A DNA stretch of 64,000 nucleotides from Celeribacter naphthalenivorans (lineage in GTDB: Bacteria; Pseudomonadota; Alphaproteobacteria; Rhodobacterales; Rhodobacteraceae): assembly GCF_020524585.1 (NCBI RefSeq), contig NZ_JAIVLK010000001.1, positions 372,001 to 436,000 on the forward strand. The letters are read 5' to 3'. The notes beneath the pieces are model-generated. The model saw nothing but the letters and a program-made list of their open reading frames with translations. It did no database searches and had not been told where the DNA came from. Position 1 is the stretch's first letter. The number at the start of each line of letters is the position of its first letter. Positions 1-64,000 of this stretch are shown piece by piece. A program made the translations under genes and the position numbers.

Positions 1-6
1 AATGAA

Positions 7-45
7 AAAGGGCCGGGGGATCGCTCCTCCGGCCCTTTTGTTTTG
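7..45. terminator. Bidirectional intrinsic terminator downstream of nhaA
   Basis: A 14-base stem (7-20 with 25-38, one G-T wobble, 4-base loop) is followed by a T-rich run on the plus strand and mirrored by an A-rich run at 4-9, so it can stop transcription in both directions. It lies about 15 bases beyond the nhaA stop codon, which fits it as the nhaA terminator. Confidence 0.85.
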
Positions 46-57
46 TCTGTGAGGCGT

Positions 58-1278
58 TTACTGCGCCGGTTCCTGAACTTCGGGCGCGGTCACGTCGGCC
101 TCTTTCAGCGCGGCTTTGTCGTCTTCGACGGGGGCGAATTTCAGCACCACAAAGCCGATGATCGCGGAGATCACGGAGCCGGACAACACGCCGATACGGA
201 CCTCATTCATGTGGAAAGCATCGTCAAAGGACAACCCGCCGATGAAGAGCGACATGGTGAACCCGATGCCCGCGAGGGCTGCGACGCCGTAGATATGGAG
301 CCAGGTTGCGCCAAAGGGTTTCTTAGCGACGCCCATCTTGACCAAAAGCCAGGTCATGCCGAAGACGCCGACCTGTTTGCCGAGGATGAGACCCAGGGCG
401 ATCCCCAAGGGCAGCGGCGAGAACACGTCGTCCATGGTAATCCCGGAAAGCACCACGCCGGCGTTGGCGAAGGCAAAGATCGGCACGATCAGGAAGAACA
501 CATAGGGCGAGAGCGCATGTTCGAGCGCATGCAGCGGCGATTTGCCCCATTTGTCTTTGATCGGGATGAAGAAGGCGGTGATCACGCCCGCGAGCGTCGC
601 GTGGACACCGGATTTCAACACCAGAACCCAAAGCACCGTACCCAAGAGGATGATCGGTGCGATGCGGTGAATGCCCGCACGGTTGAGGTAGAACATGATC
701 GCGAGCGGAATGACCGACAGGAACAGGTAGTCCAGATGCAGATCAGCGGTGTAGAAAAATGCGATGATCAGGATTGCGCCCAAGTCATCAAGGATCGCCA
801 GCGTCAGCAAGAAAACTTTGAGCGAAGAGGGCACGCGGTCGCCCACAAGCGCCAGAATACCCAAAGCAAAGGCGATGTCGGTCGCCGCCGGAATGGCCCA
901 GCCGCCGTGCGTTTCAGGCGAAGAAATATTGAGCGCGAAATAGACCAGAGCCGGGACAAACATGCCGCCGACGGCCGCCATGCCCGGCAGAACCACGTCA
1001 CGCGGGTTCTTGAGCTTGCCTTCCATCAGCTCATGTTTGAGCTCTAGCCCCACGAGGAGGAAGAACACCGCCATCAATCCATCATTGATCCACAAGATCA
1101 AAGGCTTGGAGAGGCCGTTTTCGCCGAGCTGAACGGTGAAATACGATGACAGGGCGCCATCGTAATAGGGATAAAGCGAGGAATTGGCCACGAACATGGC
1201 AGCGACGGCGGCCACCATGAGCACGATTCCGCCTGAGATCTCACTGTCGAAGAACTGTTCCAATTTGCGCAGGAGCAT
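58..1278 (-). CDS. nhaA: Na+/H+ antiporter NhaA
   Basis: Inner-membrane sodium/proton antiporter that exports Na+ in exchange for protons, supporting salt and alkaline pH tolerance. The 406-residue protein has the NhaA length and fold, with many hydrophobic helices and the ion-binding aspartate pair in the motif AILDDLGAIL (D164-D165), plus the earlier D134 in ATDIAFALG. The N-terminus (KLEQFFDSEISGGI) matches the family start. The C-terminal tail is short and acidic. It is a single-gene unit ending at a strong terminator and is divergent from the VOC-family gene at 1370. Identification is firm; regulation is not visible. Confidence 0.96.
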   Translation of the reverse strand: MLLRKLEQFFDSEISGGIVLMVAAVAAMFVANSSLYPYYDGALSSYFTVQLGENGLSKPLILWINDGLMAVFFLLVGLELKHELMEGKLKNPRDVVLPGMAAVGGMFVPALVYFALNISSPETHGGWAIPAATDIAFALGILALVGDRVPSSLKVFLLTLAILDDLGAILIIAFFYTADLHLDYLFLSVIPLAIMFYLNRAGIHRIAPIILLGTVLWVLVLKSGVHATLAGVITAFFIPIKDKWGKSPLHALEHALSPYVFFLIVPIFAFANAGVVLSGITMDDVFSPLPLGIALGLILGKQVGVFGMTWLLVKMGVAKKPFGATWLHIYGVAALAGIGFTMSLFIGGLSFDDAFHMNEVRIGVLSGSVISAIIGFVVLKFAPVEDDKAALKEADVTAPEVQEPAQ

Positions 1279-1369
1279 TGTCTTTTTCTGGTCTTTCCTG
1301 AAAGTTGATTTAAAGGTGCGTTATATGGAAATGGGGCCTTTTTTAAAGGTTTCAATAAGGACAAGGGCA

Positions 1370-2002
1370 ATGAACTATCAGATTGATCATTTGGTGATTT
1401 CCGCAGGCGATCTGGAACAGGGGCGCGATTGGGCCGAGGCTCTTTTGGGGGTTCCCTTCGGACCGCGTGGAGAACACAAGGATATGGCGACGGAAAACCG
1501 TCTGGTGGCGATGACTCGCCCGGATGGGGAAAAGGCCTATCTCGAAGTGATCGCGCCCGATCCTAAGGCGCAAAGACCGGATTTCCCGCGTTGGTTCGAT
1601 TTGGACAACTTTGGCGGGACGCCGAAACTCACGAACTGGGTCGTGGCCTGTGCTGATCTGGAGGAGGCTTGGGAACGCGCCCCGGCTGATGTCGGTCGGA
1701 TCATGTCGTTTCAACGCGGTGACTATGCCTGGCGGATGATCGTGCCGGAAACTGGCGTATTGCCCTATGACAATTGCTTTCCGGCGCTGATCGAATGGCA
1801 CTCACCCCATCCGGCGCCGAAGCTGCTCGACCCGGGGTTGGCCTTTCGCAGGCTGAAAATTTCGCACCCCGATGCAGAGGGGCTGCGTGCCGCTCTTGCG
1901 CCTTTTGTCGAGGCGATGGAAAATGTTCGAATTGTACAAGCCCAAACCCCCGGTCTGACGGCCGAGATTGGCACACCCTCTGGGGAGATCTGGATCGCAT
2001 GA
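1370..2002 (+). CDS. VOC/glyoxalase-like domain protein
   Basis: Predicted 210-residue cytoplasmic protein with the opening MNYQIDHLVISAGDLEQG and a later E-rich beta strand pattern typical of the Glyoxalase_3 type of vicinal-oxygen-chelate proteins. Possible metal-ligand residues are the early H7 and an ALIEWHSPHP motif in the second half, but the substrate cannot be inferred. I chose the ATG at 1370 because an AAGGAC ribosome site lies just upstream; an open frame extends further 5' but overlaps the nhaA promoter region. The stop overlaps the next start by four bases (ATGA), so it is translationally coupled to the GNAT gene. Confidence 0.75.
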   Translation: MNYQIDHLVISAGDLEQGRDWAEALLGVPFGPRGEHKDMATENRLVAMTRPDGEKAYLEVIAPDPKAQRPDFPRWFDLDNFGGTPKLTNWVVACADLEEAWERAPADVGRIMSFQRGDYAWRMIVPETGVLPYDNCFPALIEWHSPHPAPKLLDPGLAFRRLKISHPDAEGLRAALAPFVEAMENVRIVQAQTPGLTAEIGTPSGEIWIA

Positions 2003-2502
2003 CTGAGAAACCCTACCTGCGCGACGCGACGCCTGCCGATGCTGCCGCGCTCAAAGCCATCATGGCGCCGGTCATAGCCGGCTCGACGGCGTCGTTTTCC
2101 TCGGAAGAGCGCGACGAGACTGCCTGGGCCGAGATGGTCACCGATCGCCTGAGCCGGGGCCGCGCTTTTTATGTCGCCGAACATCAGGGCGAGGTGGTGG
2201 GCTACGCGACCTACGACCAATTCCGTCCCGGCAACAACGGTTACCGCTTTACCATGGAGCACTCGGTTTACCTCAACGATGCGGCGCAGGGCTTTGGCCT
2301 TGGGCGGACGCTCATGTTGGTGGTCGAACAACATGCGCGTGAGGCGGGGCATCATTCGATGATTGCAGCGATTGATGCCGACAACGCGGGGTCCATCGCC
2401 TTTCACAAGGCCTTGGGCTACGCCGAGGCCGGGCGCATCCCGCAGGCCGGGTTCAAATTCGACCGCTGGCTGGATGTGTTGTTTTTGCAAAAATTCCTTT
2501 GA
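1999..2502 (+). CDS. GNAT family N-acetyltransferase (phosphinothricin-acetyltransferase-like)
   Basis: 167-residue acetyltransferase of the Pat-like GNAT branch, predicted to acetylate a small amine or amino-acid analogue using acetyl-CoA. The sequence shows the N-terminal RDATPADAAALKAI helix, the central EHSVYLNDAAQGFGLGRTLM segment with the acetyl-CoA-binding loop, and the DADNAGSIAFHKALGY motif near the end. It starts inside the stop codon of the VOC gene (ATGA), so the two form an operon. The true substrate is unknown; similarity to the Pat group is family-level only. Confidence 0.85.
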   Translation: MTEKPYLRDATPADAAALKAIMAPVIAGSTASFSSEERDETAWAEMVTDRLSRGRAFYVAEHQGEVVGYATYDQFRPGNNGYRFTMEHSVYLNDAAQGFGLGRTLMLVVEQHAREAGHHSMIAAIDADNAGSIAFHKALGYAEAGRIPQAGFKFDRWLDVLFLQKFL

Positions 2503-2554
2503 GAACACAGATTTGTCGCGGGACTTGTGACGCCAAAATAGGTAAGCTCGCGAC

Positions 2555-3238
2555 ATGTCGATCTGGTCCAAAATCCTTGAGGCGCTCAAGGCGCTGCGTG
2601 CGGGCGAAAGCCTGGCTTCTGTGTTTGAGCAATTTCGCTCTGACCCGGATCGGCGCGTGGGCTTTGCCATCGCGGTGATTGCCCTGGGCGCGAAAATGGC
2701 CAAGGCGGACGGTCAGGTGACCCGCGACGAGGTCACGGCCTTTCGCGAAGTGTTCCTGATCGCGCCAGAGGACGAAGCCGCCGCCGCCCGCGTGTTCAAC
2801 CTTGCCCGCCAAGACGTGGCGGGGTTCGAGGACTACGCCAAGAGCGTGAAAAAGATGTATGGCGCGGAATGCCGCCCGCTGATGGACATCATGGATGGGC
2901 TGTTTCACATCGCCATGGCCGACGGGGAATATCACCCCGGCGAGGATGCGTTTCTGATCCGTGTGGCGGAGATTTTCGACATCGAAGACCGCGCCTTTCG
3001 GGTGCTGCGCGCGCGATATGTGCCCGATGCACTGCGCGATCCTTACGATGTGCTCGGCGTCGAGCCCTCTGCCTCGCTTGCGGAGATTAAATCGGCCTAT
3101 CGGGCGCTGGTGCGCGAGACCCATCCCGACCGGATGATTGCCCGCGGCGTGCCCGAAGAGGCGGTGCAATTGGCCTCTGACCGGCTGGTTGAGATCAACG
3201 CGGCCTGGGAGGAAATCTCCGCGGAGCGCGCGGCGTGA
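2555..3238 (+). CDS. TerB-DnaJ domain co-chaperone-like protein (DjlA-related)
   Basis: 227 residues. Residues about 30-150 form an all-helical TerB-like domain with acidic repeats (KADGQVTRDE and MADGEYHPGE). Residues about 162-225 form a J domain carrying the HPD triad at 190-192, which would stimulate a DnaK-type ATPase. This is the DjlA arrangement, but the N-terminus has no membrane anchor, so the protein is probably cytoplasmic. It ends with a four-base overlap (GTGA) with the next gene, implying coupled translation. Client proteins cannot be deduced. Confidence 0.85.
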   Translation: MSIWSKILEALKALRAGESLASVFEQFRSDPDRRVGFAIAVIALGAKMAKADGQVTRDEVTAFREVFLIAPEDEAAAARVFNLARQDVAGFEDYAKSVKKMYGAECRPLMDIMDGLFHIAMADGEYHPGEDAFLIRVAEIFDIEDRAFRVLRARYVPDALRDPYDVLGVEPSASLAEIKSAYRALVRETHPDRMIARGVPEEAVQLASDRLVEINAAWEEISAERAA

Positions 3239-4278
3239 TCCGCATCGCGACCTATAATGTCGAATGGTTCGACAACCTTTTCGACCGGATGGGCCGCCCG
3301 CAGGCCGACGACAAATGGTCCGCCCGGCACAATGTGACCCGCGAGATGCAGCTCGAATCCCTCGGTATCGTGTTCAACGCGCTGGATGCCGACGCGATCA
3401 TGGTGATCGAGGCGCCGGACACCAATCGCAAACGCGACACACGCCGCGCGCTGGAGCAATTCGCCGATTGGGCGGGGCTGCGGGCCATGGCGGTCGAGAT
3501 CGGCTATATCAACGAGACGCAGCAAGAGATTGCCCTGATGTACGACCCGCTGGTGCTGCGTGCGCGGCATGATCCGGTCGGGGCACCTGCGGACTTGGGC
3601 GATGACTTCGAGCCGCCTGCCTTCAATTCGATCTATCGGCTGGATCTCGACACGGATCGGGACCGCGAAGAGGTGCGGTTCTCAAAGCCGCCGCTGGAGC
3701 TTGCAATGGAAGTGCGCGAGACCGGCTTTGCCTTTCGCATGATCGGCGTGCATGTGAAATCCAAGGCCCCGCATGGCGCGCGCAGCCGCGATGACGTGAT
3801 CCGCATTTCCATCGAGAACCGGCGCAAACAGTTGGCGCAATGCATCTGGTTGCGGGAACGGGTGGAGGGGCATCTGCGCGCGGGCGAGCCTTTGATCGTG
3901 CTAGGTGATTTCAACGACGGGCCGGGGCTTGATGAATATGAAAAGCTGTTCGGGCGCTCTGGCGTGGAGATCGTCATGGGCCGCGAAGACCCGGATGTGT
4001 CGCCCGAAATGCGCCTGTCGGACCCGCATGCGACCGAGGCGCTCACGCGGCGCGGCAATCAGGGGCGGACCTCTGCGCGGTTCTATATCGACGAGGAAAA
4101 GCGCTATCTTTCGGCGCTTTTGGACTATGTGATGGTGTCACAGGATTTGAAACAGGGCGCGCGCTGGCGCATCTGGCATCCGTTCGACGATCCGGTCTGT
4201 TTCAACACGCCGGAATTGAAAGAGGCGTTGCTCAAGGCGTCGGATCATTTCCCGGTGACGGTCGATCTCGACCTGTGA
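3235..4278 (+). CDS. Endonuclease/exonuclease/phosphatase family protein
   Basis: 347-residue metal-dependent phosphoesterase of the EEP superfamily (DNase I/exonuclease III fold). Visible motifs: ATYNVEWFDNL at the start, the metal ligand E in MVIEAPD, VHVKSK, the catalytic GDFNDGPG, and the terminal SDHFPV with the conserved Asp-His. No signal peptide is seen. The GTG start at 3235 overlaps the preceding stop by four bases; no better start exists and the motif spacing from it is normal. The substrate could be nucleic acid or a phospholipid/inositol phosphate; sequence alone does not decide. Confidence 0.85.
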   Translation: MIRIATYNVEWFDNLFDRMGRPQADDKWSARHNVTREMQLESLGIVFNALDADAIMVIEAPDTNRKRDTRRALEQFADWAGLRAMAVEIGYINETQQEIALMYDPLVLRARHDPVGAPADLGDDFEPPAFNSIYRLDLDTDRDREEVRFSKPPLELAMEVRETGFAFRMIGVHVKSKAPHGARSRDDVIRISIENRRKQLAQCIWLRERVEGHLRAGEPLIVLGDFNDGPGLDEYEKLFGRSGVEIVMGREDPDVSPEMRLSDPHATEALTRRGNQGRTSARFYIDEEKRYLSALLDYVMVSQDLKQGARWRIWHPFDDPVCFNTPELKEALLKASDHFPVTVDLDL

Positions 4279-4316
4279 GACGCGGCAGGGGTGAAATCGG
4301 GCGGGCGAGACCTTAT

Positions 4317-4619
4317 ATGTTCCGTATGAGACAGATGATCCTGATCCCGATGCTCTTTCTTGCGGCACCTGTGCTGGCCGAGGACACGCCCTCTGATCCT
4401 GAGGAGGGCTGGAACCTGTTGCGCGAAGGCTCGAAATTGTTGCTCGAACATCTGTTTGAGGACATGGGGCCGGCGCTCAAGGAGCTTGAGGGCTATGTCG
4501 ACGATCTCAATGCCTATGAGGCGCCGGTGATCCTGCCCAATGGCGACATCCTGATCCGGCGCAAACCCGAAGGCGCGCCGGAGGAGCCGAGCATCCCCGA
4601 TGAGGGCATTGATCTCTAA
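4317..4619 (+). CDS. Small secreted protein of unknown function
   Basis: About 100 residues with a classic signal peptide (MILIPMLFLAAPVLA followed by EDT), then an acidic mature domain of about 80 residues containing EGWNLLREGSKLLLEHL and PNGDILIRRKPEGAP. It has no cysteine and no recognisable catalytic motif. Such short periplasmic proteins are common in Rhodobacteraceae, but I do not know a function. Starts at 4317 (ATG), 4326 (ATG) or a GTG at 4275 are all open; 4317 or 4326 gives a normal-length signal peptide. Confidence 0.65.
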   Translation: MFRMRQMILIPMLFLAAPVLAEDTPSDPEEGWNLLREGSKLLLEHLFEDMGPALKELEGYVDDLNAYEAPVILPNGDILIRRKPEGAPEEPSIPDEGIDL

Positions 4620-4622
4620 GGC

Positions 4623-6203
4623 TCAAGACCGAAGGTGACGCACTTCGGTCTTGGCGCCGAGGCTATTGGCGAGCGACTGGAACCGCGCGTTGGTGACTTC
4701 GCCGAACAGATCTTCGGCCTCGGGGCGCAACGACAGGACCAGCTCTTTTTTCTTCGGGAAGTAGGCGATTTTGGCCATATCCGTCGGCACGTCCACGGCA
4801 AACATCGCGCCGAACCGCATCGCTTTGCCAAGCACCTCGGCATCGCGGATTTCCTTTTCCGAGAGCATCTCGATCAGATTGGCAAAGGGCGTGTTGTCGC
4901 GCGAGTTTTTGTAGCGGTGCAGCAGAGCAAGACCTAAGAAAATCCGTTCCTTATGGGTCAGGCCGCCCAGGTTGGCCCGCGTCGCATTGTCGAAACACAC
5001 CTCGGCGCGGTAATCGGGATGCGCGCGCCAGGTGACGTCATGCAGCAGGCAGGCAGCGCGGATCAGCCGCATCTTTTCATATTGCCGGGCCTTGAAGATC
5101 GGCTCAATGAAGGCGTGAAGCTGCTTGCCAAAGCCGGGCAGGCGGGCGTCTTTCATCTCAGAGAACCGACACGCTTCGATCAGCGGATCACGGGCGCGCA
5201 CGCTCTGCGGCATTTGCTCGTAAAGCATGCCTTCGCGGATGCCGTAGGACGAGACGCAAATCTCTTTCGGATGAAAGGTCCGCACCAACTGCCGCAGCAC
5301 TTCGGAGGCAATCGGCACCAAAGACATCCGGCTCGACGAGGTGCCGGTTTTGGAGCGCAGCTCATCCATATCGCTTTTGCGGATGAATTTGATCGTTTCG
5401 GTGACCGACCGGCTCGACATCCGATATTCGTGCAGCACGTGCAGCGGGTAATTGCGCCGCTCCATATCGATCCGGGCAATCGCGCGCCAGGAGCCCCCCA
5501 CAAGGTAAATGCGCGGATGCGCGGTGCCCATGGTCTCGGCCAGCTCTTTCATGATCGGCGCGATGTGATCCTTGAGACCCTGACGCCCGCCTTGGAGGCC
5601 CTGAAGTTTCAGCGGCCCCAAGGGCGAGGTCACGCGCTTGCCGACTTCGCCGTTGCGGACCTCGGCCAGTTCCATAGAGGAGCCGCCAATATCGCAGACC
5701 AGGCCATCCGCCTCGGGCCAGCCCAAAAGCACGCCCTGCGCCGAGAGCCGCGCCTCTTCCTCGCCGTCGATGACCCATAGGCTGAGGCCGGTCTCCCGCT
5801 CGATGTCCTCCCGAAAAGCGGGACCGTCCTCAGCCTCCCGCACCGCAGCGGTCGCAACCGCCGTCAGTGGGGGAATGCCCATGCCTTTCGCCAGTTTCTG
5901 AAACCGCCGGATGGCGGACATGGCGCGGACCTTGCCCTCCGGGTTGAGCCGCCCGGTTTCGCGCAGGCCAGCACCCAGCCCACACATGATTTTCTCGTTG
6001 TAGAAATAGGCCGGGCTGCGCGCCGCGCCGTCAAACACCACCAAACGCACGGAGTTCGACCCCACATCGACCACGCCGACCCGCGACAAAGCACGGGCCT
6101 CCGCGTCGAGAAACAGAGGGCGGCCAAAGACGCCCCAGTCTTGTGTCTCGGCTTCTGCGATTGCGCCTTGGTGTTCCGTCGCATCTTGCGAAAGATCGGT
6201 CAT
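4623..6203 (-). CDS. ppx: Ppx/GppA family phosphatase (exopolyphosphatase)
   Basis: 526 residues. The N-terminal half is an actin-like ASKHA phosphatase domain: VVDVGSNSVRLVVFDG (phosphate 1 loop), AVATAAVREAEDG, the catalytic E in DGEEEARLSAQG, and CDIGGSSMELAEV (phosphate 2). The C-terminal half carries an HD-like helical region with LLHDVTWRAHPDYRAE. It should hydrolyse terminal phosphate from polyphosphate or (p)ppGpp 5'-phosphate. The ATG at 6203 is preferred over an upstream TTG at 6242 because of a better upstream ribosome site. hdaA lies 99 bases upstream on the same strand. A PPK2 gene is also present 12 kb away. Confidence 0.9.
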   Translation of the reverse strand: MTDLSQDATEHQGAIAEAETQDWGVFGRPLFLDAEARALSRVGVVDVGSNSVRLVVFDGAARSPAYFYNEKIMCGLGAGLRETGRLNPEGKVRAMSAIRRFQKLAKGMGIPPLTAVATAAVREAEDGPAFREDIERETGLSLWVIDGEEEARLSAQGVLLGWPEADGLVCDIGGSSMELAEVRNGEVGKRVTSPLGPLKLQGLQGGRQGLKDHIAPIMKELAETMGTAHPRIYLVGGSWRAIARIDMERRNYPLHVLHEYRMSSRSVTETIKFIRKSDMDELRSKTGTSSSRMSLVPIASEVLRQLVRTFHPKEICVSSYGIREGMLYEQMPQSVRARDPLIEACRFSEMKDARLPGFGKQLHAFIEPIFKARQYEKMRLIRAACLLHDVTWRAHPDYRAEVCFDNATRANLGGLTHKERIFLGLALLHRYKNSRDNTPFANLIEMLSEKEIRDAEVLGKAMRFGAMFAVDVPTDMAKIAYFPKKKELVLSLRPEAEDLFGEVTNARFQSLANSLGAKTEVRHLRS

Positions 6204-6302
6204 GACGGTGCCTATCTCGTTGGTCTTAAACGACAGTGCCAAATGGCTTCGACTTCGTAAATCGCATGGATTTTGGGCAAAATCCAGCGCCTTTTGGGGC
6301 GC

Positions 6303-6986
6303 TTACGCGTCGGCGGGAAAGAGGCTCTGGGCCAGACCGCGCGAAATAGGCTTGCCGGCCCTTAGCGCTTCGCGATCGAGTGTCTCGACCATCTGGCGCA
6401 CCGCACCGGCCGAGCGTTCCATGCGTTTCACGAGCCAGGGGATCAGCGCCACAGGGACGGTGATCTGCCGGTCCTCGAATTGTTTCACCAGCATGGCCAT
6501 GAGCAACATGTCATCGGGCGGATCGATCCGGGTCACCGTGGTGCCCTGCATCCGAGACGCCAGATCGGGCAGGGTGAGCGCCCAATGATTGGGAGCGGTG
6601 CGCGCCGTGACCAAAAGCCGACCGCCTTCGGCCAAGGTCAGGTTGTGCAGGTGAAACAGTGCGTTTTCCGCCGCTTGCGGATCGGCCAGCTCCGGCATGC
6701 GGTCGGCGTCCTCGACCACCACGGAGCGCTGGGTTGCCAGAGCAGGAATATCGGCCTCGCTCAACTCGGCGACAGGGACGATCACGCCCTCATGCTCGGC
6801 GGCAAAGACATGCGCCATATGGGTTTTGCCCGAGCCGGGAGACCCAATGAGGACCAGTTTGCCCGAGGGCCAAGTGGCCACGGAATCGAGGGTCGCGATG
6901 GCCATGGCATTGGAGGGCGCGACGAAAAACGTATCGCGCCCAAGCACCTCGCGGGTGGGAAGATCGAGAATAAGCTGTTGGGCCAT
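6303..6986 (-). CDS. hdaA: DnaA-related regulatory protein HdaA
   Basis: 227-residue AAA+ protein resembling the ATPase part of DnaA without its DNA-binding domain. Residues 3-10 (QQLILDLP) form a beta-clamp-binding motif, Walker A is GSPGSGKT at 48-55, and Walker B/acidic residues are in VVVEDADRM. In Caulobacter and relatives HdaA with the sliding clamp stimulates DnaA-ATP hydrolysis and prevents re-initiation; that role is inferred here. Its start lies two bases after the AI-2E/PerM-type permease gene stop, so the two are cotranscribed, an arrangement I recall as common in Rhodobacterales. Confidence 0.88.
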   Translation of the reverse strand: MAQQLILDLPTREVLGRDTFFVAPSNAMAIATLDSVATWPSGKLVLIGSPGSGKTHMAHVFAAEHEGVIVPVAELSEADIPALATQRSVVVEDADRMPELADPQAAENALFHLHNLTLAEGGRLLVTARTAPNHWALTLPDLASRMQGTTVTRIDPPDDMLLMAMLVKQFEDRQITVPVALIPWLVKRMERSAGAVRQMVETLDREALRAGKPISRGLAQSLFPADA

Positions 6987-6988
6987 GG

Positions 6989-8071
6989 TCAGACGTCTTC
7001 TGCCTCTGGGTCTTCATCGGCGCTGAGGCCCCGATAGAGCCGACTGTCGTGATATTGGTGGATGCCAAAGCGCGCTACGACACCGAGGGCGGCGGCCACC
7101 GGCACGGCGATCAACATGCCGACAAAGCCAAACAAAGTGCCAAAGGCGGAGAGCGCAAAGATCAGCCAGACGGGATGCAGCCCGATGGAGGAGCCGACGA
7201 GGTTCGGGGTCAGGATATTGCCCTCGACGAATTGGCCGATGGCGAAGATCGCGACCACGGCGGCGATCCATTGCCATTCGCCCCAGAACTGGAACAGCGC
7301 AAGGCCGATGGACAAAAGTCCACCAACGATGGCGCCGACGTAAGGAATAAAGGTCAAGGCGCCTGCCACAGCCCCCGCGACGAGGCCGAATTTGAGACCC
7401 ACGAGCATGAGGCCTGCGGCGTAAAACGTGCCGAGGATCAGGCAGACGGTGCCTTGGCCGCGGATGAAAGAGGCCAAGGTGCTGTCGATGTCGGAGGCGA
7501 GGCGACGGATGACCGGCGCGTGATCGCGCGGCAAAAGCCCGTCGATCTTGGCGACCATCCGGTCCCAATCCATCAAGAGATAAAAGGTGATCACCGGCAC
7601 CAGAACCAACAGCATCACGACGTTGAAAAGGCTCATCGCAGAGGCCAGCGCGGTCGAGAGCAATTCTCCGCCCTTCGACTGGATCGTCTCGCCAATCTTG
7701 ACGAGGGTCTGACGCAGCTGGCTGCCTTCATCGAGGAGGGTGGGGAATTTCTCGGTCAGGAAATTCTGGAGATTGTTGATCAATTCGGGCGCGATATTGA
7801 CCAGATCCGTCGTCTGATTGATCAGCGTCGGAATGACCAGAAGCGCGATGAGCACAAAAAGCACCGCCGCGACCAAGGTGATCACCACCGTGGCGGCAAT
7901 GCGGCTAAAGCCCCAGCTCTCCAACTTGTCGGCGACCGGGTCGAGCATATAGGCTACGGCCATGCTGAGCACAAAAGGCAGAATGACATTGCCCAAAAGC
8001 CACAACAACGCGAGGAACACCGCCGCAGCGACCCCCCAATATTTCATCTGATCGCGGACAGGTAATGCCAT
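6989..8071 (-). CDS. AI-2E/PerM family membrane transporter
   Basis: About 360 residues with roughly eight hydrophobic segments, beginning with a pair (AAAVFLALLWLLGNVILPFVLSM) followed by YMLDPVADKLESWG, the characteristic start of the AI-2E transporter/PerM family. A glycine-rich core (GAVAGALTFIPYVGAIVGG) sits in the second half. Members are putative permeases or ion exporters; substrate is not determinable. The ATG at 8071 is chosen over a farther TTG at 8215 because AAAGGGGCG sits at the right spacing and the N-terminus then matches the family. It is the first gene of a two-gene unit with hdaA. Confidence 0.88.
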   Translation of the reverse strand: MALPVRDQMKYWGVAAAVFLALLWLLGNVILPFVLSMAVAYMLDPVADKLESWGFSRIAATVVITLVAAVLFVLIALLVIPTLINQTTDLVNIAPELINNLQNFLTEKFPTLLDEGSQLRQTLVKIGETIQSKGGELLSTALASAMSLFNVVMLLVLVPVITFYLLMDWDRMVAKIDGLLPRDHAPVIRRLASDIDSTLASFIRGQGTVCLILGTFYAAGLMLVGLKFGLVAGAVAGALTFIPYVGAIVGGLLSIGLALFQFWGEWQWIAAVVAIFAIGQFVEGNILTPNLVGSSIGLHPVWLIFALSAFGTLFGFVGMLIAVPVAAALGVVARFGIHQYHDSRLYRGLSADEDPEAEDV

Positions 8072-8241
8072 GACGCCCCTTTGCCTTTTCTTCCATATCG
8101 CGCGTGCTGACATGGGTTTCAAGGGGAAGAGGGCGCAACCGCAGCGCTGATTTGCCAGAGGCCGAAAACTTGCGCAGTCTTGTTTGTGCTCTGGCGATCG
8201 CTTAGACCGTTGCAAACACTGATCACTTGAGGGCTCCGCCT

Positions 8242-9579
8242 ATGCGTTTGTCGCGCTATTTCCTTCCGGTTTTGAAAGAAACCCCGTCCGAGGCACAAAT
8301 CGTGTCGCACCGTCTGATGCTGCGCGCCGGCATGATCCGCCAGCAATCTGCTGGCATCTATTCCTGGCTGCCGCTGGGCTATAAGGTGCTCAAGAATATC
8401 GAGCGGATCGTGCATGAAGAACAACAACGCGCGGGCCACATCCCGGTCTTGATGCCGACGATGCAGTCGGCGGACCTGTGGCGTGAATCCGGGCGCTATG
8501 ATGCCTATGGCGATGAGATGCTGCGGATCACCGACCGGCATGGTCGCGATATGCTGTTTGGGCCGACCAACGAAGAGATGATCACCGACATCTTCCGTGG
8601 CTATGTGAAGTCCTACAAAGACCTGCCGCTGACGCTCTATCAAATCCAGTGGAAATTCCGCGACGAAATCCGTCCGCGTTTCGGCGTGATGCGGGGCCGC
8701 GAGTTCTTTATGAAAGACGGCTATACCTTTGATTTGACGATGGATGACGCGCTCCACGCCTATAACCGTCACCTCGTGAGCTACCTGCGCACCTATGAGC
8801 GCATGGGGCTTCAGGCGATCCCGATGCGTGCGGACGGTGGCCCGATTGGCGGCGATTACACCCATGAATTCCTCGTGCTGGCCGAAACCGGCGAATCCGA
8901 GGTGTTCTACGACAGCCAGATCACCGATCTGAAATTCGGCGACCGTGAGATCGACTTTGACAGCGTCGAACAGTGTCAGGCCGTGCTCGAAGAGTTTACC
9001 TCGCGCTACGCCCGCACCGATGAGACCCACGACGAAGCGATCTTTGCCGAGGTGCCAGAAGAGCGCCGCCGCAGCGCGCGCGGCATCGAAGTCGGTCAGA
9101 TTTTCTACTTCGGCACGAAGTATTCCGAATCCATGGGCGCGACTGTCCAAGGCCCGGATGGCAAACCTGTGCCTGTGCACATGGGGTCGCATGGCATCGG
9201 CGTGTCGCGTCTCTTGGGCGCGATCATCGAGGCCAGCCACGACGACAAAGGCATCATCTGGCCGGAGGGCGTGACGCCCTTCCACGTTGGCATCGTCAAT
9301 CTGAAACAGGGCGACGAAGAGGCCGATGTCGCCTGTGAGGCGCTCTATAAGTCCTTCGAAACCTTGGGCCTCGAGGCGCTTTATGATGACCGCAACGAAC
9401 GTGCGGGCGGCAAATTCGCCACCATGGATCTGATCGGTCTGCCGTGGCGCATCACCGTCGGGCCGCGCGGTCTCAAGAACGGCGTGGTCGAAGTGACCTG
9501 CCGCAAGACCGGCGAGAGCGAAGAGATGACGCCGGAGCTGGCGGTCGAGAAAATCGTGAAAATCTACGCGGGTCTCTAA
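8242..9579 (+). CDS. proS: Prolyl-tRNA synthetase (ProS, short alphaproteobacterial type)
   Basis: Class II synthetase charging tRNA-Pro. 445 residues, clearly shorter than the ~570-residue E. coli enzyme because the editing insertion between motifs 2 and 3 is absent, as in other alphaproteobacterial ProS. Motif 2 region [21 protein letters not shown] and motif 3 [13 protein letters not shown] are intact, with a C-terminal anticodon-binding domain (PFHVGIVNL onward). The ATG at 8242 with GAGGG upstream gives the canonical MRLSRYFLP start. Loss of cis editing means that mischarged Ala-tRNA-Pro would need a trans-editing factor, not seen in this window. Confidence 0.96.
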
Positions 9580-9616
9580 CGACAGATCGGCGAGTTTTCG
9601 CGAGACTTTGAAAAAA

Positions 9617-9655
9617 CGGGGGCGGGGCATTTGTGTCTCGCCCCCGAATCCTTTT
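9617..9655 (+). terminator. Intrinsic terminator of proS
   Basis: An 8-base GC stem (9617-9624 with 9639-9646, 14-base loop) followed by a short T-rich stretch ending at 9655. It lies 37 bases after the proS stop and before the DUF2937 gene. Confidence 0.7.
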
Positions 9656-9718
9656 AGCCTACTTGCCATAGAATTTCCGCGTCAGACGGAAACCGCAGCA
9701 GACGGATGAGAGGCAAAT

Positions 9719-10225
9719 ATGTTGAGAGCACTCGCCCTTTCGGGCGGCCTGTTGGGGGCCGCCGTTGTGTCCCAGTTTCCTGAGTTCACCCAGCAATACA
9801 CACAGCGCTTAGGCGGTCAGGTCGAGGCCCTGCAAACGGTCATCGCCGATTTCGACGCCTCCGCCACCCGCGCCGAGATGACCCGCGAAGAGGCTCTGGC
9901 CTCGATGGGCGGCTCGGTGTTTCTCGAAAACCGCCGCCGCGACATGCGCAACACCATCGACCGCCATGCGCGCTTGTCGGAGGATTTGACAGTGCTGAAA
10001 GAGGCCTCGCCTCTGGAGCGTCTGACCATGCCGCAACGCGTCGCCGACACGGTTCTGGCGCGCGCCACCTATGACGACTTCCGCCCTGCTTTGCCCCTGA
10101 CGCTTGAGGGCGGTATTTCCGCGCTTGTCGGTTATCTGGGCGGCTGGCTGGCGGTCAGTGGCGTGTTGGCGCTTTTGGCCTGGCCGTTCCGTCGGCGCAA
10201 ATCGCAGGCCGGTCTCACGTTTTAA
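9719..10225 (+). CDS. DUF2937 family protein
   Basis: 168 residues: a hydrophobic N-terminal segment (ALALSGGLLGAAVV), a helical, charged middle probably forming a periplasmic coiled region (residues about 25-115), and a second hydrophobic segment near the C-terminus (SALVGYLGGWLAVSGVLALLAW) followed by positive residues RRRK. The layout and the QFPEFTQQYTQRLGGQ motif match DUF2937. Function is unknown; it stands between the proS terminator and the lipoprotein-release operon. Confidence 0.8.
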   Translation: MLRALALSGGLLGAAVVSQFPEFTQQYTQRLGGQVEALQTVIADFDASATRAEMTREEALASMGGSVFLENRRRDMRNTIDRHARLSEDLTVLKEASPLERLTMPQRVADTVLARATYDDFRPALPLTLEGGISALVGYLGGWLAVSGVLALLAWPFRRRKSQAGLTF

Positions 10226-10347
10226 TCCGCGTCCCTCACGCGGCTTTCATCGCGTTTCATCGCAAGAGGCCGCGTATCGGGCCGGGCAGCGCTTGACCTT
10301 TCTGCGGCCAAAGGGTTTGGTCTGGCAAAGTTTTCAGGAGCCTTTTC

Positions 10348-11643
10348 GTGAACGCGGCCAGAACGACCAAGCCCTTTTCCCGCTTCGAGTGGAAAATCGC
10401 CTTTGCCTACCTGCGCGCGCGGCGCGACGAGGGAGGCGTGTCCGTGATGACATGGATTTCGCTGATCGGCATCACCTTGGCCGTGGCGGCCCTGATCATC
10501 ACGCTTGCCGTGCGCACCGGATTTCGCGCCGAATTCGTCGATACGATTCTGGGCTCCAACGCCCATGTGACCGTCTATTCCTCGATCTACGTGACTGAAG
10601 AGGGCACCACCTCGCGCGCGCTCACCGATTACGACGGCTGGGCCGAAAAACTCCGCGCCGTGCCGGGTGTGACCCGCGCAGCACCTCTGGTGCGTGGTCA
10701 GGTCATGGTCTCGTCGCGTGGCACCAATGCGGGCGTCGAGGTCTATGGCATTTCGCCTGAGGATCTGATGACCATCCCGCGTGTTGCGATTGAGCCTGAT
10801 CAACATTGGGGCGACGTGACGCGGTTCTCCGAAGGCATCGCCATCGGCTCCGGCGTGGCGCGCGATCTGGGTGTCACGGTGGGCGATAAGATCAAGCTGA
10901 TCTCGCCTGATGGGGCCAAAACCGCCTTTGGCACTAGCCCGCGTGTGTCGTCTTTCGAGGTCGTTTATGTCTTCTCTGCCGGGCGCTATGATATTGATAA
11001 GACACGCGCTTATCTCCCGTTCGCCGAGGCGCAGAAGTTCTTTAACCGCGAGGGGGCAGCCGACGAAATCGAAGTCATGATCGAGCATCCCGAGGCGGTC
11101 GATGACATGGCGATCCCTCTGCTGCAAGCGGTCGGAGAGCACGGCATGGTCTGGACTTGGCGCGATGCTTCGGGGTCCTTCCTGCGCGCCTTGGACATCG
11201 AGGACAACGTGATGTTCGTGATCCTCTCGGTGCTGGTGCTGATCGCCGCGATGAACATCGTGTCGGGCCTCATCATGTTGGTGAAAAACAAGGGCCGCGA
11301 CATCGGCATCCTGCGCACCATTGGCCTGACTGAGGGCTCCATTCTGCGTGTTTTCTTCATCTGCGGCGCCATTACCGGCGTCTTGGGCACGCTCTTCGGC
11401 GTCATTCTCGGGTCGCTGTTTGCGATCTACATCGACCAAGTGCTGAGCTTTGTGAACTGGCTCAATGGCGGTGGGGCATGGGATCCGTCGATCCGGGGCA
11501 TCTATGAATTGCCCGCCGAGTTGCGTGCCGTCGATATTCTCAAAGCGGTGTCTTTGTCCTTGGGGCTCTCTTTCATCGTGACCATTTTCCCGGCCCGCCG
11601 CGCGGCCCGCATGAATCCTGTGGAGGCGCTGCGCTATGAATGA
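10348..11643 (+). CDS. lolC: Lipoprotein-releasing ABC transporter permease LolC/LolE
   Basis: 431-residue inner-membrane permease that, with LolD, extracts mature lipoproteins from the inner membrane and hands them to LolA. The FEWKIAFAYLRARRDEGGVSVMTWISLIGI start and the C-terminal FtsX-like block with three membrane helices (ILSVLVLIAAMNIVSGLIML, FFICGAITGVLGTLFGVILG, ending FPARRAARMNPVEALRYE) are diagnostic. A large periplasmic domain lies between the first and second helices. GTG start at 10348 with CAGGAG eight bases upstream. Its last eight bases overlap lolD. Only one permease gene is present, so it may act as a homodimer. Confidence 0.94.
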   Translation: MNAARTTKPFSRFEWKIAFAYLRARRDEGGVSVMTWISLIGITLAVAALIITLAVRTGFRAEFVDTILGSNAHVTVYSSIYVTEEGTTSRALTDYDGWAEKLRAVPGVTRAAPLVRGQVMVSSRGTNAGVEVYGISPEDLMTIPRVAIEPDQHWGDVTRFSEGIAIGSGVARDLGVTVGDKIKLISPDGAKTAFGTSPRVSSFEVVYVFSAGRYDIDKTRAYLPFAEAQKFFNREGAADEIEVMIEHPEAVDDMAIPLLQAVGEHGMVWTWRDASGSFLRALDIEDNVMFVILSVLVLIAAMNIVSGLIMLVKNKGRDIGILRTIGLTEGSILRVFFICGAITGVLGTLFGVILGSLFAIYIDQVLSFVNWLNGGGAWDPSIRGIYELPAELRAVDILKAVSLSLGLSFIVTIFPARRAARMNPVEALRYE

Positions 11644-12334
11644 TCAAAACGCGCGTGAAATGTTGTCCCTGACGGGCGTCGCCAAGACCTATAACGCCGG
11701 CAAACCCAACGAAGTCGACGTGCTGCGTGGCATCGACCTAACGGTGTCTCGTGGCGAGATCGTCGGCCTTATCGCGCCGTCTGGTGCGGGCAAATCGACG
11801 CTTTTGCACATTGCGGGGCTGTTGGACTTGCCGGACAGCGGATCGGTCAAAATCGCAGGCGAGGAGATGACGGGCTTGGGCGACAAGCCCCGCACCGCCA
11901 TGCGCCGCGCGGGCGTGGGGTTCATCTATCAGTTCCACCACTTGCTGCCGGAATTCACCGCGCTCGACAACGTTATCCTGCCGCAACTTGCCAATGCCGT
12001 GCCGGAGGCCGAGGCCTCGGAGCGTGCGATGGGATTGCTGGAGAAAGTCGGCGTCGGCAAACGCGCCCAGCACCGGCCCTCGGCACTCTCGGGCGGCGAA
12101 CAGCAGCGCGTTGCATTCTGTCGCGCTTTGGCGAACAAGCCGGGGCTGTTGCTGGCGGATGAACCCACCGGCAACCTCGACCCGGAAACCTCGGATTTGG
12201 TGTTCGACGTGTTGATGGGCTTGGTGCGCGACGAGGGCTTGTCCGCGCTGATTGCCACGCACAACCTTGAATTGGCGGCGAAAATGGACCGTGTGGTGCG
12301 GCTTTCGAACGGTCAACTCATCGATGCAACATAG
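11636..12334 (+). CDS. lolD: Lipoprotein-releasing ABC transporter ATP-binding protein LolD
   Basis: 232-residue ABC ATPase energising lipoprotein release. Walker A APSGAGKSTLL, Q-loop YQFHHLLPEF, signature LSGGEQQRVAFCRAL, Walker B LLLADEPTGNLDP and the H-loop ATHN are all present. The YQFHHLLPEFTALDN stretch is typical of LolD rather than other MacB-type ATPases. It overlaps the permease gene by eight bases, so the pair is translationally coupled. Its 3' end overlaps the convergent kinase-like gene by 22 bases. Confidence 0.95.
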   Translation: MNDQNAREMLSLTGVAKTYNAGKPNEVDVLRGIDLTVSRGEIVGLIAPSGAGKSTLLHIAGLLDLPDSGSVKIAGEEMTGLGDKPRTAMRRAGVGFIYQFHHLLPEFTALDNVILPQLANAVPEAEASERAMGLLEKVGVGKRAQHRPSALSGGEQQRVAFCRALANKPGLLLADEPTGNLDPETSDLVFDVLMGLVRDEGLSALIATHNLELAAKMDRVVRLSNGQLIDAT

Positions 12335-13272
12335 CGTTCGGCCATCTTATTGCGCCGGTAGACCGCTCGCTCAGACCAATGTTCGCAACGCTTAAAGCTG
12401 TTGAGCAGTTCGACACCTAAGAAGAATGGCAAGAGGCGATCTAGTTCTCCTTCTGGGAGGATGGTGCGAAATGGTGCGATTAGTCGATCATTTAGACCCA
12501 ATGTGCTGCCTTGCGTGTCCGAAAAGGCGTTGGTTCGGATCAAGAAATAGGCAATTTCTTGGGCGACCGGGCGTCTGTTTTGAGCATGAAAATCAATCGC
12601 ATACACAGTGTTCTCGTCATAGATCAAATTGCCGAGCTGAAAGTCTCCGTGCCCGGGGGATTGTGTGACTGGCCCTGAGGCAGCAGGTAAAGCCATGTAT
12701 GCGACCTCCCGCACTTTATCATGCAGCTTTTCGAACTTGGATGCAGCGCGCTCCTCGGAGGCAGATAAAGGGGCATCTTGGTTCAATACCTTTCGCCAAT
12801 AGTTTCCGGCCAGACCGTTGATCGAGTGGTTTCTTCTGATGATTTCTGCGAGCCACATCGCAGCCCCCTGGATCAAATAGTCGGGCGGTGCTGCGTCAAG
12901 TTTCAATGATAGCGTTCCGGTATGCCCAGGACAGAGACGCGTTGCATAGAGGCTGAGGTTTGGTCGGCAGAACAGAAATTCGGCTGCGCGCGCAGGCCCT
13001 GACACACCGAGCAAGCCGGCTCGCACACACAGGGCTTGAACCTCGCCTTCCAATCGCTCTACGGCCCGCTCCCCAAGAAACAGTTTTACGATCGCGTTTG
13101 GTGAATTTGTTTCGGCAGTTTCATGGAGAGAGGGCCCGCTCTTGTCGTGCCAGTGCGCATAGAAAACAGCACGTTCCGGCATGTGTTTGATTGCCGAGAC
13201 AAGCCGTAACTTGTTTCGCAAAGAGTGCTCGGCATCAATATTAGATTGGAGTTGGGCCATGAGATCAAACAT
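12313..13272 (-). CDS. Phosphotransferase family protein (aminoglycoside/choline-kinase-like fold)
   Basis: About 319 residues. The segment GHGDFQLGNLIYDENTVYAIDFHAQN contains the Brenner-type catalytic loop (HGDFQLGN) and the metal-binding IDFH of the APH/choline kinase fold, so a small-molecule kinase activity is plausible. An N-terminal AIVKLFLG could hold the ATP-lysine. It is not close enough to a named family for a substrate call. Base composition is a little lower in GC than its neighbours. Its end overlaps lolD antisense by 22 bases. The start is uncertain: 13272 (ATG), 13260 (ATG) or a TTG at 13308. Confidence 0.65.
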   Translation of the reverse strand: MFDLMAQLQSNIDAEHSLRNKLRLVSAIKHMPERAVFYAHWHDKSGPSLHETAETNSPNAIVKLFLGERAVERLEGEVQALCVRAGLLGVSGPARAAEFLFCRPNLSLYATRLCPGHTGTLSLKLDAAPPDYLIQGAAMWLAEIIRRNHSINGLAGNYWRKVLNQDAPLSASEERAASKFEKLHDKVREVAYMALPAASGPVTQSPGHGDFQLGNLIYDENTVYAIDFHAQNRRPVAQEIAYFLIRTNAFSDTQGSTLGLNDRLIAPFRTILPEGELDRLLPFFLGVELLNSFKRCEHWSERAVYRRNKMAERYVASMS

Positions 13273-13349
13273 GGCGCAGACTATGTCTCGCCTGAGCGGG
13301 AGCGTCAAAGTGCTTTTCGCTCCAGCTCTGTTGTGAAGGTGAGCCGCTC

Positions 13350-13772
13350 TCAGTTGTTAACGATGTTGTTGTAAATCCCCATCGCGGTGATGACGATGGC
13401 CGCGTCGCGGGCGATTTTATAGATCGTATCGCCGGAAATGGCATAGCGGTCGCGGCCCGGATCGGGCAGGCCATAGCGCCCGTAATCGCGCAGGATGGTG
13501 TAGCCGTCGGGCAGGCGGTCGCCCTTGGCAAAGCCTTTGCGCTCGGCGCAGTTCTTGGCGATGCCGGGGGGCAGGGAGGTGCGCTTGCCCTCACGGATTT
13601 GCTTTTCAATGCCGGGCGGAAGATCGCAGCCCGCCGGGATATGCACCCGCACGTGACCTGCGTTGCCATTGCCATGCCCGTTGCCATGCTTGAGCTTGTT
13701 CGGATTGGCAAAAGCCGGGCTCGCCGCCAAAAGCGTGAGGGTGATGAGAGTTGTGGTTTTCAAGCGGGTCAT
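13350..13772 (-). CDS. Secreted RcnB-like protein
   Basis: 140 residues with a signal peptide (TTTLITLTLLAASPAFA then NPNK), a His/Gly/Asn-rich linker (KHGNGHGNGNAGHV), and a C-terminal block reading KGDRLPDGYTILRDYGRYGLPDPG then DRYAISGDTIYKIARDAAIVITAM. That block resembles the RcnB/YohN family pattern (a GDRLP motif, a YRLP motif, then a hydrophobic end). Family members are periplasmic and in E. coli affect nickel/cobalt homeostasis; the function here is only suggested. The ATG at 13772 has GAGGCG just upstream. Confidence 0.7.
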   Translation of the reverse strand: MTRLKTTTLITLTLLAASPAFANPNKLKHGNGHGNGNAGHVRVHIPAGCDLPPGIEKQIREGKRTSLPPGIAKNCAERKGFAKGDRLPDGYTILRDYGRYGLPDPGRDRYAISGDTIYKIARDAAIVITAMGIYNNIVNN

Positions 13773-13904
13773 GTGCGCCTCTGATTTGTTTTCAGAGAGT
13801 ATAACGCGGGGGCCGAGGGAAGGGTTCCCCTCAGTTCGGGGATGGGCGGAAGGGTGCCGAGGGGGTGGCCCTTCGGTCAAAGCAGTTTGGAACTGGGTGC
13901 ACTT

Positions 13905-13960
13905 GCGATTGCTTTGGCAATCGCCAAGCATCCTGCCCGCCACACATGCGGGATGCTTGG
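13905..13960. repeat. Two adjoining perfect hairpins
   Basis: GCGATTGC at 13905-13912 pairs with GCAATCGC at 13917-13924 (4-base loop). Directly adjoining, CCAAGCAT at 13924-13931 plus CCCGC at 13936-13940 pair with GCGGG at 13948-13952 plus ATGCTTGG at 13953-13960. The pair sits 30 bases past the stop of the AbiJ-like gene. It may serve as its terminator (without a clear T-run) or be a REP-like element. It has no coding content. Confidence 0.6.
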
Positions 13961-13990
13961 TATGTTTGCTATTTGGGCCGAAGAATGTGT

Positions 13991-14926
13991 TCAATCTGAT
14001 GCGTTTTGATCGCTTGCTCGCGCAAGTAAGTTTATATTTGCCGCTGTCACATTGATGCAGAAATCAACCATAGCATTCGGAATATTCTTCTTGATGGCTC
14101 CTTGGCCATGGCCTGAAGTCTTATTGCGAACAGTTGGCAAACCGGATTCCAAAATTGATCTTAGAGAATTGAATTCATTCGTAAGATATTTCGGAATAAG
14201 TTCAGCTCGGAAAACGCGTTCGATCAATTTACTAGCAGGTAGGTTTTCGATCTCTTGCTCTCTGTGTTCCGTGAGTACGATTTTCATGACGCTCTCAAAA
14301 CACTTTAGACAATCAGCAATTGCCTCTTGGTTTTTCTGATTTTTTTGGTGTTCGATCGCCGACCTGAATTCTTCGTTTGCGTTGGAAAATCTTTTCTCGT
14401 TAAGGATTTTTAGGGCGGGAAGAATGTTCTGTTGATGAAGATGAAGGGAGTCGATCCTCATTATTTGTTCATTCTCAAATTGATACCCGGTGCTATCTTC
14501 CCTAAATCGAACGTTTAATTCTTTTATGGCTGTGTGACCAATATCAGCCCAATCGTATCTACCGCTTTCGGCACGAATGGCGATGAGTTTAAAAGACAAT
14601 TCTATGACATCTAAAACTCTTTCAATTTTCTCTTCTTGGAGAAAAAAGTTTATTAGTTCATGAAACTCATCTTTTGCATTGTGGCGGTCTTCAACAAGGC
14701 AAAATACGCCATATTCTCTTCTTAGAGCTCGTACTAACGATGTGTACGATTCGTGAGCATCTGCGTGTCCGTAGCCTCTAAAATCGTCATATGAGCCGAG
14801 AGCATCATTCCATATATGGACAATTTGTGTTCGAAGCTTTTGACTGATTTTTTCGTACTGAAAAACATCGTCGACTGAACTTTGAGCTCGCTTTTTACGT
14901 TTGGAGAAAAGGTCAAAAACAACCAT
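13991..14926 (-). CDS. AbiJ/Abi_C-like putative abortive-infection protein with HEPN motif
   Basis: 311 residues, notably AT-rich in an otherwise GC-rich window. The N-terminus (FDLFSKRKKRAQ, DVFQYEKISQKLRTQIVHIW) matches what I recall of the STM4504/CBY_0614 family, whose N-terminal region is AbiJ_NTD4-like. The C-terminal part contains LESGLPTVRNKTSGHGQG, an Abi_C-like motif with R267-N-K-x3-H273, fitting the Rx4-6H active site of HEPN ribonucleases. Inference: an RNase-type defence protein. It begins nine bases after the parE stop on the same strand, so it probably depends on parE transcription. No antitoxin partner is visible beside it. Family assignment is from memory and needs a profile search. 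Confidence 0.65.
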   Translation of the reverse strand: MVVFDLFSKRKKRAQSSVDDVFQYEKISQKLRTQIVHIWNDALGSYDDFRGYGHADAHESYTSLVRALRREYGVFCLVEDRHNAKDEFHELINFFLQEEKIERVLDVIELSFKLIAIRAESGRYDWADIGHTAIKELNVRFREDSTGYQFENEQIMRIDSLHLHQQNILPALKILNEKRFSNANEEFRSAIEHQKNQKNQEAIADCLKCFESVMKIVLTEHREQEIENLPASKLIERVFRAELIPKYLTNEFNSLRSILESGLPTVRNKTSGHGQGAIKKNIPNAMVDFCINVTAANINLLARASDQNASD

Positions 14927-14935
14927 TAATCGCTC

Positions 14936-16891
14936 CTACACATCCAATTCCTCAACAAACCGCGCATTCTCCTGGATGTACTGGAACCGCAACTCCGGCT
15001 TTTTCCCCATCAAACGCTCCACCAGATCGGCGGTTTCGCCCGGTTCGTCTTCGTCAATCGTCACCCGAATGAGCTTGCGCGTCGCCGGGTCCATCGTGGT
15101 TTCTTTCAAATCCTTGGCGTCCATTTCGCCAAGACCCTTAAACCGTGACACGTCGATTTTGCCTTTGCCGCCAAGGCCTTTCTCCAACCACATATCGCGC
15201 TCCGCCTCATCCAGACAGTAGACGCGTTTTGCGCCCTGCGTCAGGCGGTAGAGCGGCGGGCAGGCGAGGTAGAGGTGGCCTTGGTCGATGAGGGGGCGCA
15301 TCTGGGTGTAGAAGAATGTCATCAGAAGCGAGGCGATGTGGGCGCCGTCGACGTCCGCGTCGGTCATGATGATCACGCGTTCGTAGCGCAGGTCATCGAC
15401 GTTGAACCGCGTGCCCATGCCGACGCCGAGCGCTTCGCACAGATCCGAGATTTCCTGGTTCGACGTGAGTTTGTTGGAGGCGGCGCCGAGCACGTTCAGG
15501 ATTTTACCCTTCAAGGGCAGCAAGGCCTGCGTCTCGCGTTTGCGCGCGCCCTTGGCGGAACCACCGGCCGAGTCGCCCTCGACGATAAACAGCTCGGTGT
15601 TCGAGCGGTCTTTCGAGGTACAGTCGGTGAGCTTGCCCGGCAGACGGAGTTTCTTGGTCGCGGATTTGCGCTGGGTCTCTTTTTCCTGACGGCGGCGCAT
15701 GCGTTCTTCGGCGCGGAGCACCAGAAAATCGAGGATGGCACCGGCGGATTTCGTATCGGCGGCGAGCCAATTGTCGAAGTGATCGCGCACGGAGTTTTCC
15801 ACCAGACGCGCGGCCTCGGTGGTGGCGAGGCGGTCCTTGGTCTGGCCGACAAACTCAGGATCGGAGATGAAACAGGAGACCAAAGCACAGCCGCCGGTGA
15901 TCAGGTCATCGCGGGTGATGTCCTTGGCCTTGCGGTTGCCGACCAGCTCGCCATAGGCCTTCACGCCCTTGAGGATCGCGGCCCAGAACCCGGTTTCATG
16001 CGTGCCGCCCTCGGGCGTCGGCACGGTGTTACAATAGGACTGGATGAAGCCATCGCGCGACGGCGTCCAGTTGATCGCCCATTCGACCTTGCCCGGCACA
16101 CCAAAGCGCGCACCGAATTCGACCGTACCCGCGAAGGGGCGTTCGGAATAGGTGGAGGCGGTGCCCAGCGTCTCGGACAGATAATCCGCCAGACCGCCGG
16201 GGAAGTGAAAGGTGGCCTCGGTGGGCGTCTCGCCATCGTCGATCTCGCTTTTCCAGCGGATTTCGACGCCGGAAAAGAGATAGGCCTTGGAGCGCGCCAG
16301 AGTGAAGAGGCGTTTGGGTTTGAAACGATGCGAGCCGAAGATTTGCGCATCGGCGTGGAATTTCACCGAGGTGCCGCGCCGGTTGGGGGCGGCGCCGATT
16401 TTCTCGACCGGACCTTCGGGGATACCGCGGGAGAACCGCTGCTCAAAAAGTTCCTTGTTCTTGGCGACCTGCACGACCATCAGGTCAGACAGAGCGTTCA
16501 CCACAGAGGAACCAACGCCGTGCAAACCGCCCGAGGTCTGATAGGCCTTGCCGGAGAATTTACCGCCCGCGTGGAGCGTACAGAGAATGACTTCGAGCGC
16601 GGATTTGCCGGGAAATTTCGGGTGCGGGTCGATCGGAATGCCGCGCCCGTTGTCGGTGACGGTGACGGAATAATCGGCATGAAGGATCAGCTCGATCCGG
16701 TTGGCATGGCCCGCGACGGCCTCGTCCATCGAGTTGTCGAGAATCTCGGCCACAAGGTGATGCAGCGCGCGCTCGTCCGTGCCGCCGATATACATGCCGG
16801 GGCGTTTGCGCACGGGCTCAAGCCCCTCCAACACCTCGATGGAAGATGCATCATACTCGTCAGGGCCGTTGGCCAGCAGGTCGTCGGACAT
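14936..16891 (-). CDS. parE: DNA topoisomerase IV subunit B (ParE)
   Basis: 651-residue ATPase subunit of topoisomerase IV, which decatenates daughter chromosomes with ParC. GHKL ATPase motifs: LDNSMDEAVAGHA, TDNGRGIP and GGLHGVGSSVVNAL. TOPRIM domain: EGDSAGGSAKGAR and TDADVDGAHIA. The end QYIQENARFVEELDV is typical of alphaproteobacterial ParE; the length and absence of the GyrB insertion separate it from GyrB. It is divergent from the glycosyltransferase gene across a 172-base, AT-rich intergenic region. An AT-rich foreign-looking gene follows immediately downstream. Confidence 0.95.
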   Translation of the reverse strand: MSDDLLANGPDEYDASSIEVLEGLEPVRKRPGMYIGGTDERALHHLVAEILDNSMDEAVAGHANRIELILHADYSVTVTDNGRGIPIDPHPKFPGKSALEVILCTLHAGGKFSGKAYQTSGGLHGVGSSVVNALSDLMVVQVAKNKELFEQRFSRGIPEGPVEKIGAAPNRRGTSVKFHADAQIFGSHRFKPKRLFTLARSKAYLFSGVEIRWKSEIDDGETPTEATFHFPGGLADYLSETLGTASTYSERPFAGTVEFGARFGVPGKVEWAINWTPSRDGFIQSYCNTVPTPEGGTHETGFWAAILKGVKAYGELVGNRKAKDITRDDLITGGCALVSCFISDPEFVGQTKDRLATTEAARLVENSVRDHFDNWLAADTKSAGAILDFLVLRAEERMRRRQEKETQRKSATKKLRLPGKLTDCTSKDRSNTELFIVEGDSAGGSAKGARKRETQALLPLKGKILNVLGAASNKLTSNQEISDLCEALGVGMGTRFNVDDLRYERVIIMTDADVDGAHIASLLMTFFYTQMRPLIDQGHLYLACPPLYRLTQGAKRVYCLDEAERDMWLEKGLGGKGKIDVSRFKGLGEMDAKDLKETTMDPATRKLIRVTIDEDEPGETADLVERLMGKKPELRFQYIQENARFVEELDV

Positions 16892-17063
16892 ATAAAGAGG
16901 CTCGATTTTTTGTGTTTCTCTGATCGTCCATTAGACCATTGCATGAAGTCGGGGGCAATATCTTGTAGGGGTATGGGGAAAAATTACAGATTTTTCCAGT
17001 TTTCGGGCCGCGCTTCTATGATAAAATCTTCCGAATAAATCTTGGCTATACCCGGGGGGGAAC

Positions 17064-18035
17064 ATGTCATATCGGAACGTGGCGATTATCGTCGAATGGG
17101 AAAATGCGCTTTTGGCGGAGCTTGAGCGCCCCAAGGAAATGTTGCGCCGTTTGCAAGGCCAAGCCATTGCGTTCGCACAGCGCGAGGGCTGTCGATTTCA
17201 TCTCGTGATTGCGTATAACCCGCATGATGTGGACATCGCGGTGCCCCAAGGGGCCGTGGACGATTGTATCGATGAAGAAAGCTGGCCGGGAACGGTGACC
17301 TTCATGGATGCGGGAGATCGGCATTATTACGCGTTGAAAACCCATGCGGTCGCTCAGCGCGATGAGGATTTGATTGTTTTCGTCGACAGCGATGTGGTGC
17401 CGGAAGAGGGCTGGCTCGAGGCGTTGCTGACCCCGTTTCAGGATCCCGAGGTACAGATCGTCGGCGGAAATACCTATCTCGACACACCGGACACGACGGG
17501 AAAGGCGTTTGCGCTCTTCTGGTTTTTCAAACCCAAGCGCAGTTTGCCGCAGTTGAGCACCCGGCGCAGCTTTTTCGCCAATAATCTGGCCATCCGAAAA
17601 GCGACCTTCGAAGCGCATCCTTTCCCCGAAGCACAGGCCTATCGCGGTCAATGCAACGAAATGGCACGGGCGCTGATCAAGGATGGGATTGCGATTCATT
17701 CGGCGGGAGCTGCGTGGATGTCCCATCCGGCGCCGAACGGGGTGAGTCACATCCTGAACCGTGCGGCGGCGAAGGGGTTCGACAATGTGTATTGGAACCG
17801 CCAGCGCAAGGCGGGGTGGCTCAAGGCCAGTCCGATCGGCGCCGTGTTTCGCCTGTTGCGTACCGTCCTACAGTTGCCGTCGCGGGTTGTGTCGCGCAAT
17901 CGGGACTTGCATTTCGGCCTGATCGGCGGCGCGCTCGGCGCTTTGGGGGGCATCGGCTATGCCTTGATCGTGTTCCTCTCCGAACTTGTCTCTTGGATCG
18001 CTCCGCGTTTTGTCAAACGCCATGTGTCGGTCTGA
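17064..18035 (+). CDS. Glycosyltransferase family 2 protein
   Basis: 323 residues. The GT-A-type core includes the acidic metal-binding motif FVDSDVVPEEGW (residues about 109-120), preceded by an Asp in VTFMDAGDRHYYA, and a later substrate region SFFANNLAIRKATFE. A hydrophobic C-terminal helix pair (GGALGALGGIGYALIVFLSELVSW) suggests membrane attachment. It probably transfers a sugar to a lipid or polysaccharide acceptor; donor and acceptor are unknown. It stands alone between parE and ppk2. The start is preceded by a G-run at about 17055-17061. Confidence 0.8.
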   Translation: MSYRNVAIIVEWENALLAELERPKEMLRRLQGQAIAFAQREGCRFHLVIAYNPHDVDIAVPQGAVDDCIDEESWPGTVTFMDAGDRHYYALKTHAVAQRDEDLIVFVDSDVVPEEGWLEALLTPFQDPEVQIVGGNTYLDTPDTTGKAFALFWFFKPKRSLPQLSTRRSFFANNLAIRKATFEAHPFPEAQAYRGQCNEMARALIKDGIAIHSAGAAWMSHPAPNGVSHILNRAAAKGFDNVYWNRQRKAGWLKASPIGAVFRLLRTVLQLPSRVVSRNRDLHFGLIGGALGALGGIGYALIVFLSELVSWIAPRFVKRHVSV

Positions 18036-18186
18036 GACCCTAAAAGGCGCCGGATAAAACGGCACATTGGGGCAGGGCGTCGAAAACCTTGCCCCAGATC
18101 AAGGAAAGGCAAAGCGGTTTCCTGTAACAGGGGGGTGACAAGCGCAGAGTTTGCCTCGCGTTGCCCACCGATGGAGATATGCCCGC

Positions 18187-19173
18187 ATGACGACGCCTTT
18201 GAAACCCGCCGCCAATACCCCCGCTGTTGTCGAACCCGTGGCGGACACTGCGCCGGTTGCGGCCTCTGAGGCGGCGGTGCATGGCGGGCCGAAAAGCTTT
18301 CCGACCGTGACGCCGGACAAAATCCGCGCCGCTTTCGAGAGTGGCAAATACCCCTATCGCAAAAAGATGACTCGCATGGAATATGAGCGCACCAAAGTGG
18401 CGCTTCAGGCGGAGTTGTTGAAGGCACAGCTTTGGGCACAGAAGACCGGCGACAAATTCGTTTTGCTCTTCGAAGGCCGTGATGCAGCGGGCAAGGGCGG
18501 CACGATCAAACGCTTCATGGAGCATTTGAATCCGCGTCATGCCCGTGTCGTGGCGCTCAATAAACCGACCGACGAGGAGCGCGGGCAGTGGTTTTTCCAA
18601 CGCTATGTCGAACATCTGCCGACCAGCGGCGAATTCGTGCTCTATGACCGCTCGTGGTACAACCGCGCGGGCGTCGAGCGGGTGATGGGGTTTTGTAGCC
18701 CGAACGATTATCTCGAATTCATGCGCCAAACGCCCGAATTCGAACGGATGCTGACGCGGTCAGGGATCAAGCTTTATAAATACTGGTTCTCAGTGACCCA
18801 AGCCGAACAGCAACGCCGGTTCAAGGCGCGGGAAACCGATCCTCTGAAACAATGGAAACTCTCGCCCATCGACAAGGCCTCGCTGGACAAATGGGACGAT
18901 TACACCGAGGCGAAAGAGGCGATGTTTTTTTACACGGACACGGCAGATGCGCCTTGGACCATCGTCAAGTCGAATGACAAGAAACGCGCCCGGATCGAAT
19001 GTATGAAGCATTTCCTGATGACACTCGACTATCCCGACAAGGACGAGGAGCTGATCGGGGAACCCGATCCGCTGATCGTTGGCCACGCGGGCCATGTGGT
19101 GCATAGGGCCGAGCATATTCTGGGCACGGCGCTCCACCCGGAGGCGCGGCGGGGCCGGAACGGCAAGGTTTAA
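18187..19173 (+). CDS. ppk2: Polyphosphate kinase 2
   Basis: 328 residues. PPK2 transfers phosphate between polyphosphate and nucleotides. Walker A is EGRDAAGKGG (96-105), followed by the family motifs GQWFFQRYVEHLPTSGEFVLYDRSWYNRAGVERVMGFC (seen in order, with the lid and Walker B DRSWYNR), and FKARETDPLKQWKLSP. About 55 N-terminal residues form a low-complexity Ala/Pro/Val extension before the core. The ATG at 18187 follows GGAGAT. With the Ppx-type phosphatase at 4.6-6.2 kb the window encodes both use and breakdown of polyphosphate, though not in one operon. Confidence 0.92.
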   Translation: MTTPLKPAANTPAVVEPVADTAPVAASEAAVHGGPKSFPTVTPDKIRAAFESGKYPYRKKMTRMEYERTKVALQAELLKAQLWAQKTGDKFVLLFEGRDAAGKGGTIKRFMEHLNPRHARVVALNKPTDEERGQWFFQRYVEHLPTSGEFVLYDRSWYNRAGVERVMGFCSPNDYLEFMRQTPEFERMLTRSGIKLYKYWFSVTQAEQQRRFKARETDPLKQWKLSPIDKASLDKWDDYTEAKEAMFFYTDTADAPWTIVKSNDKKRARIECMKHFLMTLDYPDKDEELIGEPDPLIVGHAGHVVHRAEHILGTALHPEARRGRNGKV

Positions 19174-19225
19174 TCGCATATCGCAAGGGTCGCGTCTCTG
19201 AGGCGGGGCTTTTGCTTTGGGTATC

Positions 19226-19918
19226 TCAGGCGTTTGCGATCGCCGCTTTCCAGAACTCCGGATCATCGTACTCTGTCGGGTCCTCAATGCCCGCAAGATA
19301 AAACGCTTCACGCCGTTCGACACAGGTGCCACAGCGCCCGCAATGCCGCGCGCCGCCTTTGTAGCAGGACCAAGTGTCGGCAAAGGGCGTGCTTGCGGCA
19401 GCCCCTGCGGTGACAATATCGGCTTTGCTCTGATGCACGAAAGGCGTCGAGAGCCGGATGTCGGCATAGCCGTCGAGCGCGGCTTTTTGCATCGCCTCGA
19501 AGGCCTCGGTGAAGGCCGGGCGACAGTCCGGGTAGATGAAATGATCGCCGCCATGCACGGCGGTGGCGACCGCCTCATCCCCTGCGGCGGCGGCGATCCC
19601 GAAGGCGATGGTCAACATGATGGCATTGCGATTGGGCACGACGGTGATTTTCATCGTCTCCTCGGCGTAATGCCCGTCCGGCACGTCGATGTCATCGGTG
19701 AGCGCCGAGCCGGTCAGCGCCGCACCGATGGGGCGCATGTCGATGATCTGATGCGGGACTTTGAGGCGTTCGGCGGCAAGCGCCGCGAACTCCACTTCCT
19801 TGGCGTGGCGCTGGCCGTAATCGAAGGAGACCAGACGCGACAGATCGCCTGTGGCGGCCAGTACATAGGCGAGCGACACGGAATCCAATCCGCCGGAGCA
19901 GATGACGAGAGTTTTCAT
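19226..19918 (-). CDS. queC: 7-cyano-7-deazaguanine synthase QueC
   Basis: 230-residue ATP-dependent enzyme converting 7-carboxy-7-deazaguanine to preQ0 in queuosine biosynthesis. N-terminal PP-loop CSGGLDS (residues 7-13), FDYGQRH, PNRNAIML and HGGDHFIYPDCRP are family motifs. The C-terminal zinc site is Cys-x7-Cys-x2-Cys-x2-Cys (SCYKGGARHCGRCGTC). It is preceded by a preQ1-I riboswitch whose 3' end contains the AAGGA ribosome site, so translation should fall when preQ1 is abundant. No other queuosine gene is in the window. Confidence 0.96.
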   Translation of the reverse strand: MKTLVICSGGLDSVSLAYVLAATGDLSRLVSFDYGQRHAKEVEFAALAAERLKVPHQIIDMRPIGAALTGSALTDDIDVPDGHYAEETMKITVVPNRNAIMLTIAFGIAAAAGDEAVATAVHGGDHFIYPDCRPAFTEAFEAMQKAALDGYADIRLSTPFVHQSKADIVTAGAAASTPFADTWSCYKGGARHCGRCGTCVERREAFYLAGIEDPTEYDDPEFWKAAIANA

Positions 19919-19923
19919 GGGTT

Positions 19924-19962
19924 TAGTCCTTGTTTTGTAACCGGGTAGGCTGCGACCGGTGG
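19924..19962 (-). promoter_or_regulatory. preQ1-I (type II) riboswitch controlling queC
   Basis: On the minus strand a 5-base stem ACCGG (19960-19956)/CCGGT (19944-19940) encloses an 11-base loop TCGCAGCCTAC, followed by the A-rich tail ACAAAACAAGGA (19938-19927). This is almost the same as the structurally solved Thermoanaerobacter tengcongensis preQ1 aptamer (GGUCGCAG loop, ACCC, then AACAAAACAAGG), recalled from the literature. The tail includes the Shine-Dalgarno sequence eight to nine bases before the queC ATG, indicating translational OFF control by preQ1. Confidence 0.92.
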
Positions 19963-20000
19963 TGCTGTTGTGCGTGTTTGGGCGCCAGCGCGCAAGACGC

Positions 20001-20945
20001 TTAGCCGTTTGCGGCGGCGAATTTGCTCATCAAGTAGGGGCCTGAGGTCACAGTCTCGGAGGCCGGTCCGGAGAGCGGCTTCACTTCGGCATGCCAGTTC
20101 GGCTGATGGAAATAGGCAATCGACATGCGCCGACGGGTGGCCCAATTGGGCGGGGTCACAACCCGGTGCAAGGTCGAGGTCCAGCGCCCACCGGTCCAGA
20201 GCGTCATGAGATCGCCGATGTTGATCACAAAGGCGCCGTCGATCGGTGGCACGCCTTTCCAAACGCCTTCGGGTGTCAAAATCTCCAACCCCTCAGAGCC
20301 GGGTTCGGGCAAAAGGATCGTCAGCGAACCATAGTCGGTATGGGCACCGGCGCGGAGCTGTTTCTCCTTGGGCGCCTTGTCTTGCGCCGGGTAATTCAGC
20401 GCCCGCATGCCGGAGATCGGCGTGGTGATATAGGGCGTGAAATGATCGTCAGGCAGGGTCAAGGCAACCGCGAAAACCTCCATGATCCGCGCGGCCAAGG
20501 CCTCCATCTCGGCGTAATAGCCGCGCCATGCCTCTTTGAAGCCGGGCAGAGCCGGGAAGGGGGTCGGTGCATAGCAAAAGGCCAAAGCGTCCGGGTCGGT
20601 CTCGCCCGGCGGGATGGCGGCGGGGCCACCGTTGAAGCTTTCCTTGAGATCGGGCGGCGTGTCTTCGCCGCGCGATTTGGCCAAGGCTTCGGTGCCCGGG
20701 CCGAGATAGCCGTAGGGGCCGCCGGGAGGCGGGGCGACGGCGTGTTTTTCCTCCGGCGATTGCTCGAAAAAGGTGCGGGCCTGCGACCAAAGCGCGTCGA
20801 TCACCTCTTGCGGCACGCCATGGCCGGTGACCGCGAGAAAGCCGGTTTCTCGACAAATGCGATCCACCTCGGCGCCGATGGCCGCGCGCCCCTCGGCATC
20901 GGCGGATTGGAAGGCGGAGAGATCGAGAAGCGGAAAATCGGTCAT
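20001..20945 (-). CDS. 2-oxoglutarate/Fe(II) oxygenase of the isopenicillin-N-synthase family
   Basis: 314 residues. N-terminal DIOX_N block (FPLLDLSAFQ, CRETGFLAVTGHGVP) and C-terminal jelly-roll with the iron-binding HTDYG, the distal His in STLHRVV, and the RMS motif (RRRMSIAYF) that binds 2-oxoglutarate. These are intact, so an active non-heme iron oxygenase is expected. Substrate is unknown; such proteins are often mis-annotated as gibberellin or flavonoid oxidases. The ATG at 20945 gives the canonical start; an upstream in-frame start at 21008 is less likely. It lies upstream of the queC riboswitch on the same strand. Confidence 0.88.
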   Translation of the reverse strand: MTDFPLLDLSAFQSADAEGRAAIGAEVDRICRETGFLAVTGHGVPQEVIDALWSQARTFFEQSPEEKHAVAPPPGGPYGYLGPGTEALAKSRGEDTPPDLKESFNGGPAAIPPGETDPDALAFCYAPTPFPALPGFKEAWRGYYAEMEALAARIMEVFAVALTLPDDHFTPYITTPISGMRALNYPAQDKAPKEKQLRAGAHTDYGSLTILLPEPGSEGLEILTPEGVWKGVPPIDGAFVINIGDLMTLWTGGRWTSTLHRVVTPPNWATRRRMSIAYFHQPNWHAEVKPLSGPASETVTSGPYLMSKFAAANG

Positions 20946-21114
20946 GTGGCAGGTCTTTCTATTCAGGTCGGGCCGATCTGAAAGGCGCTGGCAGGACATG
21001 TCAATCACTTGCTTTGAAAGCCTTTTGCACAGGGCTGTTGCGCGCGGGCCCAGGCCCTATAATTGTGCAGCTCTGGCCCCATGCTGCGGCCTTGTCACAG
21101 ACGTCGGGGCGTGG

Positions 21115-21591
21115 ATGAGTGCGCGTATGACGGAACATGTGGACATCCTCTTGCGCCGGGCCGAGGGCGCGGACGCCGCCGCGATCACCGGTTTGGTGAG
21201 GGCGGCCTTTGCGCCATACACGCCCTTGATCGGCAAGCCGCCCGCGCCTGCGCTCTATGACTATGCGCCGCTGATCGAGACGGGGCGGGTGCGTGTGGCG
21301 ATCTCAGCCGCGCAGATCCTTGGCGTGATCTACACTTATGCGGAGGACGACGGTGGCGTGATGCTCGATGTGCTGGCGGTCTCTGAGGCGGCGCGGGGGC
21401 GGGGGATCGCCATGCGGCTCATTCTGGAGGCCGAAGCCCGTGCTCGCAGAGACGGCGCGGCGGTGATGCGGGTCTATACCAATGCGGTGATGTCGGGGCC
21501 TCAGCGGCTCTATCCCAAACTTGGCTACACCGAGACCCATCGTGGCAAAAGCGATGGTTACGACCGGATTCATTACGAAAAGCAGCTTTAG
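21115..21591 (+). CDS. GNAT family N-acetyltransferase
   Basis: About 158 residues. Pattern: ILLRRAEGADAAAITGLVRAAF at the N-terminus, then LDVLAVSEAARGRGIAMRLILEAEARA, which is the acetyl-CoA-binding motif A (RGRGIA), and a terminal LYPKLGYTETHRG strand. Substrate not inferable. An alternative ATG at 21127 also has a ribosome-binding site (GGATGA). It is divergent from the oxygenase gene, with a 169-base intergenic region, and convergent with the DUF983 gene. Confidence 0.8.
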   Translation: MSARMTEHVDILLRRAEGADAAAITGLVRAAFAPYTPLIGKPPAPALYDYAPLIETGRVRVAISAAQILGVIYTYAEDDGGVMLDVLAVSEAARGRGIAMRLILEAEARARRDGAAVMRVYTNAVMSGPQRLYPKLGYTETHRGKSDGYDRIHYEKQL

Positions 21592-21600
21592 CTGGCGTCC

Positions 21601-22044
21601 TTAAGTCTCGTCGCCGCCAAAGCCATGCATCCGCTTGGCCCATTGAAAGGCGACGATCATGCCCTTGAACCGTGGCAACAAATAAAGCGACAGCAAGACC
21701 GTGCCGGTGGCGAAAATCGCAATGAGCGTCAGAGGGTCGGGGCGGAATTCGATGAAAACCCAGCCCAAAAGCGGCGCCATCAGGTGGCCGACAATGAGAA
21801 TGGTCAAATAGGCCGGGCCGTCGTCCGCCCGGTGGTGATGCAAAGCCTCGCCGCAGACCGGACATTCATCACGCACTTTGAGATAGCTTTTCAGCATCGG
21901 CCCCCCGCCACAGGCCGGACAGCGGCGTTTCCAGCCCCGCAACAAGGCCGGGCGCAGCTCGCGCAGGCCATCGCCAGCGGGATTGTCAGTGGAACTGAAC
22001 CTGGCGGCGGTCTCGTTTGGCAAATGTGTCTGTGTCTCTGTCAT
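21601..22044 (-). CDS. DUF983 family zinc-ribbon membrane protein
   Basis: 147 residues. The middle contains two CxxC pairs (RRCPACGGG and DECPVCGEAL), forming a probable zinc ribbon, followed by two transmembrane helices (LTILIVGHLMAPLLGWVFIEF and LTLIAIFATGTVLLSLYLL) and WAKRMHGFGGDE at the end. This is the DUF983 layout. Function is unknown. The ATG at 22044 is supported by AGAGGCG upstream; frames open further 5' lack the family sequence. Confidence 0.85.
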   Translation of the reverse strand: MTETQTHLPNETAARFSSTDNPAGDGLRELRPALLRGWKRRCPACGGGPMLKSYLKVRDECPVCGEALHHHRADDGPAYLTILIVGHLMAPLLGWVFIEFRPDPLTLIAIFATGTVLLSLYLLPRFKGMIVAFQWAKRMHGFGGDET

Positions 22045-22337
22045 ATGCGATGCGCCTCTTTCGTGCGGGAGATGGCGTAATACGTTTCGTCCTTTTTGTA
22101 GGGGGCGCAAATTGTCCTTGCGGCGCGATGTCGCGCAGCTGTCAGCCCTGACGGGCCTCTCCTCCTCCATTGGCACACCATGGCCAAGGATCACGGCTCT
22201 GTGAAGGGAATTCTTTGAGGGCCTGCGACGGAACCCCCGATCTGGCGCGTTTAGAGAGCATAGAAAGCGCGGGTGGAGCGGTCACAGACCGACGTCACAG
22301 ACCGGCCGCGCCAAACAGACCTGAAAGAGGGAAAACC
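22045..22337. other. Intergenic region with an 11-base tandem direct repeat before the EF-hand operon
   Basis: No gene is supported here. Between divergent DUF983 and EF-hand genes, GTCACAGACCG occurs at 22281-22291 and again at 22294-22304, 13 bases apart, ending 33 bases before the EF-hand start codon. The spacing and location suggest an operator or a promoter-proximal binding site. No confident -35/-10 pair could be assigned. Confidence 0.5.
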
Positions 22338-23105
22338 ATGAAACGTAAAACGCTGATCTCCGCTGTCGCTCTTGTTGCGGTTCTGGGAGGCACCTTTGGC
22401 GCCTATGCTGCGGGCTACGGCGCGCAGGGGCATGGTCCGCAAGAGCGCGGCATGAGAGGCCAAATGCAACAGATGGGCGGCATGTCACCGTTCGGGTCGA
22501 ATTTCGATTTTGCGACGGTGGATGCCAATGACGACGGCAAGATCACCCAAGACGAGATCGACGCCTTCCGCGCGGCGCAATTTGCCGAAATAGACGCGAA
22601 TGGCGATGGCACAGTGGATGCGGAGGAGCTTTTCGCGCATCAGGAAGCCCAACGTGTGGCCCGGATGCAGGCTCGCGCTGCGGCGATGATCGAGAATCGC
22701 GACAGCGATGGCGACGGGCTTTTGAGTGCCGAAGAGATGCAAAGCCCGCGCGCGGGCCGAATGTTCAGCCGGTTGGATCGCGATGGTGACGGGGCCGTGA
22801 GCGAAGAAGAGTTGAGCCTGATCTCGCGTCAGGGCATGGGCCGGATGGAGGGCCGTCAAGGCCTGCAACAGGGTCAGAAATTTGCGCGCATGGGCGGGCA
22901 TCACGGTCAATACCACGGCCAGATGATGCAGGGTTCGAACCACGGGTGCATGATGATGCAAGGTCACATGCGTGGACAGATGCAAGGGCAGGGCCAAGGG
23001 CAGGGGATGGGCTATGGCCCGATGTCCGGCCCGCAAGCGCCCGTTCAACACGTCCCTGCTCAACAAGTCCCGGCACCGGACGCTCCGGCGACGGACGGCA
23101 ACTGA
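22338..23105 (+). CDS. Secreted EF-hand calcium-binding protein with Met/His/Gln-rich tail
   Basis: 255 residues. An N-terminal signal peptide (TLISAVALVAVLGGTFGAYA) is followed by four EF-hand loops: DANDDGKITQDE, DANGDGTVDAEE, DSDGDGLLSAEE and DRDGDGAVSEEE, all with acidic residues at coordinating positions. The last ~90 residues are rich in Met, His, Gln and Gly (GGHHGQYHGQMMQG, GCMMMQGHMRGQMQGQG), suggesting soft-metal binding. It is probably periplasmic. It precedes a sigma factor/anti-sigma/metal-sensor cluster on the same strand with a 91-base gap, suggesting joint regulation. Function is inferred only. Confidence 0.85.
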   Translation: MKRKTLISAVALVAVLGGTFGAYAAGYGAQGHGPQERGMRGQMQQMGGMSPFGSNFDFATVDANDDGKITQDEIDAFRAAQFAEIDANGDGTVDAEELFAHQEAQRVARMQARAAAMIENRDSDGDGLLSAEEMQSPRAGRMFSRLDRDGDGAVSEEELSLISRQGMGRMEGRQGLQQGQKFARMGGHHGQYHGQMMQGSNHGCMMMQGHMRGQMQGQGQGQGMGYGPMSGPQAPVQHVPAQQVPAPDAPATDGN

Positions 23106-23196
23106 GCCAGAAACCGGTCGGGGGCGATTGTGCCCCTGACCCTCACCTCAGGACATGATGGACCCGCAAGCTTGAGTGAGATACGCAGACCCGGTG

Positions 23197-23787
23197 ATGA
23201 CCATGCCCTTCGACGCCCTCAATGACGTGTCTGACGAAGCTTTGCTGATTTCCTTCGGCAATGGCGACAGGGAGGCTGCCCGCGCCCTGACGATGCGTCT
23301 TACGCCAAAGGTGCTTGGCTATTCCGCACGATTGCTCAAAGATCGCGCGGAGGCCGAAGACGTGGCCCAGGAGGCCATGCTCCGGCTTTGGAAAATCGCG
23401 CCAGACTGGCGTCAGGGCGAGGCGCAGGTGAGCACATGGCTCTACCGCGTGGTCACCAATCTGTGCACCGACCGGTTGCGCAAGAAGCGCGGGAAGGGGC
23501 TCGACGAGATCGCCGAGCCGGAAGACGAACGGCCCTCTCAGGACGCGGTGCTGATGCAGCGTCAGAGGGTGGATGCCTTGCAGGTGGCGCTGGACAGCTT
23601 GCCGGATCGCCAACGCGAGGCGGTGGTGCTGCGCCACATCGAAGGCTTGGGCAATCCCGAGATTGCCGAAGTTCTGGACATCAGCGTCGAGGCGGTGGAA
23701 AGCCTGACCGCCCGAGGCAAACGTGCGCTGGCCAAGGCTCTGGCCTCTCAGCGCGAAATATTGGGGTTCGAAAATGACGGATCGTAA
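23197..23787 (+). CDS. ECF-type RNA polymerase sigma factor
   Basis: About 196 residues with sigma region 2 (DRAEAEDVAQEAMLRLWKIAPDW, VSTWLYRVVTNLCTDRLRKKRG) and region 4 (LPDRQREAVVLRHIEGLGNPEIAEVLDISVEAVESLTARGKRAL). There is no region 1 or 3. A GTG at 23176 would add seven residues. The 3' end overlaps the next gene, a small membrane protein, by 14 bases, the usual layout for a sigma/anti-sigma pair. The downstream metal-sensor-like gene suggests a role in envelope or metal stress. The target promoters are unknown. Confidence 0.88.
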   Translation: MTMPFDALNDVSDEALLISFGNGDREAARALTMRLTPKVLGYSARLLKDRAEAEDVAQEAMLRLWKIAPDWRQGEAQVSTWLYRVVTNLCTDRLRKKRGKGLDEIAEPEDERPSQDAVLMQRQRVDALQVALDSLPDRQREAVVLRHIEGLGNPEIAEVLDISVEAVESLTARGKRALAKALASQREILGFENDGS

Positions 23788-24229
23788 CGACACACGGAAC
23801 GAGGTGACGGAGATGTCACTGGACGCGCTTTTTAAAGAGGTGCGGGACGCGACGCCTTTGCCGTCTGGCGATCTCATGGCGCGGGTTCTGGCCGATGCCG
23901 AAGGCGTGATCGCAACCCGCGAGGCCGAGGAGGTCGCCCGGATCAATGCCTTGCGCCCGAAACAGCGCCATCCTGTTGTGGCGGCGATGGTCGCGGCGCT
24001 TGGCGGTTGGCGGGCGGTTGCCGGTCTGGCGACGGCGGGTGTCGCGGGGCTGGCCATCGGGCTCGGCGCGCCGATGACGGTCACCACACTTGCGACCGGC
24101 AGCTATGCGGACAGTGCCGCGAGCTATGAGACCACGAGCTATAGCGCCACGACCTATGCGACCGGCGAAAGCGGAAATGCGCTCGACGATCTGGTGCCGA
24201 GCTTTTACGATCTGGCGTCTGAGGGGTAA
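23774..24229 (+). CDS. Putative membrane anti-sigma factor
   Basis: 151 residues. The cytoplasmic N-terminal part (MSLDALFKEVRDATPLPSGDLMARVLADAE) precedes a single membrane helix (VAGLATAGVAGLAIGLGAP) and a short Ser/Thr/Tyr-rich periplasmic tail with SYETTSYSATTYATG. No zinc-binding HxxxCxxC motif is present. Position, 14-base overlap with the sigma gene, and single-span topology make an anti-sigma role likely. It was not recognised by sequence alone. Confidence 0.65.
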   Translation: MTDRNDTRNEVTEMSLDALFKEVRDATPLPSGDLMARVLADAEGVIATREAEEVARINALRPKQRHPVVAAMVAALGGWRAVAGLATAGVAGLAIGLGAPMTVTTLATGSYADSAASYETTSYSATTYATGESGNALDDLVPSFYDLASEG

Positions 24230-24232
24230 TCC

Positions 24233-24817
24233 ATGAGCGATAAAATGACACAACCCGGCCCGTCCGGAGATGCCACCAAGAAAAAGGGCATCCGCTGGAG
24301 CCGCATCGTGCTTGTGGGGTCTCTGGCGTTGAACATCGCGGTGTTGGGGGTTGTCGGCGGGGCCTTGTTGCGCTGGGACGCGGGGATGGACCGGGCCAAG
24401 GCGCTTCAGGCGCGTGATTTCGGCTTTGGGCCTTTTGTGGGCGCCTTTGATACGCAGGAACGCCGGGCTTTGGGGCGGGCGTTCAGACGGTCCGCGGGGG
24501 ATCCGCAAACCGCACGCAGCCAAGTGCGCGAGATGTTCGAAACCATGGTGACGACGCTCAAGACCGAGCCCTTCGACGCGGCGGCCTTCGAGGAGCTGCT
24601 TTTGCGCCAGCAAAAGAATTTCTCGGACCGACAGGAGATCGGTGCGCGATTGGTGGTCGAGCAGATTGAGGCGATGAGTGCCGAGGAGCGCATGGCCTAT
24701 GCGGATCGGCTGGTCGAGGCGCTCAAACGCCCGCCACAACGTCCGCGCGATGGTGGGCCGGGTGGTCCGCACGGCAATGGGCGTGGAGATGGCCCGCCGC
24801 GCCAAGGTGAAGATTGA
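24233..24817 (+). CDS. Periplasmic heavy-metal-sensor-like protein (Metal_resist family)
   Basis: 194 residues with an N-terminal membrane anchor (IVLVGSLALNIAVLGVVGGALL) and a helical periplasmic domain containing LGRAFRRSAGD, REMFETMVTTLKTEPFD, FEELLLRQQ and EAMSAEERMAYADRLVEAL, the pattern of CnrX/ZraP-like Metal_resist proteins. The last ~30 residues are Pro/Gly/Arg-rich (RPPQRPRDGGPGGPHGNGRG). It follows the anti-sigma gene by three bases. In CnrYXH-like systems such proteins signal metal status to a sigma/anti-sigma pair; a similar role is inferred. Confidence 0.8.
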   Translation: MSDKMTQPGPSGDATKKKGIRWSRIVLVGSLALNIAVLGVVGGALLRWDAGMDRAKALQARDFGFGPFVGAFDTQERRALGRAFRRSAGDPQTARSQVREMFETMVTTLKTEPFDAAAFEELLLRQQKNFSDRQEIGARLVVEQIEAMSAEERMAYADRLVEALKRPPQRPRDGGPGGPHGNGRGDGPPRQGED

Positions 24818-24866
24818 GAAAGTCTCGCCTTTTCAGTGAGCTGCGCTGCGATCCTCTTGTGGTGCG

Positions 24867-25364
24867 TTAGTCGACGGGGTGATCCGCAAGGAAGCCCGAA
24901 CAGGTGACTTCGCTCGCATCCTCAAGGAGTGTCCATTCCGATTTGATGGCGTAGCTGACCTTTTCCGGTCCGAAGGTTGCCAGATACCAATCGGACAGGC
25001 GCTCGGCGGTTTCTGACGTGCCAAGTGACAGATGCTGTCCGGGCGACGTGCCCGGACCACGGTAATAGAACTCCGGATGCGCTTTGTGCAGCGCCGGGTC
25101 TTCTTCATAGGCGCAGATGCTGACAAAGGGCATCCCGGCCACAGTGAGCCCGCCTTGCAGTTTCCAGCAACTGAGGCTGTCATAGCCGATGTTGACTTCA
25201 GGGATGATTTTCTCCGCCTCGGCAAGCTCCGTCAAAATGGCGAGGGACTGAGGCGGCGCGTCACAGGACAATTCCTCAAGGATCATGCGCTCCAGAGGGG
25301 AGAGGGCCAAGCTGGCAGAGGGGAGACCCACCGCCAGAAGAAGAGTTGTGAAACCTGCGTGCAT
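24867..25364 (-). CDS. Secreted protein of unknown function
   Basis: 165 residues with a signal peptide (GFTTLLLAVGLPSASLA) and a mature part containing four cysteines (LSCDAPP, DSLSCWKL, VSICAYEED, EVTCSGF), likely two disulfides. It contains FYYRGPGTSPGQHLSLGTSETAERLSDWYLATFG, not recognised as a known family. The ATG at 25364 follows an AGG-containing site. It is convergent with the metal-sensor gene. No functional inference is justified. Confidence 0.65.
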   Translation of the reverse strand: MHAGFTTLLLAVGLPSASLALSPLERMILEELSCDAPPQSLAILTELAEAEKIIPEVNIGYDSLSCWKLQGGLTVAGMPFVSICAYEEDPALHKAHPEFYYRGPGTSPGQHLSLGTSETAERLSDWYLATFGPEKVSYAIKSEWTLLEDASEVTCSGFLADHPVD

Positions 25365-25443
25365 GAATGACCTGCTGACCTTTGGGCGTTCCTTCGCGGG
25401 ACTGGAGCATGGCGGGGGCAAGGTTTCAAGAGGGCGCGGCCTT

Positions 25444-26820
25444 TCACGCGGCGTGGGAGCCCAGGGTCACCTGATTGCGCCCCTCGGCCTTGGCGGCATA
25501 AAGCGCGCGGTCGGCGATCTCCAAAAGCGTGTCGATGTCATGAGATTCCGCGCCGCCCATGGCCAGACCGATGGAGGCGGAGACCGTCACCGGCGTGCCG
25601 TCAGGGGCAACGGCGGCAGGTCGGGCACAGATCGTGGCGCGCAGGCGTTCCGCCACAGCGCGGGCTTCCATCAGCGTCGTCATCGGCATGCAGACCAAAA
25701 ACTCCTCGCCGCCGAACCGCGCCAGCAAATCCATGCTGCGCAAGCTGTCGCTTAAGCGTTTCGCCACATCGATCAGCACCGCGTCGCCGGTGGCGTGACC
25801 ATAGGTGTCGTTGACCGTTTTGAACTTGTCGATGTCCAGAAGCATCACCGCGAAATGTTGGTGATTGTCGCGCGCGTCGCGGGCGAGTTTCTCCAGATGC
25901 GGCATGGCGTAATGGCGATTGTAGAGCCCGGTCAGCTTGTCGCGGGTGGCCAGACGCAGGCCTTCGTCGAGCGTCAATTTCAACAGATCGGCCTCTTTCT
26001 TGCGCCGCATCTGGGTGCGCAGGCGCAGGGCCATTTCTTCCGGGTCGGCGCCGCGGGTGATCAGATCGTTGGCCCCGAGATCGAGCGCCATGAGGGCCTC
26101 GCGCCGATCCTGCGGACCATGCACGACGACGATCCCGGCATTCCGCGTCGTCTCACGCGCGCGCAGATCGGAGATCAGCCGCATGCCCTCGCTCGACCCA
26201 CCGGCCTGAGCGGAAATCACGTAAAGATCGGCCACCTTGCCGTGGTAAATCGATTCCAACAGATGATCGGCCCGTTCGATGGCAATCTCGTCATGCACCA
26301 TGCCCTTTAGCCCCGCACGCCAGGTCATAGCCTCCTCGGAGGTGGAGCCGATGAGGGCGATTTTTCCGGGGGTGGCGTAGTGGCTCGCGGCCTCGGAAAA
26401 GCCCAGGGCATGCGCCGTTTCATTGCGGCGGCGCAGCTCTTCGGAGGTGGCGGAGGCGCGCATGAGGGCACGCACCCGCGCGGTCAGGGTCAATTCATCG
26501 AGCGGTTTCGACAGGAACTCATCGGCGCCAGCTTTGAGTGCGGCGATCTTCGCCTCAGGCTTTTGCGCGGGCGTGATGATCGCAACGGGAATATGCGCGG
26601 TGAGCGGATCGGCCTTGAGGGTCGCACAGGCGTCATAGCCGCTCATGTCGCCGAGATCGCTGTCAAGGATGATGAGGTTCGGCCGCGTTTCTCGCGCGAG
26701 CGTGAGCGCCTCCTGCCCGGTCGGAGCCTGTGTCACATCGTAGAAGGCCGAAGACAGTTTGACCTTCAGGATGATCCGATTGGTCGGCACATTGTCCGCG
26801 ATGAGAATCCTGCCTGCCAT
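25444..26820 (-). CDS. pleD: PleD-like diguanylate cyclase with two receiver domains
   Basis: 458 residues: receiver 1 (1-~120), a divergent receiver 2 (~150-280), and a C-terminal GGDEF domain with active-site GGEEF and upstream RSMD inhibitory site. Receiver 1 retains D9, phospho-acceptor D53 (IILDSDLGDMSG) and the TP/KP signature, but the second acidic pocket residue (D10 in Caulobacter PleD) is N10. Predicted to make c-di-GMP when activated. The ATG at 26820 places all residues at PleD numbering. It is divergent from the DUF3572 gene. Confidence in the domain call is high; control by phosphorylation is less certain because of N10. Confidence 0.9.
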   Translation of the reverse strand: MAGRILIADNVPTNRIILKVKLSSAFYDVTQAPTGQEALTLARETRPNLIILDSDLGDMSGYDACATLKADPLTAHIPVAIITPAQKPEAKIAALKAGADEFLSKPLDELTLTARVRALMRASATSEELRRRNETAHALGFSEAASHYATPGKIALIGSTSEEAMTWRAGLKGMVHDEIAIERADHLLESIYHGKVADLYVISAQAGGSSEGMRLISDLRARETTRNAGIVVVHGPQDRREALMALDLGANDLITRGADPEEMALRLRTQMRRKKEADLLKLTLDEGLRLATRDKLTGLYNRHYAMPHLEKLARDARDNHQHFAVMLLDIDKFKTVNDTYGHATGDAVLIDVAKRLSDSLRSMDLLARFGGEEFLVCMPMTTLMEARAVAERLRATICARPAAVAPDGTPVTVSASIGLAMGGAESHDIDTLLEIADRALYAAKAEGRNQVTLGSHAA

Positions 26821-27015
26821 ATCTTTTGCGCGTCCTCTGTAACGGGTCTGCCGGGCGCTTTTGGCCTCGGGGGCGGGGGACGCAGCCTGTGTCTGCGATG
26901 CCCGTCTTGCTGAACCACTGGGTCTCTTTTGTTGCGGTCTGTTGTATTTCTGGTGTTGCCTATGGTTAAGAATGTCGGTGACAAAGGTTAAGAAACCGTT
27001 TCCAAACACCCGAGG

Positions 27016-27024
27016 TTATCCACA
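27016..27024 (+). promoter_or_regulatory. Consensus DnaA box before the DUF3572 gene
   Basis: The 9-mer TTATCCACA, a perfect DnaA box, lies directly before the ATG at 27026, between the divergent pleD-like and DUF3572 genes. One such site in a window this size can occur by chance, so binding is not established. Confidence 0.4.
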
Positions 27025-27025
27025 G

Positions 27026-27304
27026 ATGCAGCAAGAATCCGCCGAGGTGATCGGCCTGAAAGTTCTGGCCTGGCTCGCCGCAGAAGAGGAAATTTTCCCA
27101 GTTTTTCTTGGGGCTAGCGGCATTACTGCTGAGGAATTGATCGCGCGCGCCTCGGAGGTTGAGATCCTGAGCGCGGTTCTCGATTTCTTAACCATGGATG
27201 ACGAATGGGTGAAGGCCTGTTGCCAGGCCACGGGCCTCGATCCGTATGACCCGATGCGCGCGCGACAGGCGCTTCCGGGTGGCGCGCAAATTCACTGGAC
27301 CTGA
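27026..27304 (+). CDS. DUF3572 family protein
   Basis: 92 residues, helical, opening ESAEVIGLKVLAWLAAEEE and containing FLGASGITAEELIARASEVE then AVLDFLTMDDEWVKACC. This is the DUF3572 pattern found in alphaproteobacteria, often near cell-cycle or pleD-type genes. No signal peptide or catalytic motif. A consensus DnaA box ends one base before the start codon. The next gene begins nine bases after its stop, so it likely forms an operon with the HAD phosphatase. Confidence 0.85.
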   Translation: MQQESAEVIGLKVLAWLAAEEEIFPVFLGASGITAEELIARASEVEILSAVLDFLTMDDEWVKACCQATGLDPYDPMRARQALPGGAQIHWT

Positions 27305-27313
27305 GGCCTTTCG

Positions 27314-28024
27314 ATGATGCGCAAGATAGAGGCGATCCTGTTCGACAAAGACGGCACGCTGATGGATTTCCAAAGCAGTTGGGGGCCCTGGGGCGCGGCC
27401 ATGATCACACGCCGCTGTGGGGCCGACCGGCAAAAACAGGTGGCACTCGCTGAGGCGCTTGGCATTGATCTTGCCGCAAAGCGGTTCTTGCCGCAAAGCG
27501 CCGTGATCGCGGGCACGCCCGACGAGGTTGTCACTCTGTTACAGCCGTTCTTCCCGGCCAACAGCGCGGCGGAGATCACCGGCTGGCTGGACCCCGACGC
27601 GGAGAATTTCGCGCCTGTGCCTGTGCCGGGGGTCTACGACTGTTGCGTTGCGTTACGCCAGCAGGGTCTGGGCATGGCCGTCGTGACAAATGATTTCGAA
27701 GCGGCGGCGCGGGATCATCTGTCTCAGATGGGATTGGGCGCGCTCTTTGATGCGGTCGTCGGATATGACAGCGGCTTTGGCGGCAAACCCGCGCCGGGAC
27801 CCTGTCTGGGGGCTGCGGAGCGGCTAGGGGTGGCGCCTGAGGCCTGTGTGATGGTGGGGGACAGCCTGCACGATCTGGAGGCGGCGCAGCGTGCCGGGAT
27901 GATCCCGGTCGCGGTGCTCACGGGTGTTGCGTCAGCCGACGAGCTCTCGGATCATGCTGCGGTGGTTTTGGACAGTGTCGCCGATCTGCCCGCGTGGCTG
28001 TCCGGCGGTAACGTCGGGGGCTGA
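27314..28024 (+). CDS. HAD-superfamily phosphatase (phosphoglycolate-phosphatase-like)
   Basis: 236 residues. HAD motif I AILFDKDGTLMDF (nucleophile Asp and acid/base Asp), motif II VVTND, motif III lysine in GGKPAPGP, and motif IV VGDSLHDLEAA. The variable cap lies between motifs I and II, as in phosphoglycolate phosphatases, but substrate range is broad in this family. It follows the DUF3572 gene closely. No signal peptide. Confidence 0.85.
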   Translation: MMRKIEAILFDKDGTLMDFQSSWGPWGAAMITRRCGADRQKQVALAEALGIDLAAKRFLPQSAVIAGTPDEVVTLLQPFFPANSAAEITGWLDPDAENFAPVPVPGVYDCCVALRQQGLGMAVVTNDFEAAARDHLSQMGLGALFDAVVGYDSGFGGKPAPGPCLGAAERLGVAPEACVMVGDSLHDLEAAQRAGMIPVAVLTGVASADELSDHAAVVLDSVADLPAWLSGGNVGG

Positions 28025-28164
28025 AAACGCAGCTTTCCGGGCCGGTTTTCGAGAGAATGAGAACAATTTTAGGAGTTTATCCAAGCTGCTCAGACGGCAA
28101 TTGGTAATTTCTTAAGAGTGGCCCGATACACCTCCCGCATGTGAATGTGGGAGGCATGGCGACC

Positions 28165-28764
28165 ATGCATGGTATGATTAACCGGGCGATCCAGTGCTTT
28201 ATGCGCGACACCTATGGTGCGGACACCTGGGAAAAAGTCGCGGAACAGGCGGATCTCGGGTTCGACAATTTCGAGGCGATGCTCAGCTATCCGGACCAGA
28301 TCACTCTGGATGTTCTGGGCCGTGCCGCGCGGCAATTGCACAAACCGGTGGAAACCTTCCTCGAAGACCTCGGCACCTATCTTGTCTCTCATCCAAATGT
28401 TGAGGCGATCCGGCGCCTCCTGCGTTTCGGTGGCGAAAATTTCACAGAATTTCTATTTTCTCTCAATGAATTGGAAGGTCGCGCGCAACTGGCGCTGCCG
28501 GATCTCGAGGTGCCGACACTTAAGGTCGAATATGCCGAAGACGGGCGATTCCGGCTCAGTTGTTCCAGTTCGATGCCGGGATTTGGCTATGCCATGGTGG
28601 GCGTGATGCGCGCGATGGCGGATGATTACGGCGCCTTGGTGTTTCTCGAACATCAGGGCTGGATGGATTCGGGCGAGGAAATCATCACCATCAACCTGTT
28701 GGAAGCGGCCTATACCGAAGGGCGCAGTTTCGAACTCTCCGAGCGGATTGGAGGTGAGCTATGA
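28165..28764 (+). CDS. H-NOX-like sensor protein lacking the usual heme residues
   Basis: 199 residues with the H-NOX (heme NO/oxygen-binding) opening MHGMINRAIQ and the C-terminal GYAMVGVMRAMADDYG strand-helix. In canonical H-NOX the proximal His (about 102) lies in an LDxxH motif and the YxSxR heme-propionate motif begins 29 residues later. Ungapped alignment puts E104 (SLNELEGR) at the His position and C133-S-S-S-M137 at YxSxR, so only the Ser is kept. Heme binding is therefore doubtful. The ATG at 28165 has GGGAGG at ideal spacing. It overlaps the HNOBA-GGDEF gene by four bases, so the pair should signal together. Confidence 0.8.
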   Translation: MHGMINRAIQCFMRDTYGADTWEKVAEQADLGFDNFEAMLSYPDQITLDVLGRAARQLHKPVETFLEDLGTYLVSHPNVEAIRRLLRFGGENFTEFLFSLNELEGRAQLALPDLEVPTLKVEYAEDGRFRLSCSSSMPGFGYAMVGVMRAMADDYGALVFLEHQGWMDSGEEIITINLLEAAYTEGRSFELSERIGGEL

Positions 28765-29798
28765 GTGTCGTCAGGCCTGTCACATTCGATGCGGCGCCTT
28801 TCCTGTCCTTCATGCCGATGAGCCTGATCTTCGCGGATTCGGGCGTGATCCTGTCGATCGGGTCGACCCTGGCGAAACTGCGTCCGGCTGAGGAGTTGAT
28901 TGGCAAAGATGTGACGGAGGTCTTCTCCGTGCGCGACAACGGGCGCGGGCAGGGTAACTGTCCGGTTCCTTTGGACACGAAACTCTATCTGAAATTCCGC
29001 ACGGGGGTGACCACGCGCCTCAAAGGTATGGCGGCTTCGATTCCTGGCACTGGCGTCAACATTCTGAACCTGTCGTTTGGCATTTCCATCGTCGATGCTG
29101 TGGCGGATTATCGTCTCACCGCCGGGGATTTCGCGCATACCGATCTGGCCATTGAGATGCTCTATCTGGTCGAAGCCAAATCTGCGGTGATGGAAGAAAC
29201 CAAACAGTTGAACGCACGTCTGCAGGGCGCCAAGGTGGCCGCCGAAGAACAAGCGTTCACCGACACTTTGACGGGGCTCAAAAATCGCCGCGCCATGGAT
29301 CATGTGCTCAAGCGGATGCTGCGGACCCGTGTGCCCTTTGCCCTCATGCATCTTGATCTGGATTACTTCAAATCCGTCAACGATACGTTGGGGCATGCTG
29401 CCGGCGATACCGTGCTTCAGGAAGTGGCCCGGATACTCTTGGACGAAACCCGGTCGGATGATTTGGTTGCCCGCGTGGGCGGCGATGAATTCATCCTGAT
29501 CTATAACCGTTTCACGGATCACACCCGGCTGCTGCAAACCGCGAAACGCATCATTTCGCGTCTCGAAGGGCCGGTGCCTTATCTGGACACTTTCTGCAAA
29601 ATTTCCGGCTCCATCGGCATCACCACCACCGACTATTACAGAGCGCCGACGGCCCATGGCATGATCCATGACGCAGATCTCGCGCTTTATAGTTCGAAAT
29701 ACGAAGGCCGCGCGCAAGCCACCCTGTTTGATCCGGCCGTGCATCACGACACCCATATCGAGGCTGCTCCACAGGCCACATCGCAAGACAAAAGATAA
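28761..29798 (+). CDS. HNOBA-GGDEF diguanylate cyclase partner of the H-NOX-like protein
   Basis: 345 residues. Residues about 12-135 form a PAS-like HNOBA domain (FLSFMPMSLIFADSGVIL, ending TAGDFAHTDLAIEMLY), followed by a coiled coil (EAKSAVMEETKQLNARLQ) and a GGDEF domain with DTLTGLKNRRAMD, catalytic GGDEF and inhibitory RSDD, so it should be an active, product-inhibited c-di-GMP synthase. The four-base ATGA overlap and the HNOBA domain mark it as partner of the H-NOX-like protein. The ligand it responds to is unclear because the partner seems unable to bind heme normally. Confidence 0.88.
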   Translation: MSVVRPVTFDAAPFLSFMPMSLIFADSGVILSIGSTLAKLRPAEELIGKDVTEVFSVRDNGRGQGNCPVPLDTKLYLKFRTGVTTRLKGMAASIPGTGVNILNLSFGISIVDAVADYRLTAGDFAHTDLAIEMLYLVEAKSAVMEETKQLNARLQGAKVAAEEQAFTDTLTGLKNRRAMDHVLKRMLRTRVPFALMHLDLDYFKSVNDTLGHAAGDTVLQEVARILLDETRSDDLVARVGGDEFILIYNRFTDHTRLLQTAKRIISRLEGPVPYLDTFCKISGSIGITTTDYYRAPTAHGMIHDADLALYSSKYEGRAQATLFDPAVHHDTHIEAAPQATSQDKR

Positions 29799-29848
29799 GT
29801 TGGCTTGCGGTTGTTTTGGTCTGCTTTCGGGAAAATAGCGGTCCTGTT

Positions 29849-29984
29849 CAAAATCCCTCTTGCGCCCCCCGCCGGGATTTCATAGATACGCGCTCACACC
29901 AAGCGCGGTCCGTTCGTCTATCGGTTAGGACGCCAGGTTTTCAACCTGGAAAGAGGGGTTCGATTCCCCTACGGACTGCCACTT
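29849..29984 (+). repeat. Left arm of a 136-base inverted repeat containing tRNA-Glu
   Basis: This segment is the reverse complement of 36015-36150 with one mismatch (29855). It covers about 58 bases upstream of the tRNA, presumably promoter/leader, the tRNA-Glu itself, and three bases beyond CCA. The two arms lie about 6 kb apart in opposite orientation. Confidence 0.95.
29907..29981 (+). tRNA. tRNA-Glu (anticodon TTC)
   Basis: Cloverleaf: acceptor stem GGTCCGT with ACGGACT, D arm GTCTATCGGTTAGGAC, anticodon stem-loop CCAGGTTTTCAACCTGG with TTC anticodon, variable AAAG, T arm GGGGTTCGATTCCCC, and encoded CCA end. It is duplicated in inverted orientation at 36018-36092. Confidence 0.96.
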
Positions 29985-30065
29985 ATCCCCCCTTAGACCT
30001 ATCTATGACGTCAGGATTGACCTGTATTGGCTCGCATGGGTATGCGAGGGCGTGTTGTTGCGATT

Positions 30066-30464
30066 TTAACTGAAATTGCGCGCAATCAGGACACCGATCC
30101 AGGCCGACATTCCGGTCAAAACCCCGCCCCAGATCGTGTCCGTCATGACCTGTTGCAGCGACCAGTCCTTGAGCGTCGCGTAATTGGTGAATTCATAGGT
30201 GCCATAGGCCAAAAGCCCCAAAAGCACGCCGCCGATCAGCGCCGCGACAGGGTCATTGTCCTTGAGCGCTGGCCACGAGACAAACCACAACAGACCCGCG
30301 ACATAGCCCAGATAGAACAGTGCCGCAGGGCCCAGTCGGAAGGGATCGGCGAAGAGATGGCCGATGTGGCGTTCGAACACCGGTTTGATCAACAGGCGCA
30401 GCCCGATGGCGTCCACGATGAAAAAGATCAGGGCGGTGGAAACATAGAGACTCGCGAGTTTCAT
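30066..30464 (-). CDS. DUF2177 family membrane protein
   Basis: 132 residues, four predicted transmembrane helices, with VDAIGLRLLIKPVFERHIG after the first and a C-terminal GVLTGMSAWIGVLIARNF. This matches DUF2177. AGGAGC precedes the ATG at 30464. It is the last gene of the operon divergent from rpoE, 32 bases after the SDR gene, ahead of the tRNA-Glu. Members often sit beside CFA-synthase/amine-oxidase genes; function is unknown. Confidence 0.85.
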   Translation of the reverse strand: MKLASLYVSTALIFFIVDAIGLRLLIKPVFERHIGHLFADPFRLGPAALFYLGYVAGLLWFVSWPALKDNDPVAALIGGVLLGLLAYGTYEFTNYATLKDWSLQQVMTDTIWGGVLTGMSAWIGVLIARNFS

Positions 30465-30496
30465 AACGTGCTCCTTGGTGGCGTCTTTTGCGATGG

Positions 30497-31237
30497 TTAT
30501 TGAACGAGGCGGCGGGTCAGTGGCAGGGAGGCCCAATAGGGCAAGGCGCGCATCAGTTTGAGGACGAGCGTCAGTCGACGTGGAAAATGCACTTCGAATC
30601 GCCGCTCATTCAGCCCCTTCACGATACACTCCGCGGCGCGCTCCGGCGGAATCACGGCGGGCATTTCAAAATTGTTTTGCGCTGTCAGCCGCGTGTCGAC
30701 AAACCCCGGGCTGATCAGGCGCACATCGATCTGGCCGCCCCATTCCGCGCGCAGGCTTTCGACCAGATTGATCACCCCGGCCTTGGTGGCGGAGTAAATC
30801 TGACCCTGCGGCAGTCCGATATAGCCCGCGACGGAGCCGCAGAGCGCCAATTGCCCGCCAGCCCGCAACAAAGGCGGCGCGATCTGGGCGATGTGGAAGC
30901 TGCCCATGAGATTGACCGTGACAAGCTGTGCCGCGCGCTCAGGGTCCAAGTCCTTGATCTTGCCGGGATCATAGAGCGCGGCGAGATGGATGATACGGTC
31001 GAGCGGGCCTATGGCGGTGATCTTTTCCGCCGCCGCCTCAAGGCTGTGTCGATCACTCACATCGAGTGCCACTGCGCGATGTGCGGCCCCGAGCCGGTCG
31101 GCCAAGGCGGTCAACCTGTCCTCGGAGCGCGCTGAGAGAATGAGATGCGCGCCCGTCGCCGCATAGGCCTCGGCCAGCTTTTCGCCGATGCCGTCGGAGG
31201 CGCCTATGATCCATATGCGGTCCGGGGCGTCAGGCAT
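30497..31237 (-). CDS. Short-chain dehydrogenase/reductase
   Basis: 246 residues. N-terminal cofactor motif GASDGIGE, active-site Ser in CGSVAGYIG and catalytic YSATK. A classical NAD(P)-dependent SDR is expected, probably acting on a lipid-derived carbonyl or alcohol given the operon. The ATG at 31237 places the Rossmann motif at the usual distance. It overlaps the upstream methyltransferase gene by eight bases. Confidence 0.88.
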   Translation of the reverse strand: MPDAPDRIWIIGASDGIGEKLAEAYAATGAHLILSARSEDRLTALADRLGAAHRAVALDVSDRHSLEAAAEKITAIGPLDRIIHLAALYDPGKIKDLDPERAAQLVTVNLMGSFHIAQIAPPLLRAGGQLALCGSVAGYIGLPQGQIYSATKAGVINLVESLRAEWGGQIDVRLISPGFVDTRLTAQNNFEMPAVIPPERAAECIVKGLNERRFEVHFPRRLTLVLKLMRALPYWASLPLTRRLVQ

Positions 31238-32384
31238 GGCGCAGTTCCACCTGCACGACATCGGTCTGACCCGCAGCAAAGGAGGCGGCACAGATGCCGA
31301 GGTAGAATCGCCAGCTGCGCAGGAACGCCTCGCCATAGCCGAGACGCTTCACCCGCGCGGTCTGTGCCGTCAAACGCTGATCCCAGAGCGCGCAGGTGCG
31401 GGCGTAATCTGCACCGAAGGCAAAGTGATCCGTGACCTTGAGACCAGCCCTTGCGGCCTGATCAAAGATCACCCGGTCGCTGAGCAACATGCCGCCCGGA
31501 AACGTATGTTGGCGAATGTAATCGGCGCTTTTGCGGTAGGTTTCGAAATAGCTGTTTGGCACGGTGATGGCCTGTACCATGGCGCGCCCGCCCTCACCCA
31601 TCCGCGCTTTGAGGGTCGCGAAATAGGTCGGCCAATAGGTTTCGCCCACCGCTTCGATCATCTCGATAGAGACGATATGGTCAAAGCGGCCTTGGGTTTT
31701 GCGGTAGTCCTGAAGGCGAATTTCGGCGCGTCCATCAAGGCGCGCGTCGGCATAGCCTTTTTGGCTGGGAGAAACCGTCAGCCCCGTCACATGGTGCCCG
31801 GCCTCGGCGGCGCGTTCGGCAAACCCGCCCCAGCCGCAGCCGATCTCCAGCACGCGCTCGCCCTTCAAACGGTTGAGAATGCGGTCGTATTTCTGCGCTT
31901 GAGCCGTCGCCAAATCGGTCTGATCGCCCGCAAACAGCGCCGAGGAATAGGTCATGCTGTCGTCGAGCCAAAGCTGATAGAACTCATTGCCGACGTCGTA
32001 ATGCGCGCGGATGTTTCGGGCCGCGCCGCGCGGGGTATTGGCGCGCATCAGGCGGTTCACGACCCGGTATTTCAGCGTGTTCCAAAAGCCTGCGTAGGCG
32101 TAGCCGCGAAACTGGTAGAGGTTGCGCAGCGCCATCTCGGTCAGATCCTGCACCGAACTCGTATCCCAAAGCCCCGCGACATAGGTTTCGCCGAGACCAA
32201 TATCACCGCGCGCGGCAATCGCGGTCACCACGGACCAGTCGTAAATTTGCATCTCGGCAGCGGGGGTGCCGCGGCCAAAATCAAAAATCTCTCCCTCGGG
32301 CGTATGGAGCCGCAAACTGCCCTCGTTGATTTGGGCGCAGGTGTCTAAGAAGTCGCGTTTCACGCGGTTGGTAAGGAACAACAT
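31230..32384 (-). CDS. Cyclopropane-fatty-acid-synthase-like SAM methyltransferase
   Basis: 384 residues, near the usual CFA synthase length. SAM motif I VLEIGCGWGGFAERAAEAG, upstream AHYDVGNEFYQLWLDDSMTYSSA, QYDRI-like QAQKYDRILNRL, and QHTFPGGMLLSD are CFA family motifs. It should methylate an acyl chain of membrane phospholipids. In Rhodobacter sphaeroides related genes in the RpoE regulon make methylated furan fatty acids (recalled), so this could be a Ufa-type methyltransferase rather than a true cyclopropane synthase. One-base overlap with the DUF1365 gene. Confidence 0.88.
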   Translation of the reverse strand: MLFLTNRVKRDFLDTCAQINEGSLRLHTPEGEIFDFGRGTPAAEMQIYDWSVVTAIAARGDIGLGETYVAGLWDTSSVQDLTEMALRNLYQFRGYAYAGFWNTLKYRVVNRLMRANTPRGAARNIRAHYDVGNEFYQLWLDDSMTYSSALFAGDQTDLATAQAQKYDRILNRLKGERVLEIGCGWGGFAERAAEAGHHVTGLTVSPSQKGYADARLDGRAEIRLQDYRKTQGRFDHIVSIEMIEAVGETYWPTYFATLKARMGEGGRAMVQAITVPNSYFETYRKSADYIRQHTFPGGMLLSDRVIFDQAARAGLKVTDHFAFGADYARTCALWDQRLTAQTARVKRLGYGEAFLRSWRFYLGICAASFAAGQTDVVQVELRHA

Positions 32385-33148
32385 CAGCTGACCTCCTGTT
32401 CAGGCGGTGTTGGGCGGGTGCGGTAGGTCGCCCCTTTGAGTTTCAGGCGCAGGGCTTGCCAATAGATCAGAATGATCGTGCGCAGCGCGCCCAGCGGGCG
32501 GCGGAACGCAGCTTTGACAAAATCCAGATTGGTCATCGGCTGACGCGGGCCGGAGAGTGTCGCGATGACGCCCTCATCCCCGTTCCGATGCAGAATGCGG
32601 ATGGCGATTTGATCGCCCAGAATGCCAAAGCCGAACTCATAGCCGCCTTTGATCTCTTGAAAGGGCGAAACGTGTAGGGCTTTCGGTTTTTCCAGACGCG
32701 TTTTCACCGTGAGGGGCGCGAAATTGCCGTCGTTGCAAAAGTAGGAATGCCGGTCGCCAAAAGGGGTCGAGACCTCCGCGATCACCGCGATCAGGTCCGG
32801 TCCGCGATAAATCAGCCAAAAGCTCACCGGGTTGAACACATAGCCAAGAAAACGCGGCTGGGTCAGGAGGTAGAGTTTCAGATCGGGGTCGGTGAGCCCG
32901 TGATCCGCCATGACCTCGCGCGCCCAGACCGCGCCGCGCCCCTGTTTGAGCGGACCGCCGTGGTCGATGTCATGGACGGAAAACAGGTTGAACCGATTGC
33001 GGGAAAACAAAAGAGGCGTCGGTTGATCCACCTCTGGTTCAATCAGCACATAATCCACGCCGTAACGAAACCCATGGCTCACGGCGCCTCGGCGTTTGTG
33101 CATCGTCACCGCTGGGATGTGATGCGGTATGCTCTTCCCAGTGGTCAT
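32384..33148 (-). CDS. DUF1365 family protein
   Basis: 254 residues, starting with HKRRGAVSHGFRYGVDYVLI and containing PRFLGYVFNPVSFWLIYRG and the acidic DDHGG-like segment HDIDHGG, typical of DUF1365. Such genes almost always lie between a flavin amine-oxidase-like gene and a CFA-synthase-like gene, as here. Four-base overlap with the preceding FAD gene and one-base overlap with the next, so translation is tightly coupled. A lipid-modification role is likely but unproven. Confidence 0.9.
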   Translation of the reverse strand: MTTGKSIPHHIPAVTMHKRRGAVSHGFRYGVDYVLIEPEVDQPTPLLFSRNRFNLFSVHDIDHGGPLKQGRGAVWAREVMADHGLTDPDLKLYLLTQPRFLGYVFNPVSFWLIYRGPDLIAVIAEVSTPFGDRHSYFCNDGNFAPLTVKTRLEKPKALHVSPFQEIKGGYEFGFGILGDQIAIRILHRNGDEGVIATLSGPRQPMTNLDFVKAAFRRPLGALRTIILIYWQALRLKLKGATYRTRPTPPEQEVS

Positions 33149-34470
33149 GCGACGGAGCGTTCCAGATCGCGGTTCATGCGGCTGTCCATCAGGCGTTTGA
33201 TTCGCACCGCACTGGCAAAGCCGTCCTCATGAAAGCCGTGCCGCGTGTAGGCGCCCGCAAACCAGGTGTTGTTCTCGCCCTGCATCTCGGCCAAGCGGTT
33301 TTGCGCGGCCAAAGCCGGACCGTCGAAGACCGGATGCCGAAACGTCGTCTGGTCGTAGATCATCTCGTCGCGCACCGGCTGGGCTGGGTTCAAAGAGACA
33401 AAGAGCGGATCGCTCTCCGGGATATTTTGCAGTTTGTTCATCCAATAGGTGACGCCGATCGCGGTTTCCGTTTTCGTCGTGTCGGCCTTGTAAACCCAGC
33501 TCGACCAGACCTTTTTGCGCATCGGCATCTGCGTGGTGTCACGGTGCAGGATCACCTCATTGTCTTGGAACCGCATGGCCGAAAGTGTCGCTTGTTCCGC
33601 CTGCGTCGGACGGTCCAGAAGCCGCAGGGCCTGATCGGAATGGCAGGCGAAAATCACATGATCGAAGGGCTCCAAAGGCCCCGCGGCACTGTGCACCAAG
33701 CTTTGCGTGCCGAATCGGGTGACGCCCTGAACCGGCGTGCCGGGGCGAAGCGCCACGCCCTGCCCACGCAGGTGATGCTCAAGGCGCGTGACATAGGACT
33801 GGCTGCCGCCCTCGACGGTCCACCATTGGTGCTGGCCCGAGGTGCTCAAAAGCGCGTGGTTGCGGAAGAACTGCACCAGAGCGCGGGCCGGAAAAGCGCG
33901 GATTTGATCCGGCGGCGTGGACCAGATCGCACCCGACAAGGGCGTCAGGTAAAAGCGTTGAAACCATTCCCCCAAGCGCAGCTCATCCATCAACGCGCCG
34001 ATGGTCAGCGTGTCATCTTTGGCAAGCTCTTCGGCACGGGCATTAAAGCGCAGAACATCGCGGATCATGCGGGCAAAACCGGGCCGCGCGAGGTTGCGTT
34101 TCTGGGCGGTCAGGGCCGTGAGGTCATTGAGGCCATATTCGATCCGGCCTTGGTCAATGCTGGCACCAAAACTCATATCGCTTTTGATCACCGGCACGTC
34201 GAGCTCCATGAACATGCGCGTCAGATGCGGGTAATTGGCGTAGTTGAAGACGATAAACCCGGTGTCGACCGGCTGATCGCCGTTCATCCCGGCCATCACA
34301 GTACGGGCGTGCCCACCCAGCCGCGGCGCGGCCTCGAACAGCGTCACCGCATGGTTTGGTGCCAAAAGATAGGCTGCCGCCAGCCCCGAGATGCCGCCGC
34401 CGATGATGGCAACACGCGCAGCACCTGGATCGGAACGCTGAGGCTCGAAAGGAAGGGCATCGAATGACAT
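33145..34470 (-). CDS. FAD-dependent amine-oxidase-like oxidoreductase
   Basis: 441 residues. N-terminal dinucleotide motif VAIIGGGISGLAAAYLL followed by FEAAPRLGGHART, then VDTGFIVFN, which mark the NAD(P)-binding/flavin amine oxidase family. Related enzymes are linked with fatty acid desaturation or oxidation in the furan/cyclopropane lipid pathway. It is the first gene of a five-gene operon divergent from rpoE, with an RpoE-type promoter 37-66 bases upstream. Substrate is inferred from context only. Confidence 0.9.
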   Translation of the reverse strand: MSFDALPFEPQRSDPGAARVAIIGGGISGLAAAYLLAPNHAVTLFEAAPRLGGHARTVMAGMNGDQPVDTGFIVFNYANYPHLTRMFMELDVPVIKSDMSFGASIDQGRIEYGLNDLTALTAQKRNLARPGFARMIRDVLRFNARAEELAKDDTLTIGALMDELRLGEWFQRFYLTPLSGAIWSTPPDQIRAFPARALVQFFRNHALLSTSGQHQWWTVEGGSQSYVTRLEHHLRGQGVALRPGTPVQGVTRFGTQSLVHSAAGPLEPFDHVIFACHSDQALRLLDRPTQAEQATLSAMRFQDNEVILHRDTTQMPMRKKVWSSWVYKADTTKTETAIGVTYWMNKLQNIPESDPLFVSLNPAQPVRDEMIYDQTTFRHPVFDGPALAAQNRLAEMQGENNTWFAGAYTRHGFHEDGFASAVRIKRLMDSRMNRDLERSVA

Positions 34471-34506
34471 CGGGGACTCCGCTCTGGTTTGCCGCTTGTT
34501 TTGAGG

Positions 34507-34536
34507 AGAATACGGACGTCCGAGAAAAATAGATCA
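34507..34536 (-). promoter_or_regulatory. Putative RpoE-dependent promoter of the lipid operon
   Basis: On the minus strand TGATCT (34536-34531) and TATTCT (34512-34507) are separated by exactly 18 bases, close to the Rhodobacter RpoE consensus recalled as TGATCC-N18-TA(A/T)xxT. The likely start site gives a leader of about 30 bases before the ATG at 34470. Confidence 0.65.
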
Positions 34537-34551
34537 AATATGGATCAAAAA

Positions 34552-34581
34552 TGATCCGACTTTCTTTTGCGCCCGTAAAAA
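34552..34581 (+). promoter_or_regulatory. Putative autoregulated RpoE promoter of rpoE-chrR
   Basis: TGATCC (34552-34557), 18 bases, then TAAAAA (34576-34581). It matches the Rhodobacter RpoE -35 consensus and shares its 18-base spacing with the divergent promoter on the other strand. The leader to the rpoE ATG is about 100 bases. Confidence 0.7.
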
Positions 34582-34690
34582 GACTATGTTGGTTGCAAGC
34601 ACAGATCATCCCGCGACATCTCGCAGGGGTCACCAGCGCCCACCTCCGGCGATCCCGTCGGGTGGGTGCGAGGAAAGGGCGCGCAAGACC

Positions 34691-35284
34691 ATGACATATG
34701 TGACCTCGCCCGATCCCGATCCCGCTGATACGGCGGGGTTCTCGCAGGAAACGCTCTGGATGCTCGCCGTGCGCGATCAGCGGGACAAGGCGGCTTTTTC
34801 GGCACTTTTCGATCATTTCGCGCCCCGGCTCAAAGGTTTTATCATGCGCTCCGGCATGGGCGGCGGGCAGGCTGAGGAAGTCGTGCAAGAGGTCATGCTG
34901 ACGGTCTGGCGGAAGGCGGATCTGTTCGATCCGGGCCGGGCGCAGGTGTCCGGCTGGATTTACCAAATTGCGCGAAATCGACAGATCGATGTGATCCGAA
35001 AGGAAAACCGGCCCGTACCCGAAGAGCTTTATGAGGATCAGGGCAGCATGCCTGACGCCAGTCAGGTCGTGGGCTTGGAACAGGAAGCCAATGAATTGCG
35101 ACAGGCGCTCGGTCGGTTGAAGCCGGACCAGCGCGAGATGATAGAAAAGGCCTATCTGGGCGAATTGACCCATCAGGAGATCAAATCGCAAACCGGCCTG
35201 CCGCTTGGCACAATCAAATCCCGGATTCGTCTGGGATTGGAGAGATTGCGCCATGAATTGAAGGACATGAGGACAGATGACTGA
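34691..35284 (+). CDS. rpoE: ECF sigma factor RpoE (singlet-oxygen-response type)
   Basis: 197 residues. Region 2: FDHFAPRLKGFIMRSGMGGGQAEEVVQEVMLTVWRKADLFDPG, seen in order; region 4: LKPDQREMIEKAYLGELTHQEIKSQTGLPLGTIKSRIRLGLERLR. The sequence and the chrR partner identify the ECF11 group, which in Rhodobacter sphaeroides responds to singlet oxygen. ATG at 34691 preceded by AGGAAAGGG. It overlaps chrR by eight bases. Autoregulation is likely through the promoter at 34552-34581; the divergent operon is a probable target. Confidence 0.93.
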   Translation: MTYVTSPDPDPADTAGFSQETLWMLAVRDQRDKAAFSALFDHFAPRLKGFIMRSGMGGGQAEEVVQEVMLTVWRKADLFDPGRAQVSGWIYQIARNRQIDVIRKENRPVPEELYEDQGSMPDASQVVGLEQEANELRQALGRLKPDQREMIEKAYLGELTHQEIKSQTGLPLGTIKSRIRLGLERLRHELKDMRTDD

Positions 35285-35912
35285 GATCACGCATCATATC
35301 CCCGACGCCTTGATGGCGGCCTACACGGCAGGGTCTTTGCCCGAGCCCTACGCCTTGGTTGTGGCGACGCATGTGTCGATGTGTCTGGAGTGCCACGCAA
35401 GCTATGAGGCGCATCAGGCGCTTGGGGGCGCGGTGCTTGAGACCTCTGGCGAGGCGGCTGTGTCCGAGGCCTTGAAGTCCGATGTGTTGGCGCTGTTGGA
35501 CGCCCCCGTGGCCTCCGAGCCGGTCTACAAACGCACCGGCGTTTACCCCGGGCCGATCATGACCGCGCTGAAAGGCCGCGCGCCAAAGTGGAAATCTCTG
35601 GGCCTTGGGGTGCGTCAATGCATTCTGTCTGGCAATGCCGAAGGCTCCGTGCGGCTTCTGTACATTCCGCCGGGGCAGGCGGTGCCGGATCACGGGCACA
35701 ATGGTCTTGAGATGACATTGGTTCTGCAAGGCAGTTTCAGCGACGAAACCGGGTGGTTCGGTGTCGGTGATGTTGAATTGGCCGATCAGGACTTGGAACA
35801 CACGCCGATTGCCGATGCCGGCCCGCCCTGTATTTGCCTTGCCGCGACAGATGCGCCTTTGCGCTTCAACTCCTTCGTGCCGCGTCTGTTGCAGCCGATT
35901 TTCCGCATTTGA
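35277..35912 (+). CDS. chrR: Zinc-dependent anti-sigma factor ChrR
   Basis: 211 residues. The N-terminal anti-sigma domain has the zinc ligands H6 or H7, H32, C36 and C39 (THHIPD and ATHVSMCLEC), and the C-terminal cupin has a complete metal site H139, H141, E145 and H175. Both match the studied ChrR architecture, where the first domain binds RpoE and the cupin is needed for release on singlet oxygen or hydroperoxide. Eight-base overlap with rpoE couples their translation. Identification is firm. Confidence 0.94.
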   Translation: MTEITHHIPDALMAAYTAGSLPEPYALVVATHVSMCLECHASYEAHQALGGAVLETSGEAAVSEALKSDVLALLDAPVASEPVYKRTGVYPGPIMTALKGRAPKWKSLGLGVRQCILSGNAEGSVRLLYIPPGQAVPDHGHNGLEMTLVLQGSFSDETGWFGVGDVELADQDLEHTPIADAGPPCICLAATDAPLRFNSFVPRLLQPIFRI

Positions 35913-36014
35913 ATCGCCTTGGGCGGTTCAAAGCGCCTGAGCACCGAATGGAAGCATCCGCCCGAGGCTCACTGAGCCCGAGACATGATCTGCACTTCGA
36001 TTTTCGAGGGAGGG

Positions 36015-36150
36015 AAGTGGCAGTCCGTAGGGGAATCGAACCCCTCTTTCCAGGTTGAAAACCTGGCGTCCTAACCGATAGACGAACGGACCGCGCTTGG
36101 TGTGAGCGCGTATCTATGAAATCCCGGCGGGGGGCGCAAGAGGTATTTTG
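36015..36150 (-). repeat. Right arm of the 136-base inverted repeat containing tRNA-Glu
   Basis: Reverse complement of 29849-29984 with one mismatch (36144). It contains a second tRNA-Glu and its upstream leader. The repeat ends abruptly at both sides, consistent with a duplication in inverted orientation. Confidence 0.95.
36018..36092 (-). tRNA. tRNA-Glu (anticodon TTC), second copy
   Basis: Base-for-base identical to the tRNA-Glu at 29907-29981, on the opposite strand, including the encoded CCA. The upstream region is also the same, so expression should be equal. Confidence 0.96.
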
Positions 36151-36217
36151 TCTTTCGCGTGCGTTTTTTGAAAAACTTGTGACAGGGGGCGATGTTGCAT
36201 CGGGAATGCGCCGGGCT

Positions 36218-37963
36218 TTACGCCTCCGCCGCATCCTCAAGACGCAGTTGCACCGATTGTCTCCCGCCCCAAGTGTTGATCTCCAGACGTCCCGCCAGAT
36301 GGAACCGTGCGCCGCCGTGGCGTTCGAGCGCGGGGCCGAGCGGACCGTCGAAAGCGCCAAAGCTGATCGCATCGATGCGCGGGCCGACACCGGCGGAAAA
36401 CGTCACCTTGAGATGGCTTTCACCGACGCGTCGGGCGAAATGAATGGCGCAGTCGGGGAAGGCAAAGCGCGGGGCAGGGGCCGAGGCGCCATAGGGGCCG
36501 GCGGCCTCCAGTTGTGCGATCAACTCAGGCGTGGCGGCGGCGGGCATCAAAAGCCCGTCGAGTTTCAAATCCGACGGCCCAAGATCGCCCGCGCCCTGTT
36601 TTGCCAACAGCTCGGCCAGCCGCTCCATCGCGGGCTCTAACTGGTCGCGCATCACGGTCAAACCCGCCGCCATTTTGTGCCCGCCGCCTTTGACCAAAAG
36701 CCCCTCGGAGGCCAGTCTCTGGATCGAGGCGCCGAGATCGACGCCGCTCACAGACCGCCCGGAGCCTTTGCCGACGCCGTCCTCGTCGAAACCGATGACC
36801 ACAGCCGGGCGATTGGTGGATTCTTTCAGGCGCGAGGCGACGATGCCCACGACGCCGGGGTGCCATCCGTCACCTGCGGCCCACACGAGAGGGGCCTCCA
36901 GCCCGCGCAGTTCGGCCTGCACCAGCGCCTCGGCGCGCACGGCGTTCTCCACCTCGCGGCGTTCGGTGTTGAGCTGATCGAGCCGCTCAGCGAGCGCCTG
37001 CGCCTCATGCGGGTCTTCGGTGGACAACAGCCGCGCGCCGAGATCCGCCGCGCCGATCCGCCCGCCCGCATTGATCCGGGGGCCGAGCATGAAGCCCAAT
37101 GAATAAGAGGAGGGCGCCGAATCCATGCGGGACACATCGGCCAGCGCGCGCAATCCGATGCGCTCGCGTCGGGCCATGACCTTGAGGCCTTGGCGCACCA
37201 GCGCGCGGTTCACGCCGATCAGGGGCGCGACGTCGGCGACGGTGGCGAGCGCCACGAGATCGAGCATCGCCATGAGATCGGGGCCTTTGGCACCCTCCGC
37301 GCGCATCTGACGCCCCGCTTCGACGAGCATGAGAAACACCACGGAGGCGGCGCAGAGATGCGCCAGATCGCCGCTCTCATCCTGGCGGTTCGGGTTCACC
37401 ACGGCGACGCAATCGGGCAGGGTCTCGCCGCCCAGGTGGTGATCCAACACGACCACATCCGCGCCCTTGGCCGCGGCGATGGCGTCATGGGAGAGCGTGC
37501 CGCAATCGACACAGATGATCAGGTCGTGATCCCGGGCCAGCGCCTCCATCGCGGGCTCATTCGGCCCATAGCCCTCGTCGATCCGGTCGGGAATATAGAG
37601 CGTCGCCGGGCGCCCCATCTGCCTGAGCCAGGTGATCAAAAGCGCAGCCGACGTGCCGCCATCGACATCGTAATCGGCGAAAACGGCGACTTTCTCATGG
37701 GCTTTCACCGCTTTGAGAAAGCGCGTCGCCGCCACGCCCATATCCTTGAGCGTCAAAGGATCGGGCAGCAACTCTTTGAGCTTCGGATCGAGAAAACCCG
37801 CGACCTCTTCGGGTGTCACACCGCGACGGGCGAGAGTTTGACACAACGGCAAGGGCAGGGCGGTTTGCTGCGCCAGAGCCTCGGCCTGACGGTCACGCTC
37901 GACCGAAGGGCCGACCCAGCGGCGGCCTGTGAGGGAGGCGGAGACATTGAGAAAATCAGCCAT
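36218..37963 (-). CDS. recJ: Single-stranded-DNA-specific exonuclease RecJ
   Basis: 581 residues. DHH phosphoesterase motifs: VAVFADYDVDGGTSAALL, ICVDCGT, VVLDHHLGG and the later NPNRQDESGDLAHLCAA; then the DHHA1/OB region with GRSVSGVDLGASIQRLA and KGGGHKMAAGLTV. It digests single-stranded DNA 5' to 3' in recombination and mismatch repair. The length is normal. It starts inside the isochorismatase stop (eight-base overlap), so the pair is cotranscribed. Confidence 0.95.
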   Translation of the reverse strand: MADFLNVSASLTGRRWVGPSVERDRQAEALAQQTALPLPLCQTLARRGVTPEEVAGFLDPKLKELLPDPLTLKDMGVAATRFLKAVKAHEKVAVFADYDVDGGTSAALLITWLRQMGRPATLYIPDRIDEGYGPNEPAMEALARDHDLIICVDCGTLSHDAIAAAKGADVVVLDHHLGGETLPDCVAVVNPNRQDESGDLAHLCAASVVFLMLVEAGRQMRAEGAKGPDLMAMLDLVALATVADVAPLIGVNRALVRQGLKVMARRERIGLRALADVSRMDSAPSSYSLGFMLGPRINAGGRIGAADLGARLLSTEDPHEAQALAERLDQLNTERREVENAVRAEALVQAELRGLEAPLVWAAGDGWHPGVVGIVASRLKESTNRPAVVIGFDEDGVGKGSGRSVSGVDLGASIQRLASEGLLVKGGGHKMAAGLTVMRDQLEPAMERLAELLAKQGAGDLGPSDLKLDGLLMPAAATPELIAQLEAAGPYGASAPAPRFAFPDCAIHFARRVGESHLKVTFSAGVGPRIDAISFGAFDGPLGPALERHGGARFHLAGRLEINTWGGRQSVQLRLEDAAEA

Positions 37964-38504
37964 GGTTCACAATATCGCTGACGCTGCGGGCAGATGCAAA
38001 TTCGCCGTGCAGGTGGCTGACGGCAGAGGTGTGAATCTCTTCGGCGGACATCTTGGGCAGGGCGGCCCAGGAGGTGTCGGCGTTGCTCTCAAACGCGGCG
38101 CAGGCATCATGCGCCAGCGTCACGGCAAATCCGAGGTTGGCGGCCATGCGCGCGGTGGTCGAGACGCAATGCGGCGTGGTGAGCCCGCAGATCACCAGAT
38201 CGGTGCATCCTGTTTGACGCAAATGCGCCTCAAGGCCGGTGCCGATAAAGGCGGAATTGACGGATTTTTCGAAAATGAACTCACCGGCAAGGGGCGTCAC
38301 CTCGGCTTTGAAGGTCAGACCCTCTCCTGACAGGGGCGAGCCCGTTTCGTGAGAGGCATGGCGAATGTGGATCACTTCCCAATTCTCTGTGCGGGCATGG
38401 GTCAAAAGGCGTCCGGCGTTGGCCTCCGCGTCAGGGGCGTTGCGGGGCCCCCAGCTCGGGGCGTCGAACCCGGTTTGAATGTCGATGAGAATGAGTGCGC
38501 GCAT
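37956..38504 (-). CDS. Isochorismatase-family cysteine hydrolase
   Basis: 182 residues. Catalytic Asp in LIDIQTGF, Lys in FEKSVNSAF, and nucleophile Cys in GLTTPHCVSTTARMA. Family members hydrolyse amides or vinyl ethers (nicotinamidase, isochorismatase); the exact substrate is unknown. The start codon lies right after the glpX terminator, with the AAGGGA ribosome site inside the 3' arm of that hairpin. It overlaps recJ by eight bases. Confidence 0.88.
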   Translation of the reverse strand: MRALILIDIQTGFDAPSWGPRNAPDAEANAGRLLTHARTENWEVIHIRHASHETGSPLSGEGLTFKAEVTPLAGEFIFEKSVNSAFIGTGLEAHLRQTGCTDLVICGLTTPHCVSTTARMAANLGFAVTLAHDACAAFESNADTSWAALPKMSAEEIHTSAVSHLHGEFASARSVSDIVNHG

Positions 38505-38542
38505 AAGAAAATCCCTTCGCGGGTCATTTGCCAGCGAAGGGA
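38505..38542 (-). terminator. Rho-independent terminator of glpX overlapping the isochorismatase ribosome site
   Basis: On the minus strand TCCCTTCGC (38542-38534) pairs with GCGAAGGGA (38520-38512), followed by TTTTCTT up to the ATG at 38504. The 3' arm includes the AAGGGA likely used by the isochorismatase gene. A second hairpin (38560-38579) lies just before it, so readthrough and the translation of the next gene may be linked. Confidence 0.7.
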
Positions 38543-38588
38543 GAACAATGTCCAGACCCGGGACGGTTTTGCCCGTCCCAAGCGGGGT

Positions 38589-39551
38589 TTACTTGATCGG
38601 GTTGCGGTAGGTCATGTGACGCACAGAGCCGGTTTTCGAGCGCATCAGGATGGTTTCCGTGGTCAGAAAGCCCGGCTCGCGTTTGATCCCCGGCACGATG
38701 GAGCCGTCGGTCACGCCGGTGGCGGCGAAGATCACGTCGGAGGTCACCAGCTCGTCGCGGGAATAGATCTTGTCGAGATCGGTGATGCCTGCTTTGGCGG
38801 CACGGCCACGCTCGTCATCGTTGCGGAACAACAGCTTGCCCCACATCTGACCGCCCATGCATTTCAATGCGGAAGCCGCCAGAACGCCCTCAGGCGCGCC
38901 ACCGGAGCCCATGTACATGTCGATGCCGGTTTTCGGCTCGGCGCAGTGGATCACACCGGCGACATCGCCATCGGTGATCAGGCGGATCGCCGCACCCGTG
39001 GCGCGCAGCTCGGCGATCATGTCCTCGTGACGCGGACGTTCGAGCACGCAGAGCGTGATCTCTTTCGGCGTGACACCTTTGGCTTTCGCGAGCGCCTCGA
39101 CGCGTTCGGTCGGGGTCATGTCCAGCGAGACGACATCTTTCGGATAGCCCGGCCCGATCGCCAGTTTTTCCATGTAAACGTCCGGGGCGTGCAACAACGT
39201 GCCACGCGGCGCCATGGCGATCACGGTCAGCGCGTTCGGCATGTCTTTCGCGGTCAGCGTGGTGCCTTCGAGCGGGTCTAGCGCGATGTCCACCGCCGGG
39301 CCGTTGCCGGTGCCGACATTTTCACCGATGTAGAGCATTGGAGCCTCGTCGCGTTCGCCTTCGCCGATCACCACGACGCCCTGAATGTCCAGAGAGTTGA
39401 GCTGTTCGCGCATGGCGTTCACAGCGGCCTGGTCCGCGGCTTTCTCGTCACCGTGGCCGACGTAATCGGCGGAGGCGATGGCGGCCTGTTCGGCCACACG
39501 GGCGAGGCCAAGGGAAAGCATGCGGTCATAAAAAGCGGGGGCTTGCGACAT
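38589..39551 (-). CDS. glpX: Class II fructose-1,6-bisphosphatase GlpX
   Basis: 320 residues. Motifs VVIGEGERDEAPML, the acidic metal site DIALDPLEGTTLTAKD, and the GSGGAPEGVLAA loop identify the class II FBPase family. It dephosphorylates fructose-1,6-bisphosphate in gluconeogenesis (or the Calvin cycle). The start at 39551 follows AAAGGAC; a more upstream ATG is also open but lacks the family N-terminus. The gene order hom-glpX-(recJ) is common in Rhodobacterales. Confidence 0.94.
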   Translation of the reverse strand: MSQAPAFYDRMLSLGLARVAEQAAIASADYVGHGDEKAADQAAVNAMREQLNSLDIQGVVVIGEGERDEAPMLYIGENVGTGNGPAVDIALDPLEGTTLTAKDMPNALTVIAMAPRGTLLHAPDVYMEKLAIGPGYPKDVVSLDMTPTERVEALAKAKGVTPKEITLCVLERPRHEDMIAELRATGAAIRLITDGDVAGVIHCAEPKTGIDMYMGSGGAPEGVLAASALKCMGGQMWGKLLFRNDDERGRAAKAGITDLDKIYSRDELVTSDVIFAATGVTDGSIVPGIKREPGFLTTETILMRSKTGSVRHMTYRNPIK

Positions 39552-39782
39552 AGTGTAGGGGTCCTTTTGAGACGGACAGGAAGTTCTGTTCTTCTTCATG
39601 ACCACATGTTCCCAAGCGGAGCAAGGGTGCTGGGTCCTTCAGGGCGCTAACATTTCGATGTTTGCGCCAACACGCTGATCTGGATGAAATTTTTACAACA
39701 GTTGCGTCTCAATTGCATGGCAATTGAACAGGCCAGATCCCGAGGGTTTCAGACGTGAGGTCGGGGCCAGAGGCCCCAACCG

Positions 39783-41093
39783 TCAGACGTTTTCGATGCG
39801 GATTGCGACGGGATCGGTCGCCAGCACGGAGGTGGCTTTCATCCCCGCCAAAGCGGCATCGAGAGAGCTGCGCGAGGTGGCATCGGTGACGATCAGAACC
39901 GGCGCGACTTCCGGGTTGGCGTCTTGGCCGTATTGGCGCATCCGGTCGATGGAAACGCCTGCGTCGCCCAGAGCGGCGGCGATTTTCGCCAAGGCGCCGG
40001 GTTTGTCCAAAAGCGACATGCGCAAATAGTAAGGCGCAGGCGTCGCGGCCACGGCAGGGGTGGATTTGTCCAGTGTCGTCGCCGGTGCGCCAAAAGTCGG
40101 CACACGGATGCCGCGCGCAATGTCCAAAACGTCGGACATGACGGCGGAGGCGGTGGGGCCTTCGCCAGCGCCCGCACCACGGAGCACAATCTGGCCGACT
40201 TCGTCGCCTTCGAGCACGACCATATTGGTGGCGTTCTCAAGTTGGCCGAGCGGAGAGAGCGCAGGCACGAGGCAGGGCGTCATGCGTTGTTCAAGGCCAC
40301 GGCCCGTCATTTGGGCCACACCCAAAAGCTTGATGCGATAGCCCATATCGGCGGCGTGGCGGATGTCCTCGATGGTGATCCGCTCGATGCCTTCGAGGAC
40401 CATATTGTCGAAATCGACCTGCGTGCCGAACCCGATGGCGGCCAGAAGCGCCAGTTTGTGCCCGGCATCGATGCCGCCCACGTCGAGCGTCGGATCGGCT
40501 TCGAGATAGCCAAGCGCCTTGGCGGCCTCAAAGACCTCATCGTAAGACAGGCCCTCATTCTCCATCCGGGTCAGGATGTAGTTGCAGGTGCCGTTCATCA
40601 CGCCCGCGATGCGCTCGATCCGGTTGCCCGCCAAGCCCTCGGTCAGCGATTTGATCACCGGGATGCCACCGGCGACAGCGGCCTCAAACCGCAGCACGGC
40701 GCCTTTGGCTTCGGCCTTTTCCGCAAGCATCTGACCGTGGTGGGCAAGCATCGCCTTATTGGCGGTGACGACATCCTTGCCGACCGCCAGAGCGGCTTCG
40801 GTCGCGGCCTTGGCCGGACCATCGGAGCCGCCCATCAGCTCGACGAAGAGGTCCACGTCGTCACGCAGCGCCAAAGCGACCGGATCGTCTTCCCAGGCGT
40901 AGTTTGAAATATCGACGCCGCGATCCTTGTCCTTCGAACGGGCAGAGACGGCGGTGATCACCACGGGGCGACCGGTGCGTTGCGCCAGAAGATTGGCCTT
41001 GCGCTGGACGATCTTGATCACGCCGACGCCAACGGTGCCAAGGCCTGCAATGCCGAGACGCAGGGGGGCTTGGGAGGACGTAGGTTTGGGCAT
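39783..41093 (-). CDS. hom: Homoserine dehydrogenase
   Basis: 436 residues. NAD(P)-binding IAGLGTVGVGVIKI, then VTANKAMLAHHGQ, the substrate region GIPVIKSLTEGLAGNRI, GTCNYILTRMENEG, and a C-terminal ACT domain (YYLRMSLLDKPGALAKIAAAL), suggesting feedback control by an amino acid such as threonine. It makes homoserine for Thr and Met synthesis. The start at 41093 follows GGAGC. 231 bases separate it from glpX. Confidence 0.96.
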   Translation of the reverse strand: MPKPTSSQAPLRLGIAGLGTVGVGVIKIVQRKANLLAQRTGRPVVITAVSARSKDKDRGVDISNYAWEDDPVALALRDDVDLFVELMGGSDGPAKAATEAALAVGKDVVTANKAMLAHHGQMLAEKAEAKGAVLRFEAAVAGGIPVIKSLTEGLAGNRIERIAGVMNGTCNYILTRMENEGLSYDEVFEAAKALGYLEADPTLDVGGIDAGHKLALLAAIGFGTQVDFDNMVLEGIERITIEDIRHAADMGYRIKLLGVAQMTGRGLEQRMTPCLVPALSPLGQLENATNMVVLEGDEVGQIVLRGAGAGEGPTASAVMSDVLDIARGIRVPTFGAPATTLDKSTPAVAATPAPYYLRMSLLDKPGALAKIAAALGDAGVSIDRMRQYGQDANPEVAPVLIVTDATSRSSLDAALAGMKATSVLATDPVAIRIENV

Positions 41094-41240
41094 GAGAAGC
41101 TCCGGCTGGGTGAGAAAACTGACCGTTCTGATAGCGGCGAACGGGGGCATATGCAACTCATGTTGGACAGGGGCGTTGCGGCCTGTGCCGAGACCTGTGC
41201 GCCTGATCCCGTGTGAGCCCCGTATGAGCCGCTGCGGAGA

Positions 41241-41579
41241 TTACTGAGTGGCGTCGAGACGGGTGATGGAGGACAAAAGCAGGCTGCGCTCGGAGGTGCT
41301 CAGAACCGGTGTTTGCGACAGGCGGCGGGCACGAGACCGAAGTGCCGCTGCGCGGGCCTCAAGGCTTTGCGCCTGCATTTGGCTGTCTGCCGCCGCCGTC
41401 TCATCGGTCGCGCCTTGTGCCAGTGCTGTGGTGTCCAACAGGCTGGGCCAGGCGAGATTTGGGTCCACGGGGGCCACACGCCCCGACAGATCGGGGCGGT
41501 CCGTACAGGCCGACAGACCGAGGATCAGAGCGATCAGGCCAGTTGTCAGCAGCGAAGGCATGGCACGGAGATGCGGCAT
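41241..41579 (-). CDS. Small putative lipoprotein
   Basis: 112 residues. Signal sequence with lipobox LILGLSAC (Cys about 25), then a mature part with LDTTALAQGA and a helical Arg/Ala-rich stretch (QAQSLEARAAALRSRARRLSQ) likely forming a short coiled coil. No known domain. It is preceded by AGGAATC and lies upstream of hom, with 147 bases between them. Function unknown. Confidence 0.7.
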   Translation of the reverse strand: MPHLRAMPSLLTTGLIALILGLSACTDRPDLSGRVAPVDPNLAWPSLLDTTALAQGATDETAAADSQMQAQSLEARAAALRSRARRLSQTPVLSTSERSLLLSSITRLDATQ

Positions 41580-41706
41580 GAGAGATTCCTAAATCAGTGC
41601 CCCCGTTCTAGCCCGCGCGGCGCATGTCGACAATCCGCCTTTGCCTTTCCCTTTTCCGCGAGGCGGGCTAAAGCCTTTTGAGCAGAGGACCGCCAGGAGA
41701 GAGCCC

Positions 41707-42210
41707 GTGACCGATCTGAAGACGACCGATCTGAATGTGACGCCATCAATGATGCGGCGCGTGACCGCCGTTGGCATGTTGGTGGTGCTGGGCGTGTTGC
41801 TCTTGCGGGTGGCGCTTGGGCCGGAGGGGCTTGGCGGGGGCTGGCTGGCGATGCTTTTGGTGATGGCTGCGGGCGTGTTGTGGGTGGCCTTTCGTCTGTG
41901 GCAGGCCACGGCGTTGCGGCTGGTTCTGACCGAAGACGCGCTGGTCGAAGAGGCGGCGGATGGCTCGCGCGGACGGGTGCTCTGCCGGTTGGACGAGATC
42001 GCCCGGGTCGAGCGCGGCACCTTTGCCTTCAAACCTTCGAACGGCTTTGTCATCCGGCTGAACGACCCCGCCTCCCGGGTCTGGGCGCCGGGGCTGTGGT
42101 GGCGGTTCGGCAAGCGTCTGGGCGTTGGCGGGGTGACACCTGCGGGGCAGGGCAAGGCCATGGCCGATGTGATCGCGGCCCGGATCGGTGGTCTCGGTCG
42201 GATCGACTGA
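41707..42210 (+). CDS. Two-helix membrane protein of unknown function
   Basis: 167 residues. Two adjacent transmembrane helices (VGMLVVLGVLLLRVAL and WLAMLLVMAAGVLWVAFRLW) precede a C-terminal cytoplasmic domain with LVLTEDALVEEAADGSRGRVLCRLDEIARVERG, a PH-like strand pattern resembling bPH-domain proteins, ending in a LWWRFGKRLGVGG motif. The GTG at 41707 follows AGGAGAG. It is divergent from the small lipoprotein. The assignment is structural only. Confidence 0.65.
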   Translation: MTDLKTTDLNVTPSMMRRVTAVGMLVVLGVLLLRVALGPEGLGGGWLAMLLVMAAGVLWVAFRLWQATALRLVLTEDALVEEAADGSRGRVLCRLDEIARVERGTFAFKPSNGFVIRLNDPASRVWAPGLWWRFGKRLGVGGVTPAGQGKAMADVIAARIGGLGRID

Positions 42211-42301
42211 CCGGATGAACCGGATGGAGAGGTGCCTCTCTTAACACAGGAGCCGGCTATGCGGCAGGCGTTCCTGCGGTTTCAGATGCGGTAAGGACGC
42301 T

Positions 42302-42979
42302 TTAACGCCACCAATTCCAGCCGGAGGTGTTTGTCCCCGTTGAATTGCCCGAGGCATCGACGTCGCTGTCATCGGAATCCTGATGCTCGGCATTGTTGAT
42401 GTCTGTCGAGCCGTCATCAAACACCACCTGCGAGGCAAAACGCGGCTTCGTGGTGACAATATCGGCGAATTCCAGCTCGGCCAATCCGACCCGGAACAAA
42501 GGCATCCAAGGGCGCAGGGTTTCGACCACAACGACCTCTTCGCCGTCGGCCATGAGCGGCAGGCGGGGCTCGAGGACACTGACGCCTTCCCCGCTCAGGG
42601 CGCTGTAGTCGCCGATGCCGTAGGACCAGACCATTTCGTAATATTCGTTCTCATCCTCGTCGATCACGAATTTCACGGCGGAGACACGCATGGAGATGTC
42701 GCCCTCGTTGTTGAGGAACTTGTAAAGCTCTCCCAATCCGTCGAGGAAGTTCGCATCAATCGTATCGGTCTGACGCGAGATGTAATCTGAGATCGTGTAA
42801 TTCGCCTTGTTCGCCTGTGTCTTGGCCTCGAAGGCGAGAAAGAATGTGTAGATGAACATGATCAAAAAGATCAGGAACGGGGCCATGAACATGGCCTCCA
42901 GGGACATCGAGCCGGCCTCGTCGCGATGAAAGGCCTTGGTCAGTTTGCGCAGGATTTGTTTGGCGTTCATATGTGTCAT
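42302..42979 (-). CDS. TadE-like pilus-assembly/pseudopilin protein
   Basis: 225 residues. A short charged head (LTKAFHRDEAGSMSLEAMF) and a hydrophobic helix (MAPFLIFLIMFIYTFFLAFEA) are typical of TadE/TadE-like minor pilins, followed by a soluble domain and a Ser/Asp/Asn-rich tail (SDDSDVDASGNSTGTNTSG). The ATG at 42979 follows AAGGGG. It is the last of three genes in the order tadG-like, tadE-like, tadE-like. No ATPase, secretin or prepilin peptidase gene is in the window. Confidence 0.75.
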   Translation of the reverse strand: MTHMNAKQILRKLTKAFHRDEAGSMSLEAMFMAPFLIFLIMFIYTFFLAFEAKTQANKANYTISDYISRQTDTIDANFLDGLGELYKFLNNEGDISMRVSAVKFVIDEDENEYYEMVWSYGIGDYSALSGEGVSVLEPRLPLMADGEEVVVVETLRPWMPLFRVGLAELEFADIVTTKPRFASQVVFDDGSTDINNAEHQDSDDSDVDASGNSTGTNTSGWNWWR

Positions 42980-42989
42980 GCTCGGCCCC

Positions 42990-43535
42990 TTAACTGTTCG
43001 GCTCGTTGACGAAACCGGCGGTTGAGACCAGCGCATAGCCCGAGCCTTCGGTGCGCTGCATGGCGGCGCCCAGCCAGGTGGTCGGGAAAATCGGGTCGAC
43101 ATTGACGCAGGCCCGCACCAGCATCAGCTCGTTTTCGCCGCCGTCTGTAAAGGTGGTGTTCGGCGTCACGTTCTGTGAGCGGTCGATACAGGCCGCGATG
43201 GCGTCGGGACGCACAAAGTTGCGGGCATCGACGGGTTCCAGCGCGATGTGGATGTTTTCGTCGCATTTGCGCACGTAACGGGCATATTCGCAGGTCGCGG
43301 ATTTGAGCCGCGTGAGCGTCACGGTGGGCATGTTGCCCAAACGCACATCGCGCACGGCCAGATCGAGCCCGCGGTCCAGCATGGCGCCGGTCACGGAGTA
43401 ATAGCCGATCTCATAGCCGCCCATCATCAGGAACATGAAGGCCGGAAACACAAACACGAATTCCACCGTGGCGACGCCGTCCTCGTCTTTGGCGTGACGG
43501 CGGCTGAGGCGGCGAAGCTTGGACAGAATGCTCAT
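42990..43535 (-). CDS. TadE/G-like pseudopilin protein
   Basis: 181 residues. Head RHAKDEDGVATVEFVFVF with a conserved Glu in the helix (TVEFVFVFPAFMFLMMGGYEIGYYS), which is the TadE pattern. The soluble part has several cysteines (ATCEYARYVRKCDEN, AACIDRS, VRACVN) that may form disulfides. It starts in the tadG-like stop codon (ATGA), so the genes are coupled. Its stop lies 10 bases before the next gene's start. Confidence 0.75.
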   Translation of the reverse strand: MSILSKLRRLSRRHAKDEDGVATVEFVFVFPAFMFLMMGGYEIGYYSVTGAMLDRGLDLAVRDVRLGNMPTVTLTRLKSATCEYARYVRKCDENIHIALEPVDARNFVRPDAIAACIDRSQNVTPNTTFTDGGENELMLVRACVNVDPIFPTTWLGAAMQRTEGSGYALVSTAGFVNEPNS

Positions 43536-45205
43536 TGAACCAACCTCAGCTCGGTGATCTTCGTGGCAATGGCAGAGAAGGCCTCGGCAATCTCCATCCC
43601 CTCCACATCGTAATAATGTGCGTCCGAAGAGGCGCAGCTGCGCATGACGTTCTGACCGGCAGTCGGGGCCTCGAAGCCGATGGCAAAGATGATGATCCCG
43701 GCGTCTTTCGCGGTGGAGCAAATGTCCAACAGGCGGTTGTCCTTGGTGTTCGTGCCGTAGCTTATGCGCGTCGCGTCACGCCAGTTGTAGTAATCGTTGC
43801 TGTTGTTCGATGCGAGGTAACGGGCGTAGGCGTGATTGTAGACGGTCATCTTGGACCAGACTTCTGACCAGGTCATTTCCCAGATGTTGCCGGAGCCCAA
43901 GCTGTAGGGCAGGCTGCTCGAGACACTGTTGTTCTGGATTTTTGTATAATAGGTCGTGTTCCAGCAATTATAGTAATTGCAGGATCTTCGATTTGCGCTG
44001 ACATAGACATAGCCGTTCCTGTCCTTGTAGACGCCGGTGTGTTCATCGTCGTCGCGGTAGGGATCGGGCATGAAATATTGGCTGGTGTGCGAGCCGTCGG
44101 TCATCACGACGATGAATTTCTGGGCCTCGGACGGATCGGCCGGATGTTCAGAGCCGGAGACCGATTGTGCCGAAGTGTCCAAAAGGGCGACGCCCCATTT
44201 CATTCCCAGATCGATCGACGTGTTGCCGTAGGCGGAAAGCGCCGAGATGTAATTCTTGATCTGGCTCTGGTTGTTGGAGAACGGCAGGATCTCACGCGAG
44301 CTGGCCGGCGCACAGGTTGGGTCCTGCAAGGCCATGTCCAGATCGTTCCAGTTGTTGTTGAACGCGTCGAAATCCATGGTCTGGTCGTAGTAACGGATCG
44401 TGCCTTCGGCATCCGCATATTGCAGCGCCAGCATCGAAAAATCGTCTTCCACGAAGTTGATACAGTGGGATTTGTTATGCGGATTCGAGATGTTGAGTTT
44501 GGATAGAATGCCCTGACCCGCATTCACCTGCGTGGCATAGGGAACCACGGAAAAGGACACTTCGTCGCTGCCGGCGCTGGCAAAGACGGTGTCGGTAAAG
44601 TCACGCGCGGCGGATTTGAGGTTGGTCAGACGGCTATAGCTGTTCATCGAGCCGGAGACGTCGAGCACCATCGACACCTCAAGGCCCGAAAGACCCTGTT
44701 CCGCCATGCTGTGGCTGGCAAGTTCGAGCTCGTTGATGGCGGCGAATTTCATGAAATAGGTGGGCATCGAAGCCTCCACCGAGGCGCTGACTTGACGACC
44801 GTCGCCCAGAGGCACGATTTTGATATCGTCCTCTTTGAGATATTGGCTCAGGCCCGCCTTGGCGAAATAGTCGATGATGACGTCTTTGGGGGCGTTGGTG
44901 TTTTCAAGGTTGGTTGCGGCAAGAACCGCGCGGTCGAGGGTGTTCTGCAACTCTGTGCGCAACGCTTCGTGACGCACGATGTCGATGCCGATCCCGGCCA
45001 GCAGCAGGATGATCACAAAGGTGAACATGCCAAAAATCGTGAAGGAGCCATGCTCGTCACGTGCAAAATCCCGGCGCAAACGCCACATGTCCGCCAGCGC
45101 CTTCAGGCGCCCGGAGCTAACAAGATGTTCGGACGCGGGGGTTATCCCTTGGCCCGATTTTAACAGATGAAGTCCCGCTTCGCGGCTTTCAACCTTACCC
45201 AACAT
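43532..45205 (-). CDS. TadG-like von Willebrand A domain protein
   Basis: 557 residues. N-terminal TadE-like signal/helix (DEHGSFTIFGMFTFVIILLLAGIGIDIVRHEALRTEL), then a vWA domain with MIDAS VLDVSGSMN, and later VVMTDGSHT. The C-terminal half is Asn/Tyr/Ser-rich (YYNCWNTTYYTKIQNN). Such proteins assist Flp/Tad pilus or adhesin assembly in the envelope. It is first in the three-gene set. The 374-base region upstream holds the promoter and also that of dnaG. Confidence 0.8.
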   Translation of the reverse strand: MLGKVESREAGLHLLKSGQGITPASEHLVSSGRLKALADMWRLRRDFARDEHGSFTIFGMFTFVIILLLAGIGIDIVRHEALRTELQNTLDRAVLAATNLENTNAPKDVIIDYFAKAGLSQYLKEDDIKIVPLGDGRQVSASVEASMPTYFMKFAAINELELASHSMAEQGLSGLEVSMVLDVSGSMNSYSRLTNLKSAARDFTDTVFASAGSDEVSFSVVPYATQVNAGQGILSKLNISNPHNKSHCINFVEDDFSMLALQYADAEGTIRYYDQTMDFDAFNNNWNDLDMALQDPTCAPASSREILPFSNNQSQIKNYISALSAYGNTSIDLGMKWGVALLDTSAQSVSGSEHPADPSEAQKFIVVMTDGSHTSQYFMPDPYRDDDEHTGVYKDRNGYVYVSANRRSCNYYNCWNTTYYTKIQNNSVSSSLPYSLGSGNIWEMTWSEVWSKMTVYNHAYARYLASNNSNDYYNWRDATRISYGTNTKDNRLLDICSTAKDAGIIIFAIGFEAPTAGQNVMRSCASSDAHYYDVEGMEIAEAFSAIATKITELRLVQ

Positions 45206-45579
45206 GACACCGTCTCTTTATGCGAGTGGTGCCCCCAATTCCCCAGTATGTGCTTTGATGTGGCCGGGTTTTCCCGTGCATACACGCCTCACACGGGGCT
45301 AAGTTTGATCCGCTCTTTACCAGTCGTAAAGTTCAGAAACGTCTGGCCTTGAAATGGTCACATTCATGGCTTTGATCCCGCCTAAACCGGCGTGATTGAC
45401 CGGGCTGGATGCAGGGGGTGAAAACGGCGTCTTGGTTTTGCCGCGATTGGCCGTTATTGCGCCGCAGTTCGGCCATGATCCCGCCGCAATGCGATTCGAG
45501 GTGCCGGTTTCAACTTGCAGAGGTTGCGCCCTGTCTCGGCTCTGGACCTTGTGCCGATTTTCGGAGAATACTTGCCCTC
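45206..45579. other. Divergent intergenic region between the tadG-like gene and dnaG
   Basis: No gene could be supported in these 374 bases. A 6-base stem CCCGTG (45273-45278)/CACGGG (45292-45297) lies in the tadG-like leader. The GGAG at 45563 is the probable dnaG ribosome site. No confident -35/-10 or riboswitch motif was seen. Confidence 0.5.
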
Positions 45580-47574
45580 ATGTCATTACCCCCGGGATTC
45601 TTGGATGAGCTGCGCAACCGCCTGTCGCTGACCGATGTGGTCGGCCGTAAGGTCATGTGGGATGCGCGCAAATCGAACCCCGGCAAGGGCGACATGTGGG
45701 CGCCGTGCCCGTTCCACCACGAAAAATCCGCCTCCTTCCACGTCAACGACAAGGACGGCTATTATTATTGCTTCGGCTGTCACGCCAAGGGCGATGCCAT
45801 CACCTTTGTGCGCGAGACCGAGAATGTCGGCTTCATGGAGGCCATCGAGATTCTCGCCCAAGAGGCGGGGATGCCGGTGCCAAAAGGCGATCCGAAAGCG
45901 CAGGAGAAATCCGACAAGCGCGCAGAGCTGGCCAAGGTCAACGAGGCCGCGAACCGGTTTTTCCGGCTGAACCTCTCGCAACAGGGCGGCGCACAGGCGC
46001 GGGCCTATCTCGACAAACGCGGCATGAAGCCCGAGACGCGTGAGCGGTTTGAGATCGGCTTTGCGCCCTCGGGCAATGCGTTGCTCCGAGCGCTGAAAGA
46101 ACAGGGCATTTCCACCGAACTGGCCATCGAGGCCGGGGTTGCGGCCAAACCCGACGACGGGCGCGACGCTTACGACTTTTTCCGCGATAGGATCACCTTC
46201 CCGATCCGCGATGCGCGCGGGCGGCTGATTTCCTTTGGCGGCCGGGCCATGGACCCGAACGCGCGGGCGAAATATCTCAATGGCCCAGAGCGGCTTTTGT
46301 TCGACAAGGGTGCTGCGCTCTACAATCATAAGGACGCGCGGGCGGGCTGTGGTCAGGGCCAGACACTGGTGGTGGCCGAGGGCTATATGGACGTGATCGC
46401 CATGGCTGAGGCAGGCTTTGAGGCCACCGTGGCGCCTTTGGGCACCGCCATCACCGACCGGCAGTTGCAGCTCATGTGGCGGATGTCCGACGAGCCGGTG
46501 ATTGCCTTGGATGGCGACAAGGCGGGGCTGCGTGCCGCGTTCCGGCTGATCGATCTGGCGATGCCTTTGCTGCAATCTGGCAAAGGGCTGCGCTTTGCCA
46601 TTCTGCCCGAGGGTCAGGACCCCGACGAGTTGATCAAGGCCAAGGGGCGCGAGGCGATGCAAGAGGTGCTCGACGGCGCTTTGCCCATGGTCGCGCTTTT
46701 GTGGCGGCGCGAAACCGAGGGCAAAGTCTTCGACAGCCCCGAACGCCGTGCCGCGTTGGACAAAAGCCTGCGCGATGCGATCCGGCCCATCGCCGATGCG
46801 TCGATCAAAGGCCATTATGGCGAGATCCTCAAAGACATGCGGTTCGAGCTGTTCCGCGGAAAACGCAGTGAAAACGCGCCCTCGGAGACCGGAGAGCGTC
46901 GGCCTTGGACACCGTCCGGTGGACGGGGCGGGGGCCGGTTTGGTGGACGGTTCGGCAAAGGGCCCGCCGTGCCGACCGAAGGTCTCAAGGCCTCGCTCAT
47001 CGTCTCCGGCGACGAGGCGCAGGCCGATCTGATGCGCGAGGCGGTGGTGCTTGCCGTGCTGCTGTGCAATCCCGGCATGGCGCTTCAATTCCTGTCGCAA
47101 CTCGAAGCGCTGCACCCCCGCACCGAAGAGCACGCGGCACTTCTGCATGCGCTCTTGATCCATGCCGATGTCGAAGAGGCGGAAGAGCTTCGGGAAAAAG
47201 TTGCGATGGATGTCGGGCGCGGCCCCCTTGATCGGTTGCTGTCGCATCCCCATGTGCAGATCACGCCCCCCGTGCGGCGGCCCGATCGCGAGATCGCGCA
47301 GATGTGCCTCACGGAAGAGCTGGCCAAACTCAAGGCCCGGCGCGGCTATAAAACCGAGCTGGACGAGGGGTTGGCCGATCTCTTGGCGGCAGAAGACGAG
47401 AAAGTGACCTGGCGGCTCAGACAGGCCGCTGAGGCCCGCAATCGGGCAACAAAGGCGGAGGCCGAAGATAAAACCGAATTCGACACAGCCGAGAACGGCC
47501 TTGAGTTGTCTCGGGATGAACGCGATGCGTTTCGCGCCCTGTTGGACCGGATTGCGCCCGGTCGGCAGAAATAG
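45580..47574 (+). CDS. dnaG: DNA primase DnaG
   Basis: 664 residues. N-terminal CHC2 zinc finger (APCPFHHEKSASFHV and YYCFGCHAKGDA), TOPRIM/primase core with VVAEGYMDVIAMAEAG and ALDGDKAGLRAA, a Gly/Arg-rich linker (GGRGGGRFGGRFGKG) at about residue 448, and a C-terminal DnaB-interaction region. It synthesises RNA primers at the fork. The ATG at 45580 fits the family start (MSLPPGFLDELRNRLSLTDVV). It is upstream of rpoD on the same strand, the conserved dnaG-rpoD order. Confidence 0.96.
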   Translation: MSLPPGFLDELRNRLSLTDVVGRKVMWDARKSNPGKGDMWAPCPFHHEKSASFHVNDKDGYYYCFGCHAKGDAITFVRETENVGFMEAIEILAQEAGMPVPKGDPKAQEKSDKRAELAKVNEAANRFFRLNLSQQGGAQARAYLDKRGMKPETRERFEIGFAPSGNALLRALKEQGISTELAIEAGVAAKPDDGRDAYDFFRDRITFPIRDARGRLISFGGRAMDPNARAKYLNGPERLLFDKGAALYNHKDARAGCGQGQTLVVAEGYMDVIAMAEAGFEATVAPLGTAITDRQLQLMWRMSDEPVIALDGDKAGLRAAFRLIDLAMPLLQSGKGLRFAILPEGQDPDELIKAKGREAMQEVLDGALPMVALLWRRETEGKVFDSPERRAALDKSLRDAIRPIADASIKGHYGEILKDMRFELFRGKRSENAPSETGERRPWTPSGGRGGGRFGGRFGKGPAVPTEGLKASLIVSGDEAQADLMREAVVLAVLLCNPGMALQFLSQLEALHPRTEEHAALLHALLIHADVEEAEELREKVAMDVGRGPLDRLLSHPHVQITPPVRRPDREIAQMCLTEELAKLKARRGYKTELDEGLADLLAAEDEKVTWRLRQAAEARNRATKAEAEDKTEFDTAENGLELSRDERDAFRALLDRIAPGRQK

Positions 47575-47886
47575 CTCGCGTGAGACACTGCCGGGGACAA
47601 TACCTGAGACAAAATGCGCTCAGGAATCGGGCAGAGGTCCGGTTTGACCTGTGTCGGGACGGCACTAGCTCAGTATGCGATGCGTAAAAGCAACGTGCCT
47701 GGGCCACTGGTGCAAGCTTGGTTAAGGAAATATGGGTATTCGGGTGGCGAATCGCCGATTCGCATGACATGATTCGTGAAATCAGCCGGACAGTGAGCTG
47801 TTCGCAGCGATTCGGGCAAAATCGCACCATCTGGTCTTCGGGGGGGAAACCCGTAAAGACCACAGGATTGATGAGGGGAGAGCCGC
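47575..47886. other. dnaG-rpoD intergenic region with leader hairpin
   Basis: 312 bases without a supportable gene. CCTGAG (47603-47608)/CTCAGG (47619-47624) forms a small hairpin after dnaG with no T-run. Nearer rpoD, GCGAATC (47747-47753)/GATTCGC (47757-47763) is a perfect 7-base hairpin with 3-base loop. TTGACC at 47644-47649 may be a -35, but the -10 is not convincing. rpoD therefore probably has its own leader transcript. Confidence 0.5.
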
Positions 47887-49875
<1,989 letters not shown>

Positions 49876-49884
49876 AGTTAGAGG

Positions 49885-49911
49885 CGCCTCCCGAAAGGGG
49901 GGCGTTTTTTT
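49885..49911 (+). terminator. Intrinsic terminator of rpoD
   Basis: CGCCTCCC (49885-49892)/GGGGGGCG (49897-49904) with a GAAA tetraloop and a seven-T run to 49911. It lies only five bases before the start codon of the next ORF, which therefore has no room for its own promoter between them. Confidence 0.88.
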
Positions 49912-49916
49912 GTTTG

Positions 49917-50483
49917 ATGTCTTGTACGCCTGAGCAAAAAGAAAGAGTTGAAGAAGCGCTCTATGTTTGCCTCCGAGGCTTGCAGGCGGCTCTCGCCTTT
50001 CGTTCCATCACAGAAACAAAGCACATTGGAGGTCATCCCTTTTTCAATTTGGCTTCCGGGGCGCTTTCAAAAGACTTTGTAACTGAATGGACTAAGTTAC
50101 TTGGTTCTCGAAGCGAGGATTCACATTGGACAAAAATTCTGCCGGAGGATTGCCACGGTGATTTGCGCGCTGGTTTTGACGCGGATTGTGATCAGCGAAA
50201 CTGGACAGACGTTCATGCTGAAATGATAGCTTATCGCAATAAATACGTTGTGCATTTGGGGGACCCAGACGGACCGCGTCCTGCAAAACATCCAAATTTT
50301 GATGCGCCGATAAACATTTTGAAGCGGCTATACTGCGAGTTGGTGGATTTCTATATGAAGGATTGCGAGGGAGTTAAGACAGGTTTGGTCGATCCGAGTA
50401 GCTTGTCTGATGAGTTTTGGGCGAATGACCAAACAAAATGGTGCGCTCTTTTAGAGAAATTGCGAGCAGCGAGTAAAACGTAA
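49917..50483 (+). CDS. AT-rich hypothetical protein with HEPN-type motif
   Basis: 188 residues, AT-rich and foreign-looking next to rpoD. It is mainly helical with AEMIAYRNKYVVHLG, in which R107-x5-H113 fits the Rx4-6H signature of HEPN domains (also seen in AbiV-like proteins). No other catalytic motif was recognised. The start is five bases after the rpoD terminator T-run and has no clear ribosome site, so expression probably relies on readthrough or on an uncalled promoter inside rpoD. A defence or toxin role is possible but only by motif. Confidence 0.5.
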   Translation: MSCTPEQKERVEEALYVCLRGLQAALAFRSITETKHIGGHPFFNLASGALSKDFVTEWTKLLGSRSEDSHWTKILPEDCHGDLRAGFDADCDQRNWTDVHAEMIAYRNKYVVHLGDPDGPRPAKHPNFDAPINILKRLYCELVDFYMKDCEGVKTGLVDPSSLSDEFWANDQTKWCALLEKLRAASKT

Positions 50484-50528
50484 AGCTATTTTCATCTTCG
50501 CGCGGAACAAGGCCGTAGGCCGCCGCGC

Positions 50529-50558
50529 ATCGCCTGACCGGTCCGGCGGTCTGGCGAT
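50529..50558 (+). repeat. 12-base hairpin downstream of the HEPN-motif gene
   Basis: ATCGCCTGACCG (50529-50540) pairs with CGGTCTGGCGAT (50547-50558), with a single T-T mismatch and 6-base loop. It has no T-run and may be a REP-like element. The rest of the 50484-50712 gap shows no supportable gene. Confidence 0.55.
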
Positions 50559-50712
50559 TGTGTGAGCGCAAACCTTCGTTCAAATGTCCGACGGATTTTG
50601 CGTGCATAAACTGCCCAGTTCAAACCTCAGATCGCCATCCCCCGGTCAGGCAATGCGCGGCTTGCACTTCGGGGACGGGCGTTTCAAAATGCCTCTCAAA
50701 CAGGAGGCCCAA

Positions 50713-51015
50713 ATGTCCATTCTCTCCAAACTCTTCGGCGGCAAATCTGGTGGCACATCCGGAGCGCAAAGCGCGTCGAAAGAGGACGCAAAGCCTGAAC
50801 TCTACGGCGATGAGTTCCGCATTTTCCCCGAGCCGATCAAGGAGGCGAACGGCTACCGCGTCGCCGCTCGGATCGAAAAGGACATCGATGGCGTGACCAA
50901 GACCCACCACATGATCCGCGCCGACACGATGGGCGGCGAAGATGATGCGCGCATGGCCAGCCTGCACAAGGCGCAGATGTTTATCGACCAGATGGGGGTG
51001 CGCATCTTTGACTGA
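50713..51015 (+). CDS. HlyU family protein
   Basis: 100 residues: MSILSKLFGGKSG start, then PELYGDEFRIFPEPIKEANGYRVAARIEKDIDGVTKTHHMIRADTM, the HlyU-domain pattern (named after a Vibrio haemolysin regulator, though these short alphaproteobacterial members are of unclear function). CAGGAGG at ideal spacing supports the ATG at 50713. The stop overlaps the next gene's TTG start, implying coupling. Confidence 0.85.
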   Translation: MSILSKLFGGKSGGTSGAQSASKEDAKPELYGDEFRIFPEPIKEANGYRVAARIEKDIDGVTKTHHMIRADTMGGEDDARMASLHKAQMFIDQMGVRIFD

Positions 51016-51802
51016 CACGGCCCAAAACGCGTCCGTCAACCCGGCTTTCGCCTATCCCGACCAGTTCTCGACCGAGATGGACCTGCCGCTCTTCGAGGGC
51101 GCGCCAAAGACCTATCTGATCGCCTCGACGCCTCGCTGCGGCAGCCATTATCTGGGTCATGCGCTGACTGCGATGGGCGGTTTTGGTGTGCCGCTCGAAT
51201 ATCTCAACAAGGGCAATTTCAGCGGCTGGAAAGCCCGGTTCGGGGAGATGGGCCTGCCGGAACTTTTGCACGAAATGATCCGTCACCGCACAAGCCCCAA
51301 CGGGCGTTTCGGGATCAAGGCGCATTGGAGTCAATTCAGCCCCCACATCGACACCGACAAACTCGCCCCGCTCGGCACCATCGAGCGCGTGATCCACATC
51401 TATCGGGGCGACCTTTTGGGGCAGGCGATTTCTTTTGAGAAGGCCAACCAGACCGGCCAATGGATCAGCGGCGCGCCAGTAAAGGGCAAGGCAACCTATC
51501 GCTACAGTAAAATCGTCAAGGCGGCGGAGAACCTGCGGGCGCAGAATATGGCTTGGGCGGCCTATCTGACCGAGCATGACTGCGACGTATTACGAGTGGA
51601 TTATAAATCCCTCATTGCCACGCCTGAGGCAAAACTGACCGAGATCCGCGATTTTCTGGACCCCGACAGTAGGGCCCAACCGCAGCCTTCTGAGCGGACG
51701 CAGAAACAGTCCGACAGCCTGTCAAAAGACTGGCGTGAACGGTTTCTGCAAGACATGCGCCCAAGGCACGCCTGGATCGCGGAGCCCTTCGCGTTGGAGT
51801 AG
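51008..51802 (+). CDS. Stf0-type sulfotransferase
   Basis: About 264 residues. The PAPS-binding 5'-phosphosulfate loop STPRCGSHYLGHAL and the later HIYRGDLLGQAISFEKANQTGQW (3'-phosphate region) match Stf0 family sulfotransferases, which sulfate trehalose in mycobacteria and other carbohydrates or lipids elsewhere. The TTG start at 51008 overlaps the HlyU stop; an ATG at 51077 would truncate before the loop but is possible. Acceptor unknown. Confidence 0.82.
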   Translation: MTDTAQNASVNPAFAYPDQFSTEMDLPLFEGAPKTYLIASTPRCGSHYLGHALTAMGGFGVPLEYLNKGNFSGWKARFGEMGLPELLHEMIRHRTSPNGRFGIKAHWSQFSPHIDTDKLAPLGTIERVIHIYRGDLLGQAISFEKANQTGQWISGAPVKGKATYRYSKIVKAAENLRAQNMAWAAYLTEHDCDVLRVDYKSLIATPEAKLTEIRDFLDPDSRAQPQPSERTQKQSDSLSKDWRERFLQDMRPRHAWIAEPFALE

Positions 51803-51822
51803 CGCCGCTCTCGTGCTGACGA

Positions 51823-52254
51823 TTACGGCGCGGGCGTCCACATCGGATTGCCAGAGGCGGTGTCGCGCACTTCGGGTTGCAGCACATCCCAATGCTCGGC
51901 GATCTTGCCGTCCTCGACGCGGAACATGTCGACGCCCACCATCGGCTCTGGGCCCCAGCCTGTTGCGCGGAAATGCACGGCGACCATCTGGGCCTCTTCA
52001 TCGGCGATCACATTGCCGATCTCATAGGCAAAGCCTTCGGCAGGGGCGCTGGCGAAACCGCGCAGGGTGTCGAGGCCATTCGGAAAATTCGGATTGTGTT
52101 GGATGTAATCTTCGCGGAACAGGCGATCGATGGCGGCCACATCCGGCTCGATGAAGACGGCAGTGACGCCCGCGATCACGATGTCACGCGCGCTTTCTGC
52201 CTGTGTCGCGATGGGGGCGGCGATCAAGGCCGTCGCCAGTAAAAACTGTTTCAT
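51823..52254 (-). CDS. Secreted SnoaL/NTF2-like protein
   Basis: 143 residues: signal peptide (LLATALIAAPIATQA) followed by a SnoaL-like fold (LFREDYIQHNPNFPNGLDTLRGF; GVDMFRVEDGKIAEHWDVLQP), a common small alpha+beta barrel. Mostly uncharacterised; may be periplasmic. It is convergent with the sulfotransferase. No operon partner. Confidence 0.85.
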   Translation of the reverse strand: MKQFLLATALIAAPIATQAESARDIVIAGVTAVFIEPDVAAIDRLFREDYIQHNPNFPNGLDTLRGFASAPAEGFAYEIGNVIADEEAQMVAVHFRATGWGPEPMVGVDMFRVEDGKIAEHWDVLQPEVRDTASGNPMWTPAP

Positions 52255-52367
52255 ATGTGATCTCCCTTTTAGACATTTAAGCGGTTCGCGGCGCGGCTGA
52301 CAATCAGCTCCGCGCCGCGAGGATGTTTCGGCCGAGTAAGTCAGGCCAGTATGTTAAGCCAGTATGT

Positions 52368-53222
52368 TTAGGCGAGCGCGGCTTTGACCGTTTCGGCAAT
52401 CGGCTCGGTCGGGTGACCGATCAGTTTCGAGAGCGTTTTGCTGTCGTCAAACAGCGACCCTTTGGCGGCTTTCGCATCCGAATCCGCGAGGATCGCAGCG
52501 AAGGGACCGGGCAGGCCAGCGCCCACAAGCGCCTCGGTGAATGCGGCTTCGGGCATGTCGGTGTATGTGACCTCTTTGCCGGACAGTTCGGTCACGGTGG
52601 CGACATAGTCGGTCAGCGTGTAAGCCGCGTCACCGGCGAGTTCGAGAACTTCGCCGTCATGGCCGCCAGCCAACACGATGGCGGCGGCTTCGGCGTAGTC
52701 TTTGCGCGATGCGGTGGCGAGTTTGCCGTCCTGCGCTGCACCGAAATGTTGTCCCAATTCAAGGTCTTGGCCCAACGTCATGGTGATGTTTTCGGAGTAC
52801 CAACCGTTGCGCAGCAATGTGTGCGGGATGCCGCTGTCCTTGAGCATGGCTTCGGTCGCGATATGCTCTTCGGCCAGCGCCATGTTGCCCGTGTCGGCGT
52901 TCAGGATCGAGGTGTAGGCGATGAATTTCACGCCTGCGGCTTTGGCGGCTTTGATGACATTGCCGTGCTGGGTGGCGCGCTGGCCGACTTCCGACGAGGA
53001 GATCAGCAGCAGGCGGTCGACACCGGCAAAAGCGGCTTCGAGTGCGGCTTCATCGGTGTAATCGCCGCGACGGGTGGCGATACCTTTGGCGGCATAGGCG
53101 TCGGCGGCTTTGTCGGAACGGACGAGGGCGAGGATGTCGTCTTTGGCGACGAGGGTGGCGAGGTGATCGACGACGAGGTGACCGAGTTGGCCGGAGGCGC
53201 CGGTGACGAGATAGGTTGTCAT
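52368..53222 (-). CDS. NAD(P)H quinone-oxidoreductase-like protein (NmrA/QorB type)
   Basis: 284 residues. Rossmann motif TYLVTGASGQLGHLVV, then TSILNADTG and LRNGWYSENI, characteristic of QorB/YtfG-like NAD(P)-binding proteins that reduce quinones. AAAGGA supports the ATG at 53222. It is divergent from an HxlR regulator, a common pairing (like ytfG-ytfH). The 109-base intergenic region is the likely operator. Confidence 0.87.
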   Translation of the reverse strand: MTTYLVTGASGQLGHLVVDHLATLVAKDDILALVRSDKAADAYAAKGIATRRGDYTDEAALEAAFAGVDRLLLISSSEVGQRATQHGNVIKAAKAAGVKFIAYTSILNADTGNMALAEEHIATEAMLKDSGIPHTLLRNGWYSENITMTLGQDLELGQHFGAAQDGKLATASRKDYAEAAAIVLAGGHDGEVLELAGDAAYTLTDYVATVTELSGKEVTYTDMPEAAFTEALVGAGLPGPFAAILADSDAKAAKGSLFDDSKTLSKLIGHPTEPIAETVKAALA

Positions 53223-53331
53223 GATCTTTCCTTTTGGGATCGTTTCGAATATAAGTCTCATTTAGAGACCAAAATCGCCTTTGAAAAGGAGGCAGTTTTT
53301 CGGTCCCAGGTAACATGAAGGGAACCTAGCC

Positions 53332-53721
53332 ATGCGGGATATGCAGCTGAGCCGCCTTGAGGAATGGAAGGCGATGGGATTCGATTTCCAGAACTGCCCT
53401 GTGCGGCAGGTGCTGGATCACGTGGCGGCGAAATGGACCTCGCTCATTTTGCTTGAGCTGGAAAACGGGCCGCAGCGGTTCAATGCGCTCGGCCGTGCGC
53501 TGCCGGATATTTCCAAACGCATGCTGACGCAGTCTCTGCGCGATCTCGAACGGGACGGGTTGGTCGCGCGCGAAGTGTTTGATACGAAACCGCCTTCGGT
53601 CGCCTATAGCCTCACGGATATGGGGCGCTCGTTCCTCGAGCCGCTGCATCATATGATCGTCTGGGCCGAAAGCATGATGCCCCAAGTCGAAGCCGCAAGG
53701 GCGCAGTTCGACAAGAGCTGA
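53332..53721 (+). CDS. HxlR-family transcriptional regulator
   Basis: 129 residues with a winged-helix domain ([55 protein letters not shown]). C22 in [11 protein letters not shown] sits where YodB/HypR/QorR type regulators have a redox-active Cys, suggesting response to electrophiles or quinones and control of the divergent oxidoreductase. Start at 53332 ATG. It ends at a hairpin. Confidence 0.9.
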
Positions 53722-53731
53722 AATCTCAGGC

Positions 53732-53758
53732 AAGGCCCCGAAGAAAGGGGCCTTATCC
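53732..53758 (+). terminator. Hairpin terminator after the hxlR-type gene
   Basis: AAGGCCCC (53732-53739)/GGGGCCTT (53747-53754), 7-base loop, followed by ATCC, so the T-run is weak. A DnaA box TTATCCACA overlaps its 3' end (53753-53761). Confidence 0.5.
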
Positions 53759-53841
53759 ACAGGAAATTCGGGCCTCGATGAAACTCGATTAACCTTTCAG
53801 GCGTTTCTTAATCAGAGCTGCAACAGCGATGAGAGAAACAC

Positions 53842-54099
53842 ATGACCAAGACGACCAAAATTCTCGCCCTGATCTGTGCTGCCCTTGCGGGGGCTGCGAT
53901 GGCCTCCCCCTATGTGCCTTTGAGCGATGAGCATCTCAATCCCGAGCCGGTTCTGATCAAGGTGCCTGCCGAAGATTTGGATCGCTGTGTCGCGACATTG
54001 GAGCAGGTGTTTTTGGGGCCCGTTGAACAGGCCACCGTGCAAAGCGCGTCTCTGACGAAGGCTGAGGCAGGACCAACCGTGCGGTGCGTCGCGGAATGA
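53842..54099 (+). CDS. Small secreted protein of unknown function
   Basis: 85 residues with signal peptide (ILALICAALAGAAMA then SPYVP) and two cysteines (LDRCVATL and TVRCVAE) in the mature part. It has no recognised domain. 'AGAGAAACAC' precedes the ATG. It is followed 66 bases later by another secreted protein on the same strand. Function unknown. Confidence 0.55.
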   Translation: MTKTTKILALICAALAGAAMASPYVPLSDEHLNPEPVLIKVPAEDLDRCVATLEQVFLGPVEQATVQSASLTKAEAGPTVRCVAE

Positions 54100-54165
54100 T
54101 GTCATGTGTACGGGGAGGGCAGTTTCCCCGTATTCAGGCCGGGAGAGCCGCGATAATCTGGGCCT

Positions 54166-54657
54166 ATGAAAGCACAATTCCTTATTAGCCTGAGCTGCGC
54201 CGTGATGGCCCTTCCATCTTTCGCGCAGGCTCAAGACGAGCCGCTGTTCCAGTGCCAGTTTGACAGCGGCAAAGAGGTCACGCTGCGCACATCTGCGCAG
54301 GGCATGTCCTATGTTTTCGGGCGCCCGAACGCCAAGCCTGAACTCTTTCTGCTGCGCAAATATGACGAGATCTTTGTGACGCCTTGGAATGGGGTTGGCG
54401 GCTCGATTTGGGAAGATATTGAGGTCAGGAACGCCGATGTGACCTATCGCATCTGGGGGAATTTTGACCGCATGACCGAAGCGCATGAGATCACCGGCGG
54501 TATTATGGTTGAACGGGGCGAAGAAGACCTGGCGCGGCTTGAGTGTCTGCCCGGTTCTGTGACATATACCCCTTTCTCTTTCGCGGACGCTTATGAAGCA
54601 GCGGGCTATTGTTGGAGTTATGAGACTAGCCAGTGGCAGCAGGGGGCCTGCGAATGA
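54166..54657 (+). CDS. Secreted protein of unknown function
   Basis: 163 residues with signal peptide (FLISLSCAVMALPSFAQA then QDEP). The mature part is a beta-rich domain with LFQCQFDSGKEVTLRT, IWGNFDRMTEAHEITGG, and four cysteines (FQCQF, LECLP, GYCWS, GACE). Unknown family. It overlaps the YjbQ-type gene by four bases (ATGA), so they are translated together. Confidence 0.65.
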   Translation: MKAQFLISLSCAVMALPSFAQAQDEPLFQCQFDSGKEVTLRTSAQGMSYVFGRPNAKPELFLLRKYDEIFVTPWNGVGGSIWEDIEVRNADVTYRIWGNFDRMTEAHEITGGIMVERGEEDLARLECLPGSVTYTPFSFADAYEAAGYCWSYETSQWQQGACE

Positions 54658-55073
54658 GCCATCGCATCTTTGAGATCACGACGCATGGCCCCGGCCTCTA
54701 TGAATTCACCACCGATCTGGCGCGCTGGATCGCGGGGGAGGGGGCAATGGAGGCCGCTCTCACCGTGATGGTGCAACACACCTCCGCCTCGCTCGTCATT
54801 CAGGAAAACGCCGATCCTGAGGTGCAAACCGATCTCGCCGCGTTTTTCCATCGCTTGGTGCCGCCGACCACCGATCCGTCCATGGCCTATCTCACCCATA
54901 CCTACGAGGGGCCGGACGATATGCCCGCGCATATCAAATCCGCGCTTTTGCCCACAACACTCACAATTCCTGTTCTAAATGGCCGAATGACGCTTGGAAC
55001 ATGGCAGGGTGTTTACCTTTTCGAACATCGCAGCCGTCCGCACACGCGTCGGGTCATGGCGCTCTTGCGATGA
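54654..55073 (+). CDS. YjbQ family protein (secondary thiamine-phosphate synthase-like)
   Basis: 139 residues with family motifs QHTSASLVIQENADPEVQTDL and GTWQGVYLFEHRS, identifying UPF0047/YjbQ. Some members have low thiamine phosphate synthase activity; the main role is unclear. The ATG at 54654 overlaps the preceding stop. A perfect DnaA box (55154-55162) lies in the region that follows, ahead of nrdR. Confidence 0.88.
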   Translation: MSHRIFEITTHGPGLYEFTTDLARWIAGEGAMEAALTVMVQHTSASLVIQENADPEVQTDLAAFFHRLVPPTTDPSMAYLTHTYEGPDDMPAHIKSALLPTTLTIPVLNGRMTLGTWQGVYLFEHRSRPHTRRVMALLR

Positions 55074-55153
55074 CCGTTTGAAAAGAGTGTCCCCACAACA
55101 TCTAGCGATGCAAATTATCACTACCCAAATTCTGGCCTTCCCCCTATAGTGCC

Positions 55154-55162
55154 TGTGGATAA
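55154..55162 (-). promoter_or_regulatory. Consensus DnaA box upstream of nrdR
   Basis: TGTGGATAA (reverse complement TTATCCACA) lies 53 bases before the nrdR start codon. DnaA is known to act on ribonucleotide-reductase genes in some bacteria. Binding is unproven. Confidence 0.4.
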
Positions 55163-55214
55163 CTGGGGCAAAGACCCCAGATGACTGAGGCAGTGATGAG
55201 ATAAGGGGGCGCAG

Positions 55215-55682
55215 ATGCGTTGTCCATTTTGCGGAAATGTCGATACCCAGGTGAAAGACAGCCGTCCGGCTGAGGATCATGTTGCGATCCGTCGGCGACG
55301 GTTCTGTTCGGCCTGTGGCGGACGGTTCACCACCTATGAGCGTGTGCAATTGCGCGATCTGGTTGTGGTCAAAACCAATGGCCGCCGCGAAGATTTCGAC
55401 CGTGACAAACTTGAGCGCTCCATTCGCATCGCGGCCCAGAAACGCCCGATCGAGCCCGAGCGTCTGGATCAGATGATTTCCGGCATCGTGCGCCGTTTGG
55501 AGAGCATGGGCGAGACGGATATTCCGTCGAAAACCATCGGCGAGATCGTGATGGAAAGCCTCGCGCGGATCGACACTGTGGCCTATGTGCGCTTTGCTTC
55601 GGTCTATAAGAACTTCCAGGCCGCCGACGATTTCGACAAATTTGTCAGTGAGTTGCGCCCGGACACCAAGCCTGACGAATGA
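55215..55682 (+). CDS. nrdR: Transcriptional repressor NrdR
   Basis: 155 residues. Zinc ribbon (MRCPFCG and [12 protein letters not shown]), then an ATP-cone domain with [30 protein letters not shown]. It represses ribonucleotide-reductase genes when dATP/ATP ratios are high. The start at 55215 is canonical. It overlaps ribD by four bases (ATGA), the conserved nrdR-ribD junction. Confidence 0.96.
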
Positions 55683-56782
55683 GCCAAACTCTCGATGAAC
55701 GCCATATGCGTCACGCGCTGTCCTTGGCGGCGCGTGGGCTTGGGCGGACGTGGCCCAATCCCGCTGTCGGCTGTGTGATCCTCAAAGACGGTCGCGTCGT
55801 CGGACGTGGCTGGACCCAGCCCGGCGGGCGGCCGCATGCAGAGGCCATGGCGCTCGCGCAAGCCGGCGATCAGGCGCGCGGTGGCACGGCCTATGTGACG
55901 CTGGAACCCTGTTCCCATCATGGCAAAACGCCCCCCTGTTCCGAAGCGCTGATCAAGGCGGGCGTGTCGCGTGTGGTCGTCGCCTTAGGTGATCCGGACC
56001 CGCGGGTGAACGGCAAAGGCTTTGCGATTTTGCAAAGCGCAGGTCTTTCTGTGACGTCGGGCGTGCTCGAAGCAGAGGCGCGCCGCCAACAAGAAGGCTT
56101 TCTCTCCAAAGTCACCAAGGGCCGCCCGATGCTGACGCTGAAACTGGCGCTTTCTTGGGATGGGCGCATCGCGACGGCCACGGGCGAGAGCCAATGGATC
56201 ACCGGCCCACAAGCGCGGCGCAGGGTGCATGCCATGCGCGCCAATCACGACGCGGTTCTGGTGGGCGGCGGCACCGCGCGGGCCGATGATCCGGGTCTGA
56301 CCGTGCGCGGTCTGGGCGTCTCGCATCAACCGGTGCGGGTGGTGATGTCTCGGCGTCTCGACCTGCCTCTGAGTGGACAACTTGCGCGCACAGCACAAGA
56401 GGTGCCGGTCTGGATTCTTCACGGCCCGGACGTCAGCGCAGAGTTGAAATCGGCCTGGACAGGCCTCGGCGCGGAGCTGATCGAAGTTGGCATCCTGGCC
56501 GGACATCTCGACCCGCAGGCGGCGTTCCAAGCGCTCGGTGCGCGTGGTCTGACGCGGGTGTTTTGCGAAGGGGGCGGGGCCTTGGCGGCCTCGCTTTTGT
56601 CGGCGGAACTGGTCGATCGCGTCGCGCTTTTCACCGCCGGTCTGGCGATCGGCGCCGAAGGCATGCCGGGGCTGGGGGCCTTGGGGTTGGACCGTCTGGC
56701 GGCGGCACCGCGCTATCGTTTGGAGAGCATCGAGCAGATCGGGCCGGACGCGCTGAGCCTCTGGTCTCTACCGGAGACCTAA
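55679..56782 (+). CDS. ribD: Riboflavin biosynthesis deaminase/reductase RibD
   Basis: 367 residues. The N-terminal deaminase domain has the zinc motif HAEAMAL and [16 protein letters not shown], and the C-terminal reductase domain has [13 protein letters not shown] and the [16 protein letters not shown] motif, ending [13 protein letters not shown]. It performs the second and third steps from GTP to lumazine. Its end overlaps the convergent kpsC gene by 15 bases. ribE continues only after a 4.7-kb block of oppositely oriented capsule genes. Confidence 0.95.
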
Positions 56783-58519
56783 CACGGCAGCGCGCAGCTG
56801 ACGCAGTTTCGCAAGGCCAAACTGTGCGGCGCGGCTGCGGCCATTGGGGCTTGTGGCCAAAAGCTCAAGCGCCTCTTCGGGCGACAAGGGCGCGCCGGTT
56901 TTCGGGTCAAAATAGCGTGGATAATCAATGAGAACCGCATGGGCGAGCCCCATCACGTCAGGCCGCGCCGCGCGTCGGGCGGGCGTTGGACCAAGGTCGG
57001 TGGTCAGCCCCCATCCGGCATAAAACGGTGCGCCGGTACAGGTCACGGGGGTATTGCGCAAGAGAGCCTCGAAGCCGATGAGAGAGGTCATGGTCCAGAC
57101 CTCATCGCAGGCCTCGATGAGGGCCAGCGGATCGGCTTTGTGCGCGATCACATCGGCAATTTGAGCCGCCTCGGAGAGTTTGCCACGGCGCAGGCCCGCT
57201 TCGACATCCGGGTGCGGTTTGTAGACGATCACCGCCTCGGGATGGGCGGCGCGGGCGGCCTGCAACAGCGCCAAGTTTGTCGCGATCTCTCCGGCACCGA
57301 GACGGATCGAGGCGTCATCCTCCACCTGTCCGGCGACCAAAATCCGGTGCCCTTCCGGCAACGCAGGTTTGCCTTGCCCGACATTGTATTTGCTCACGCG
57401 CAGCTCCGTCAGGCGGCGCACGAATGTCTCGGCACGCTTGCGTTGCCGGTCGTTGAGGTCCGCTCGCGCACTGATCAAGGTTTCGAGCCGCGAAGGTCGG
57501 GTTGGGTCAAAGTAAATCCCCAGATCGTCCAGCACCAGAGACAGCGGGCGGACGAGGGCGGCACCGAGACCACGTGAGCGCAGAAAACCGTCCTCGAGCC
57601 GCAGGTCAGCCTCGGCACTCTGCCCCCATGCAAGGTGGCGCGCGCCTTCGCTCTTATGCCGGGCAATCTCTTCGGCATTGTCGGAAAACACGATCCGGTT
57701 CTGTCCCAGATACTGCCGCAAGAAAGGGCGCTTCCAAGGCAAAATATTTGAGGCGATATAGCCCGCTCTGTCGTCGCTTTCGGCCCGAATTCGGGCCTCC
57801 AGCCGGCTCAGGATGTCTTCGATCTCAAGTTCGGTGTCCCCGCTCCGCCATCCCGTCGACATCATCATCGCACCGCAGAAAAGCTGCGCGCGGGTGAGGC
57901 GGCGGGTGCTGTGAGGATTGGGATTCTCGTCTTGTGTGAGATCGAGGCTGCCGTACCAAGGGCGCCCAAAGACCCGTGGGCGATGCCCCACCAGAATGGC
58001 GTCAAACCCGGCACCGGCACTATGAGTATAGACCGACGTGGCATTTTCCAAAAGCGGGTAGAGGGGTGTTTCCGGGGGCAAAAGCGTGACGCGCGGATCG
58101 TCGTGATCCGTAAAAAAACCATCTTCGCAGGGCAGGATCGCGACCTGCGCATTGAGCAATTCAGTTTGCGCGAAGACCAACATTTCCAGCATGTCGGCCT
58201 CTGTCGGGGCCGTCTGCGTGGTGCGGGGCTGATCTAAAACCAGCACATATGGAACATCCGGAAGCGTTTTTTCGGTTTGATGCGCCGAAAACTTAGACAC
58301 TTCCAACGAAACCAGCCAATCCATTGCATCGCGGGCCCGCGCGAGTTTCGCGCTGTCGTCCAGCCCGCTCTCGGCCAGAAGAGCGTCCCAGTCCTGCAAC
58401 GTGACGTGGGAGAGATCAGGTGTTGCCAGAACACGTTGGAACAGCAGGGGCGGTGCAATGGAAAGCCGCCCGGACATTGTCGGGGCGGCTTTGGATGCGA
58501 TGCGGTCGGGATCGACCAT
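56768..58519 (-). CDS. kpsC: Capsule polysaccharide beta-Kdo transferase KpsC-like
   Basis: 583 residues, shorter than ~670-residue E. coli KpsC. KpsC/LpsZ motifs are present: RAQLFCGAMM-type Arg/Leu helix, SRGLGAALVRPLSLVLDDLGIYFDP, YKPHPDVEAGLRRG, CDEVWTMTSLIGFEALLRNTPVTCTGAPFYAGWG. It should add the first Kdo residues to the lipid carrier of the capsule. The ATG at 58519 is five bases after the polysaccharide-export gene; the frame opens farther upstream into that gene but this start gives the better context. Confidence 0.88.
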   Translation of the reverse strand: MVDPDRIASKAAPTMSGRLSIAPPLLFQRVLATPDLSHVTLQDWDALLAESGLDDSAKLARARDAMDWLVSLEVSKFSAHQTEKTLPDVPYVLVLDQPRTTQTAPTEADMLEMLVFAQTELLNAQVAILPCEDGFFTDHDDPRVTLLPPETPLYPLLENATSVYTHSAGAGFDAILVGHRPRVFGRPWYGSLDLTQDENPNPHSTRRLTRAQLFCGAMMMSTGWRSGDTELEIEDILSRLEARIRAESDDRAGYIASNILPWKRPFLRQYLGQNRIVFSDNAEEIARHKSEGARHLAWGQSAEADLRLEDGFLRSRGLGAALVRPLSLVLDDLGIYFDPTRPSRLETLISARADLNDRQRKRAETFVRRLTELRVSKYNVGQGKPALPEGHRILVAGQVEDDASIRLGAGEIATNLALLQAARAAHPEAVIVYKPHPDVEAGLRRGKLSEAAQIADVIAHKADPLALIEACDEVWTMTSLIGFEALLRNTPVTCTGAPFYAGWGLTTDLGPTPARRAARPDVMGLAHAVLIDYPRYFDPKTGAPLSPEEALELLATSPNGRSRAAQFGLAKLRQLRAAVLGLR

Positions 58520-58524
58520 GGGTC

Positions 58525-59655
58525 TTAGTTGGCGAGGTTGCTGAGCGAATTGGCCGAGGTCGCTGTGCCAGTGATGGCGCCCAGAGTTTTCTGCCATTGG
58601 ACGAACGGTGCCTCGGTGACGTAAAGCGTGTCTTCGTCACGGATCAGGAAGTCGCGTGCGAGGAACAGCCCGTTCGGTTGGGTCAGGTCCAGCACATAGA
58701 TCAGGCGTTGCGTGCCGACCAGATCGTCACGGCCCATAACCTGTTTGGCGATTTCTTCGGGTTCGTTGCGGAACACGAAGACGCCGGTCGGATCGGCGGC
58801 GTTGGTCTGCAACCCGCCGACTTGGGCGATGGCTTCCAGCGCGGAGAGGTTGCGGGTCTCAAACGAGATCACACTTTGACCGCCGGTTGCCCCCATCGCG
58901 GTGAAGGACCGGGGGTCGGCTTCTACGAGAATGCGGTCGCCGTCACGCAGCGGGATGTCGTATTTCGGGTTCTCGTAGAGATCGGCGAACCAGACGGTGC
59001 CGACTGAGCTGCCGCGAATAACCTTGACCTGCGCCACATCGGGTTCGACGGAGACGCCGCCCGCTTTGGCCAGCATGGCGGTGAGGCGGCGGGTCGGGCG
59101 TTCGATCGGGTAGACGCCCTGACCGGCGATTTGACCCGTGATGGTCACGGTGGCGCCATCGCCTGCGGCGCGGGCGACCATGACTTGCGGGTCAGGAGTC
59201 TGGGTGTCGAGTTTTTCGGTGATGATGCGGCGGATGGCTTCGGGGCTGTTGCCCGCGGCTTTGACGCGGCCCGCGTAGGGCACAAAGATGAAGCCGCCGC
59301 CATCGACCTGAACCTCGGAGAGGACAGTCGCATTTGCGCCTTGGCCCGCCAGAAGGCCATCATCGACGTTTTCCCAGATGGTGAGCGACAGCACGTCACC
59401 CGGAGCAATCGTGTCAGACCCGATCACGCCCGCGTTTTGGAATGCGGAGGAAAAGCCGAGCTCTTGATTGATGGCGGTGGCGGCGTTGACGCGGTCATTG
59501 ACGGTCACGACGAAGGAATCACCTTGTTCCTGAACAGAACCGGCAAAGATCTCTTTCTTGTTCGGACCAGAACGCGGCAAAGCACAGGCGGACAGGCTTG
59601 CAGCCACGGCCACAAGCGTGATGGCGCGGGTGATGCGCGATGTCAGGATCTGCAC
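58525..59655 (-). CDS. Polysaccharide export outer-membrane lipoprotein (Wza/KpsD type)
   Basis: 376 residues. A lipobox AASLSAC (Cys 24) follows a signal sequence. The Poly_export (PES) domain starts with SDTIAPGDVLSLTIWEN and contains VDGGGFIFVPYAGRVKAAG, followed by SLBB domains (VTITGQIAGQGVYP, RDGDRILVEADP). It forms the outer-membrane exit for capsule. It lies between kpsC and kpsS on the same strand, with 254 bases to kpsS. Confidence 0.92.
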   Translation of the reverse strand: MQILTSRITRAITLVAVAASLSACALPRSGPNKKEIFAGSVQEQGDSFVVTVNDRVNAATAINQELGFSSAFQNAGVIGSDTIAPGDVLSLTIWENVDDGLLAGQGANATVLSEVQVDGGGFIFVPYAGRVKAAGNSPEAIRRIITEKLDTQTPDPQVMVARAAGDGATVTITGQIAGQGVYPIERPTRRLTAMLAKAGGVSVEPDVAQVKVIRGSSVGTVWFADLYENPKYDIPLRDGDRILVEADPRSFTAMGATGGQSVISFETRNLSALEAIAQVGGLQTNAADPTGVFVFRNEPEEIAKQVMGRDDLVGTQRLIYVLDLTQPNGLFLARDFLIRDEDTLYVTEAPFVQWQKTLGAITGTATSANSLSNLAN

Positions 59656-59909
59656 TGGTCGAACTCCTCTGCCCCATATTTTTATCGGGTTTAGTCAGAA
59701 GATTAATGAATAGCGAGTCAAAAATCCACCGTGCCGACCGGACGCGCTGCGGTCCCAAAAGGGGTGTTGCGGGAAGGTCGCTGGTCCCATAGGGAGTGTG
59801 GTCGAGAGAGGTTTTGCCTCATGATCTAGGGGCAAAATCCGCGTCTTTGATGTCGTTTTGTGGCCTTAATTGCCGCGGATCGCTCTGCTCAGCGAGTCGC
59901 TTCACGGAT

Positions 59910-61250
59910 TTACTTTACAAGGCGCAGCGGTTGGCGTGGCGGCGCGGTGCCGGACAGAAGCGCTACATCGGGGGCGTCCTGAGACAACATCAGATCGACG
60001 ACCTGACGCATCAACTGGCGCCGTCCGCGTTTGGAATAGAACCCGCCGGGCACTTGCGAGGTTTCCAGCAGGAACTGTCGGTAATCGCGATAGGCGCGGG
60101 TGTCGGGGCGGTCGGGCTGGGCGAAAAACGCCTCAAGCGTTTGATGCGACACGAACTCCGGTTTGTCGTAAACGGCGCGCCCCAGAATGCGCAAAGGGAT
60201 GCCCAGAGACAGCACCTGTTGCCCGGCGGTGGAGTTCACTGTGACGGCGGAGCGTGCGCTGTGCAAAAGCCGCTGCAACTTGCCGCCCCGAACGTGATGC
60301 ACACGGTGTTCTACCCCGAATTCCGCAGAGATGCGGCGAATTTCGTGACGCAGGTTGCGGCGGTCGTTCTCCAGAGGATGCGCCTTGAACACCAGATGAT
60401 GATGCGGCGGCGCACCGCGCGCGAACCCTTCGATCACATCGGCGATGAATTCGGGCATGGTGGAATAGGGGCTGTGGACCTGAAAGCTGGTGTCATGTTC
60501 GAGCTGCAACAGCGCGATGTGGAACGGATGCCCGGCAGAGAGGATCGAGCGCGTGTGCCACGCTCGTGACAGCCAATGCTGCGGCATCATCATCAGGCGT
60601 TTGAAATACAATAGAAATTCTTTGGTCACCGGCAATTCGCGATGGCCGCGATAATGTCTAAAGGCGGAGTTTCGGAACATCACGAACCAATGATAGAGCG
60701 CGCCGTAAAAGATGTGTTGGCGCATATCGCCCCAAAGCGCGGGCGGTTCGATATTGTCATGGTCGATCTTGTCCAGGGCGGCGCGCATCTCCGCCACGGT
60801 CAGCGACATGAGGGTCGAATTGCCGTTCGAACCGTCGCGCTCATAGGTGACCCAATAGGGACGGATGTAGCCCTCTTCGAACACATGTATCGTCAGCCCC
60901 AACTCGCGGGCTTTCTCGATCGCAAGCGCATGGACCGGGCGGGTGTCGCCATAGAGAACAATGTCGGTGACGGATTTCTCGCGCACGATTTCGGCAAAAC
61001 GTTCGGGCCAGTCGTCGGCGGGCTGGGCGTAGGGCAAGAAGGTCTTGGACGAGAACCAGAACGCGCGGTCACCTGCGTTGAATCCGACACGCCAGACGGT
61101 GGCGCCAGCGGCGCGCAGCATTTTTCCCAAAGACCAGAAAAACGGCCCATGCGGTCCCTGTAACATCAGGAACACGCGCGTTTTCGCGGTGGTTTGGACC
61201 TCTGGGTGTTTCATGGCGTCGTCTTTGGGCCTCTCGGGCGGGCTTGTCAT
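59910..61250 (-). CDS. kpsS: Capsule polysaccharide beta-Kdo transferase KpsS-like
   Basis: 446 residues. MLQGPHGPFFWSLGKMLRAAGA and VWRVGFNAGD are the KpsS start, and YGDTRPVHALAIEKARELG, VFEEGYIRPYWVTYE, KAHPLENDRRNLRHEI and VTVNSTAGQQVLSLGIPLRI are family motifs. It works with KpsC to build the Kdo linker. The start is uncertain: 61250 or 61214, neither has a strong ribosome site. It is divergent from ribE. Confidence 0.9.
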   Translation of the reverse strand: MTSPPERPKDDAMKHPEVQTTAKTRVFLMLQGPHGPFFWSLGKMLRAAGATVWRVGFNAGDRAFWFSSKTFLPYAQPADDWPERFAEIVREKSVTDIVLYGDTRPVHALAIEKARELGLTIHVFEEGYIRPYWVTYERDGSNGNSTLMSLTVAEMRAALDKIDHDNIEPPALWGDMRQHIFYGALYHWFVMFRNSAFRHYRGHRELPVTKEFLLYFKRLMMMPQHWLSRAWHTRSILSAGHPFHIALLQLEHDTSFQVHSPYSTMPEFIADVIEGFARGAPPHHHLVFKAHPLENDRRNLRHEIRRISAEFGVEHRVHHVRGGKLQRLLHSARSAVTVNSTAGQQVLSLGIPLRILGRAVYDKPEFVSHQTLEAFFAQPDRPDTRAYRDYRQFLLETSQVPGGFYSKRGRRQLMRQVVDLMLSQDAPDVALLSGTAPPRQPLRLVK

Positions 61251-61456
61251 GGTTAAAGTGTTGCTTGCCTAAAAAATCGGGCGGATTTGTGGCCTCTTGG
61301 ACGCAGAGGAAGGGAGGGGCGCTTTGGGCCTATGGGAAACCATTTCCGAAAAAGGTGAAGATTCGCTGAGCGGTCTTGCGATAGCATCGCTTGCAGCAGA
61401 GCGCCGGGGGCGCTACCTCTGGGCACAAGCAACGTAAAAGCCCGACAGGAGAAGAC

Positions 61457-62056
61457 ATGTTCACAGGGATCGTCACGGACATCGGCACCGTTCTGGAACT
61501 GGAAAAGCGCGGCGATCTGCGGGCACGGATCGGCTGCGCCTATGATGTGGACGGGATCGAGATCGGCGCGTCGATTGCCTGTGACGGCGTGTGCCTCACG
61601 GTGATTGCGCTGGGAACCGATCCGCAAAACTGGTTCGACGTGGAAATCTCCGCCGAGAGCGTGTCGAAGACCAATATCTCTGCTTGGGTGGTCGGCAAAA
61701 AACTCAACCTTGAGCGCGCCTTGAAACTCGGGGACGAGTTGGGCGGCCATATCGTGTCGGGCCATGTCGATGGCGTGGCCGAGATCATCGCCATGGTCGA
61801 CGAGGGCGACAGCACACGGATCAAGTTTGATGCGCCGGAGGCCTTGGCAAAATTCATCGCGCCGAAAGGCTCGGTGGCCTTGAACGGCACGTCTTTGACG
61901 GTGAACGAGGTCGAAGGCACCAGCTTTGGCATCAACGTCATCCCGCACACGCAGGAGGTGACCACTTGGGGCCGTGTGAAGGTGGGCGACAAGGTCAATC
62001 TAGAGATCGACACGCTGGCGCGCTACGTGGCCCGTCTCCAAGAGTGGCAGGCATGA
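61457..62056 (+). CDS. ribE: Riboflavin synthase alpha subunit RibE
   Basis: 199 residues with the duplicated fold: MFTGIVTDIGTVL start, VCLTVIALG in the first half and GTSLTVNEVE in the second, HIVSGHVDGVAE in between. It converts two lumazines to riboflavin. CAGGAG precedes the ATG at 61457. It overlaps the next gene by four bases. No FMN riboswitch signature was seen in the 206 bases upstream. Confidence 0.95.
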   Translation: MFTGIVTDIGTVLELEKRGDLRARIGCAYDVDGIEIGASIACDGVCLTVIALGTDPQNWFDVEISAESVSKTNISAWVVGKKLNLERALKLGDELGGHIVSGHVDGVAEIIAMVDEGDSTRIKFDAPEALAKFIAPKGSVALNGTSLTVNEVEGTSFGINVIPHTQEVTTWGRVKVGDKVNLEIDTLARYVARLQEWQA

Positions 62057-62616
62057 CGCCCCTCCATGGCGTCGGCCACAATGGCGGCCCGGCTCTCGAT
62101 GGCGGGGTGAGCTATCGTCGCTATCTTTGGAAGAATGCGCGCAAGGGGTTGATGGGGGAGAGCCTGCCCATCGAGGTCATTCGTCGTCGGGTACGCCGCG
62201 CCGAAGAGCTGGGTATGCCCTATAAATCCTACGCTTCTATCCGTGCCTGCACGGGCCGCGATGTGATCGGGTTTCTTTTTTCGTCCAATGCCTTACGCCT
62301 CATTCGTCAGGGCGATCAAATGCCCCCGGCCTATGCCGACAAACTGGCGCAGGTGAAGGCCACGCGGCTGGTCGCCGCGCATCATCCGCTTGTGCCGGAC
62401 CTGATCGAGGCCATGGAGGGCATCGACACAGCCGCCGCAGCCCCCGCGCCCTATGCGCCCTGGAGCACGCAGCGCGCCCGTCTGTCCGCACTTTTGGGGC
62501 CGAAACTGCCGCGTGCGGGCGTAGTGCTGATTGCCGATGCGCCCTTTGAGGCGGATTGGCTGATGGCGGGCAAGCTCGGCGGCCAGATCGAGGCACCGGT
62601 TTTCTTTGGCGCCTGA
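62053..62616 (+). CDS. Conserved protein of unknown function in the riboflavin operon
   Basis: 187 residues, soluble. N-terminal HGVGHNGGPALDGGVSYRRYLWKNARKGL, middle LPIEVIRRRVRRAEELGMPYKSYASIRACTGRDVIGFLFS, and C-terminal LLGPKLPRAGVVLIADAPFEADWLM. None matches a family I know. The four-base overlap with ribE and the same direction before ribB imply it is made with the riboflavin enzymes. Function unknown. Confidence 0.7.
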   Translation: MTPLHGVGHNGGPALDGGVSYRRYLWKNARKGLMGESLPIEVIRRRVRRAEELGMPYKSYASIRACTGRDVIGFLFSSNALRLIRQGDQMPPAYADKLAQVKATRLVAAHHPLVPDLIEAMEGIDTAAAAPAPYAPWSTQRARLSALLGPKLPRAGVVLIADAPFEADWLMAGKLGGQIEAPVFFGA

Positions 62617-62767
62617 GACTTTCGAGAGGGGTTTTCAAGGAGATGCCTGTCTTTTCGGACAGGGTGCATGAAACGACCGGCGCCTGTGCGTGTGATGAGG
62701 CTGGCGTTTGGGCGCGCAAACCTGTACGCAAAGGCGACTGAATCCCCAGAAAGCCGCCGAAACGACC

Positions 62768-63898
62768 ATGCCGGAAATGCCAATGACTGAGACACTCAAG
62801 ACCGATAGCGAAACCTATCACGCCGCCATTTCCCCCATCGAGGAAATCATCGAAGACGCCCGCAATGGCCGGATGTTCATCCTCGTGGATCATGAGGATC
62901 GCGAAAACGAAGGCGATCTGGTGATCCCGTCGCAGATGGCGACGCCTGAGGCGATCAATTTTATGGCCACCTATGGGCGCGGGCTGATCTGTGTGACGTT
63001 GACTGGCGAACGGATCGACGCGTTGGGCCTGCCGATGATGGCCTCGAGCAATTCGTCGCGTCACGAAACCGCCTTTACCGTCTCCATCGAGGCAAAAGAG
63101 GGCGTGTCCACCGGTATTTCTGCGCACGACCGCGCACGCACCGTCGCCGTGGCGATCGACCCGTCGAAAACCTCCGCCGATATTGCCACGCCCGGACATA
63201 TTTTCCCGCTGCGCGCCCGTGATGGCGGTGTGCTTGTCCGCGCCGGTCACACCGAGGCCGGTGTCGATGTCGCGCGTCTTGCCGGGCTGATGCCCAGCTC
63301 GGTGATCTGTGAGATCATGAACGAAGACGGCACCATGTCGCGCCTGCCGGACCTGGTGGGCTTTGCGCAGTTGCACAATCTCAAGATCGGGACGATTTCC
63401 GATCTGATCGCCTATCGCCGCCGCCACGACAACCTCGTGACCAAGACCGAAGAGCGCAAAGTGAGCTCTGAATTCGGTGGCGATTGGAACATGCAGATTT
63501 ACACCGATGATTTGCACGGCGCAGAACATATCGTTCTGACCAAAGGCGATGTGACGGATGGCAAGCCGGCCTTGGTTCGGGTGCACAACCTCAACCCGCT
63601 CGAAGACGTCTTGGGCATTGGCAAGACCTCGCGCGAGATGGAAGGTGCGATGGAGCTGATCGCCGAAGAGGGCCGCGGTGTGGTCGTGCTGCTGCGCGAC
63701 ACGCGGATGAAACTCGCCGATGAGGACGAAGCCTCGCCGCAAACTCTGCGCCGCTACGGTCTTGGCGCTGAAATCCTCGCCGCTCTGGGCCTGCATGAGC
63801 TGATCCTCGTGACGGATAGCCCGAAACCGAAAGTGCCGGGGCTTGAGGCCTTTGGTCTCGAAATCGTTGGCACTCGTAAAATCACGGAAGGGGCATGA
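62768..63898 (+). CDS. ribB: 3,4-dihydroxy-2-butanone-4-phosphate synthase fused to a degenerate GTP-cyclohydrolase-II-like domain (RibBX type)
   Basis: 376 residues. The N-terminal RibB domain is intact: [17 protein letters not shown] (metal and catalytic acids), [37 protein letters not shown]. The C-terminal 160 residues align to RibA but the cysteine cluster is lost: where active RibA has RVHSEC, this protein has RVHNLN at 271-276, and there is no Cys after 181. It should make the four-carbon unit but not act as GTP cyclohydrolase II. Start 62768 or 62783. Confidence 0.9.
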
Positions 63899-63901
63899 GC
63901 C

Positions 63902-64000
63902 ATGGCCGCTGCTGAACAACATCACATTCTCGATCTGCCGACATTCGAAGAGCCGGTGAAACTGCTGATCGTCGTGGCGCCTTACTATAAGGACATTGCC
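63902..64000 (+). CDS. ribH: 6,7-dimethyl-8-ribityllumazine synthase RibH (5' fragment)
   Basis: Only the first 33 codons are in the window, starting MAAAEQHHILDLPTF and reaching LLIVVAPYYKDIA, which corresponds to the beginning of the lumazine synthase fold (the VxPxY-like stretch). It starts three bases after ribB ends. The gene runs off the right edge, so this is an incomplete view rather than a truncation. Confidence 0.85.
   Translation, partial: MAAAEQHHILDLPTFEEPVKLLIVVAPYYKDIA

Follow-up and report, generated by a model that had tools for sequence, protein, structure and literature searches.

A glutamate-bearing H-NOX-fold protein that lacks the canonical heme ligand motifs and is encoded with a diguanylate cyclase in Celeribacter naphthalenivorans

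The hnoX-like gene and its cyclase partner

The window analysed here, a stretch of 64,000 nucleotides of the Celeribacter naphthalenivorans genome with 95-98% protein identity to Celeribacter sp. PS-C1 and HF31, carries an hnoX-like gene that runs from an ATG to a TGA codon and encodes a protein of 199 amino acids (Table 1). An alternative longer start, the GTG at 28141, has by eye no GGAGG-like box. The product matches the Pfam HNOB profile with 90.3 bits, above the cut-off of 25.5; no second HNOB match was found in the genome. Sequences of solved H-NOX structures also match the protein, Nostoc Alr2278 ranking first, while a search of a phage collection returned no match and leaves a phage origin unsupported.

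Table 1. Features of the hnoX locus in window coordinates
Feature	Position	Strand	Basis
HAD-family hydrolase upstream of hnoX	27314..28024	+	Pfam
CtrA-like full site TTGG-N7-TTAA (TTGG-TAATTTC-TTAA)	28101..28115	+	sequence pattern
Shine-Dalgarno GGAGG for ATG 28165	28150..28154	+	sequence
hnoX-like gene, 199 aa H-NOX-fold protein without canonical heme ligand motifs	28165..28764	+	HNOB match, AF2 model
Glu104 codon at proximal-His position	28474..28476	+	Alr2278 alignment, 129-row alignment
CSSSM (C133-S-S135-S-M137) replacing YxSxR	28561..28575	+	Alr2278 alignment
Diguanylate cyclase, HNOBA-like N-terminus	28761..29798	+	GGDEF 132.3 bits; HNOBA 20.4 bits, sub-cut-off
RxxD inhibitory site (RSDD)	29451..29462	+	sequence
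GGDEF active-site motif	29478..29492	+	sequence

The ATG of the cyclase gene overlaps the hnoX stop codon as ATGA, and its GGDEF and RxxD motifs are both intact in the translated sequence. The preliminary description had hnoX coupled to an HNOBA-GGDEF protein; the coupling and the cyclase stand, but the HNOBA domain falls short of the Pfam cut-off (20.4 against 23.4 bits). This cut-off is passed by the partner enzymes of five of nine relatives, in matches confined to roughly the first 80 of the 216 model positions. A GGDEF gene lies downstream of 133 of the 137 ORFs scoring above 100 bits among the matches listed; of the other four, two stand at contig ends and the rest, L003 and L006, are rows of the canonical type. 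In the near-canonical relative L002, which has His and YxSxR, the partner is an HNOBA-GGDEF-EAL protein (L002:1983-3485), so the cyclase of the clade to which the window protein belongs may have lost an EAL domain.

Upstream of hnoX, a homologue of the HAD-family hydrolase was found within the fetched stretch at 50 of 128 orthologous loci. Beyond it lies a second cyclase on the reverse strand (25444-27009), with receiver domain(s) and GGDEF and PleD-like by its make-up. Two tRNA-Glu(TTC) genes, at 29907-29981 (+) and 36018-36092 (-), stand 6 kb apart in inverted orientation, each within a copy of the same 129-bp sequence, which also takes in some 50 bp upstream.

Ligand positions, fold and selection in the orthologous group

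The ligand positions were read from a phmmer alignment to Nostoc Alr2278, whose sole gap lies well upstream of them. Alr2278 binds heme and, unlike the window protein, has the proximal His and YxSxR. Its segment NLDNLHARVGL aligns with SLNELEGRAQL, which places Glu104 at the proximal-His position, and HYQSTR aligns with SCSSSM, so that only the Ser of YxSxR is kept; 29 residues separate the two sites in both proteins. The substitutions and the conserved spacing given in the preliminary description are thus borne out, and a His was looked for at the proximal position of the alignment but not found. The gene occurs in all 20 genomes surveyed for the genus and, because position 104 is Glu in 17 of them (Val, Lys and Gln in one each), Glu104 is no sequencing accident.

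An AlphaFold2 model of the window protein, built from a 23-row alignment, reached a pLDDT of 84.8. Foldseek returned Nostoc H-NOX entries first (TM 0.78-0.80, 0.79 for Alr2278, PDB 2o09; Z 20.4-21.3), predicting that the H-NOX fold is intact, in line with the shared HNOB profile. Compared with human sGC, the model scored somewhat higher against NO-activated (Z 21.9, 21.8 and 21.3) than against inactive structures (20.6 and 20.1). The His-bearing Thioclava control L090 displayed the same offset (20.5, 20.4 and 19.8 against 19.3 and 18.7), so the model lends no support to an activated state and this comparison was rejected as evidence for one.

HNOB was detected in 296 of the 394 family genomes searched (393 genera), and the loci sample was taken from these matches listed best first, the lower-scoring matches of the positive genomes lying outside it. 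The fetched loci fall into two kinds, a canonical one (39 rows, His in 38) and that of the window, whose H-NOX/cyclase operon occurs in about 100 family genera among the matches listed. The one canonical row without His, L176 of genome G086, has Gln at this position (ELQAEV). The 129 distinct orthologues of the window kind were counted after removal of L001 (the window), the duplicates L049, L077, L101 and L113, and L098 (in-frame stop), L071 (filler) and L165 (no match to our profile). Among the matches listed, position 104 is Pro in 82 of these rows, His in 16, Glu in 12, Gln in 7, Arg in 4, Asn and Ser in 2 each, and Val, Thr, Lys and Tyr in 1 each; two Rhodobacter capsulatus strains (L093 and L094) carry Gln. 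His is therefore lost in 113 of the 129 aligned orthologues and a complete YxSxR is found in none of them, again among the matches listed. Removing the 13 rows of the window's own genus leaves His in 16 of 116. In a class-wide profile survey (alignment A1), 10 of 385 genomes matched at E 1e-10, namely four members of the clade, the window included and all of the same family, and six others with His and YxSxR.

A tree was built without the ligand columns, with L002, L003, L006 and five canonical rows as outgroups, the 34 other canonical rows staying outside it. It joins the 129 rows in one clade (SH-aLRT 99), although only 17 of the 134 inner branches of the whole tree are well supported. At least 14 changes between His and not-His were counted on this quick tree, and a single loss of His is rejected: forcing the 113 His-less rows together gave p-AU 0.0145, in a test run after the tree had been seen and with long branches present. 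Since His and YxSxR are present in the closest relatives detected beyond the family (L184 and L186-L189), His is probably the ancestral state at position 104. The outgroups likewise make losses likelier than gains, which the change count alone cannot separate.

Selection on the protein is strong. In the six of nine comparisons with Celeribacter and Pacificibacter relatives that allowed a dS estimate, dN/dS was 0.03-0.16 (median about 0.05), and dN of hnoX was lower than that of the partner cyclase in all nine. Ten residues (Glu67, Asp68, Arg83, Arg84, Arg87, Arg106, Arg149, Asp153, Asp154 and Tyr155) are present in 96-100% of the 129 rows and in 94-100% of the His-bearing ones. Seven of them (Glu67, Asp68, Arg83, Arg106, Arg149, Asp154 and Tyr155) are missing in three near-canonical rows, in which Arg87 occurs in two and Arg84 and Asp153 in one each. 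Gly70 and Gly146, found in 100% of the 129 rows, are candidates for the hinge glycines whose conservation marks the published group 5 described below. Given this selection on fold, operon and fixed residues, the protein is probably kept for a role that involves its cyclase partner rather than for ligating heme through its former residues.

Two further positions vary with the proximal His. Trp135 occurs in 8 of 16 His-bearing against 4 of 113 His-less rows (p 3e-6) and Ser8 in 15 of 16 against 32 of 113 (p 6e-7), these p values being the best of 547 tests and uncorrected for kinship; a kinship-corrected test of position 135 against His had only two well-supported independent pairs, too few for significance. 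The preference would fit a pocket kept working only alongside His. In the His-bearing loci (L097 of D. shibae and 15 others), the Ser position of YxSxR carries Trp in 8 of 16 or His in 4 of 16, a possible clade-specific heme contact judging from the alignment.

The clade corresponds to a group already in print. Starting from the P. denitrificans H-NOX, the similarity network of Lee-Lopez and Yukl (2022) yielded a very large fifth cluster, "group 5", in which less than 10% of members have the proximal His, most have Pro and no Cys is conserved, and the authors raise the question of how such proteins sense anything (PMC8738867). The window protein is 41% identical to the P. denitrificans H-NOX (L177, a long branch) and falls with it in the 129-row clade; the 16 His (12%) and 82 Pro found among the matches listed agree in kind with group 5, as do the cyclase partner and the lack of a conserved Cys, the best columns being Cys133 (54%) and Cys11 (39%). 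By this identity and our own tree, the window protein is a new, Glu-bearing member of group 5. It differs from the majority by Glu in place of Pro and by CSSSM, and the section on group 5 in PMC8738867 names neither Glu nor a mechanism. The preliminary description had seen in this gene an unusual repurposing of the fold, which does not hold, since loss of His is the rule in a group that the literature already covers (PMC8738867, PMC5588039).

A CtrA-like site upstream of hnoX

The motif upstream of hnoX recurs at the orthologous loci. A weight matrix detected it in 70 of 129 upstream regions, against a shuffle mean of 6.4 and 10 on the reverse strand, and a held-out motif scan in 29 of 58 against 2.9. 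In the 116 upstream regions outside the genus, TT-N9-TTAA was found in 55 (shuffle mean 2.2) and TTNG-N7-TTAA in 36 (0.6 in shuffles). A scan of spacings over the same regions gave 19 for TT-N8-TTAA, 10 for the spacing one longer than the main one, and 3 and 4 for those two off. The strict form TTAA-N7-TTAA occurs in 1 of 129 upstream regions, the enriched form being the degenerate TTNG/TTNN-N7-TTAA.

The full CtrA site is given as TTAA-N7-TTAA, with a 6-bp gap also working in R. sphaeroides (PMC6180460), and the D. shibae site is quoted as TTAAC-N5-GTTAAC (PMC7232146). The main spacing of the CtrA-like upstream motif is that of the full site. In D. shibae and P. inhibens, both hnox and its dgc are reported to be responsive to the CtrA phosphorelay (PMC7232146, PMC11974857). 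Since His-bearing rows carry the weight-matrix motif too (7 of 16, against 63 of 113 His-less rows), the site does not set the His-less members apart. Many relatives have a TAG or similar triplet about 11 nt after the TTAA box, perhaps part of a -10 element; the window counterpart lies after 28115.

Proposed role and competing readings

Since the protein has lost His and YxSxR but retains its fold, its operon and the marks of purifying selection, a ligand-free or differently liganded regulator of the cyclase, as the preliminary description had suggested, is the natural reading. We give about an even chance to a more specific version, in which the window protein descends from an NO-sensing H-NOX, works independently of heme and is dedicated to its cyclase partner, probably as a brake, and set by expression instead of NO. 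The sequence itself supplies its starting points: loss of the ligand motifs, selection that maintains the fold, the operon and a set of residues, and a CtrA-like site ahead of the gene. During NO activation of H-NOX the proximal His is displaced and rotates out with helix alpha-F (PMC7108781). Because activation amounts to breaking the Fe-His bond, a protein without this bond would start in the activated state; the NO switch would be gone, and the window protein may by default adopt a conformation that regulates, and probably inhibits, the cyclase. Control would then come, in place of gas binding, from how much of the coupled pair the CtrA phosphorelay allows to be made. Against this last step, the site is a sequence match and the neighbouring spacing TT-N8-TTAA is enriched as well (19/116). 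Applied to the whole family, the proposal becomes more tentative, and we think it somewhat improbable that repeated loss of the heme site has produced pseudosensors whose NO-like "on" state is the resting one, constitutively restraining c-di-GMP synthesis at a dose set by the CtrA cell-cycle and quorum phosphorelay.

For Celeribacter, we infer inhibition of the cyclase by analogy with two systems. D. shibae (our genome G035, with a 100% match to pDSHI01) encodes an H-NOX (Dshi_2815, L097) of the same clade and operon type, which has lost YxSxR (CIWHR) but keeps the proximal His (LHDRARLAVP). It is described as a heme NO sensor and reported to inhibit Dgc1 when NO-bound (Bedrunka et al. 2018, via PMC7232146 and PMC8846402). 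In P. denitrificans, HnoX (Pden_3719) has also lost His, as its authors note, and its gene overlaps that of the GGDEF protein DgcA (Pden_3720), but it has Pro at the His position and the motif AESHQ. The hnoX mutant is without BapA and partly biofilm-deficient, while the dgcAB mutant overproduces biofilm (PMC5588039), so a His-less member, here with Pro, works in vivo. The same authors propose an inhibition of DgcA by H-NOX that is stimulated by NO; their model, in which NO acts through a His-less H-NOX, stands against our explanation (PMC5588039). A later group reported c-di-GMP to be undetectable in P. denitrificans (PMC12582929).

Some of this evidence would also suit a protein whose emptied pocket holds a different ligand, such as another tetrapyrrole, a lipid or a metabolite, and which remains a conditional sensor controlling the cyclase. 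The predicted fold and the strong selection on hnoX agree with it, as do the frequent Pro across the clade and the near-fixed Glu of the genus. A shared new ligand would nevertheless predict shared new contacts, and none stands out at sites 104, 133, 135 and 137. Of the three sites that formerly contacted the propionates, two vary strongly (positions 137 and 135 rank 3 and 24 of 165 by entropy over the 129 rows, at the most variable end), although the argument is not clean, since 104 and 133 are only middling (ranks 67 and 68). We regard such a ligand as unlikely.

Heme and NO could also still be bound through another residue, for instance His2 or Cys133, in which case the protein would still sense NO, with altered ligation. 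Of the 129 rows, 92% have His2, and the D. shibae member, a reported NO-responsive heme sensor, does without YxSxR (PMC8846402, PMC7232146), so this motif seems dispensable in the clade. But the D. shibae protein retains its proximal His, and His-bearing rows have His2 at a similar frequency (88%). Trp135 and Ser8 are also favoured together with His, which would suit a pocket that stays functional only there, although just two well-supported independent pairs are available; we hold this possibility to be rather improbable. The coupled genes and the residues fixed across the clade would fit a subunit that merely stabilises or folds the cyclase and exerts no regulation, which we judge very unlikely in view of the opposite biofilm phenotypes of the P. 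denitrificans hnoX and dgcAB mutants, unlike those of a pure stabiliser (PMC5588039). An H-NOX fold acting without heme has a precedent in the redox-sensing H-NOX of V. cholerae, which keeps the proximal His (PMC7108781). Its zinc site of three Cys plus His or Gln is absent from the window protein, whose only cysteines are Cys11 and Cys133.

NirK and NnrS are both encoded in the window genome. The cell therefore probably produces and meets NO, and a sensor would be of use to it, a point against the proposed loss of the NO switch. Across the orthologues, the state of position 104 was not linked to these genes: full-length nirK or nirS was found in 9 of 15 His-bearing and 26 of 65 His-less genomes (p 0.25) and NnrS in 10 of 15 and 38 of 65 (p 0.77). 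These counts cover 15 of the 16 His-bearing rows, L090 being left out. Matches above the NCBIfam cut-off were counted as nirK and PF02239 matches at E 1e-90 or better as nirS, a threshold of our own set strictly because weaker PF02239 matches are probably other propeller proteins.

H-NOX proteins are treated as NO sensors. Members of the group are annotated as heme NO-binding in Phaeobacter sp. G2 and Paracoccus ferrooxidans, and those of P. denitrificans and R. capsulatus have been placed in published NO-signalling models; since most aligned members lack the heme ligand, such labels need testing. That His is commonly lost in group 5 was known already (PMC8738867), whereas the Glu-bearing member is new. 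In the open-access literature, as far as its text was available, we found no description of Glu at the proximal-His position, of repeated His loss within the family or of a shared CtrA-like site upstream of hnoX, no placement of the His-bearing D. shibae protein in this clade, and no biochemistry of any His-less member. The D. shibae protein offers a matched partner, from the same clade, for asking how His-less members sense. Another His-keeping hnoX of the window clade, L098 in genome G271, has its reading frame interrupted by a TAA stop.
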